A stretch of 38,478 nt of DNA from an uncultured Eggerthellaceae bacterium (lineage in GTDB: Bacteria > Actinomycetota > Coriobacteriia > Coriobacteriales > Eggerthellaceae), in the NCBI GenBank assembly GCA_947565185.1, contig CANODU010000009.1, positions 1 through 38,478 on the forward strand. The letters run 5' to 3'. Position numbers and translations under genes: made by a program. Positions 1 to 38,478 of this stretch are shown one piece after another (position 1 is the first letter of the stretch; every line of letters starts with the position of its first letter). The notes under the pieces are model-generated. The model was given only the letters and a program-made list of their open reading frames with translations, ran no database searches and was not told where the DNA came from.

Positions 1-1
1 T

Positions 2-1537
2 TACCTCGTCGACCAAGGTGTCGAAATCGTAAAGGGACCAGCCCATCCGAAGGATCAGTTCGATTGGGTGACAGCAGTGTCGGATTTCCTGCAGGCTCCC
101 GCTGGACAGACCGTCATCCCCATCTTCGAAGACATCTCTATGAGCGCCTCCATCACGCCGAAGATCGTCGTCGCGCACTCCTATGCAGAAACAGCAGCCG
201 CATCCGCCTTGGCACCAGATGATCTACTCATTCGCACCTCGCTCCCCGTGGCGCTTCTCGCCGATCGCATCCAGCGCTTCTTGTTCCAGATCATCCAGTG
301 GAACGACAAGATGACCGAGATGGTAGACGAGGGCTGCATCAGCCTTGACCTTCTGAGAGAGAGCGAGCATATCCTGGGCAAGTACATCGGGCTCTCCGAT
401 GCCACCTTCTCATACATCGCCCATACGCCTGACCTCACGCCCGTCGACGATGCCAGCCGCTACCTCATCGAACATGGCAACTATCCGCTAGATGCCATCA
501 AACGGACGCGCGAGCGCGGGCTCCTCAAGCGTTGGGAGAATCAAGACTGGACCGTTGTCCATGCGCGTCCCAACGAGATCATCCCCTATCCCACCATCGA
601 TCGCGCAGTGAAGCGCAATGGGGTGTACGCCGGACATATCCTCCTGGTGTCAGAGACGCCCATCAGCGCATCCACGCGCTTCCTCTTCGACCTTCTCGCC
701 TCGAAGCTGGAGATCTGCCTGCAAAGGCACTGGGAGAGGGAGAATCCACTGGGACAGGAGCCTGCTTATTTCTTAGAGGAGCTCTTGAAGGGCAATGTCT
801 ATGGAGATGAGCAGCTTGCCGAGCGCGCCGAGCTGCACGGCATCCCTGCCACGGGCCTCTTTCGCATCTGCGTGGCTGGCAATACATGGAAAGTGGGCTC
901 AGCAAGCTATCTGGCCAAGCGCATCTTGGAAGAGGAGCCTCGCTGCAAGATGGTCATCGGGGACAAGGATGTGGCCATGGTGCTGTGCGCCTATGAGGGC
1001 GAAGAGCACCTGATGGACCAGATGGAAGCGAACGTCTTCGAAGTGGCGCGCAAGATGAACGTGGAGATAGGCGTCTCTGAGCGCATCACGAAGCTGGAGC
1101 TGGCATCCTTGGCAAAGGAGCAGGCGAGCATGGCTCTACGCTATGGCAGCCTCTATTCGGCCCGCTATGTGCCCTTCGACGAGGGCACCCCCGCCGAGAG
1201 CCTCACGCGGATCGCCTTCCGCTTTCCCCGCTACTTTCCCTATTGCGCCTTAGATCAATTCGAGAGCAATTCCAAATTCATCACGCGCCTGCTCAGCTTG
1301 GACAATCCTCTCTCCCGCCTGCAAGAGGCTGACCGGAAACGGGGCAGCAACGACTTCGAGATCCTGCGCACCTACCTCTATCATGGCGGCCGCATCAAAG
1401 AGGTATGCGACAAGCTGCATATGCATAGGAACACCGTGCTCTATCGGCTGGATAAGATCCGCACCATCGTCAGCTGCGACCTCGATGACTGCGATATCCG
1501 ACAGTACCTGCGAACGCTCTTCTTTCTGATGCCTTGA
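2..1537 (+). CDS. PucR-family transcriptional regulator, 5' end missing
   Basis: The reading frame is open from the first bases of the window without a convincing start (a GTG at 68 and an ATG at 140 lie inside an uninterrupted frame), so I read this as the 3' part of a gene that starts upstream. The C-terminal 60 residues carry the PucR-type helix-turn-helix, with the typical MHRNTVLYRLDKI stretch after a short glycine-containing helix. The central part looks like the GGDEF-like CdaR/PucR sensor region seen in this family. Family members usually activate neighbouring catabolic genes in response to a small ligand; the target here is not in view. It is a paralogue of the regulator at 9756-11291, matching it in length and in the C-terminal HTH. 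Family assignment is firm; ligand and target are unknown. Confidence 0.85.
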   Translation, partial: YLVDQGVEIVKGPAHPKDQFDWVTAVSDFLQAPAGQTVIPIFEDISMSASITPKIVVAHSYAETAAASALAPDDLLIRTSLPVALLADRIQRFLFQIIQWNDKMTEMVDEGCISLDLLRESEHILGKYIGLSDATFSYIAHTPDLTPVDDASRYLIEHGNYPLDAIKRTRERGLLKRWENQDWTVVHARPNEIIPYPTIDRAVKRNGVYAGHILLVSETPISASTRFLFDLLASKLEICLQRHWERENPLGQEPAYFLEELLKGNVYGDEQLAERAELHGIPATGLFRICVAGNTWKVGSASYLAKRILEEEPRCKMVIGDKDVAMVLCAYEGEEHLMDQMEANVFEVARKMNVEIGVSERITKLELASLAKEQASMALRYGSLYSARYVPFDEGTPAESLTRIAFRFPRYFPYCALDQFESNSKFITRLLSLDNPLSRLQEADRKRGSNDFEILRTYLYHGGRIKEVCDKLHMHRNTVLYRLDKIRTIVSCDLDDCDIRQYLRTLFFLMP

Positions 1538-1593
1538 GCGCACGCGTCCATGAGCGCTAAGATAGCGCAAACCACACGGAAAGGGCTCACGCC

Positions 1594-1869
1594 ATGTTCG
1601 AGGATGAGAACGGAAACCGTCCGGGAGACTGGATGCATAAAGCGGAGCGGGCGCGCCGCAAGACCGATGGCCTGGTGACGGACCCGAATGAGAAGAAATG
1701 GTACCAGCAGACGTTCTGGATCATCGTGTTCCTCTTCCTGTTCTGGCCGGCGGGCATCATCTTGGCGTGGCGATCTGACTGGCCGCGTGCTGGCAAGATA
1801 GCCGCCACCGTCCTTGTGGTGGCATGGGTGGGATACGCCCTTTACACCTTGGGCACCGCTCCCGCCTGA
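1594..1869 (+). CDS. small two-helix membrane protein
   Basis: This 91-residue protein starts at an ATG preceded by a GGAAAGGG ribosome-binding site. Residues 1-40 are hydrophilic and charged. Two hydrophobic helices follow at about 42-61 and 67-88, so the charged N-terminus is probably cytoplasmic and the protein sits in the cytoplasmic membrane. I recognise no conserved domain. It follows the PucR gene by 56 nt in the same direction, so co-transcription is possible but unproven. A palindrome just downstream (1891-1910) may end the transcript. Function unknown. Confidence 0.7.
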   Translation: MFEDENGNRPGDWMHKAERARRKTDGLVTDPNEKKWYQQTFWIIVFLFLFWPAGIILAWRSDWPRAGKIAATVLVVAWVGYALYTLGTAPA

Positions 1870-1890
1870 TGCGCCTTACAAGCAGCTGCA

Positions 1891-1910
1891 CGCAGATCTG
1901 AAGATCTGCG
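1891..1910 (+). repeat. 20-nt perfect inverted repeat after the small membrane gene
   Basis: Two 9-nt arms, CGCAGATCT and AGATCTGCG, are separated by only two bases (GA). It lies 21 nt past the stop of the small membrane gene. There is no T-run, so it is either a weak terminator hairpin or a protein-binding palindrome. Confidence 0.45.
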
Positions 1911-1959
1911 CTACGGATTCATCGAAACTATGCAGGAGTCGACAAAGCGAGCGAGAAGA

Positions 1960-1990
1960 CCCGGTCAGCGCATAACAAGCGCTGACCGGG
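1960..1990 (-). terminator. stem-loop terminator of tmRNA
   Basis: A 12-bp perfect stem (1960-1971 with 1979-1990) has a 7-nt loop and starts 10 nt past the mature 3' end of the tmRNA. On the minus strand it is followed by a short pyrimidine-rich stretch (TCTTCTCGC), so it fits a factor-independent or weakly factor-assisted terminator. Confidence 0.7.
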
Positions 1991-1999
1991 CCGAACAGT

Positions 2000-2371
2000 T
2001 GGTGGAGGCGCGGAGAATCGAACTCCGGTCCATACCAGATCCTTGGTGAGGCGCTACAAGCTTAGTTTGCGCTCAGATTCTCAGAGCAGCGCGGTCCGCA
2101 AACAGACGTTGCCGCTCCCAGTCGGTTCGCTCTTAGCTGCATCCATACCGACTACGTGATGCAGAGCATTCCCCTCAAGATGACGCTTCCCTTAGATCGG
2201 GGAAACCCTAAGTTCAGCGGATGGCTGCTGTTTAAGCTGCCATGGCGAGCGCCGGAGCGCTCTGAGTCTTAGCTTTGCCAATTAATTTTGACAGTACCCC
2301 TGTTTAACGTGGCGAGGAGACCACGGCTTGCTCCTCAACGCAGACCTGCCATGTCGAAACCAGTCGCCCCC
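2000..2371 (-). ncRNA. ssrA: transfer-messenger RNA (tmRNA)
   Basis: On the minus strand the RNA begins GGGGGCGACTGGTTTCGAC at 2371 and ends with a T-arm (GTTCGATTC) and CGCCTCC-A-CCA at 2000. The ends form a 7-bp acceptor stem with one G-U pair. The encoded CCA, the tRNA-like ends and the 372-nt length all fit tmRNA. The likely tag reading frame runs from a GGC resume codon (2279-2277) to TAA (2234-2232) and gives GKAKTQSAPALAMAA, 15 residues. It starts with GK as in Bacillus subtilis but ends ALAMAA instead of the usual ALAA. The RNA acts with SmpB, encoded about 0.85 kb upstream, to rescue stalled ribosomes and tag their products for proteolysis. The resume codon is inferred by analogy. 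Confidence 0.95.
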
Positions 2372-2386
2372 GACAGGTAGATGTGC

Positions 2387-2414
2387 ATTCTACTCGGCTG
2401 AAGCGCCGCGTCAA
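2387..2414 (-). promoter_or_regulatory. sigma70-type promoter of ssrA
   Basis: Read on the minus strand: TTGACG (2414-2409), a 16-bp spacer, then TAGAAT (2392-2387). The -10 ends 15 nt before the mature tmRNA 5' end, leaving a short leader for RNase P removal. Confidence 0.75.
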
Positions 2415-2436
2415 GCGCGCGGATCGACCGAGCAGA

Positions 2437-3090
2437 TCAGCGCTTCTTCAAGAAGCTCATGGATTCGCTGATCTCATCCATGGTTTCCTTGAGCTCTCCG
2501 ATGACCTCCGCGCCCTCGCGATAGACCGCATTCATGTCCCGGGTGGCCTCGGCAACGCCTTCGCGGGTGATGCCCAGATCGAACTCTTCGCCATCCTCTG
2601 CGCGAACGACCTTGGTATGCGGCTCTGGATCGTCCTCTGACCCATCGTCCACCACTTCGTATTCATCCATGTCCACATAGTAGTATTCCTGCTCATCCCC
2701 GTTCTCATCGATGAGCACGAAGCCTATCTCGTTGTCATCCTCATCCACCAGATACGCATAGATGTCATCGTCTTCGATCTCCATCTCGATGACTTCCTCT
2801 TCCAGATCATGCTCATCTTCGGTGTGGTAGCCCTCAGAATGGAGAACATCGGCATCGTATTCGTCGTTGGCTGCGTTCACGACCTCAGCGGGGTCATAGC
2901 CATCGTAGTCAGCCTCGTTCTTCGTCTCGAAGCTGGCCCAGGCATGCTCCTGGTCAGACTCCATGGCCTCTTCGCCCAAGAGCTCATCCATGTCATCCTC
3001 TACGTCTTGGAGCTCAGTCTCCTGATCGGTCCATTCAGCTTCGGTCTCGCCGGTCTGCTCCATTTGCTCCAGCTCTTCGTCCAGCCCCAT
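2437..3090 (-). CDS. very acidic protein of unknown function
   Basis: This 217-residue protein starts at an ATG with a GGGGG ribosome-binding site. It is dominated by Asp and Glu. A hydrophilic acidic N-terminal half is followed at about 105-150 by alternating Val/Ile/Tyr and acidic residues (YLVDEDDNEIGF, then EQEYYYVDMDEY) that look like a small beta-rich domain. The last 45 residues look helical and end in a basic FLKKR. I recognise no family. It lies between smpB and ssrA, all on the minus strand, with about 135 nt to smpB and 65 nt to the tmRNA. That position suggests, but does not prove, a link with translation or RNA metabolism. A general acidic adaptor or a nucleic-acid mimic are other possibilities. 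Confidence 0.75.
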   Translation of the reverse strand: MGLDEELEQMEQTGETEAEWTDQETELQDVEDDMDELLGEEAMESDQEHAWASFETKNEADYDGYDPAEVVNAANDEYDADVLHSEGYHTEDEHDLEEEVIEMEIEDDDIYAYLVDEDDNEIGFVLIDENGDEQEYYYVDMDEYEVVDDGSEDDPEPHTKVVRAEDGEEFDLGITREGVAEATRDMNAVYREGAEVIGELKETMDEISESMSFLKKR

Positions 3091-3128
3091 GATGGACCCC
3101 CTTTCGTGTCGTGCATTGCTCTAGGATG

Positions 3129-3137
3129 TGTATAGCA
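3129..3137 (-). promoter_or_regulatory. possible extended -10 promoter of the acidic protein gene
   Basis: On the minus strand TGC is followed directly by TATACA, an extended -10 pattern 38 nt upstream of the start codon. No good -35 is visible, so this is tentative. Confidence 0.3.
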
Positions 3138-3225
3138 CACAGGTGCGCTTGCCCTCTTAGGCGTTCACATGCGCTTGCTGAGATGTAACCTCGCCCGCAC
3201 TGCAGACAGAGCGCGACCACGCCTG

Positions 3226-3693
3226 TCAGCGGCTGCGATCCTTGAGCGCGCGATCTATCTCGCGCTTCACGTCGCGCTCCTTCATGGAGGTGCGCTTGTC
3301 ATAGAGCTTCTTGCCCCGCGCAAGGGCTATCTCCACTTTGACCAGGTTCCGGTCGTTGAAATACATCTTGAGCGGCACGATGGCCAAGCCCTTCTCCTGC
3401 GTCTTCTCAGCCAGATAGCGCAGCTGCTTCTTATGGAGCAAGAGCTTGCGCCGCCGGTCGGGGTCCACATTCGCGATGTTGCCGTTCGCAAAGGGAGCGA
3501 TATGCAGATTGTTGAGCCATGCCTCGCCGCCACGGATGAGCGCGAAGGTATCCGTGAGCTGCGCATTGTTGTCACGCAGAGACCTCACTTCCGTCCCCGT
3601 GAGCTCAAGGCCCGCTTCGAATGTCTCCAAGATCTCATAGTCATGCAGAGCGCGTCGGTTCTTCGCGATGGTCTTCTGCTCCTTCTTGGGCAT
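3226..3693 (-). CDS. smpB: SsrA-binding protein SmpB
   Basis: SmpB binds the tRNA-like part of tmRNA and delivers it to stalled ribosomes. The 155-residue product has the family hallmarks: an N-terminal KNRRALHDYEI start, the ELTGTEVRSLR stretch, FALIRGGEAWLNNLHIAPF, the DPDRRRKLLLHK region and the basic C-terminal GKKLYDKRTSMKERD tail that enters the decoding centre. The ATG at 3693 is chosen because the protein then begins where SmpB proteins normally do; the frame is open further upstream inside the next gene. It lies 7 nt after the M42 peptidase stop, so the two are almost certainly co-transcribed. ssrA is on the same strand about 0.85 kb downstream, so both parts of the trans-translation machinery are clustered. 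Confidence 0.97.
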   Translation of the reverse strand: MPKKEQKTIAKNRRALHDYEILETFEAGLELTGTEVRSLRDNNAQLTDTFALIRGGEAWLNNLHIAPFANGNIANVDPDRRRKLLLHKKQLRYLAEKTQEKGLAIVPLKMYFNDRNLVKVEIALARGKKLYDKRTSMKERDVKREIDRALKDRSR

Positions 3694-3700
3694 GACGACC

Positions 3701-5515
3701 CTACTCGTCCTCATCCATGTCCGTGGGGATGATGGTGAGCGTGTCCTTGCCCGGGATGATCCCCTGCGCAGCCTCTTCGGCAGCAGTGGGATTCGCGAAG
3801 TTGGGGCGCTGGCTTGCCAGCTGCTGGCCCATGGGCTGTTGACCCGGCTGCGGCATCCAGCCTTGCGGCGGCATGCCTTGTCCGGCGAATTCGCCAGCGC
3901 GCATGTACTGCTGGCGCTCGAAGGGTGCATCCGCATAGGGTTGGGGTGGCATGCCATATCCCGGCGTGGGGCCATAGGCCTGCGCATAGCGCGGATTGTT
4001 CATCTGCGGACGAGGCCCAGGCTGCGCCTGTCCTGCGGGCAGAGGCTGTTCGGCAGCATCTGGGGCGCCCTCGGATGCCTCCTCGCCTTCAGAGAACGCA
4101 TCCTCTTCAACCTCTTCGCCATCAAGCTCGTCTTGCGCCTCTTCCCTGCGCATCTTCTCGAAGAGCTCTATCTGTGCACGCTGCACCGTGGACATCTGGC
4201 TGTTCTCATCTTCCAGCTCAGCCAAGCGCGCAGAGAGCTTCTCTATCTTCTCTGCCATCTTCTTGAGCTCCCGCTCAGGATCCACCGGCTTCTTCGGCTT
4301 CCCTGGCGCATGCGGATGCTCCACCTCCGGAGAGATGCCCGGCACGAAGCTGGCATCGTATTCCAGATCCAGCGCAAAGCGCGTGAGCAGGCGGATGGTG
4401 TCATCGATATCCTTCAAGCAGACGGTCTCATTGGGCGTATGCATATAGCGCAGCGGAATGGACACGAGCCCTGTGGGCACGCCGCTCTGCGATATCTGGA
4501 TGGCTCGCGCGTCGGTACCGGTGACACCCGGCTCAGCCTCCAGCTGATATGGGATGCCCTCTGCCTCAGCTGCAGCCACCAAGCGCTCGAATACGAGCGG
4601 ATTGATGTTCGGTCCCTTCGCGATGACTGGCCCCTTTCCCAAGCGGATATCGCCGTATTTCGTGCGGTCGATGCCGGGATAGTCCGTGGCATGGGTGACG
4701 TCGAAGGCCACCGCCACATCTGGATTCACCGAATAGGCGCTGGTGGTGGCACCACGCGTGCCGATCTCCTCTTGAGTGGTGATGGCGGCGATGTAGGTCC
4801 CTTGCATCTGATCGGTCTCTGCCAAGCGCTCCATCACCTCGCATGCGATGAAGACGCCGGACTTGTCATCGAATGACTTCGACACAGCCATGTCGCGCCC
4901 GAAGCGCTCGAAGCCCACGCCGAAGGTGATGGGATCTCCCACGCGCACTTTCTGCTTCACCTTGTACGCGGGAAGGCCCATATCGATCACGAGGCTATCC
5001 AGCGGCGTGACCGCCTTGCGGTCATCAGCATCTATCAGATGGATGGGCTTGCGCCCGACGATGCCGCGCAGCGTGCCCTCTTGCGTGTGCACATCCACGC
5101 GCATGCCAGGCAGGATGGCCGCATCCACGCCACCGATGGCAGAGACGGAGAGGAAGCCATCATCGGAGATATAGCGCACCATGAGGCCGATCTCGTCCAT
5201 ATGCGCGGCCAGCATGAACACCGGAGAGGCCATCTCCACCACGTTCCCGCTGACATCCACCGTCTCCTCTTCGGCGTATTCGTATTCGCCGGAATCCTCG
5301 AAGGCCCCCACCTGCGCATCCTCTTCCACGTCATCATGGATGACGTTCAAATGGCTTGAGAGGATGGCATGCACCGATCCCATGGTATCCGTATGGATCT
5401 CATCGGCGATGCCTGCCAGTCGCTGCCTGACAGCTTCAGCCACCTTCTCCTCAGAACCCGTGGGCGACGGGGTCTCGACGAGCTCTTTCAGGAACTTGAT
5501 GTCGCGTTTCTTCAT
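3701..5515 (-). CDS. M42 family metallo-aminopeptidase with acidic insert and long C-terminal tail
   Basis: This is a di-metal aminopeptidase of the M42 group (FrvX/YsdC/TET), which trims short peptides in the cytoplasm. Probable metal and catalytic residues are H105 in HMDEIG, D216/D217 in SFDDKSG, E249/E250 in TQEEIG, D272 in AFDVTHATD and H359 in RYMHTPNE. The catalytic part ends near residue 395, where most family members stop (about 340-360 residues). Two parts are unusual. An acidic insert of about 45 residues (about 51-96) precedes the HMDEIG strand. A tail of about 200 residues follows: a predicted coiled coil (about 412-460), an acidic stretch (about 462-490), then a Pro/Gln/Gly/Met-rich disordered segment ending TDMDEDE. 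The ATG at 5515 opens with the normal family N-terminus. smpB follows after 7 nt. Confidence 0.92.
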   Translation of the reverse strand: MKKRDIKFLKELVETPSPTGSEEKVAEAVRQRLAGIADEIHTDTMGSVHAILSSHLNVIHDDVEEDAQVGAFEDSGEYEYAEEETVDVSGNVVEMASPVFMLAAHMDEIGLMVRYISDDGFLSVSAIGGVDAAILPGMRVDVHTQEGTLRGIVGRKPIHLIDADDRKAVTPLDSLVIDMGLPAYKVKQKVRVGDPITFGVGFERFGRDMAVSKSFDDKSGVFIACEVMERLAETDQMQGTYIAAITTQEEIGTRGATTSAYSVNPDVAVAFDVTHATDYPGIDRTKYGDIRLGKGPVIAKGPNINPLVFERLVAAAEAEGIPYQLEAEPGVTGTDARAIQISQSGVPTGLVSIPLRYMHTPNETVCLKDIDDTIRLLTRFALDLEYDASFVPGISPEVEHPHAPGKPKKPVDPERELKKMAEKIEKLSARLAELEDENSQMSTVQRAQIELFEKMRREEAQDELDGEEVEEDAFSEGEEASEGAPDAAEQPLPAGQAQPGPRPQMNNPRYAQAYGPTPGYGMPPQPYADAPFERQQYMRAGEFAGQGMPPQGWMPQPGQQPMGQQLASQRPNFANPTAAEEAAQGIIPGKDTLTIIPTDMDEDE

Positions 5516-5527
5516 GGTTCGCTGCTC

Positions 5528-5806
5528 CTACCAGTACTCGCGCTTGCGCTTGCGCTTCTTCTTAGCCGGTGCCCGAAAGTCCAATTCAAGCTGTCCATCA
5601 GCTTGCGGATCCTTCGCTGGCTTGCGCTCTATCTTCTCTATGGTCCAGGACAGCGCGTCGTTGCCGAAGAGCTCCAACAGGCGAATGCGCGCATCGTGCG
5701 CGTTTCCCTTCGAGCCCAAGCGCGCTTCGCTCTCGAATTCGAACAGGCCACGCGCCCGATCGGATTGGGAATCCAGCGACTTGTAATGGGCTATGAAAGT
5801 GGTCAC
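5528..5806 (-). CDS. small hypothetical protein with lysine/arginine-rich tail
   Basis: I place the start at GTG 5806, 7 nt after a GGAAAGG ribosome-binding site, giving 92 residues starting MTTFIAHYKSLDS. An open frame continues upstream to 5938 but has no such site. The C-terminus is strongly basic (AKKKRKRKREYW), suggesting nucleic-acid or ribosome contact. I recognise no family. The gene precedes the M42 peptidase by 12 nt on the same strand, so it probably leads the operon small protein - M42 peptidase - smpB. Confidence 0.65.
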   Translation of the reverse strand: MTTFIAHYKSLDSQSDRARGLFEFESEARLGSKGNAHDARIRLLELFGNDALSWTIEKIERKPAKDPQADGQLELDFRAPAKKKRKRKREYW

Positions 5807-5846
5807 GCAGCGCCTTTCCGCATCAGCTGCCACAAGGTCACACGCC

Positions 5847-5855
5847 ATATTAGCA
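5847..5855 (-). promoter_or_regulatory. possible extended -10 promoter upstream of the small protein operon
   Basis: On the minus strand TGC is followed by TAATAT, placing a start site near 5840 and a leader of about 35 nt before the GTG at 5806. No clear -35 was seen. Confidence 0.35.
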
Positions 5856-5969
5856 AATGCGCACCCCTCCGGCGCCCTCTTGGCGCAAAACATGGAACGG
5901 ATGCATGCCTCAACCCATTTTATGAGTATCATCTTCACGACATACGACTTCGGCGCAGGAGGGATTGCG

Positions 5970-6641
5970 ATGGAGAACTACAAGCGCGAATTCATCGATT
6001 TCATGGTGGAGAGCGATGTCCTCAAGTTCGGGGAGTTCACGCTCAAGAGCGGCCGAAAGTCCCCTTTCTTCATGAATTCCGGTGCCTATGTGACCGGCCT
6101 TCAGCTCAAGCGACTCGGACAGTACTACGCCCAAGCTGCCAACGAAGCATTCGGCCTGGGATTCGATGTGGTGTTCGGGCCCGCATACAAGGGCATTCCG
6201 CTGTCTGTGGTCACGGCCATCGCACTGGAAGACCTCTATGGTGCGTCCGTGCGCTATTGCAGCAATCGCAAGGAGGCGAAGGATCACGGGGATGCAGGCA
6301 TCCTCTTGGGCTCTGAGCTCCATGATGGCGATCGCGTGCTCATCGTGGAAGACGTGACCACCTCGGGCAAGTCCATCCAGGAGACCTATCCCATCCTCAA
6401 GGCTGCGGCCGATGTGGAAGTGGTAGGGCTCATGGTGTCCCTCAACCGCGAAGAGGTAGGGCGCGGAGGCGTCATGGCAGCATTGGATGAGGTGTCTGAG
6501 ACCTACGGATTCCCCGCGCGCGCCATCGTGACCATGACCGAAGTGGTGGAGCATTTGAGCGAACAGGGCCTCTTGAGCGAAGAGCGGCTTCGTGCCATCA
6601 AGGCCTATTACGCCGAATACGGCGCCAAGCAAGCACGTTGA
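5970..6641 (+). CDS. pyrE: orotate phosphoribosyltransferase
   Basis: PyrE joins orotate to PRPP to give OMP in pyrimidine synthesis. The 223-residue product has the PRPP-binding motif VLIVEDVTTSGKS at residues 123-135, the substrate-loop region around KEAKDHGD (101-108) and the N-terminal GEFTLKSGRKSPFFMNSG segment typical of PyrE. The ATG at 5970 follows a GGAGGG site with a 6-nt gap; the frame extends upstream but the homologous N-terminus starts here. It stands alone, divergent from the M42/smpB operon. A repeat and a hairpin follow it. No attenuator or PyrR-type leader could be recognised in the 163-nt upstream gap. Confidence 0.95.
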   Translation: MENYKREFIDFMVESDVLKFGEFTLKSGRKSPFFMNSGAYVTGLQLKRLGQYYAQAANEAFGLGFDVVFGPAYKGIPLSVVTAIALEDLYGASVRYCSNRKEAKDHGDAGILLGSELHDGDRVLIVEDVTTSGKSIQETYPILKAAADVEVVGLMVSLNREEVGRGGVMAALDEVSETYGFPARAIVTMTEVVEHLSEQGLLSEERLRAIKAYYAEYGAKQAR

Positions 6642-6651
6642 GCACGCTGTC

Positions 6652-6727
6652 GATGACGCGTGAGCGGCATCCCTTCTGGTGAGGATGCGCTTCAAGATCG
6701 GATGCGCATCTACGGAGCGTGGGGAGA
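6652..6727. repeat. intergenic repeat element, copy A
   Basis: Positions 6652-6690 are identical over 39 bp to 11415-11453. Homology continues on the right: ATCTACGGAGCGTGG here against ACCTACGGAACGTGG there, but copy A carries a 17-nt insertion that repeats GATGCGC. An internal hairpin can form, GCATCC (6667-6672) with GGATGC (6683-6688). The element lies just past pyrE. Confidence 0.8.
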
Positions 6728-6734
6728 GCGGAAT

Positions 6735-6763
6735 GCGAAGGGCACCCGATGGGCGCCCTTCGC
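6735..6763. terminator. hairpin between the convergent pyrE and Fe-S protein genes
   Basis: GCGAAGGGC (6735-6743) pairs with GCCCTTCGC (6755-6763), and an inner CCC/GGG pairing closes on a 3-nt loop. It sits between two convergent genes and could serve both. Neither side has a strong T-run, so its strength is uncertain. Confidence 0.55.
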
Positions 6764-6792
6764 GACGTGCCTGTGAAGCTGTTGGGGAAAGG

Positions 6793-7134
6793 CTACTTCA
6801 CAGCGTAGATGACCGTGCGTGGCATGTTCGGGAGCTGCTTTGCCAGCTCATCGTAGGTGTCGAACTGCATGACGCGAGCCTGGCAGTGATGCACGCACGT
6901 TGGCAGGCGCCCTTCTTCCACGCGCTCTTCGCACAGATCGCACAGCGTGGTAGGCAGCGGCATGTAGGTGTATTCCCAGGTGCCGTCTTCCTTCTCGCGC
7001 GGACCGTCCTGCAACACGCGGATGCCCCATTGGCCCTCAGGCAGATCATGCTCCTTCTTGCAGGCTATCTCACAGGTGTGGCAGCCCGTGCAAAAGTCGT
7101 AGTTGATCAAGAGCCCATAGTCTTTGATGGACAT
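6793..7134 (-). CDS. 4Fe-4S electron-transfer subunit of the molybdoenzyme
   Basis: This 113-residue protein starts at ATG 7134, 6 nt after AGGAGG; an upstream ATG at 7149 has no such site. It has an N-terminal cluster CTGCHTCEIAC (C-x2-C-x2-C-x3-C) and a second group, CDLC followed by CVHHC, enough for about two [4Fe-4S] clusters. This is a shortened DmsB/PhsB-like layout; the full family has four clusters in about 200 residues. It lies 27 nt downstream of the large molybdopterin subunit and is the natural electron partner. There is no signal peptide, so it should work in the cytoplasm. No membrane anchor (DmsC/NrfD) gene is adjacent, so the electron donor must be soluble or encoded elsewhere. 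Confidence 0.9.
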   Translation of the reverse strand: MSIKDYGLLINYDFCTGCHTCEIACKKEHDLPEGQWGIRVLQDGPREKEDGTWEYTYMPLPTTLCDLCEERVEEGRLPTCVHHCQARVMQFDTYDELAKQLPNMPRTVIYAVK

Positions 7135-7161
7135 GGTGATCCTCCTCATCCTCAGCGTATC

Positions 7162-9591
7162 CTAGAAGTAATCTGTGCGGATCTGCTCGTCTGCATTGAC
7201 GCGCCCGAACGTGTACGCATCCAGAGAATCGTCCACATGGTCGTGCACGGCCTCTTCGGGAAGATGCTGGCGTTCATACGTGAAGCCGCCCAGCTCCGTC
7301 ACCTGCTTGGACGGCATGATCTTGCTGTTCTCTTCGGTGCACTTGTAGATCTTGCAGATCTGATTCTTATACGGAGCTCCATAGCCGGTAGCGCCCACCT
7401 GGCATTGGTTCGTCAGATTGTTGATGTTGGAATCGAACACGCCGAAGAGGCTGGGCTCGGCCGCATCCTGCTCAGGGAACCACCAACCATGCTCTGCATT
7501 GATGACGCGAGGATCCGTTTCGATGGTCACATGCGCCTTCTGCCTGCACCGACCGCGCGTGTTCTCGATCCAGACCCAGTCTCCCTCTTCGATGCCATGT
7601 GCCTGTGCTGTGTCTGGATGGATATCCACCAAGGGCCACGGATGGAACTCGCGCATGGTAGGCTGCTGACGATGCTCTGAGTGGAAGAACTCATAGGAGC
7701 GCTTTCCCGTGGTCAGGACATAGGGGTACTCTTTCGCAAGCTCCGGCGTGCTGTACGGACTCTCGCGCGGCTCCTCGTAATACGGCAGTGGCGGATCGCC
7801 CAACGCCTCAAGCACGGTGCTGTAGAGCTCGATCTTGCCCGTGGGTGTGTTGAAGCCCGGCTCTCCATCCAAGCGCAGCATCCCCTTCTCATGACGATGA
7901 TATTCGACAGGTGGCCAGAACTGCACGCCTTCCTGCAATTCAGCATAAGTGAAGGGCACTGCCTCTGTTCCGCTCTCTATGGCCTCCTGGAGGAGCTCCA
8001 TATCCGTTCGGGGCTTGAAGCCCTCTGGATTCAAGCGGCTGCAGACAGCAACAGCGATATCCTCATCGGACTTCGCTTCATAGTAGCTGGCTGCCTTGGT
8101 GATGGAGCGCAGCGGCGTGTACCACCCGCGGATGGAATTGCGCTCGCAGCTCATGGCACATGGCAGCACCAGGTCAGCGAAGGCAACCGCGGTAGGCGTC
8201 TTGAAGACATCCACCACCACGACGAACTCCACCTTCTTGAGCGCCTCATAGACGCGGGGCGCCTCGCCTGCCATGTTCGCGATGGGGTTGGTGGACTGGA
8301 ACCACATCATCTTGATGGGATAGGGCTCATCCGTCTCGATGGCTTCTAGGACCACATCTCCATAGGCCGTTGCAACACCGGATGCCCACCGGTGCAAGGG
8401 CGAATAGTTGAGTCCCAAGCGCTTCTCTTGCATCTCAGGAGGGATGTATTCGTTATAGCCGAACGGATAGCTCAAGGAAAGCCCATAGGAGTCGCGAGCC
8501 ACTCGCTGACCGCCCGGGATCTCATAATTGCCGCAGATGGCGGACATGCAGATGATGGCGTGCGCCTGAGGGATGCCATTGACGGCCATATCCGTCGCCA
8601 CACCCCATTGCACAGCAGCCGGATGTGCCTTGGCATACCTGCGCGCGGCAGCGACGATCTTCTCCTTGGGAACCCAGGTGATGGCTTCGGCCCGCTCAGG
8701 CGTCCAGTGGCTACATGCTTCTCTCAGCTCATCGAATCCGTGACACCACTTCTCAACGAACTCATGGTCATAGAGGTCTTCCTCGATGATGACACTCATC
8801 ATCGACATGATGAGAGCCGTGTCGGTTCCCGGTCTGATCTGGAGCCATATCTCAGCTTTCGCAGCCAGCCAGGTCAGCTTCGGATCCACCACGATGAGCT
8901 TGCTCCCCCGCTGCATGAGCTCCACGATCCAATGCCCCAAGAAGCCATCTCCATTGGACTTGATGGGGTTGTTCCCGATGATGAAGATGACCTCGGGAAC
9001 CACATATTCTGGATCGTCATAGCGCTCAGGTCGGAATTGCGCGGCATCCAAGATGGTCAGATCCCCTGCAACGGCGAAGGCGATCGCCGTGCGCGGCAGC
9101 ATGCACGAATCTCCCGAAAGGAAGCCGAGTCCGAAATTGGGGCTACCGAAGCCAGCGTAGGTGATGAGCGGAACCAGCCAGTTGCAGTTGCGCCCCGTGC
9201 CCATCATGCCCACGATGGATTCAGGGCCGTACTCCTTCTGGATGCGCCGCACGTTCTCTTCGATGATATCCAGCGCCTCATCCCATGAGATGCGCTCCCA
9301 CTTGTCTTCGCCACGTTCGCCGGCGCGCTTCATGGGATACTTCAGGCGCTCGGGATGATTGACCGCCTCCACCATATTGAGGCACCGCATGCAGAGCGTG
9401 CCATGGTTGTAGGGAGAGTTCGGGTCTCCCTCTATCTTCACCAGCTTGTCATCCTTGTCGGTGTACAGAAGGACGCCACAGCTGTCATGGCATCCTGGTG
9501 CCGACCAATGACATGTGCGCGTGACCGTAAGATCCCCTTCGTGCCATCTCCAGTCCTTCCGGTAGCGATCAGAGCTCTCCTTGAATGTCAT
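7162..9591 (-). CDS. DMSO-reductase-family molybdopterin oxidoreductase (substrate unknown)
   Basis: The 809-residue catalytic subunit starts at ATG 9591, 8 nt after AAGGAG. The N-terminal Fe-S motif is C27-x6-C34-x3-C38-x28-C67, unlike the usual C-x2-C-x3-C-x27-C. The molybdopterin domains follow (WERISWDEAL at about 98, IIGNNPIKS and VVDPKLTWLA in the middle) with the C-terminal dinucleotide-binding domain (about 680-790). C163 in SGDSCMLPR is the candidate Mo ligand. There is no twin-arginine signal, so the enzyme is probably cytoplasmic, unlike most DMSO reductases. The general look resembles acetylene-hydratase-like enzymes and the gut actinobacterial catechol dehydroxylases, but the substrate cannot be read from sequence. 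The Fe-S subunit follows, and a PucR regulator is divergent and probably controls it. Confidence 0.92.
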   Translation of the reverse strand: MTFKESSDRYRKDWRWHEGDLTVTRTCHWSAPGCHDSCGVLLYTDKDDKLVKIEGDPNSPYNHGTLCMRCLNMVEAVNHPERLKYPMKRAGERGEDKWERISWDEALDIIEENVRRIQKEYGPESIVGMMGTGRNCNWLVPLITYAGFGSPNFGLGFLSGDSCMLPRTAIAFAVAGDLTILDAAQFRPERYDDPEYVVPEVIFIIGNNPIKSNGDGFLGHWIVELMQRGSKLIVVDPKLTWLAAKAEIWLQIRPGTDTALIMSMMSVIIEEDLYDHEFVEKWCHGFDELREACSHWTPERAEAITWVPKEKIVAAARRYAKAHPAAVQWGVATDMAVNGIPQAHAIICMSAICGNYEIPGGQRVARDSYGLSLSYPFGYNEYIPPEMQEKRLGLNYSPLHRWASGVATAYGDVVLEAIETDEPYPIKMMWFQSTNPIANMAGEAPRVYEALKKVEFVVVVDVFKTPTAVAFADLVLPCAMSCERNSIRGWYTPLRSITKAASYYEAKSDEDIAVAVCSRLNPEGFKPRTDMELLQEAIESGTEAVPFTYAELQEGVQFWPPVEYHRHEKGMLRLDGEPGFNTPTGKIELYSTVLEALGDPPLPYYEEPRESPYSTPELAKEYPYVLTTGKRSYEFFHSEHRQQPTMREFHPWPLVDIHPDTAQAHGIEEGDWVWIENTRGRCRQKAHVTIETDPRVINAEHGWWFPEQDAAEPSLFGVFDSNINNLTNQCQVGATGYGAPYKNQICKIYKCTEENSKIMPSKQVTELGGFTYERQHLPEEAVHDHVDDSLDAYTFGRVNADEQIRTDYF

Positions 9592-9695
9592 AGCGAACGC
9601 TCCTTCCTCATCCCTCGGTACTGCTTCCCTCAAAGAAACGATACTGAGGAACATGAACCCTTGCTACGGTCGCTGCGCTCAGAGATTTGCGGTAT

Positions 9696-9716
9696 CTTTG
9701 TTCACTGTCTACAAAG
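9696..9716. promoter_or_regulatory. inverted repeat in the divergent molybdoenzyme/PucR intergenic region
   Basis: CTTTGT (9696-9701) and ACAAAG (9711-9716) form a perfect dyad with a 9-bp spacer, so the centres are 15 bp apart. It lies between the molybdoenzyme start (9591) and the PucR start (9756). It is a candidate binding site for the regulator; this is inference from position and symmetry only. Confidence 0.4.
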
Positions 9717-9755
9717 GTTGATTCGTTGCGCTATCGAAAGCTGAGGGAGCTTACC

Positions 9756-11291
9756 GTGGTGACTCTTGCCTTGATCGCCGAAAAACTTGAGGAGATGGGC
9801 GCCGTTCCGCACCATATCCCACCCATTGGAAGACCACTCCGCGGCTGCCGTTTCCTGGAAGACCCTTTGAGCGATTCCTCCAAAGATCATGCATACCTCA
9901 CAGATGCGAACAGCTTGGATGCATGCCAAGAGAGCCTTTCTCATCTCTCCGCCCTGATCGTGGTCGGCGACAGCGATCCGAATCGCGCTCACCTTCCCTA
10001 TCTCTTCATTCCCACCCAGGACCGCACCATGGGTCAGATCCTCGGGATGGTCCAAGACGTATTCGAAAGCTACGAATATGGATTCTTCCAGGCGCTCGCC
10101 ACATCAGCGGTGAGAGATCGCAATATCGAGAAGCTCTTGGAGATAGCCTATCCTTTCTTCGATAACCCGATCTATCTTTGCGATTCCGCTTTCCAGCTGC
10201 TTGCATTCTCGCGAACCGCTGCTGTGAACAAGCCGACGCCTCAGTGGATGAGCGTAACGAAGCGCGGGCATCTTGATCCAGACATCATCAAAGGGGTCAA
10301 GGTCTCCAAGATCGAAGAGCTTGACAGCCTCAAACATGCCACGTTCGTGGAAAGCATCGACGCCGAAGGGGTCACGGACATCGTCACGCATATCGAAAAG
10401 GGAGGGGCGCGCATCGCGAACCTGACGATCGTGGGATCAGAGAGGCCCTTGGAGCCGTATCACTTGGCGCTGGCGGACTACCTCACCGAATGCGTAAAGG
10501 GTGTGCTGGAGAGCGACTTTAGCTACAACGAAAGCGACGGAGCCCTCTATGAGCGCTGGATAGCGCTCCTGCTCTCAGGACAAGCCGTCGATGCTTCTCA
10601 GATCGAACCGCATCTCAAGCGCATGAAATGGAGCATCGACGACCGATACCAGGTGGCGGTCGTCGAGTTCTTCGAAGATCGTTCGTCAGGTGCGAATACG
10701 CTTGACTATTACTGGCGGCTCCTTTCGCTTGCGCTCCCCGAGCACAAATGCTTCATCTACCACAACTCCATCGTCATCCTGATGCATGGCACCGCTCACG
10801 ACCGCAGCACGCTCACCCTTGGAAGATCCGCTTGCGAGCTCATCCGCAACAACGGGCTTCGATGCTGCCTCTCGCTGCCCTTCGATTCGCTCTTCGCCTT
10901 GCGCGCCCATCACGAGCAAGCACGGAGGATGCAATGGGCCGCGACCTCCAAAGAGCCCATCGCGCACTACGCCGACCATCTCCTTGATGACATCCTGAAC
11001 GAAGTCTCCTTCTCATCCGATTGGGATGCAGCCATCCTGCCCGAGGTGCGCAAGATGGCTGAAGATGACCGTCTGAAGGGGACCGATCTGGTCAGAACGC
11101 TCTCTGTCTATCTGAGCTGTTCATGCAACTACACCGAAGCCGCTGAAGCATTGAACCTGCATCGCAATACGGTGATCTATCGCATCGGTCGGATGCAAGA
11201 GGTCTATGGCGTGGATGTCGATGAGCACGCGAACCGCTTACCGTATCTCATATCTTGCGCTGCTTGCTTGCATCAACGACCGTCTGCGTAG
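9756..11291 (+). CDS. PucR-family transcriptional regulator, divergent from the molybdoenzyme
   Basis: The frame opens at a TTG at 9687, but the GTG at 9756 follows GAGGGA with a 7-nt gap and is preferred, giving 511 residues. The C-terminus carries the PucR helix-turn-helix (LHRNTVIYRIGRM), preceded by a CdaR/GGDEF-like central region. The N-terminal 250 residues look like the PucR sensor part, with no obvious membrane segment. Placement back to back with the molybdoenzyme operon suggests it senses that enzyme's substrate or a related metabolite and switches the operon; the CTTTGT dyad between them may be its site. It is a paralogue of the regulator at 2-1537. No T-rich terminator follows, only the hairpin at 11325-11352. 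Confidence 0.88.
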   Translation: MVTLALIAEKLEEMGAVPHHIPPIGRPLRGCRFLEDPLSDSSKDHAYLTDANSLDACQESLSHLSALIVVGDSDPNRAHLPYLFIPTQDRTMGQILGMVQDVFESYEYGFFQALATSAVRDRNIEKLLEIAYPFFDNPIYLCDSAFQLLAFSRTAAVNKPTPQWMSVTKRGHLDPDIIKGVKVSKIEELDSLKHATFVESIDAEGVTDIVTHIEKGGARIANLTIVGSERPLEPYHLALADYLTECVKGVLESDFSYNESDGALYERWIALLLSGQAVDASQIEPHLKRMKWSIDDRYQVAVVEFFEDRSSGANTLDYYWRLLSLALPEHKCFIYHNSIVILMHGTAHDRSTLTLGRSACELIRNNGLRCCLSLPFDSLFALRAHHEQARRMQWAATSKEPIAHYADHLLDDILNEVSFSSDWDAAILPEVRKMAEDDRLKGTDLVRTLSVYLSCSCNYTEAAEALNLHRNTVIYRIGRMQEVYGVDVDEHANRLPYLISCAACLHQRPSA

Positions 11292-11324
11292 ATCTCACCT
11301 GAGAAGGTCCTCTGCCTTGCGCGG

Positions 11325-11352
11325 GATGCGCATGAAGAGAAGCATGCGCATC
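11325..11352. repeat. 10-bp perfect hairpin after the PucR gene
   Basis: GATGCGCATG (11325-11334) is the exact reverse complement of CATGCGCATC (11343-11352), with an 8-nt loop. The right arm continues into TACG. The same ATGCGCATCTACG string occurs in repeat copy A (6702-6714), so this hairpin seems related to that repeat family. There is no T-run. Confidence 0.5.
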
Positions 11353-11414
11353 TACGAATGCATGTTGCAGGTCCTTCGTGGCACCCTCCAAACCGGAAGG
11401 TAGAACGCACCGTA

Positions 11415-11477
11415 GATGACGCGTGAGCGGCATCCCTTCTGGTGAGGATGCGCACCTACGGAACGTGGACTGGAGAG
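11415..11477. repeat. intergenic repeat element, copy B
   Basis: Positions 11415-11453 match 6652-6690 exactly over 39 bp, and the right flank (to GGAGAG) is also related. Here the unit is framed by CCGTAG on the left and CTACGG on the right, so the whole unit can fold into one long imperfect hairpin. It lies between the PucR gene and tRNA-Thr. Confidence 0.8.
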
Positions 11478-11480
11478 AAA

Positions 11481-11506
11481 AGGCCAGGTGCGAAGCGCCC
11501 TGGCCT
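11481..11506 (-). terminator. rho-independent terminator of tRNA-Thr
   Basis: On the minus strand AGGCCAGG pairs with CCTGGCCT around an inner GCG/CGC stem with a tight loop, followed by TTTTCTCTCC. It begins 8 nt past the tRNA 3' end. Confidence 0.8.
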
Positions 11507-11514
11507 GGTGTCTC

Positions 11515-11589
11515 TGGAGCCAGCGACAGGAATCGAACCCGCAACCCACTGATTACAAATCAGTTGCTCTACCGTTGAGCCACGCTGGC
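11515..11589 (-). tRNA. tRNA-Thr (anticodon TGT)
   Basis: On the minus strand the gene runs from GCCAGCG to CGCTGGC-T-CCA, a 7-bp acceptor stem with an encoded CCA. The anticodon arm is ACTGA-TTTGTAA-TCAGT with TGT at the anticodon, and the T-arm carries GTTCGATTC. Length 75 including CCA. It has its own promoter and terminator. Confidence 0.96.
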
Positions 11590-11608
11590 ATGCGCGATGC
11601 GCATATGG

Positions 11609-11637
11609 ATTCTATGCGAATCCGAGGACTTCTTCAA
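11609..11637 (-). promoter_or_regulatory. strong promoter of tRNA-Thr
   Basis: On the minus strand TTGAAG (11637-11632), a 17-bp spacer and TAGAAT (11614-11609). The -10 ends 19 nt before the tRNA. The -35 overlaps the stop codon of the upstream DUF4130 gene. Confidence 0.75.
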
Positions 11638-12515
11638 TAGGCCTTGAGGCCAGGTGCGCCATCTTGCATCTCCGTCAGGTTCTTCCAGAAGCGCTTCGGC
11701 ATGAAACGCTGCCTCAGCTCTGGGTTGTACCGTGCCGTAACGGAGAGCGACCGGTAGAACGCCTTCCAAGCGTCCTGCATGAGGACCTCAGAGGCGCACA
11801 CCTCAGGCAACGTCAAGGCATCGTCTTCAGCATCCACCAAAAAGCGTTGCTTCCCATCCCAGATCCCCGCCATGCCATGCACCTCATCGTAGAGGATGAA
11901 CGGCTGCACGCTGAAGCGCTCGATGAAGTGTCCCAGCACTAACGGCACGACCGCATCCTTCGGGTTGATGCGCGCGAACCATACCTCACGCTCCTCATCC
12001 TTCAGGTGCTGAAAGCGCGCGAACTGACGGATCTTCTCGCATTCGTTGTCAACGGAGCGAACGGCGTCATGGAAGGGCTTCACGCGCGGATGCGCGATGT
12101 CATTCACCGGTGCCATCTGAGAGCGCTGACATGACCTCCCTGAACAGGCAGCGCTGTACGGACAGCTTGCGCAGTCACGCCTCTTGGCACCGTCATAGGC
12201 AAAGCGGATGAAGCGGTAGAGCACCGTACCCGCGTCTGGCCTCCCCGAAAGCGTGCACTTCATCACCTGACGTTGCGTGAAAGCGCCAAGCCTTTGGCGG
12301 ATGCCTGCTGAGACGCGCGCAGCGTGAGCTGGGTGAGTGGGTACCTCAACGGCTCTCTGCAAGAGCTGCGGCTGATAGCTTGTAGCGCTCACCACCTCAG
12401 CAGGATCCTCATGGCGCGCATAGGCTTCGAAGATGCACGTGAGCATGCCCTCAGGGCTCCCGTCATGGATATAGGCTACCTCGTCGAAGATGTCTGTAGC
12501 ACTATGAGTGCTCAA
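11634..12515 (-). CDS. DUF4130/UDG-like DNA metabolism protein (TIGR03915-type)
   Basis: This 293-residue protein belongs to the family nearly always encoded beside the radical SAM gene directly upstream and thought to act in DNA repair or modification. The start is a TTG at 12515 whose last two bases are shared with the upstream TGA stop (TTGA overlap), with a GAGG site just before it. The N-terminal half (to about 110) and the C-terminal DUF4130 half (about 150-285, with ARINPKDAVVPLVLGHF) match the family layout. Between them is a four-cysteine group C115-x2-C118-x5-C124-x4-C129, which could hold a zinc or an Fe-S cluster as in UDG family 4/5 enzymes. I cannot say from memory whether relatives share it. 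Expression is probably SOS-driven together with its partner. Confidence 0.88.
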   Translation of the reverse strand: MSTHSATDIFDEVAYIHDGSPEGMLTCIFEAYARHEDPAEVVSATSYQPQLLQRAVEVPTHPAHAARVSAGIRQRLGAFTQRQVMKCTLSGRPDAGTVLYRFIRFAYDGAKRRDCASCPYSAACSGRSCQRSQMAPVNDIAHPRVKPFHDAVRSVDNECEKIRQFARFQHLKDEEREVWFARINPKDAVVPLVLGHFIERFSVQPFILYDEVHGMAGIWDGKQRFLVDAEDDALTLPEVCASEVLMQDAWKAFYRSLSVTARYNPELRQRFMPKRFWKNLTEMQDGAPGLKAY

Positions 12516-13918
12516 AGCACCTCACCTGCCTTCGAACGAAGCTCAGGTGCGGGATGCGTCTGAGGCGCCGGTGCGGATAGGAGCGGTGAGCCGGCTGCAT
12601 CCACTCCATCGAAGAGGCTCATCTGTCCCTCTATGGTCTTGTCTGCGCGCCTGCCATGGGCACCGCCATCTATGGGAGATGCGAGACGGGCATGCAGAGA
12701 CTCCTGGTCAAAGGAAACGCCCTGTCCCATATATCGCCCCTTGCAGGTGATGAAGTATCGTGCTCGCTTGTAGGCAACGCCCAGCTTGCGCAGCTCCGCT
12801 TCACCCAACGTGGTCTGACGGCGCGCCCGCATGATCAGCTTCGCCCCGCGCACGCCAATGCCCGGCACGCGCAGAAGCATCTCATACGCGCACGTGTTCA
12901 CATCCACCGGGAACAGATCCAGATTGTTCAGCGCCCAATTCGCCTTCGGGTCAACATCCGTGCACAGATGGGGATGCGCCGCATCGATGATCTCAGACAC
13001 ATCGAATCCGTAGAAGCGCAACAGCCAGTCAGCCTGGTAGAGCCGATGCTCCCTATCGAGCGGCACGTGATCGGTCTGCGGTAGGCGCGCGTCGCGCACC
13101 ACTGGCAGATATGCGCTGAAGAAGACGCGCTTGAGCCGCATGGTGCGATAGAGCGACGCTGCAAGCCCCAAGATCTGCCAGTCCGTCTCAGGTGTTGCAC
13201 CGATGATCATCTGCGTGGATTGCCCTGCGGGAGCGAAGGCGCGAGCTGCACGGCGCGGGCGTCCCTTCGACAGATAGACCGTGGTGCGCTTGCGCATGAG
13301 AGCGCGCAATTCGACGCTTTCGCTGATGGATTCGCTGATGAGCTTCATAGGCGCGATCACGCTCTGCCGCGTCTTGTCCGGGCAGAGGAGCGCAAGGCTC
13401 TCGGAGCTGGGAAGCTCCAGATTCACCGAAAGGCGATCGGCCAGAAGCCCCAGCTGCTCTATGAGCTCAAGGGCGGCTCCCGGTACCGCCTTCGCATGGA
13501 TGTAGCCGCGAAAGCCGTACTCCTCACGCAGGATGCGCAGCGTAGCGGTCATGAGCTCAGTGGTGGTGTCTGCATCCTTGATGACGCCCGAGCTCAAGAA
13601 GAGGCCTTCGATGTAGTTGCGTCGGTAGAACCCGATGGTGAGGTCAGCAAGCTCGCGCGGAGTGAAGCTCGTGCGCACCACATCTGAGTTGCTCTTGCGA
13701 TTCACGCAATAGGCGCAATCGTAGACGCAGACGTTGGTCATGAGCACCTTCAAGAGAGAGATGCAGCGACCATCTTCCGTGAAGCTATGGCAGCACCCCG
13801 CATTCGACGCCGCACCCAGCTGGCCGCGCTTACCTGAACGCTGGACGCCGGAAGACGTGCAGGCGACATCGTACTTGGCAGCATCGCTCAAGATCTCCAG
13901 CTTCTGTACGATATCCAT
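12512..13918 (-). CDS. putative DNA modification/repair radical SAM protein (TIGR03916-type)
   Basis: The 468-residue product has the radical SAM motif CVYDCAYC (C-x3-C-x2-C) near residue 66 and a C-terminal helix-hairpin-helix (LRVPGIGVRGAKLIMRARR) of the DNA-binding type. This matches the family that travels with the DUF4130/UDG-like partner, which overlaps its stop codon here. The ATG at 13918 gives the standard N-terminus (MDIVQKLEILSDAAKYDV). The frame stays open to 14083 but would run back into the next gene. The ribosome-binding site is weak (TTTGGGG). Two LexA-like boxes lie just upstream, so the operon is probably part of the SOS regulon. The substrate is unknown; a DNA base lesion or modification is the reasonable guess. 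Confidence 0.92.
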   Translation of the reverse strand: MDIVQKLEILSDAAKYDVACTSSGVQRSGKRGQLGAASNAGCCHSFTEDGRCISLLKVLMTNVCVYDCAYCVNRKSNSDVVRTSFTPRELADLTIGFYRRNYIEGLFLSSGVIKDADTTTELMTATLRILREEYGFRGYIHAKAVPGAALELIEQLGLLADRLSVNLELPSSESLALLCPDKTRQSVIAPMKLISESISESVELRALMRKRTTVYLSKGRPRRAARAFAPAGQSTQMIIGATPETDWQILGLAASLYRTMRLKRVFFSAYLPVVRDARLPQTDHVPLDREHRLYQADWLLRFYGFDVSEIIDAAHPHLCTDVDPKANWALNNLDLFPVDVNTCAYEMLLRVPGIGVRGAKLIMRARRQTTLGEAELRKLGVAYKRARYFITCKGRYMGQGVSFDQESLHARLASPIDGGAHGRRADKTIEGQMSLFDGVDAAGSPLLSAPAPQTHPAPELRSKAGEVL

Positions 13919-13925
13919 GCAAACC

Positions 13926-13955
13926 CCAAACATTTGTTTGTGCGAATGTTTGTTC
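13926..13955. promoter_or_regulatory. two tandem LexA-like SOS boxes
   Basis: Box 1, CGAATGTTTGTTCG (13942-13955), differs by one base from the Gram-positive/actinobacterial LexA consensus CGAAC-N4-GTTCG. Box 2, CAAACATTTGTTTG (13926-13939), is a symmetric variant of the same palindrome. Centres are 16 bp apart, so both are on nearly the same DNA face. On the minus strand a TATCAT -10-like hexamer (13962-13957) abuts box 1, so LexA binding would block the promoter of the radical SAM operon. Confidence 0.7.
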
Positions 13956-14000
13956 GCATGATAGCGCACTTCAACGCCGCTGGGCAGAAGATATGCAGCC

Positions 14001-14903
14001 TCATCGAAAGTCGGGGATGAAGCTCTCCTTGGCAGGGTCACCTTCTTGCCAGTAGTAGTCCTCGTAGCCCAAAGCGTCCGCACAGTCTAAGACCGCTTCA
14101 TACTCCTCTGGCGTCACCGCACGCGCAAGCTCTGGGAACTCATCCAAAAGCGGCGCACCGACGGGGATCTGCGGAGTATATTGGCTCATGATGGAGAGCT
14201 TCACAGCATTCCCGAACGTGCGCCAGAGCACCTCCAGCGCCTTGCAGGATTCACGTACATGACCAGGGAGCACCAGATGGCGAACGACCACACCACGCAT
14301 AAGACGCGGGGCCCCATCCACCTCATCGAAAGCGCACTCCCCCACTTGGCACACCATCTCCTCTAGCGCCGCAAGGGCAACCTGAGGATAATCCGGAGCC
14401 TGCGAGAGCGCCCCCGCCAAAGCGGCATCAGCGTATTTGAAGTCTGTCAGATAGGCATCCACATACCCCGCATCATCTTGCAGCGCCTGCACGGATTCAT
14501 AGCCGCTCGTGTTCCAGATGATGGGAAGACCAAGCCCCCGTGAGCGCGCCGCATCCAGCGCCACCCTGATCTGAGGCGCGAAATGCGTTGGGGTGACCAG
14601 GTTGATGTTCAAAGCGCCCTCTTCTTGGAGGCGCAAGAAGATATCAGCCAGATCAGATGCTGAGGCGCGCGTGCCCTGCACAGCGCGCGAGATGGCATGA
14701 TTCTGACAATAGGCGCAGCGAAGGGAGCATCCCGGAAAGAAGACCGCGCCGCTCCCAGCGCTTCCGCTGATGGGAGGCTCCTCCCATCTATGGAGCATCA
14801 CGTGCGCTACGAAGAGCTCATCTGCTGCCCCGCAGGCGCCCACCTCACCGCCATCGCGGCGAGCGCCGCATGCTCGAGGGCAGAGGATGCAACCGTCCCT
14901 CAA
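14001..14903 (-). CDS. PflX-like radical SAM protein (COG1313)
   Basis: The 300-residue product has an N-terminal cysteine segment (CILCPRACGARR, then GACG) and a radical SAM motif CSLRCAYC, as in the PflX/COG1313 group related to pyruvate-formate-lyase activating enzymes. The actual substrate of this group is not established. Later landmarks are TPTHFAPQI, YLTDFKY and the HLVLPGH and SQYTPQIPV strands typical of the family. The start overlaps the stop of the upstream dehydrogenase-like gene by 4 nt (ATGA), so the genes are co-translated. It is the last gene of the long minus-strand train that begins at malic enzyme; the SOS-controlled operon starts 82 nt further on. Confidence 0.88.
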   Translation of the reverse strand: MRDGCILCPRACGARRDGGEVGACGAADELFVAHVMLHRWEEPPISGSAGSGAVFFPGCSLRCAYCQNHAISRAVQGTRASASDLADIFLRLQEEGALNINLVTPTHFAPQIRVALDAARSRGLGLPIIWNTSGYESVQALQDDAGYVDAYLTDFKYADAALAGALSQAPDYPQVALAALEEMVCQVGECAFDEVDGAPRLMRGVVVRHLVLPGHVRESCKALEVLWRTFGNAVKLSIMSQYTPQIPVGAPLLDEFPELARAVTPEEYEAVLDCADALGYEDYYWQEGDPAKESFIPDFR

Positions 14904-15874
14904 TTGGAAGAGTACCCCGAAGATGTCCCGAACATGTCATCCAGATACTCATCCTCATCTTCGAAGCTGTCGTATCCTTCATCATCCTCATCGGCACTGG
15001 CCCCTGACCTATCAGCGTAGAGCGCATCGGCCCGCGACCAATCAAGACCATAGGCATCGCCATCACGGTCGGACCCATAGACCAAAGAGAGCGCCGCCGG
15101 GCTCTTCTCCGCGCCACCGATCACAGCCAAGAGCTCCAACAGGTGGAAAGCGCTCTCCACTTGCGGCAGGATGAGCTCATGGTCATCGGCAGCCATCAAC
15201 ACGCTGGAAAGCTCTGACATCATCATCTCAACGGTGTACGTGCCATTGAAGCGCTTCTGTGCAACAGCATCCAGCATGGCCTGCGCCTCTGGGGAGCACG
15301 CCTCCACCTCAACGCCCGAGGTATCAGCGATGGACATGCCGCTTCGCGCGCTCTTGAACAGAGCGAGCGATTCCACCGCGCTCACCATCTGCGCGCTGTC
15401 TTGGATGGTGATGGCGCTGCGCGCAAGCTGAGCGGCACCGGCGCTTGCCACCTCTTCCACCTCTGCATAGAGGGCCTCTAAACAGCTTCGAGCCGCTTGC
15501 ACGGACCCGTCTTCGCCAAAGCAGAACGTACGCAGGTTCTCCCGAGCAAGGGCATCGGCAGCCACCTTGTCCTTCACCACCAAAGGAGCTGTCACCATCT
15601 TGAAGCCAGAGACCGTGACGACCGCATTCATCTCTGCGGCGAAGTTGGGCGTGGTCGGACTCAGATCAAGCACGATGGCATCCTCGGCGAGCAGGCCCAA
15701 GAGCCCATCCTCGCCAAAGTAGAGGTCCTCAGCTTCGGTCATGGTGGTGCAATAGGTGAGCAGATAGTCCGCACCCTCCACATCCTCTTGACGGCTGAAG
15801 CCCGCCTCTGCAAGCCGTCCCTCCACGCATGAGATCACATGATCATTGCCGCGAAATGCATAGGCAGGCATCAT
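14900..15874 (-). CDS. degenerate beta-hydroxyacid dehydrogenase (HIBADH-like) with acidic tail
   Basis: The 324-residue protein resembles 3-hydroxyisobutyrate/6-phosphogluconate dehydrogenases in its middle (LTYCTTMTEAEDLYFGEDG, then AIVLDLSPTTPNFAAEM) and in its helical C-terminal domain. Its N-terminus (MMPAYAFRGNDHVISCVEG) lacks the GxGxxG dinucleotide-binding loop and the usual GGPV-type substrate loop (KMVTAPLVVKDK instead), so it may bind a ligand without acting as a dehydrogenase. The last 30 residues are acidic and Tyr/Ser-rich. Start and stop each overlap the neighbours by 4 nt (ATGA at 15871-15874 and 14900-14903), so expression is coupled to the DegV gene before it and the PflX-like gene after it. 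Function unknown. Confidence 0.75.
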   Translation of the reverse strand: MMPAYAFRGNDHVISCVEGRLAEAGFSRQEDVEGADYLLTYCTTMTEAEDLYFGEDGLLGLLAEDAIVLDLSPTTPNFAAEMNAVVTVSGFKMVTAPLVVKDKVAADALARENLRTFCFGEDGSVQAARSCLEALYAEVEEVASAGAAQLARSAITIQDSAQMVSAVESLALFKSARSGMSIADTSGVEVEACSPEAQAMLDAVAQKRFNGTYTVEMMMSELSSVLMAADDHELILPQVESAFHLLELLAVIGGAEKSPAALSLVYGSDRDGDAYGLDWSRADALYADRSGASADEDDEGYDSFEDEDEYLDDMFGTSSGYSSN

Positions 15875-16797
15875 TTCCCACCCTTCACGCGACGCGCGAT
15901 GCGGTCTGCGACCGAGAGCTTCTCGCGCTTGTCAGAGCCCCAGAATGCAAGCGCCACCATGCCCACGCCCACATGCGATCCGATCACCGGCCCGATGGAC
16001 GTCTTGACGAACAGGATATCCTCATCCCCCTTGCGGACCAGATCCTCCAGGCGCTGCATATCCTTCATGCAATCGGCATTGCCCAAGATCATGTAGTTGC
16101 TCACGTCCTGCTGGTCCTTGTTCTTCTGGAAGTAATCAGCAAGCGCTTTGATGCCCTTCTTCCGGCCACGCGCCACGCCGATCAACTGCAGCTTCCCCTC
16201 GATGTCTATGGTGAGCAACGGCTTCACATCCAGCGCAGCACCGGCCACGGCGACGCTAGCCGGGATGCGGCCACCGCGACGCAGCGCCTCCAGATCCTCC
16301 ACCATGAATTCGCAATCCACGAAATAGCGAGCCTCTTCGGCCCAATCAGCCAACTCCCGCGCCGTGAGCCCATTGTCCAACTGTCGGATGGCCTCGAAGA
16401 TGAGCAACCCCTCAGCGATGGATGCCAGCTTCGTGTCAACGATGTACAGCTCGAATTCTGGATGGTCCTTGAGCATCTGGTCGCGCACCAGCATGGCCGT
16501 GTCATAGCTTCCCGAAAGCCCACTGGAGAAGGAGAGATAGACCGTGGGGACGCCTTCGGCTGCGGCTGTTTCGAAAGCCGCCGTCAGAAGCGGCACGGAG
16601 AGCTGCGCTGTAGTGGGCTGTGCCCCCTTTCGCATGCCATCATAGAACTCCGACGCCGAGATGGTCTGGTAGAGGTCATCTTCGAACGTTCCGCCGCCGA
16701 TGATGTAGGAGAACTTGAGCAGCGTGACGCCCTCATGATCCAGCATCTCAGGAGGCAGATCGCAACACGAATCCACGATCAGATTGCATCTTTGCAT
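15871..16797 (-). CDS. DegV family fatty-acid-binding protein (copy 2)
   Basis: The 308-residue product has the DegV layout: N-terminal DSCCDLPPE, the SSGLSGSYD loop that contacts the fatty-acid carboxylate, the C-terminal EALRRGGRIP segment, and the IGPVIGSHVGVG motif. DegV/FakB proteins bind a fatty acid for phosphorylation by FakA kinase. No fakA is in this window. It lies 24 nt after the first DegV gene and overlaps the next gene by 4 nt. Confidence 0.92.
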   Translation of the reverse strand: MQRCNLIVDSCCDLPPEMLDHEGVTLLKFSYIIGGGTFEDDLYQTISASEFYDGMRKGAQPTTAQLSVPLLTAAFETAAAEGVPTVYLSFSSGLSGSYDTAMLVRDQMLKDHPEFELYIVDTKLASIAEGLLIFEAIRQLDNGLTARELADWAEEARYFVDCEFMVEDLEALRRGGRIPASVAVAGAALDVKPLLTIDIEGKLQLIGVARGRKKGIKALADYFQKNKDQQDVSNYMILGNADCMKDMQRLEDLVRKGDEDILFVKTSIGPVIGSHVGVGMVALAFWGSDKREKLSVADRIARRVKGGK

Positions 16798-16821
16798 GGG
16801 CTTGCCGATCCTTTCTCTAGC

Positions 16822-17724
16822 CTATGCAGTGAAGACCAGCTCTGAAGGCTGCATCTCCAGCTTGCCCTTCACATACTGCGTGCATTCGTAGGATATGCCC
16901 ACCGCAGGCCCCACATGCACGCCGATGACAGGGCTTACGGGCATGACATCCACCGGATGCCCCACAAAGTCCTCTATGGTGCGATGAAGCTCATCCAAGG
17001 AATGCGTCTTCGGTCCGATGTACTGGACCATCACGCGCTTGAGCCCGTAGGCTTCCACATCATCCTTGAATGTCTTCACCATCTCCGCGATGGCCTTCTT
17101 CGCCGTGCGCACCTTGGCTATCACCTGGGGCGTGCCATCCAAGACGGTGATGACGGGCACGATCTTGATGACAGAGCCCAGAAGAGCTGCAGCGCGCCCG
17201 ATGCGGCCACCCGCCTTCAAGAACTCCAAGGTCCGGGGTACGAAGAGGATGCGCGAGCACAGGATGGCGTTCTGCGCCGCGGCGGCGCATTCCTCCAGGC
17301 CACCGCCCGCCTGGCGCGCTTCCAGCGCATCGAGCACAGGGAATCCCTCATCTCCACCTGTAGAGGTGGAATCTATGAGAACGCAACGCAAGCCGATATT
17401 GTGAGATTGCACGGTGCGCGCCGCGCGCACGGCCCCTTCATAGGTGCCGGAAAGCGCACTGGAGATGAAGATGCCCAAGACATCATCTCCTGCATGCGCC
17501 GCATCTTCGAAGAACGACTCGAAGAAGTGCTGAGAGGGCTGGCTTGACGTGGGGATGTCATCGATGCGCTCTTCCAGCGTCCCGTAGAAGGCATCGATGT
17601 CCATCTCCGTCTCCAGATGCTCTTCACCGTCATAGCGCACATACAGTGACGCCACGGACACGTCCCCATCCTTTGACAGGGATGGCGGGATGGAAGCAGT
17701 GGAATCAGTGATAATCCGAAGCAT
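16822..17724 (-). CDS. DegV family fatty-acid-binding protein (copy 1)
   Basis: The 300-residue product begins MLRIITDSTASIP and contains the SSALSGTYEGA loop, EFLKAGGRIGR and SPVIGVHVGPA, all DegV signatures. It differs from its neighbour (copy 2) in most positions, so the two are old paralogues and probably bind different acyl chains, as FakB1 and FakB2 do. An AGGA site lies 7 nt before the ATG. It follows pncB by 26 nt in the gene train. Confidence 0.92.
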   Translation of the reverse strand: MLRIITDSTASIPPSLSKDGDVSVASLYVRYDGEEHLETEMDIDAFYGTLEERIDDIPTSSQPSQHFFESFFEDAAHAGDDVLGIFISSALSGTYEGAVRAARTVQSHNIGLRCVLIDSTSTGGDEGFPVLDALEARQAGGGLEECAAAAQNAILCSRILFVPRTLEFLKAGGRIGRAAALLGSVIKIVPVITVLDGTPQVIAKVRTAKKAIAEMVKTFKDDVEAYGLKRVMVQYIGPKTHSLDELHRTIEDFVGHPVDVMPVSPVIGVHVGPAVGISYECTQYVKGKLEMQPSELVFTA

Positions 17725-17750
17725 CGCAGATCCTCATGGCTTTCTCTTCG

Positions 17751-19223
17751 TCAGTCGCCAGGGGTGCAATCCACCTGGCGAAGCTTCGCGATCAGGTGCT
17801 GGCGCCGCTCGTGCAGCTTCTTCTCCAGCCCGACGGGGTATGTGTGCGGATTCATCAAGCGCAATTGGCTCTCATCCAACGTTGCCAAGCCCTCGCGCGC
17901 ACGCCTTTGCGCTTCCATGGCCGATGACGCGCTATGGGCGAGCATCACCGTGCCGTCTTCGAACAGCGGTGCCAACAGCGTTTCGAAACGCTTGCCATCA
18001 AGCTGCTTTTGGCGCAGCGCATCGAAGGGATCCACGATGGTCTGCTCAGCATCTGCCTGCGGTGCCGCATTCACGTCGAAGACCATGTCCCCGGCTATCT
18101 TGCCGTCATCGTTGTAATAGCGACGCACATCCAAGACGCCGGGGGTGGTGAGCTTGGTGACCGATTCGGATATCTTGAGGCGATCCTCCCATGCGGAAGA
18201 TCCGGGCATCTTGATAGCCGAGAGCTTGTACACCCCACCCAGCGTCGGTTGATCGAACGCCGTGGCCAGCTTCGTGCCCACACCCCAGATATCCACGGGC
18301 GCGCCCTCATCCAAGATGGACTGGACCAAGATCTCATCCAGATCGTTCGTGAGCATGATGCCCACCTCGTGCAGACCAGCAGCATCCAGCTCCTTGCGCG
18401 CCCGCTTCGCCAGCCACGCCAAGTCCCCAGAATCTATGCGGATGGCTCGCAGCTTCTCGCCACGGCTTCGCATCTCAAGGCCGACGGTGATGGCGTTTAG
18501 GATGCCCTGCTCAACGTCGTAGGTATCCACGAGCAAGCTGCAATTCGTGGGGGATACGCGCGCATATTCACGGAATGCCGTGAGCTCATCGGGAAAGGAC
18601 ATCACCCAGGAATGCGAATGCGTGCCCGAGACGGGCAGGTGGAACTCCTTGCCCGCCAGCACATTGGACGTGGATACGCAGCCGCCCACGACCGCTGCCC
18701 GCGAGGCCCAAAGCGCTCCTGTGCCTTGAGCGCGTCGAAGCCCGAACTCCGTCACTGGACGTCCATCAGCTGCCTGGCACACCCGAGCCGCCTTCGTGGC
18801 GATGAGCGTCTGGAAGCTGACGCAGTTCAGCAGCATGGTCTCCAGCATCTGGCATTGCATGATGGAGCCCTGCACGCGCACGATGGGCTCGTTCGGGAAT
18901 ACGATCGTGCCCTCCGGCACTGCATGCACGGACACATCCAGGGAAAAGCCCTTGAGGTAGTCCAGGAGCTTCCCTGAGAAGAGCTTGCCGCCGCCCGGAG
19001 CGTCCAGGCTAGCCAAATAGGCGATGTCGTCCTCTGAGAAGGTGTAGTCCTCCAAGATGGAAGCCAGCTGCTCCATGCCGCACGCGATGGCGTATCCGCC
19101 ATGGAAGGGGTAGTCTCGGAAGTACATATGGAAGGTGGCTTCTTCGCTGCCGCTCCCAGACTCAAGATAGCCCTGCGCCATCGTGAGCTGATAGAGATCG
19201 GTATAGAGCGCCCAATCGCTCAC
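17751..19223 (-). CDS. pncB: nicotinate phosphoribosyltransferase
   Basis: PncB converts nicotinate and PRPP to nicotinate mononucleotide in NAD salvage. The product starts with the family N-terminus (SDWALYTDLYQLTMAQGY), has FHMYFRDYPFHGGYA, the histidine motif GTHSHSWVMSF and the AIRIDSGDLAWLA strand. Two GTG codons lie close together at 19229 and 19223. I choose 19223 because the GGGGAGG site then has a 7-nt gap, whereas at 19229 the gap would be 1 nt. Start and the upstream ricT stop are 2 nt apart. A nearby riboswitch or NAD repressor site was not seen, so it is probably transcribed from upstream. Confidence 0.93.
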   Translation of the reverse strand: MSDWALYTDLYQLTMAQGYLESGSGSEEATFHMYFRDYPFHGGYAIACGMEQLASILEDYTFSEDDIAYLASLDAPGGGKLFSGKLLDYLKGFSLDVSVHAVPEGTIVFPNEPIVRVQGSIMQCQMLETMLLNCVSFQTLIATKAARVCQAADGRPVTEFGLRRAQGTGALWASRAAVVGGCVSTSNVLAGKEFHLPVSGTHSHSWVMSFPDELTAFREYARVSPTNCSLLVDTYDVEQGILNAITVGLEMRSRGEKLRAIRIDSGDLAWLAKRARKELDAAGLHEVGIMLTNDLDEILVQSILDEGAPVDIWGVGTKLATAFDQPTLGGVYKLSAIKMPGSSAWEDRLKISESVTKLTTPGVLDVRRYYNDDGKIAGDMVFDVNAAPQADAEQTIVDPFDALRQKQLDGKRFETLLAPLFEDGTVMLAHSASSAMEAQRRAREGLATLDESQLRLMNPHTYPVGLEKKLHERRQHLIAKLRQVDCTPGD

Positions 19224-19225
19224 GC

Positions 19226-20626
19226 TCACGCCTCCCCTCTCTGCGCATCCCCTGAGCCAGAAGATGTCGTCGCGTTGCCTTGCGCGGCCTGCTTGCTTCC
19301 CTGCCCAGAACTCCGATGACGCCGACGCTTGCGGCGCTTCGGTTGGCCCTGGCCCTCTTGCGCAGATGCGCCTTCGCCACCCTTGGGCGCGGAGCTTGTG
19401 GCCTCATGGGCAAGCCCAGAGGACTTCTGTCCCGGCCGCTTGCCGCCCTTGGATCCTTGAGAAGAGCTCTTCTGCTTGCTCTCCTGGTCCCCCTCGTGCA
19501 CATGGCCCTTGCCGCCTTGGATCTTGGTGGAGCGGCGTGACGTGCGCTTCTTCGGCTTCGCAGAGGCTTGAGCGCCATCCCCCTCTGCAGAGGCGCTCAC
19601 CTTCTGCGAACGGCGCTTGCGACGCGTCTTCTTGGGAGCAGGCGCCAGCGGATCGGCCGCCTTGCCCTCATGATGCACGGCAGTCCCGCCACCCAGCTTG
19701 TCAGAACCCGTGAACTTGGATGTGGAGAAGATATCCAGACTGGCTTCGAATTCCACAGGGGCGGGGGCCGTGACCTCTTCCCAGCCTTCAACGCTGATGG
19801 CATTCGGGCGCTTGCCCTCCTCCGGCTCTTCGAAGGCAGCAAGCGGCACGGATACGGGCTTCTCCCCCTCAACGCGGACCTTCACGTATTCCCGAGGCAC
19901 ATCCAAAGACTCCACCTTCGCAGGTCCGTCAGGGGTCTGGACGGTAGCGCCGGGCTTAGGGGCACGCGCGTTGAAATCCTTATAGGCTTCGTTCTCATAG
20001 CGCAAGCAGCACATGAGGCGCCCGCACAATCCTGATATCTTCTGCGGGTTCAGCGACAGGTCCTGCGCTTTCGCCATGCGGATGGATACTGGCTTGAATT
20101 CGCCGCCCAAGCGCTTGCAGCACACGATCTGACCGCAATGCCCGATGCCGCCCACGATGCGCGCCTCATCGCGCACGCCGATCTGGCGCATATCCACGCG
20201 CACCTGGAACCTGGATGCCAGCTTGCGCACCAGCTCACGGAAATCAACGCGCTCCTCTGCTTCGAAGTAGAAGATGGCCTTGTCACCGGCCAGCAGATAC
20301 TCCACGCTGACCGGATGCATATCCTCGCTGGTCTCCTTCGCCATCTCCTTGAAGATGGGCATGGCCTCCTTCGAGAGCCGATCCATCTCCCGAGCGCGCG
20401 CGATATCCTCCGCTGTGGCAATGCGCTCCACAGGCCTGAGCGGGCTCTTCAGGCTCTTCACGCGCTCGTAGGGAACTTCGAAGATATCCCCCGCCGCGCG
20501 TCCCATCTCAAGGCCGCGCGCGGTGGTGACCACCACATCATCAGCAGCGTGGATATCCAGACCGTTCGGATCGAACCAGAGCGTCTTCACGTTATAGGGA
20601 AGGTTCACAGGGATGACCTGAACCAT
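19226..20626 (-). CDS. ricT: PSP1-domain protein RicT (YaaT) with long basic tail
   Basis: The first 290 residues are the PSP1/RicT domain. Its six conserved cysteines, C164, C169, C170 and C201, C206, C207 (in CGQIVCC and CGRLMCC), carry [4Fe-4S] clusters in the Bacillus RicAFT complex, which promotes mRNA processing by RNase Y. The ATG at 20626 follows GAGAGG with a 6-nt gap; a TTG codon precedes it in frame. From about residue 320 to 466 the protein has an extra low-complexity tail rich in Lys, Arg, Ser, Gly and Gln, which looks RNA-binding and disordered. Bacillus RicT lacks such a tail. The gene overlaps holB by 35 nt, as ricT commonly follows tmk-holB in Gram-positive bacteria. Confidence 0.92.
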   Translation of the reverse strand: MVQVIPVNLPYNVKTLWFDPNGLDIHAADDVVVTTARGLEMGRAAGDIFEVPYERVKSLKSPLRPVERIATAEDIARAREMDRLSKEAMPIFKEMAKETSEDMHPVSVEYLLAGDKAIFYFEAEERVDFRELVRKLASRFQVRVDMRQIGVRDEARIVGGIGHCGQIVCCKRLGGEFKPVSIRMAKAQDLSLNPQKISGLCGRLMCCLRYENEAYKDFNARAPKPGATVQTPDGPAKVESLDVPREYVKVRVEGEKPVSVPLAAFEEPEEGKRPNAISVEGWEEVTAPAPVEFEASLDIFSTSKFTGSDKLGGGTAVHHEGKAADPLAPAPKKTRRKRRSQKVSASAEGDGAQASAKPKKRTSRRSTKIQGGKGHVHEGDQESKQKSSSQGSKGGKRPGQKSSGLAHEATSSAPKGGEGASAQEGQGQPKRRKRRRHRSSGQGSKQAAQGNATTSSGSGDAQRGEA

Positions 20627-21764
20627 CAAGCACCTCTCTCACTTGGAAGAGAATCACATCAAGGCAAGTCTCAGGGGAAACATTATAGTCCAGCGCATCT
20701 TCAGCCTCTTCGATGGCCACAAGAGCACGCCCGATGCGCGCGATATCCGCCCTTGCGCCCATGCGCTGCACCTCTTCGGCGAAATCCTCGTTGATCACGA
20801 GCTCAGGCGTGCCTGCAGCCACGGCCATCACGTCACGCAACCATGACTTCACGAGCGCGATGCACTGATGCAGATACTCTAAAGTCTTGATGGAGAGCTG
20901 CCGCTTGTTGCGCGCTTCGATGCGGCGGATGGCCGAGCGCTCGAACAGGTCGCGATTCTCCTCAAGCTCCTCTTCCAATGAGGTGCGCACCTGGTCTACG
21001 AGAGCTTTGGATTGCTCCACCAAACGACGCGCCAGCTGGAGGATCTGCCAGTCATCCATCCGATCAGCGCGCGCGAGCTGATACAAGAGCTCCTGGCGGA
21101 AATGGATGCGCGCGTTGCCCTTCTCCCGGATGAAGCCGATGGCGCGCGTGATGGAACCGGAGCACGCTTCGATGGCCTGACGCGCAAGAGCAGCATCGGC
21201 GCCGGTGTTCTGGGACACGATGGCGGCCGCTTCGGTAGGCGGGATATGGCGGAAGGGCACGATCTGGCACCGAGAGACGATAGTGGGCAAGACGCTTTCG
21301 CGCGTGCGCCCGAGCAGGATGAAGACCACGCCCTCAGGCGGCTCTTCGAGCGTCTTCAAGAATGCATTCGCCGCATTCACGTTCATGAGGTCCGCGCGGT
21401 CGATGATATAGATCTTGCGCTTGGCTTGGATAGGTGCCAGCGCCACATCGGCCACGATCTCGCGGATCTGCTCGATGAGATAGGCGGATGCGCCCTCCGG
21501 TGCGTAGAAATGCACGTCGGGATGCACGCGGCGCTTGGCGCGCGAGCAGCCATCGCACGCGCCACAGGCGCTGCCACGCGGGCCTTTGGCACCCTTCGGG
21601 CAGACGAGCGCTTGCGCGAAGGCGAAAGCTGCCTGCGTCTTGTTGGAGCCTGCGGGGCCTGTGAAGAGATAGGCATGGGTGATGCGCTCTGAGGTCAGGC
21701 TGGATCTCAGGTAGTCGCGCACCTGCGGCTGGCCCAAGATGCCGTCGAACGCGTCCTGGGTCAT
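20592..21764 (-). CDS. holB: DNA polymerase III delta' subunit
   Basis: The delta' subunit is part of the clamp loader. The 390-residue product has an AAA+ fold: a Walker-A-like GPAGSNKT (the usual second glycine is Asn), a zinc-binding cysteine group (CPKG..CGACDGC), a NAFLKTLEEPP sensor region and VSRCQIV. The C-terminal helical domain contacts the other subunits. The ATG at 21764 overlaps the tmk stop by 4 nt (ATGA) and has a GAGG site 7 nt upstream. The altered P-loop suggests weak or no ATP hydrolysis, which is usual for delta'. Confidence 0.93.
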   Translation of the reverse strand: MTQDAFDGILGQPQVRDYLRSSLTSERITHAYLFTGPAGSNKTQAAFAFAQALVCPKGAKGPRGSACGACDGCSRAKRRVHPDVHFYAPEGASAYLIEQIREIVADVALAPIQAKRKIYIIDRADLMNVNAANAFLKTLEEPPEGVVFILLGRTRESVLPTIVSRCQIVPFRHIPPTEAAAIVSQNTGADAALARQAIEACSGSITRAIGFIREKGNARIHFRQELLYQLARADRMDDWQILQLARRLVEQSKALVDQVRTSLEEELEENRDLFERSAIRRIEARNKRQLSIKTLEYLHQCIALVKSWLRDVMAVAAGTPELVINEDFAEEVQRMGARADIARIGRALVAIEEAEDALDYNVSPETCLDVILFQVREVLDGSGHPCEPSL

Positions 21765-22522
21765 GAGGTGGCCTCGTCGGTGTGGCTCAAGCGATGAGCA
21801 GCGTCGAAGGCAGCCAGCTGCGGCTCTATGTTGCACGTGCCATCCATGAGCCAGGGGAAGAAGTCCTCCAGCTCGGTCAAGATGGCCCGAGCGGTATCAG
21901 AGTGGGCACCGACGGTCTCCACTATGCTCATGCGCTGCTCATCTTCGCTGATGAGGTCGTCGAAGGCCGCATTCACGCGCTCATGGAAGCTGCCTCCCGC
22001 ACGCTCCAGACGATCCATCGCCTCGCGGGACGCCACGCGACCGCGCTTCTCTTGCGTATCGGCGCAGCGCATGATGATCGTCTTGTCAGGGACGAGCCCT
22101 TTGGCAGCGAAGGCGTTGGCCTGCTCGATGAACGCCAAGGGCAACCGACGCCCGTATCCTTGATAGGCCAGCGTGGAATCCGTGAAGCGGTCGCAGAGCA
22201 CCACCGCGCCGCGCGCGAGCGCTGGCTCGATCACCTGCGCCACGATCTGAGCGCGCGCAGCCTCATAGATGAGGAGCTCTGTCTCAGGGGCCATCTCTGC
22301 ATTGGCCGGATCCAAGACGACGGCGCGCAGTTGCTCTCCGATGGATGTCCCACCCGGTTCGCGCACGCGCACCACCTCAAGCCCCGCCTCTTCCAGAAGC
22401 TGAGCCAAGAACTTGATGTGCGTGGATTTGCCCGCTCCATCCCCACCTTCGAAGGTGATGAACACGCCCGGTGCATTCGCAGCCGCATGAGGTGCAAGCG
22501 GAGCTTCTCCCGTCCTCTGCAT
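21761..22522 (-). CDS. tmk: thymidylate kinase
   Basis: Tmk phosphorylates dTMP to dTDP. The product has the P-loop FEGGDGAGKST, the REPGGT motif, the LCDRFTDSTLAYQGYGR substrate segment and a C-terminal region longer than usual by about 20 residues. The ATG at 22522 is 5 nt past the malic enzyme stop. An upstream TTG at 22549 would overlap malic enzyme and has no better site. The gap to the next gene is a 4-nt overlap with holB. ThyX, encoded at 29117-29797, makes its substrate in this organism. Confidence 0.94.
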   Translation of the reverse strand: MQRTGEAPLAPHAAANAPGVFITFEGGDGAGKSTHIKFLAQLLEEAGLEVVRVREPGGTSIGEQLRAVVLDPANAEMAPETELLIYEAARAQIVAQVIEPALARGAVVLCDRFTDSTLAYQGYGRRLPLAFIEQANAFAAKGLVPDKTIIMRCADTQEKRGRVASREAMDRLERAGGSFHERVNAAFDDLISEDEQRMSIVETVGAHSDTARAILTELEDFFPWLMDGTCNIEPQLAAFDAAHRLSHTDEATS

Positions 22523-22527
22523 GACGC

Positions 22528-23688
22528 TTATCGCCCATCGCGCGCGCAAGCCTCGACGGCTCTTGCCACCGTCGGTGCCACGCGCGGGTCGAACGGATCG
22601 GGCATCACGAAGTCAGCTGAGAGCTCCTCATCGCTCACGAGCCCCGCCAAAGCACGAGCAGCCTCGAGCTTCATGGCATCTGTGATGCGCTCGGCACGAG
22701 CAGCCAGCGCACCCTTGAAGATGCCTGGGAATGCGATCACGTTGTTGATCTGGTTCGGGAAGTCAGAGCGACCCGTGCCCACGACCGCAGCACCTGCCTC
22801 CTTCGCCTCATCGGGGTAGATCTCAGGAACCGGATTGGCCATGGCGAACACGATGACGTCATCTGCCATGGAATGCACCATAGCGGGCGTGACCACGCCC
22901 GGAGCCGACACACCCACCAGGATATCTGCGCCCACGAGCGCATCCGCCAGGGTGCCCGACATATCTTCTGCATTCGTGAGATCTAGCATGGCGCGCTGCG
23001 CATCGTTCATCTGCGCTTGCCCCGAATGCAAGATGCCCCACCGATCGCACATCACGATGTTCGCGAATCCATAAGCGTGCAGCAGCCTGGCGATGGCGAT
23101 GCCAGCTGCGCCCGCGCCATTCATGACCACGCGCGCCTCTTCTGGACGCTTGCCTACATATTTGGTGGCATTGATCAGCGCTGAGAGCACCACGATGGCC
23201 GTGCCATGCTGATCGTCATGGAACACGGGGATATCCAATAGGTCATTCAGACGAGCTTCGACTTCGAAGCAGCGAGGTGCCGAGATGTCCTCCAGATTGA
23301 TGCCGCCGAAGACCGGAGCCAGCTTCACGCACGCATCCACGATCTCATCCACATCTTGCGTATCCAAGCAGATGGGAAACGCATTCACGCCGGCGAAGCG
23401 CTTGAACAGCGCGCATTTGCCTTCCATGACGGGCAGCGCCGCCAGAGGCCCGATGTTGCCCAGGCCAAGCACCGCGCTGCCATCGGTCACCACAGCAACC
23501 GTGTTCGCCTTCATGGTGAGGTCATAGGCGCTCTCTGGGTCCTTCGCTATCGCAAGGCACGGCTCTGCAACGCCCGGCGTATAGGCGATGGCCAGATCAT
23601 GGCGCGTTGCAAGATCCATCTTCGGGAGGATATCGAGCTTGCCGCCCCAGGCGCGGTGGCTTGCGAGCGCCTCTTCTTGTATGGACAT
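22528..23688 (-). CDS. malic enzyme (oxidative decarboxylating)
   Basis: This 386-residue enzyme converts malate to pyruvate, CO2 and NAD(P)H. It is the short type without a phosphotransacetylase tail. Family segments are IAYTPGVAEPCL, KANTVAVVTDGSAVLGLGNIGP, FHDDQHGTAIV (metal-binding), the NAD(P) loop NGAGAAGIAIARLL and RSDFPNQINNVIAFPGIFKGAL. The ATG at 23688 follows GAGGG. It heads the minus-strand train tmk-holB-ricT and is divergent from fumarase, so the adjacent genes cover fumarate to pyruvate. Coenzyme preference (NAD or NADP) cannot be read with confidence. Confidence 0.94.
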   Translation of the reverse strand: MSIQEEALASHRAWGGKLDILPKMDLATRHDLAIAYTPGVAEPCLAIAKDPESAYDLTMKANTVAVVTDGSAVLGLGNIGPLAALPVMEGKCALFKRFAGVNAFPICLDTQDVDEIVDACVKLAPVFGGINLEDISAPRCFEVEARLNDLLDIPVFHDDQHGTAIVVLSALINATKYVGKRPEEARVVMNGAGAAGIAIARLLHAYGFANIVMCDRWGILHSGQAQMNDAQRAMLDLTNAEDMSGTLADALVGADILVGVSAPGVVTPAMVHSMADDVIVFAMANPVPEIYPDEAKEAGAAVVGTGRSDFPNQINNVIAFPGIFKGALAARAERITDAMKLEAARALAGLVSDEELSADFVMPDPFDPRVAPTVARAVEACARDGR

Positions 23689-23787
23689 GGGATCCCTCGC
23701 ATCTTCAGGTCTTCGATCATGCAGATGACATTCTATACCTTGCACTAATATATCCCTACGAGCGAAGCCAAGGAGAGGGAGCAGGGC
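23689..23787. promoter_or_regulatory. divergent promoter region of malic enzyme and fumarase
   Basis: The 99-nt gap contains ATGACA and TAATAT about 15 nt apart on the plus strand, and TATAGAAT on the minus strand. Both are AT-rich islands in GC-rich DNA and fit two facing promoters, but neither has a consensus -35 at the right spacing. A shared regulator site could not be identified. Confidence 0.35.
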
Positions 23788-24708
23788 ATGGCCGAATGCG
23801 TGAGCGCGCATGCTGTGGCGCAAGCCGTCTATGAGGGGATCCGCGTAGGAGCGGTCTGCCTGCGTGCTGATTGCGCGCAAGCCATCGAGAGCGCTTGGAT
23901 GCGGGCGATGAGCGAAGACGACAGCGAACGGGAAGCGCTCGTCTTGGATGATATCCGTCAGAATGCCGCGATAGCGCAGAACGCAGATGTGCCGCTTTGC
24001 CAAGATACCGGAAGCGTCTGGGTCTGCCTTGAGGCAGGAGCGGATGCGCTCATACCGGCTGATATCTTCTCAGGCGTGGATGAGGCCGTGGCTCAAGCCT
24101 ATGAGCAGGGCGGTCTGCGCATGAGCATGGTGCGCGATGCCCTCTTCGATCGCACGAACACCGGTGACAACACGCCCGCCTTCTGCGAAGTGCGCTTGAC
24201 GCAGGGACGCGGAGCCAAGCTCCATGTGATGCTCAAGGGCGGTGGCTCCGACAATGCATCGCGCCTGGTCATGCTGGCGCCCGGAGAGGGACGCGAGGGC
24301 GTGGCGCGCGTGGTGCTGGAGGCGGTGCGCGAAAAGGCCGCCAATGCGTGCCCTCCCCTCGTGGTAGGCGTGGGCGTGGGTGGCACCTTCGACAAGGTGG
24401 CAGGGCTCTCCAAACGCGCGCTCTTGCGCCCGGTGGGCTCTCCGGCTGAGAGCGCTCGGGCTGCCGCCTTCGAAGAGGAGCTCTTGGATGCCATCAACGC
24501 CACGGGCATCGGCCCTGCAGCGCTCGGCGGCACCTGCACTGCGCTTGCCGTACACCTCCTCACAGCCCCATGTCACATCGCCGCACTGCCCGTGGCCGTG
24601 AACATGGGATGCTGCGCCATGCGAACCGCAAGCTTCATCTTGATGGACGAAGAGGGGCACGTGCTGGATGAGCCGCTGCCCTGCACGCAGGAAGGAGGCG
24701 CGCGATGA
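23788..24708 (+). CDS. class I fumarate hydratase (or related dehydratase), alpha subunit
   Basis: The 306-residue product has the three cysteines expected to hold the labile [4Fe-4S] cluster: PLCQDTG, CPPLVVGVGVGGTFDK and NMGCCAMR. Class I fumarases hydrate fumarate to L-malate and are oxygen-sensitive, consistent with an anaerobe. Tartrate or mesaconate dehydratase are alternatives from the same family, but the neighbouring malic enzyme favours fumarase. The ATG follows GGGAG with a 6-nt gap. It overlaps the beta subunit by 4 nt (ATGA). Confidence 0.92.
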   Translation: MAECVSAHAVAQAVYEGIRVGAVCLRADCAQAIESAWMRAMSEDDSEREALVLDDIRQNAAIAQNADVPLCQDTGSVWVCLEAGADALIPADIFSGVDEAVAQAYEQGGLRMSMVRDALFDRTNTGDNTPAFCEVRLTQGRGAKLHVMLKGGGSDNASRLVMLAPGEGREGVARVVLEAVREKAANACPPLVVGVGVGGTFDKVAGLSKRALLRPVGSPAESARAAAFEEELLDAINATGIGPAALGGTCTALAVHLLTAPCHIAALPVAVNMGCCAMRTASFILMDEEGHVLDEPLPCTQEGGAR

Positions 24709-25250
24709 GCGAAGCTGTGGCGGTGAGGCTTCCCGAAGAGGCGTCTGTGCTCTCTTCGCTTGAAGCTGGTACGAAGGTGCTCCTGACGGGCACCATCTAC
24801 ACCATGCGCGATGCGGGCCATGCACGCTGTCTGGAATACCTGCGCAGGACAGGTGCGCTCCCCTTCGGCCTAGAGGGCCAGACGCTCTTCTATGCAGGAC
24901 CTACGCCCGCCCGCGCGGGACGTCCCTTCGGCGCCATCGGACCCACCACCGCCTCCCGCATGGACTTCGCCGCTCCCGAGCTCTACCGGGCGGGGATCGC
25001 GGCCACCATCGGCAAGGGGAAAAGATCCGCTGCGGTGAGGCAAGCCTGCAAGGAGTGCAATGCCACGTATCTCGCCTGCGTAGGGGGCATTGCGGCGCTG
25101 CTGGCAGAGCGCATCACGGATGCCCGCTGCATCGCATGGGAGGATCTGGGGACCGAAGCGCTCTACCAAGTAAGCGTGGAAGGCCTCCCCGCATTCATCG
25201 AGACAGACTCCCACGGACAGAGCCTCTATCGTCAGGTGGAATCCGCCTAG
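24705..25250 (+). CDS. class I fumarate hydratase (or related dehydratase), beta subunit
   Basis: The 181-residue product corresponds to the C-terminal half of single-chain fumarases, with LLTGTIYTMRDAGH, FYAGPTPA and GPTTASRMDFAAPEL, plus a GKGKRS substrate-binding loop. It forms the enzyme with the alpha subunit, which overlaps it. Its TAG stop (25248-25250) overlaps the TAG stop of the convergent topA in a shared CTAG, so there is no space for a terminator between them. Confidence 0.92.
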   Translation: MSEAVAVRLPEEASVLSSLEAGTKVLLTGTIYTMRDAGHARCLEYLRRTGALPFGLEGQTLFYAGPTPARAGRPFGAIGPTTASRMDFAAPELYRAGIAATIGKGKRSAAVRQACKECNATYLACVGGIAALLAERITDARCIAWEDLGTEALYQVSVEGLPAFIETDSHGQSLYRQVESA

Positions 25251-27775
25251 CTCTTCTTGCGGCCGCGCTTCGCCGGCGCCTTCTTGCGCACGCCGCTCTT
25301 GGAGCGCAAGCCTGCTTCCTTCTCTTCTTCAGCCTTCGAAGGGCAGTCGAAGTTCGGGCAGAGCTTCCAAGGACCCCGCCGCGTGGCAACGATGACCATG
25401 GGAGCGCCGCACGCTTCGCAGACGTCTTCGGTGGCGGTCAGATCCCCGTACTGAGGAAGCGGGTAGCGCGTCTGGCACTCGTCGAAATTCTCGCAAGTGA
25501 CAGAGCGCTTCAACGTCTTCGGGTTGCGCTTGGCTATCATCTTGCTGGTCTTGCCCATCTCCTTGCACACCGGGCACACACCCACGACCAGTTCGTCTTC
25601 GTGATTGGATGCGCAGTCAGGATCTATGCACATGGTGATGGGCTTCGAACGGAAGGGGGTCACCTTCACTTGCGGCATCCCACAGGTGGGACAGAGCTCT
25701 TCTAAGGCCTCCACCTTGCCCTTCGGCAGCGGATAGGTCACATCACAATCCGGCCAGCCCGCACATCCGATGAACATGGACTTCGTCTTCGCCGATGCCC
25801 TGATCTGCAAGTCCTTCCCGCACTTCGGGCAAACGCCCACATACGCATCGGCCGCAACGGCATCGGAGAGCGCCTCGCCCACCTTCTCCTTGTTGGGGAT
25901 CAGGTTCTCCAGCTCCTTTGAGAGCAGTTCGCGCGAACTGGTGACCACAGCATCCTTGCTGGTGCGTCCCTCTGCTATCTGATCCATCCCCGCTTCCAGC
26001 TCCGCAGTCATCTCAGAGTGCGTGATATGGGGCGCGAACTCATCCAGCGCCTTGATCACCGCGATGCCCAGCTGTGAAGGCTCGATGGGCTCGTTCTGGA
26101 TGTATTTCACCGTATAGAGGCGCTCGATGATGGAGTGGCGCGTAGACTTCGTGCCCAGTCCCAGCTTCTCCATCTCTTGGATGAGACGGCCCTGCGAATA
26201 GCGCGCGGGCGGCTTGGTCTGGTCTTTCGTGCACTCGGCGCCATTGAAGGCGATCTGCGCACCCGCAGCAAGCGAGGGAAGCTGCTCATCCTTCTTGAGG
26301 CCAAAAGGATAGATCTCACGATATCCAGCGCTCACGAGGACGTCGCCCTTCGCGTCGAATTCCTCTCCTGCCACTTCGATGGCCACCTTCGTGCCTTCGA
26401 TGGTGGCGCTTCCTGAGAGCGTGGCCAAGAAGCGCCGCGCGATGAGGTTGTAGAGCTTGTATTCTGGCGCGGGCAGATCATCAGGCGTAGCCGCCTTGGT
26501 GGGATAGATGGGCGGGTGGTCGGTGGTCTCCTTCTTGCCGCGCGTGGCCTTGAGCGGGCCGCCCTTCAAAAGCTTTTCGCAATAGGGAGCGTAGGCCGGA
26601 TTCTTCTTGAGCTCGCGCACCACCTCTGCCAGATCCAGCGTGGAGGGATAGACCGTATTATCCACGCGCGGATAGGAGGTGTAGCCATCCATGTAGAGGC
26701 TCTCAGCCATGCGCATGCACCGGGCAGGCGATATGCCCTCGGCAGAAGCTGCAGCCATGAGAGAGGTGGTATTGAATGGCGTGGGCGGCGCTTGGGTGCG
26801 CTTCTTCTTGTCCACGCTCTTGACCGTGCCGCACAGAGCTCCCTGGATAGCAGCCATCACGCGATCGGCCTCAGCCTGCGTCTTGAGGCGCGGAACCTTG
26901 TAGGTGGCACTGAAGGCATCAGTGCCTTCCTTGTCAGTGGGGCCGGTCTCAGCGCCCGCATCGAACGCGCCTTTGATGACCCAGAAGTCCTCAGGCACGA
27001 ACGCGTCCCTCTCGCGCTCCTTCTCCACGATCAAAGCCAGCGTGGGCGTCTGCACGCGCCCTGACGAGCGGACATTGCCGAAGCCTGCATAGCGAGCCAG
27101 GGTGAGATAGCGCGTGAGCGTCGCGCCCCAGATCAAGTCTATGTCTTGGCGCGCCTCGCCAGCCTGCGCCAGGTCCTCATCCATGGAGACCAGATTCGCG
27201 AAAGCGTGCTCTATCTCTGGCTTCGTGAACGACGAATAGCGCGCACGGAAGACCGGAGCCGTCTCGTTCACCTGACGGCAGCATGAGAGCGCGTCTGAGC
27301 CGATCAACTCTCCTTCGCGATCGAAGTCCGTAGCGATGATGAGCGTGTCGGCCTTCTTCGCCAGATTCTTGAGAGACCGGATGATCTCCTTCTCCTTCGG
27401 CAGCTTATCGATGGGAGAGAACGCCAGATACGGCAATGCGTCCATCTTCCAGCCCTTGAGGTCCACGCCGTCCTCCATGAACGGCTTCTTCTTCTTGAAA
27501 GGCGGCTTCGGAAGGCTTGAGGGTATCTTCGCCGGGATGGCTTCGCCATCAGGCGTGACGCCCACCCATCCCGTTGATTTCTTGTATCGGAGCTCTGGGG
27601 GGAAATCGGGTTCGAGTATGTGCCCACGCAGGCCGATGGTGACCCACTCTTCCCCATCCACGCTGAAGCGATAGACCGGCGTGCTGTAGACCTTATCTGA
27701 CTTCGGGCTCCCCGACGCCAGCAAGCGAGCGATCTGCTTGGCAGCATCATTCTTCTCGGTGACGACCAGTTTCAC
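25247..27775 (-). CDS. topA: type IA DNA topoisomerase I (archaeal-like), four zinc-finger tail
   Basis: TopA relaxes negative supercoils. The 842-residue product starts at GTG 27775 after AAGG/GGAGA. It has a TOPRIM domain (VTEKND with E7; DFDREGE at about 150-156), the GRVQTPTLALIV motif and the active-site Tyr at about 368 in YTSYPRVDN. The N-terminus and layout are closer to the archaeal-type TopA (TIGR01057-like) than to E. coli TopA. The C-terminus has four cysteine zinc fingers (starting CPKCG, CPTCG, CPVC and CEACG) and a lysine-rich end. It is 38 nt after the DUF1385 gene in the same direction. Placement in the archaeal-like clade is by memory of the family and needs a tree. Confidence 0.93.
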   Translation of the reverse strand: MKLVVTEKNDAAKQIARLLASGSPKSDKVYSTPVYRFSVDGEEWVTIGLRGHILEPDFPPELRYKKSTGWVGVTPDGEAIPAKIPSSLPKPPFKKKKPFMEDGVDLKGWKMDALPYLAFSPIDKLPKEKEIIRSLKNLAKKADTLIIATDFDREGELIGSDALSCCRQVNETAPVFRARYSSFTKPEIEHAFANLVSMDEDLAQAGEARQDIDLIWGATLTRYLTLARYAGFGNVRSSGRVQTPTLALIVEKERERDAFVPEDFWVIKGAFDAGAETGPTDKEGTDAFSATYKVPRLKTQAEADRVMAAIQGALCGTVKSVDKKKRTQAPPTPFNTTSLMAAASAEGISPARCMRMAESLYMDGYTSYPRVDNTVYPSTLDLAEVVRELKKNPAYAPYCEKLLKGGPLKATRGKKETTDHPPIYPTKAATPDDLPAPEYKLYNLIARRFLATLSGSATIEGTKVAIEVAGEEFDAKGDVLVSAGYREIYPFGLKKDEQLPSLAAGAQIAFNGAECTKDQTKPPARYSQGRLIQEMEKLGLGTKSTRHSIIERLYTVKYIQNEPIEPSQLGIAVIKALDEFAPHITHSEMTAELEAGMDQIAEGRTSKDAVVTSSRELLSKELENLIPNKEKVGEALSDAVAADAYVGVCPKCGKDLQIRASAKTKSMFIGCAGWPDCDVTYPLPKGKVEALEELCPTCGMPQVKVTPFRSKPITMCIDPDCASNHEDELVVGVCPVCKEMGKTSKMIAKRNPKTLKRSVTCENFDECQTRYPLPQYGDLTATEDVCEACGAPMVIVATRRGPWKLCPNFDCPSKAEEEKEAGLRSKSGVRKKAPAKRGRKKS

Positions 27776-27813
27776 GTTGCCTTGTCTCCTCTTATCCTCA
27801 AAAAGCGCGCACG

Positions 27814-29073
27814 TCAGGCCGCAGATCCTACATTGACCTCTTCCCTCTCCTCGCGCTCCAGCACCAGCTTCATAGCCGCGATGGCGCATTCGATATGCTC
27901 ATCCTCAGGCTCATTGGTGGTCAGGTATTGCATCTGCATGCCAGGCCAGAGTATCACCTTCACCAACGGATTGTCGGGGTGGCTTCCCGCCCACTTCACC
28001 GTGATCTCGTAAGAGATGCCGGCGATCACGGGCAAGAAGACGATGCGCACTGCGATGACCAAGGCCAGCTTCCAGAATCCATCTGGCACGCCAGTGGCGT
28101 CGATGAGGGCATTCACCGGTATCAGGGTGTAGATGATGATGGCCAGCACTAGAACCATGATCAAGAACGCCGTGCCACAGCGCACATGCAGCCGCGGGAA
28201 GCTCTTCGCGTTCTCAGGCGTCATGGGCAGGCAATGCTCGTAACAGTGAATGGTCTTGTGCTCTGCGCCGTGATACTGGAACATCCGCCGGATGTCTTCC
28301 ATGCGCCCGATCAGCCAGATGTAGAAGATGAATATGGCTACGCGCAGGATGCCGTCCACCACATTCCAAGCGATGACGTTCTGGTCATATTCTCCGACGA
28401 TCAGATTCGTGACAGCCGCAGGCGCCACGATGAAGAGCACCACGCCTAAGACGACGCCCATGATCATGGAGAACGTCATGACGCCCTTGCCAAGGCCGTC
28501 GCTTTCGCCCTTCTCCTTCTCAGCAGCCTCTTCTTTCGGGGCTGCCTCTGCATCTGCATGGCCCGAGGCGGCTTTCTCATCCACGCGCACGACCACCGGC
28601 TCGCCACTGTCATCGCTGGAGCATCCCGTCACCTCATATGCCTTCACGGATGCGTCTTGCGGGGAGAGCTCTTCTTCCAGCTTCTCCACCATTGCCTGCG
28701 CCTGAACCTCCACCTCCTCTTCGCCTTCTTCGTCGCCGAAAGCATGCTCAGCGGCTATCTCAAGCGCTTTGAAGCCTAACGCCAAGGATTCTATGAGAGC
28801 AGTGCAGCCGCGGATGAAGGGCCACTTCATCCACTTATGCTTGTCCTTGCCGCTGGTCAGGTCATGCTCTTCAAGGTATATGGTGCCATCAGGTTCGCGG
28901 ACAGCGACGGCCCAGTTGTATTTGCCGCGCATCATGATGCCCTCGATCAGCGCTTGACCGCCTACGTGGGTCTTGCGCTGTCCGTCTTCAGCGAAGGCGC
29001 GGGAGAGGTCCGTGCCGGAGCGCTCTGCCTTCTCTGGAACGCGTGCGGCCGGCTGGTGCGTTTGCGTGCTCAT
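27814..29073 (-). CDS. DUF1385 (YqhQ-like) membrane protein with acidic insert
   Basis: The 419-residue protein opens with the DUF1385 signature GGQALIEGIMMRGKYNWAV. An acidic, low-complexity insert lies at about 110-195. At least four membrane segments follow (about 200-225, 235-260, 305-330, 345-365), with the family motifs YHGAEHKTIHCYE and HVRCGTAFLI between them and WPGMQMQYLTT near the end. The family is widespread and of unknown function. The start at 29073 has only a weak ribosome-binding site. It lies between thyX (43 nt upstream) and topA, so the three may be one transcript. Confidence 0.85.
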   Translation of the reverse strand: MSTQTHQPAARVPEKAERSGTDLSRAFAEDGQRKTHVGGQALIEGIMMRGKYNWAVAVREPDGTIYLEEHDLTSGKDKHKWMKWPFIRGCTALIESLALGFKALEIAAEHAFGDEEGEEEVEVQAQAMVEKLEEELSPQDASVKAYEVTGCSSDDSGEPVVVRVDEKAASGHADAEAAPKEEAAEKEKGESDGLGKGVMTFSMIMGVVLGVVLFIVAPAAVTNLIVGEYDQNVIAWNVVDGILRVAIFIFYIWLIGRMEDIRRMFQYHGAEHKTIHCYEHCLPMTPENAKSFPRLHVRCGTAFLIMVLVLAIIIYTLIPVNALIDATGVPDGFWKLALVIAVRIVFLPVIAGISYEITVKWAGSHPDNPLVKVILWPGMQMQYLTTNEPEDEHIECAIAAMKLVLEREEREEVNVGSAA

Positions 29074-29116
29074 CTATAGGGATCCGATCCTCATCTGGTA
29101 GCAGTTGGGCGCGCCT

Positions 29117-29797
29117 TCAGGCACGCGTGACCTTCGGGAAAGGGTCTCCGCAGGTCATCTTGCCTTCTGGACACGATCCATGCACGCACGGTGCTCCCGC
29201 ATCCATGAAGATGAAAGGTGCTGTGGGCTGCACCAATGCCAGCATGCGAGAAGCAAGCTCCTGGATCTCCCACTGAGCGCGATGACAGCACCTGAGCTCG
29301 AAGAAATGCAGGAGCTCGCGAACGTTCATCGTGACCACGATCTTCGTCTCCGCTGCATTCGGCAGCACGAATCGCGCATCCTCAGCAGGGATGCCCGCAT
29401 CCAAGAGCTCCTGATACAGATCCGCTGCACGCTCCATGAAGGCGCCGAAGACGGCCTCTGCACGCTCATCTTTCGCAATGGTGGGAGGCGTCACGAAGGG
29501 GAAGCCGTCCTTGAACTTCACGTAACGCTGCGACTGCTGGTTGAAGCTTGCCAAGCGATGGCGCACCAGCTGGTGCGTGAGGACCCGAGAGACGCCATCT
29601 ATGGCGAAGGTGTAGCTCGCATGCTCCAACGTGGAGAAATGGCCGCTCGCCATGATGGTGGTGAGCACCGACCTCACGCGATCCTCCGGCATGGTCTCCA
29701 TCAGCTCTGCAGCCCCCACCGGCGCATAGCAAAGACGCGCAGCCGTGGCGATGGCCCGCTCAGGGTCAGGCGTATGATTCAGCAATTCGACCTGCAT
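29117..29797 (-). CDS. thyX: flavin-dependent thymidylate synthase
   Basis: ThyX makes dTMP from dUMP using FAD and methylene-tetrahydrofolate. The 226-residue product has the diagnostic ThyX motif RHRxxSxNxxSxR (R79, H80, R81, S84, R91), an EHASYTF segment and MNVRELLHFFELRC. The ATG at 29797 is preceded by an in-frame TTG at 29800; the GGAG site suits either. It ends with a Cys-rich CVHGSCPEGKMTC tail that some anaerobic relatives share. No thyA is visible in the window. Confidence 0.95.
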   Translation of the reverse strand: MQVELLNHTPDPERAIATAARLCYAPVGAAELMETMPEDRVRSVLTTIMASGHFSTLEHASYTFAIDGVSRVLTHQLVRHRLASFNQQSQRYVKFKDGFPFVTPPTIAKDERAEAVFGAFMERAADLYQELLDAGIPAEDARFVLPNAAETKIVVTMNVRELLHFFELRCCHRAQWEIQELASRMLALVQPTAPFIFMDAGAPCVHGSCPEGKMTCGDPFPKVTRA

Positions 29798-30009
29798 CAA
29801 GAGCGGTCTCCTTCTCTTGGGCTTTCTCGTACAAACGTGCGTGCTCATTTTGTCGGCATATTCTAAACCATACCGCAAAGCCAGTTGTAGGGTTTTGATG
29901 GTTTGCCGAACGCGGGGAGGATTGGTAACGAAAGCTCGACGAGGACATCGGAGAAGCGCGAAGTCGCTAGAATCTTGCGATAACCGCATACGCAACGAAA
30001 GGAAATCCG
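29798..30009. promoter_or_regulatory. divergent intergenic region between thyX and the Hpt gene
   Basis: The 212-nt gap is AT-richer than its surroundings. On the minus strand TTTAGAATATG lies about 70 nt before thyX; on the plus strand TAGAAT lies about 40 nt before the Hpt gene. Neither has a good -35. A 7-bp inverted repeat, AAACCAT (29865-29871) and ATGGTTT (29898-29904), may be an operator, but this is weak. Confidence 0.35.
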
Positions 30010-30378
30010 ATGAGCGACGATCTCTCAGCGAAGCTGGCACCATACGGCATAGACCTGCCCGATGCCATGGAACGCATGGACAACGACGAGGCGCTCTATG
30101 AGAGGCTGGCGCTGAAGTACCTCAACAACACGAACTACGTGGATCTAGTAGCTGCCATGGAAGCGCAGAACTACGATGATGCCTATACTGCAGCCCACAC
30201 GCTGAAGGGCGTCTCCGGGAACCTCTCGCTGGCTAAGCTCTATAAGGTATCTGCTGCCATATCCGACGCGCTCTACCAAGGAGAATATCAGGCAGCAGCC
30301 CAGATGATGCCTGACCTCAAAGCAGCCCATGACAAGGCGGTGGAAGGTCTGGTCAAATGGCAGGACGGAACGCTGTAG
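30010..30378 (+). CDS. orphan histidine phosphotransfer (Hpt) domain protein
   Basis: The 122-residue protein is almost entirely one Hpt domain. The phospho-accepting His is in AAHTLKGVSGNL, the canonical HxxKG sequence. It starts at an ATG with an AAAGGA site and ends at a stem-loop terminator, so it is a single-gene unit. No histidine kinase or response regulator is adjacent, so it must serve a phosphorelay encoded elsewhere or act as a shared hub. There is no membrane segment. Confidence 0.9.
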   Translation: MSDDLSAKLAPYGIDLPDAMERMDNDEALYERLALKYLNNTNYVDLVAAMEAQNYDDAYTAAHTLKGVSGNLSLAKLYKVSAAISDALYQGEYQAAAQMMPDLKAAHDKAVEGLVKWQDGTL

Positions 30379-30419
30379 AAAGCAATGCCCACCTGCACTG
30401 ACCCGCTTCCTCAGTAAGA

Positions 30420-30449
30420 AAGGGGCGCATCCACAAGGATGCGCCCCTT
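30420..30449. terminator. bidirectional terminator between Hpt and LCP genes
   Basis: A 13-bp perfect stem (30420-30432 with 30437-30449) has a 4-nt ACAA loop. It ends the Hpt gene on the plus strand (then TTCTC) and the LCP gene on the minus strand (then TTTCTTA). Confidence 0.8.
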
Positions 30450-30455
30450 CTCATA

Positions 30456-31910
30456 TCAGCTCGCAGCTGCCGCGGCATCAGCAGGTGGATCAGGCGTGGG
30501 ATCCGGTGTTGGGTCAGGCGTAGGTGTTGGATCCGGTGTTGGCGTGGGATCCGGTGTAGGTGTTGGATCCGGCGTAGGGGTTGGTGTGGTATTGGTCGTA
30601 CCCTCACCGCCGCTGTTCCCTCCGCTCGACGTGCCGCCAGAGCTCGATGACGCAGAGCCGCCACCTTCGATCTTATTCGTATTCGTGTTCACCTGCATCC
30701 CCCGTGAAGCCTCTTCATCCGTGGGCAAGATGAGCACGTTGGACGTATCCACGCTCTTGTCCACCACATCGCCACCGCGCTTGGTGGATACGAACTTATC
30801 CTTCTCGGAGATGTCGCCACCAGCCTTGAAGACCTTCAGCATCTCAGCGGTGAGCTCCTCATCGTTGATGACGAAGGAGATACCGTTGATGTTCTGCGTA
30901 TAGGAAGGGAGCATAGCTGAATAGATGGTAAGATCCTGATGAGATGATGCCAGCTTCTGGGCAAGGCCGACCAAGTCCAAGAGGTTGATATCCGTCTCAA
31001 CGCAATCAACGGCCGCTTCGATGACGCCAGGGATGCCCGTGATGGGCATGGTCAGGACCGCATCGGCGATGGCCTCGATCACTTGACGCTGATGCTTCGT
31101 ACGCGTGAAATCCCCGTCTGGATAGTCGCGATTGCGAGCGAACGCCAGCGCTTCCTGACCATTGAGATGCTGCGTGCCCTCTTCGATGATGTGGTGTTCG
31201 CCATCTCCGCCATCATCCAGCTTCCAGTTGTCGATCTTGGATTCGTTCTCTACCGTGACGCCACCCACCGCGTCAACCAACCCAGCCAGCTTCGTGAAGC
31301 TGACCTCGGCATAGTGGGTGATATCCACATCCAGCAGATTCTCCGCTTCGGTGATGGCTCCCGCAGCCCCATCGAAGGCATAGGCCGCATTGAACTTCTG
31401 CGTTCCATGCCCCTTGATGTCGATCTTGGTATCGCGCGGGATGGAGATCATGGACACTTGTGCAGCATTCGGGTCCACACGGCAGACGATGTTCGTGTCG
31501 CTGCGCCATGGGCCCTTGTCCTTCTCGTCGTAATCACGCCGGTCGGTGCCGATGAGCATCATGTAGAAGGTCTTGTCCAAGGATGTCTCGTAGCCCAGAG
31601 CATCCTGGATGGCCATGCGCTCCTGGTCTGATTTGTTGCCCTTGAGCTGGGAGTCGATATGGTTCACATACAGCGCGAAAGCGGTCCCGGCACCGATGAC
31701 CATGATGGCAAGGACCGCAACGATGATGAGCGCCACTTTCTTTCCACGACTCATGCCCTGCTTGGCGGCAACGGCATGGTAAGCCCGAGCATCGCGGGCA
31801 TATCCTCCTGCAGCATAGCTTCCTCGATTATAGGATGCAGGTTTGACCTGCTGAACTCGATTGCTGTAAGAAGATGACTGATGCTTCTTAGAGCTTCTCC
31901 TGGTTGGCAT
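30456..31910 (-). CDS. LytR-CpsA-Psr (LCP) family ligase with Pro/Thr/Asp repeat tail
   Basis: LCP proteins attach lipid-linked glycopolymers to peptidoglycan outside the membrane. The 484-residue product (ATG 31910) has a Ser/Tyr/Arg-rich cytoplasmic N-terminus, one membrane helix (about 58-80) and the LCP domain with SDTNIVCRV, SMISIPRDT, the KFNAAYAF pocket and a DGDFTRTKHQRQ stretch. After about residue 410 come a Ser/Gly linker and roughly six PTPDPT-like units, then ADAAAAAS. The tail would be exposed at the cell surface and looks like a wall-spanning spacer. It is in the same direction as the deacetylase and GT2 genes upstream, with its own promoter candidate. Confidence 0.92.
   Translation of the reverse strand: MPTRRSSKKHQSSSYSNRVQQVKPASYNRGSYAAGGYARDARAYHAVAAKQGMSRGKKVALIIVAVLAIMVIGAGTAFALYVNHIDSQLKGNKSDQERMAIQDALGYETSLDKTFYMMLIGTDRRDYDEKDKGPWRSDTNIVCRVDPNAAQVSMISIPRDTKIDIKGHGTQKFNAAYAFDGAAGAITEAENLLDVDITHYAEVSFTKLAGLVDAVGGVTVENESKIDNWKLDDGGDGEHHIIEEGTQHLNGQEALAFARNRDYPDGDFTRTKHQRQVIEAIADAVLTMPITGIPGVIEAAVDCVETDINLLDLVGLAQKLASSHQDLTIYSAMLPSYTQNINGISFVINDEELTAEMLKVFKAGGDISEKDKFVSTKRGGDVVDKSVDTSNVLILPTDEEASRGMQVNTNTNKIEGGGSASSSSGGTSSGGNSGGEGTTNTTPTPTPDPTPTPDPTPTPDPTPTPDPTPDPTPDPPADAAAAAS
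30487..30590 (-). repeat. in-frame tandem repeat encoding PTPDPT units
   Basis: An 18-21-nt unit around GGATCCGG and GTTGG occurs about five to six times with slight changes and codes for the Pro-Thr-Asp tail of the LCP protein. Such repeats can vary in number between strains by slippage or recombination. Confidence 0.75.
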
Positions 31911-31957
31911 AGACTGCTCTTCCGCCCCGCTTTCAGTCGTCGATATTCGAATCACGC

Positions 31958-31963
31958 ATTATA
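31958..31963 (-). promoter_or_regulatory. -10 promoter element of the LCP gene
   Basis: A perfect TATAAT on the minus strand lies 47 nt before the LCP start. The nearest -35-like TTGACG (31993-31988) is 24 bp away, too far for standard spacing, so promoter strength is uncertain. Confidence 0.45.
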
Positions 31964-32036
31964 CGACACGAGAAAACGTTACGCATTCGTCAATGAACCC
32001 TGCAGAGAATGTCCAAGAAATCACCAAATACGCACG

Positions 32037-33266
32037 CTATGCCACAAGCTCCTTGAATCCAGACAAGGTGTATTCCCCCGATATGCGAACGCGATCGAGC
32101 GCGTAGGGGTTCTCACCTGGTGTGACGCGGTCGTTCTGCACCGTGAATGCGCAAAGCACACCCGCCCGCTCCAATGCCTCCCACGCAGCTTCGCAGTTAT
32201 CTCCGAAAGGATAGGCCATGGCTTCCACATCGCCCAAGATCCGCTCAGCGGCCAGAGCATCCTCATAGAGCTCATCAGCGCTCAGGTCATAGATGGCCCC
32301 ACCGCGGCCGATGCCTGAAGAACCTGCCTTGTGCAGATCATAGCTATGCGATTGGAACCGCACGAAGGGCGACGCATAGGCAAGCGTGCGCATGGGCGAC
32401 CCATCATCCGAATCATCGTCTCTACATATATAGAAGGAGGTGGCTGGCACCTCGTATTGCTCAAGAAGCGGGATGCCATGATCCAGAAAGCCTTGTTCGC
32501 CATCGTCGAAGGTGACGACCACGCTCTTCGCGGGCAGCGTATGCGTGCCATCCACGAAAGCGCGCACCTCTTCGAAGGAGGGATAGTAGAAGTCCTGGTC
32601 CTTGAGATAGGACAACTGCTGTTCCAGATCCGTATCCAGGATGTAGTTGCCATCCAAGGACTCGGGCGGATCCATGGCCGTGTAGACCCAGTGGTACATC
32701 AGCACGGGCAGGTCTGCCGCCTTATCCAACTCCTGCACCACATGCACCGTACGCGTAGCATCAGCATAGCGGCCATCCGCCGTCTCCAGCCGGTAGGTCA
32801 CGGTGTAGTCACCAGGAACCGACGTATCCACATCCCCTCTGACCTGCACTGCATCGGTGACGATCCCGACACCATCCTGCACAGCATGGCAACCCGCTTC
32901 CAGATATTCCTCACCGACCAGCACGATGGTGTCCCGATCTCCGTTGAGCGTCATGACCACATCATCAGCATGAGCGGGCACGGGCGTTGCCGACATCTCA
33001 CGCGCATCTTGATCAGGTGATGCCTCCTCCTGGATCTGGATGGCAGGGGCAGGTGCCTCGTCTTGCTCCTGCATGCCAAGATACGCCACGCCGATGCAGC
33101 TGCAGGAGAGCACGACAACCAAGCAGACCAGCAGGATGGGCAGAGCCTTGCTTGGCCTATCATGGGCGCTCTTGTGCTTGGATGCAACTACACCGTGCCG
33201 ACCCGACTGTCCCAGCGAAGATGCTTGACGCTGAGACATGTGAGAGAGGTCATCGCGCTTCGCCAT
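32037..33266 (-). CDS. membrane-anchored polysaccharide deacetylase with Ig-like domain
   Basis: The 409-residue product (ATG 33266, GGAGG site) has a basic cytoplasmic N-terminus, a membrane helix (about 42-63), a variable linker, and an Ig-like domain of the DUF5011 kind (about 105-175, ending in SVPGDYTVTYRLETADG). A NodB-type deacetylase domain follows. The catalytic motifs are TFDDGEQGF and a metal-binding HSYDLH; the deacetylase removes acetyl groups from wall or capsule glycans. The C-terminal YPFGDN and LDRVRI segments are also family features. Its start overlaps the stop of the GT2 gene upstream by 17 nt, so the two are co-expressed. Confidence 0.9.
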   Translation of the reverse strand: MAKRDDLSHMSQRQASSLGQSGRHGVVASKHKSAHDRPSKALPILLVCLVVVLSCSCIGVAYLGMQEQDEAPAPAIQIQEEASPDQDAREMSATPVPAHADDVVMTLNGDRDTIVLVGEEYLEAGCHAVQDGVGIVTDAVQVRGDVDTSVPGDYTVTYRLETADGRYADATRTVHVVQELDKAADLPVLMYHWVYTAMDPPESLDGNYILDTDLEQQLSYLKDQDFYYPSFEEVRAFVDGTHTLPAKSVVVTFDDGEQGFLDHGIPLLEQYEVPATSFYICRDDDSDDGSPMRTLAYASPFVRFQSHSYDLHKAGSSGIGRGGAIYDLSADELYEDALAAERILGDVEAMAYPFGDNCEAAWEALERAGVLCAFTVQNDRVTPGENPYALDRVRISGEYTLSGFKELVA

Positions 33267-34251
33267 GATGCACCTCCATGATCTGCACAGAGGGCTCCCA
33301 TGCACCATCGGCCATGATAGCGCGTGCATCCTTCCAGCCACGGATGAGGCTACCGACACCAGATGCGATGCCTCCCCTCTCCACAGCAATGAGCCTGATG
33401 GCCTCCTTCGCGAAGCAAGAAGCCGTCCCCACGCCGAAGCCGATAGGGTTGTAATCCCCGATCATCTTCAGGTACTGCGCCATGTGCCCACGATTCTTCA
33501 TCACATGGTAACGCGTCCTATCCGATGAGGCGTTGAGCTGGCGTACGCCCGTCACTTCCCAGTTCTTGATGTCGCGTGAACGCCGCAAGATGACCTCTTC
33601 GATGTGCGCCACGCGAAAGCGCTTGCTTGCCAGATAGCCATAGACGCAATCATCCCAATACACGAAGAAGCGCGCATCGGGAAGCCCGATCCCCTCCACC
33701 ACGCGCCGGTTGAAGCATGCCCCTTCGAAGCAGAGCGCATTCGCTGGCTTCCACCCCTGCGGGCCGAAGCTCGATGGCGCTACGGGATTGTAGGCCCCTA
33801 AGAAGGGGATGAACCGGTATTGCCACCAGAAGGGACCACCATCGAAATCCTGGCGCGAGCCTTGGATGGCGTCGAAGCGGTCACTCCATGCGTCTAGGAT
33901 AGAGAGCGCGTCTGGCATGACCACAACGTCATCATCCATGAGCCAGAACCACTCCGCGCCTGCCTCGTAGGCCATGCGCACCCCTTCGGCGAAGCCGCCC
34001 GCACCGCCGGTATTCTGCGCTTGCGGCGCATAGGCGAACGTATCCGCCCCATGCTCCCAGGGAACAGCCGTGAGGCCTTCATCCACAATGCGCGCATAGG
34101 TCTCGACGATCTGCGCCGTCTTTCCAGAAGCCTCATTATCAACGACGAAGACGCGCCAAGGAGCTCTATCCAAGAAGAGCAGCGATTCCAAGAGCTGACC
34201 CAAGAGCTCTTGGCGCCGATAGGTGACGATGATGATGGCGGTGCGATCCAT
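33250..34251 (-). CDS. galactofuranosyl/rhamnosyl-type glycosyltransferase (GT2)
   Basis: The 333-residue product starts at ATG 34251 with a GGAGG site 6 nt away. It has the GT2 opening TAIIIVTYRRQELLGQLL, the NTGGAGGFAEGVRMA motif and the DDD metal-binding motif in FWLMDDDVVVMPD; the mid-part resembles GlfT1/GlfT2-like galactofuranosyltransferases (a WDDCVYGY segment supplies a catalytic-type acid). The natural sugar is inferred from family resemblance only. No membrane helix is apparent. It belongs to the surface polysaccharide group and lies divergent from the WecA-like gene. Confidence 0.85.
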   Translation of the reverse strand: MDRTAIIIVTYRRQELLGQLLESLLFLDRAPWRVFVVDNEASGKTAQIVETYARIVDEGLTAVPWEHGADTFAYAPQAQNTGGAGGFAEGVRMAYEAGAEWFWLMDDDVVVMPDALSILDAWSDRFDAIQGSRQDFDGGPFWWQYRFIPFLGAYNPVAPSSFGPQGWKPANALCFEGACFNRRVVEGIGLPDARFFVYWDDCVYGYLASKRFRVAHIEEVILRRSRDIKNWEVTGVRQLNASSDRTRYHVMKNRGHMAQYLKMIGDYNPIGFGVGTASCFAKEAIRLIAVERGGIASGVGSLIRGWKDARAIMADGAWEPSVQIMEVHHGEAR

Positions 34252-34396
34252 GGTGGACCTCCATTGCGCGACGCAGTGCACGCCTGCGCTCCATTTCCTC
34301 CATGCACGCCTGAACAGGGCCCGCATGTGCCGTTCAGAAGATGGTAAAGGATGCACACGGATTTCGCTACGGGCAACCCCGGCATCATCGAATCGC

Positions 34397-34402
34397 TATA
34401 AT
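34397..34402 (+). promoter_or_regulatory. -10 promoter element of the WecA-like gene
   Basis: A perfect TATAAT lies upstream of the WecA-like gene; the predicted transcript start is near 34409. A -35 of consensus quality was not found. Confidence 0.5.
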
Positions 34403-34465
34403 ATCCAAGTTATGGCAAGCGCCGCGTTTACGCGGTCAGTCTTGATGGGGGACTCATCCGTACAT

Positions 34466-35767
34466 ATGATCTGGCTGGAATGCGGAATCGTCCTGATCGT
34501 GGCCATCGCCACCACCATTGTGCTCACGCCTGCAGCCAAGCGCATCGCAGCGCTGACTGATGCCATAGACTACCCCGACAATCGACGCGTGAACGTCCAC
34601 CCCACTCCTCGCATGGGAGGCATCGCCATCTTCGGTGGCATGGTGACAAGCTGCCTTCTGATCATGATCGGATCGGCGCTGTTCGGCTGGATCGACCCCT
34701 TCCGTTCCTATTTCGGCTTCGATGTGGACTTTCCCCTGTTGGGCGTCGGCATCCTGATCATCTTCCTCGTGGGCATCGTGGATGACATCAAGGGCCTGAA
34801 AGCTCCGGTGAAGCTGGTCGGGCAGATCATCGCGGCCACCGTCTGCGCTGCCTCAGGGCTCCTCCTCTCCAATATCCAAAACCCCTTCGTGGAGGGTGCA
34901 TTTATCGAATTCGGGTGGCTCTCCTACCCCATCACCATCTTCTATCTGGTGGCCTTCGCGAACATCATCAACCTGATCGACGGTCTGGATGGACTGGCAT
35001 CGGGCATCAGCGCCATATCCGCGGCCACCATCTTCGCCTTCTCCGCCTTTGCAGGACGCTTCGATGCTGCCATCTTCGCCGTCATCATCGTGGGCGTCTG
35101 CATCGGATTCTTGCGCTACAACCACCATCCCGCCTCCATCTTCATGGGGGATTCGGGGTCATTGCTCTTGGGCATGACGCTCGGCGTGGTCTCTCTCTTG
35201 GCCGTTGCCCGATCAACGCTCTTCATCTCGCTTCTGGTGCCCATCATGGCTGCGGGCGTCCCCATCACTGATACAGCCGTTGCCATCATCCGGCGCACGC
35301 GGGCGCATCAGCGCGTAGACCAGCCCGATCGCGGGCACATCCATCACCGGCTCCTGAATGCAGGCTATTCCCAACAGGGCACCGTGCTCATCATGTGCGG
35401 ATGGACCGCCGCCCTTTCCATCTGCGCCATTGTGCTGGCAGAATCCGATGGGATGTGGAGAGTGGTGGCCATCTTAGCCGCCGCCATCATCACCGCTTAC
35501 GCCATCGGAAAGCTCCATCTGTTGGAACCGGTGCTTCGCCATCACTACGTTCCCCGCAAAAAGCCCTCTGGGCGAACATCAGCCACTGACCGCGAGCACA
35601 CGCGTCGTCTGGATGGAACCGACAACGCTTGGGAGCGGCACAGCAAGCCCGTTGCGTATACCGAAGTGCGCCAAGCAGGACAGAATCGCCACGACACCCC
35701 TTATGGCATGAACCGGCAAAGCGACCTTGGCAGGAGGGAACGCGATGAACCACGCACCCGAAGGTGA
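34466..35767 (+). CDS. WecA/TagO-like undecaprenyl-phosphate sugar-1-phosphate transferase
   Basis: This membrane enzyme transfers a sugar-1-phosphate, commonly GlcNAc-1-P, to undecaprenyl phosphate as the first step of a surface glycopolymer. It has about ten or eleven membrane helices and the family motifs: VHPTPRMGG, LVGIVDDIKG, NIINLIDGLDGLASG, GDSGSLLLG and GHIHHRLLNAG. The C-terminal 80 residues are hydrophilic and Arg-rich. Start choice is uncertain: 34466 gives the usual family N-terminus, while in-frame ATGs at 34445 and 34412 exist and the latter is only about 3 nt from the predicted transcript start. The stop lies inside the start of the next GT2 gene (overlap of 23 nt). Confidence 0.9.
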   Translation: MIWLECGIVLIVAIATTIVLTPAAKRIAALTDAIDYPDNRRVNVHPTPRMGGIAIFGGMVTSCLLIMIGSALFGWIDPFRSYFGFDVDFPLLGVGILIIFLVGIVDDIKGLKAPVKLVGQIIAATVCAASGLLLSNIQNPFVEGAFIEFGWLSYPITIFYLVAFANIINLIDGLDGLASGISAISAATIFAFSAFAGRFDAAIFAVIIVGVCIGFLRYNHHPASIFMGDSGSLLLGMTLGVVSLLAVARSTLFISLLVPIMAAGVPITDTAVAIIRRTRAHQRVDQPDRGHIHHRLLNAGYSQQGTVLIMCGWTAALSICAIVLAESDGMWRVVAILAAAIITAYAIGKLHLLEPVLRHHYVPRKKPSGRTSATDREHTRRLDGTDNAWERHSKPVAYTEVRQAGQNRHDTPYGMNRQSDLGRRERDEPRTRR

Positions 35768-36836
35768 GCTTACATCCATCATCCTTCCCGTGTACAACGC
35801 AGGGATACGCCTTGTAGATGCCTTGGTGTCCGCCATGAGCCAAACCCACGCAAGGCTGGAGATCATCTGCGTGAACGATGGCTCGACGGACGATTCGCTT
35901 GCCATCATGCAGGCGCTTGCCGAAGAGGATGAGCGCATCCGCATCATCGACGCACCGAATGCTGGCTACGGAGCCGCCATGAACCGAGGGTTGGGTGCAG
36001 CGCAAGGTGAGTGGGTGGCCATCTTGGAGCCTGACGATTGGATCAGCCCGACCATGCTGGAGCGCATGCTCGCATTCGCAAGTTCCTTGCCCTGCAAGCC
36101 TGATGTCGTCAAATGCCCGTTTTGGTGGGTACCCTCGGATGACGAATTCGGCGACCACGAAATCCACTGCACGTACAAAGGGCTCATCCATCCGAAGGGG
36201 CAGCCCTTCGGCCTGGATGAGGCGCCTGAGCTCTTCGCGCATCACCCTTCCATCTGGTCGGCCCTCTATCGGAAGAGCTATCTGGATGCGCACAAGATCC
36301 GCTTCCCTGAGTATCCTGGAAGCGGCTGGGCAGATAACCGCTTCCTAGCGGAGACGCTCTTGAAGACGGACAAGATAGCGTATCTGGACGAGCCGTTCTA
36401 CCACTATCGCGCTGGCACGCCCGAGCGCGAGGCAGCCTTCCTCAAGGCGAATCCCGCTCTTCCCTTCGAACGATGGATGGATATCACGCGCATCTTGGAA
36501 GCCCAAAACGTCACGGATGCAGGCATCAGGCGAGCGCACGCACGTCATGGCTTCACCTACCTGGCGCAAGTGATGAAGGCAGGGGCCTTGGATGACCCGA
36601 ACACCGTCAAAGCCGTCCACGTGATGTTCAATCACATGGATGAAGATGCCGTGATGGACGATGCCGCCGTGCCTCCCGCCCAGCGCACTCTCTTCGCGCA
36701 GATGCGCGGAATGGAATGCATCAGATCCAATCGCGCAGCGCATGCCGTCTATCTGATGAAAGAGGGATTGCGGCGCGTGCGCGTGAACGGCATCCATGCC
36801 ACGCTGGCTGACATCCGTCGCATCTTCAGCCACTGA
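35745..36836 (+). CDS. glycosyltransferase family 2
   Basis: The 363-residue product starts at ATG 35745 after GGAGGGAA. It shows the GT2 fold: TSIILPVYNAGIRLVDAL, CVNDGSTDDSL, an AGYGAAMNRGL helix and the EPDD metal-binding motif at about 98. No membrane segments are seen, so it likely works at the inner face of the membrane. The sugar is not predictable. It overlaps the WecA-like gene by 23 nt, implying translational coupling in the same glycan pathway. It converges on the membrane protein gene at its right, with a 5-nt gap and no terminator. Confidence 0.88.
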   Translation: MNHAPEGELTSIILPVYNAGIRLVDALVSAMSQTHARLEIICVNDGSTDDSLAIMQALAEEDERIRIIDAPNAGYGAAMNRGLGAAQGEWVAILEPDDWISPTMLERMLAFASSLPCKPDVVKCPFWWVPSDDEFGDHEIHCTYKGLIHPKGQPFGLDEAPELFAHHPSIWSALYRKSYLDAHKIRFPEYPGSGWADNRFLAETLLKTDKIAYLDEPFYHYRAGTPEREAAFLKANPALPFERWMDITRILEAQNVTDAGIRRAHARHGFTYLAQVMKAGALDDPNTVKAVHVMFNHMDEDAVMDDAAVPPAQRTLFAQMRGMECIRSNRAAHAVYLMKEGLRRVRVNGIHATLADIRRIFSH

Positions 36837-36841
36837 TCACG

Positions 36842-38478
36842 CTACGCCGAAGGCTCTTGAACCCCTTCTGCTCTATAGAATCTATAGACATCGAAGGGTT
36901 CACGATAGTCTTGGACTTCTACATGGTCCACGATCTCCATGCATGCATCGGGATAGTAGGTCTGCTGGATGAAGGCTAAAAGATGCAGAGGGAAATCACG
37001 TCCATTGCATATGAAGCGCGCTGATCCATTGTCGACCAATCCCTTCACGATGTTAGGCATCCCCACTTGTTCGTTACGCGCCTCTATGAAGGGCGAATCC
37101 ACCGTCCATCCCCCTAAGCAGATATTCTGCTCAAGGAACTCTGTTGTAGGAAGGTTCTTGAATCCATAAGACCATTCAATGGCCATGAAGCTTGCCGTAT
37201 CCCACACATAGACATGATCATCGTGTTCGACCACATAATCCACGAGCGGATGATCGGGCACATAATCCTGTTGATGGACCATGGTAGAAGCCTCTTCCAT
37301 ATCGAAGCTGGGAGCAAGCTCTCCTATGAGCTTGCCGGAGATCATGATGAACACGGCTGCGCTCAAGACAGATGCCGTCATGCGCATGGCCTCATGATGG
37401 CTCTCCCACACCTGAGGCAACTGTCCCCTCGAAGCGACAAGGGCTATTCCGCATGCCGCATACAAGATGATCGGGAACTCCACCCTATCGAGCAAGCGTC
37501 CCGCTCCGAGGAAGTAGGAGTTGAGCACGTACGCGAACAAGATCAAGGTAAAGACGACCATCCTGCGTCGCCAAGGCCCCGCAACAAGGCCCGCGATGGC
37601 AACGATCGCAAAGAAGATCACTATCGCCCGTCCGTTTGGCAACGACAGCGGATAGCGTGCGAAACCGGAGAGGAGCTTCGAAGCAGGCGTTCGCTCTGCA
37701 ACGGATGCTATCGCTTCTATCCTATCCAGATCGAAATAGTCCGTATCGCCTGTTGCCCAATACCTCGCAAGATAGTACGCCTCCTCTGTGACTCCTGCAT
37801 TGCTGAGGTATGAGGCAACTTGATCATAGTCGGGCATGGGATAGTCAGATATCTCCGCACGCGCTTGATTGTATTGCCGCCATTCACTCCATCCCGGCTG
37901 CTCCCATTCAAATGAACCATAGGCCCAAAGGCCAGCACAAAGGATCATCAACGCACACAGCGGCAACGCACCTACAAGAAGCCGCCTTCCCCCTTCGTCT
38001 CGCCTTCTTGCCACAAAGAACAAGAAGCACATGCCGAAGAAAGGCAACGCAAGCAAGAACGACTCGACGCGAAGTATGAAGGCGACAAGGCAGAGGAGCA
38101 CGCCGAACACGGCCGATGGCACAGATGACGAGTTCGCTTTGAAGCGCCCTACGAGGAGCATGCAGCCAGCCATCATAGCCAACGCTGACACGAACGTGAA
38201 GTTGCTTGCGAACGTGCACCGCGAGATGAAGAAGTATTCGACTCCCGCGATCAGCAAGAATGCCCATGAGGCAGACAGGTATGTGAGAACAGCGTAGTTG
38301 AATGCGAAGAAGGCGAACAATGTGACCACGCGCTCGAAGACGATGAACCAATTCATGAACGGCATCACATGATTCAACGACAGGGTCAACTGCGAGAGCG
38401 CTGCATTGATGAAGAGGCAAAGGCCCCTATCCGGACACCGATCGCTGAGCACAACCGACATCGCCCAATCATCCTCAA
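36842..38478 (-). CDS. large multi-pass membrane protein, 5' end missing
   Basis: The frame stays open past the ATG at 38461 to the window edge, where it reads DDWAMSVVLS. This resembles the inner N-terminal region of DUF6056-like polysaccharide-associated membrane proteins rather than a real start, so I call it 5'-truncated. The visible part has eight or nine hydrophobic helices in the first 400 residues, then an outward-facing C-terminal part of about 150 residues without membrane segments (from about DYVVEHDDHVYVW). It lies at the end of the surface polysaccharide cluster and could be a glycosyltransferase of the membrane type or a transporter-like protein; no catalytic motif is clear. Confidence 0.75.
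   Translation of the reverse strand, partial: EDDWAMSVVLSDRCPDRGLCLFINAALSQLTLSLNHVMPFMNWFIVFERVVTLFAFFAFNYAVLTYLSASWAFLLIAGVEYFFISRCTFASNFTFVSALAMMAGCMLLVGRFKANSSSVPSAVFGVLLCLVAFILRVESFLLALPFFGMCFLFFVARRRDEGGRRLLVGALPLCALMILCAGLWAYGSFEWEQPGWSEWRQYNQARAEISDYPMPDYDQVASYLSNAGVTEEAYYLARYWATGDTDYFDLDRIEAIASVAERTPASKLLSGFARYPLSLPNGRAIVIFFAIVAIAGLVAGPWRRRMVVFTLILFAYVLNSYFLGAGRLLDRVEFPIILYAACGIALVASRGQLPQVWESHHEAMRMTASVLSAAVFIMISGKLIGELAPSFDMEEASTMVHQQDYVPDHPLVDYVVEHDDHVYVWDTASFMAIEWSYGFKNLPTTEFLEQNICLGGWTVDSPFIEARNEQVGMPNIVKGLVDNGSARFICNGRDFPLHLLAFIQQTYYPDACMEIVDHVEVQDYREPFDVYRFYRAEGVQEPSA

Follow-up and report, generated by a model that had tools for sequence, protein, structure and literature searches.

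Two palindromes that resemble LexA operators lie directly before a radical SAM gene of the TIGR03916 family in this Eggerthellaceae genome. They raise the question of whether LexA reads them, which would bring the gene and its TIGR03915 partner into the DNA-damage (SOS) response, and of what the two proteins might do there. We took up both parts of the question by sequence and structure comparison, starting from the window, by which we mean the whole 38,478-nucleotide stretch of DNA that was analysed. The features that the argument needs are the following, by position in the window:

13963-13958, minus strand: -10-like hexamer TATCAT, one base from box 2, seen in the sequence
13943..13956, no strand assigned: LexA box 2, a predicted operator of RAAC-N4-ATTC type, CGAATGTTTGTTCG (on the minus strand, CGAACAAACATTCG)
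13927..13940, no strand assigned: LexA box 1, CAAACATTTGTTTG, a perfect palindrome and the box nearer the start codon; predicted operator
12512..13918, minus strand: TIGR03916 radical SAM protein, 468 aa, a barrel with CxxxCxxC, a helix-hairpin-helix and a disordered tail
12611..12625, minus strand: QMSLF, residues 432-436 of the radical SAM protein, within its C-terminal tail; a beta-clamp-binding motif predicted from conservation
11634..12515, minus strand: TIGR03915/DUF4130 partner, 293 aa, starting with a TTG that overlaps the stop codon of the radical SAM gene (TTGA)

Layout of the predicted operator region

On the minus strand, TATCAT is followed after a single G by box 2, which is two bases from box 1; eight more bases lead to the ATG at 13918. 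The boxes are thus 8 bp (box 1) and 24 bp (box 2) 5′ of the TIGR03916 start codon, and their centres are 16 bp apart. The preliminary description of this DNA had reported two palindromes with 16-bp centres before the radical SAM gene and a -10-like hexamer at one of them. Both elements are present, the palindromes one base off the 13926-13955 given there and the hexamer beside box 2, where the single G separates TATCAT from the CGAAC of the box. From this arrangement we infer that the transcription start would fall inside box 2. We found no clear -35 candidate for TATCAT; TATNAT-like hexamers adjoin a box in relatives too (for example, at locus L108).

Both boxes and the hexamer fit in a gap of 82 bp, bounded on its 5′ side by a gene of the same orientation whose end is at 14001. 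This neighbour (14001-14903), directly upstream of the pair, encodes a second radical SAM protein that is PflA/NrdG2-like, and in a few relatives the pair likewise seems to be preceded by such a gene (sequences of L074 and L115).

The two proteins of the operon

The product of the first gene scores 592.7 bits against the TIGR03916 model (cut-off 343.5) and contains Radical_SAM and HHH_3 domains, and its closest named relatives are Eggerthellaceae proteins, for example from Adlercreutzia and Gordonibacter (67-71% identity). Cys64, Cys68 and Cys71 of the CxxxCxxC motif are invariant in a 35-protein alignment, and the helix-hairpin-helix motif is found in 33 of 35 TIGR03916 relatives. The structural model (pLDDT 84) is a radical SAM barrel, for which the best fold match listed is lipoyl synthase (Z 18.1, 226 residues, 3.2 Å), followed by HydE (Z 17).

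The C-terminal tail carries QMSLF at a position where most relatives have QLSLF, and the bacterial beta-clamp-binding consensus is QL[S/D]LF (PMC3716654). Of 126 full-length TIGR03916 proteins, 99 have the strict clamp motif in their tails, compared with 0 of 126 when the first 390 residues are searched and 0.08% of shuffled tails. Several of the proteins outside the 99 have near forms such as QLSLW and QLRLF, and Gln432 is invariant in the alignment of 35 diverse TIGR03916 proteins. The motif is short and sits in the low-confidence tail of the model. A repair role of TIGR03916 in which the protein is docked on the clamp is a prediction that we regard as reasonably probable.

The second gene, on the same strand, scores 195.2 bits with TIGR03915 (cut-off 112.25) and overlaps the radical SAM gene. 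Because of the TTGA overlap, the two are probably translationally coupled. DUF4130 has been linked previously with radical SAM photolyases and UDG and called a predicted mutagenesis-related enzyme (PMC3765255), and the preliminary description had termed the partner UDG-like. By Pfam, however, all 35 sampled partners contain DUF4130 only and none has a UDG domain; we therefore drop the term for this lineage.

The AlphaFold model of the DUF4130 protein (pLDDT 88) has its best fold matches mostly among DHH/DHHA1 proteins, namely PAP phosphatase, RecJ, Cdc45, NrnA and family II pyrophosphatase, with middling Z-scores. Values reached by the top matches are E 1.3e-4 for 8a8k and Z 8.0 over 191 residues at 5.5 Å, and residues 155-237 alone match family II pyrophosphatase with Z 6.8 over 81 residues at 2.8 Å. 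When DUF4130 was compared by hhalign with a small NrnA alignment, the probability was 0.1, no better than that of an unrelated control. We take the DHH/DHHA1 (RecJ/Cdc45) fold as a lead from the model and do not claim membership of DHH for DUF4130. Neither spore photoproduct lyase nor a UDG fold is among the fold matches listed for either protein, and a sequence search of solved structures returned no relative of either one beyond weak, chance-level matches.

These observations bear on a different reading of the operon, in which the pair would serve base excision as a uracil-DNA-glycosylase system. Precedent favours it, as the published SOS operon of other phyla joins the UDG-family protein COG1573 to COG4277 (PMC8565304), but the partner in the window is, like every sampled one, a DUF4130 protein whose model resembles DHH/DHHA1 proteins. 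A glycosylase part, if needed, must be a different protein, and we consider a base-excision system of this kind unlikely.

The LexA-type motif in the genome and in relatives

A 14-bp palindromic motif was learned unsupervised from the regions 5′ of lexA and recA, 58 in all, in other genomes of the family; the genus of the window and every radical SAM upstream region were left out of the training set. A first run with few, weak restarts gave an off-register palindrome; with more restarts, the best runs of this blind discovery all arrived at CGAACATATGTTCG. Scored with the learned motif, box 1 (19.7 bits) is the top 14-mer of the 38-kb window and box 2 (11.9 bits), one half-site of which deviates from the lexA/recA consensus, ranks second. 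In 10 Mb of Markov-simulated sequence, neither the box-1 score nor a pair of boxes of equal strength within 40 bp was found at all, and the box-2 score came up 8.6 times per Mb. Consensus counting in the window gave a total near chance and did not set the boxes apart, whether CGAAYNNNNRTTCG was allowed one mismatch or CGAACNNNNGTTCG two; box 2 is the sole exact CGAAYNNNNRTTCG match there.

We searched the 1.8-Mb draft genome, of which the window is contig 9, by sequence pattern. Only four exact matches to CRAACANNTGTTYG exist in this genome: (i) before recA, (ii) before uvrA, (iii) box 1 and (iv) inside a long repeat-rich coding region. The recA box, CAAACATTTGTTCG, is 64 bp 5′ of recA, just ahead of a -10, and the uvrA box lies about 60 bp upstream of the uvrA start. 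Three weaker boxes with one mismatch or more precede lexA (CATACATTTGTTTG, AGAACTTATGTACG and CGAACATAGGTACA); these boxes, of the form GAAC-N4-GTAC, are weaker than expected. Exact CGAAYN4RTTCG sites number 15 in the genome, most of them below 8 bits by the learned motif. Profile searches confirmed a full-length LexA (TIGR00498, 227 bits, residues 6-211 of 211) as well as RecA (549 bits) and UvrA.

Several other sites came to light in this genus. Its lexA boxes have drifted to GAAC-N4-GTAC (L106:1347-1425), the rest of the family having GAAC-N4-GTTC, and lexA at this locus is divergent from nrdR, with the box region common to both. In both genomes of the genus, a strong LexA-type site, AGAACAAATGTTCG (19.9 bits), lies across the D-alanine--D-alanine ligase start codon (L210:488-501 on contig C46 of the same genome as the window, and G030:C8:56428-56441). 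This site may place a cell-wall gene under SOS control or may be a coincidence of the coding sequence. LexA-type sites are also found, again in both genomes, near the start of one uncharacterised protein of about 550 aa that has no NCBIfam match (L215:2047-2060, at C20:20446 of the window's genome, and L219:1882-1895, at C1:254881 of G030), which makes its gene a candidate for a new SOS gene.

Conservation before the TIGR03916 gene extends well beyond the window. The second genome of the genus has retained both boxes at the same spacing of 16 bp (CGAACATATATTCG and AGAACAAATGTTTG). Across the family, a LexA-type site of at least 8 bits is present in 66 of 68 radical SAM upstream regions, compared with 11 of 276 internal windows and 2.7% of shuffled upstream regions, and the commonest spacing between boxes is 16 bp (39 cases). 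A wider scan covered 75 loci in named genomes, most of which belong to Clostridia and some to Bacilli or to other Coriobacteriia. Sites of at least 8 bits were found there in 60 of 75 upstream regions versus 13 of 299 internal controls, and sites of at least 14 bits in 43 of 75 versus 0 of 299. Distant Actinomycetota carry the TIGR03916 gene without such boxes; LexA-type control is therefore not universal.

The fate of the motif where lexA itself has changed points to LexA as its reader. A recA box was found in 30 of 30 upstream regions of the main family sample. No recA site of at least 8 bits is present in the complete genome G008, which has no lexA, in its lexA-less genus mate G054, or in G014 and G037, which have the two lowest-scoring LexA proteins. 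In G015, G018 and G057, all of them incomplete drafts in which no lexA was hit, recA boxes persist, which is most simply explained by assembly gaps at lexA. Absence of the recA box accompanies a lost or divergent lexA, an association that is strong but small in number, and the SOS wiring of G008, G054, G014 and G037 may differ. These four genomes are also without TIGR03916.

The TIGR03916/TIGR03915 operon is thus very probably under LexA (SOS) control, as the preliminary description had proposed. At the level of sequence, the prediction draws on sites at recA and uvrA and weaker ones at lexA in the same genome, and on the boxes kept before the operon by relatives within the family and in the wider scan. 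The preliminary description had named a lack of such palindromes ahead of recA/lexA in this genome as an observation that would count against it; the search showed that they are there.

A dedicated repressor other than LexA, with a similar motif, might instead bind the boxes, their likeness to LexA operators being secondary. The half-site of box 2 speaks for such a protein: the RAAC-N4-ATTC form, RAACANNYATTC, stands before the radical SAM gene in 49 of 68 family genomes and was not seen at recA or lexA, where the arms are GTTC or GTTT, and a second regulator may read box 2. Yet box 1 agrees with the operators at recA and uvrA in this genome, a motif built from lexA and recA alone still finds nearly all radical SAM upstream regions of the family, genomes with a missing or divergent lexA have lost the recA motif, and the operon contains no regulator gene, which together make a dedicated repressor very unlikely. 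Chance palindromes without a regulatory role in an AT-rich intergenic stretch might be suspected, given that mismatch-tolerant counting shows no excess in the window and that promoters of GC-rich genomes are AT-richer, but the first and second rank of the boxes, the lack of any such pair in simulated sequence and above all the recurrence of the sites in relatives refute this reading, to which we assign practically no weight.

Predicted mechanism and relation to known systems

Under LexA control, the operon would work as follows. In undamaged cells, LexA on box 2 would cover the likely transcription start, and LexA on box 1, 16 bp further downstream or roughly one and a half turns of the helix, would sit between the promoter and the ATG, so that occupation of both boxes would keep the TIGR03916-TIGR03915 operon off. 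Damaged DNA would lead to RecA filaments and these to self-cleavage of LexA, upon which the operon would be expressed alongside recA, uvrA and lexA. The TIGR03916 product is probably a radical SAM enzyme that acts on DNA, which it would contact through its helix-hairpin-helix. Docked on the beta sliding clamp via the C-terminal QLSLF-type motif, it would act at replication forks or repair patches with its DUF4130 partner. Its chemistry there might be the reversal of lesions or the modification of bases.

Taken as a whole, an SOS-induced, clamp-tethered radical SAM protein together with a DUF4130 protein of RecJ/Cdc45 fold could constitute a fork-associated pathway of DNA repair or base modification in Coriobacteriia and Clostridia. 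We put this forward tentatively and with some doubt; if true, free-radical chemistry would be brought to DNA by the replication clamp. The prediction would assign the enzyme pair to the DNA-damage response of gut anaerobes, and the clamp motif, being conserved, offers a direct handle on the site of enzyme action. The annotation "putative DNA repair radical SAM protein" can accordingly be turned into testable claims, namely that the protein is damage-induced, LexA-bound, DnaN-bound and fork-active on DNA. Within the full-text literature, whose coverage leaves subscription journals outside, we found no LexA regulon study for Coriobacteria or Eggerthella and no report joining a radical SAM or TIGR03916 protein to a clamp motif.

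SOS control of such a pair is not itself new, and we dropped it as a claim of novelty, as it has been published for other phyla: an SOS-regulated two-gene operon of COG1573 (UDG) and COG4277 is described in Bacteroidetes (PMC8565304), and that paper, with its references 7 and 65, gives the same SOS link for Verrucomicrobia and Alphaproteobacteria. What is added here is its predicted occurrence in Eggerthellaceae and Clostridia with CGAAC-type boxes, the partner without UDG and the clamp motif. COG4277 we take to be TIGR03916, the helix-hairpin-helix radical SAM family, and with that identity the likeness between the COG1573-COG4277 operon and the present one is LexA-type control of an operon that includes this family. 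The differences lie in the phylum and the LexA motif, which here is of the CGAAC-N4-GTTCG type, in the partner, here DUF4130 without a UDG domain, and in the boxes, here in tandem and 16 bp apart.

The Gram-positive LexA operator (CGAAC-N4-GTTCG; B. subtilis, Actinobacteria) is the same 14-bp palindrome that was recovered blindly from lexA and recA of the family. The sites described here depart from it: A/T stands at the outer G/C positions of box 1 (CAAAC...GTTTG), one arm of box 2 reads ATTCG, and an arm of the genome's own lexA boxes reads GTAC.

In several species, radical SAM proteins of the SplB/COG1533 type have been tied to DNA repair and the SOS response (PMC8565304, PMC3765255). TIGR03916 shares with these spore photoproduct lyase-like proteins the link between radical SAM and DNA repair, but is a separate family, with a helix-hairpin-helix and a clamp motif. 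The predicted QLSLF/QMSLF motif in its C-terminal tail, finally, is of the kind known from the beta-sliding-clamp clients UmuC, Pol II and Pol IV (consensus QL[S/D]LF), although TIGR03916, in contrast to these, is not a polymerase.
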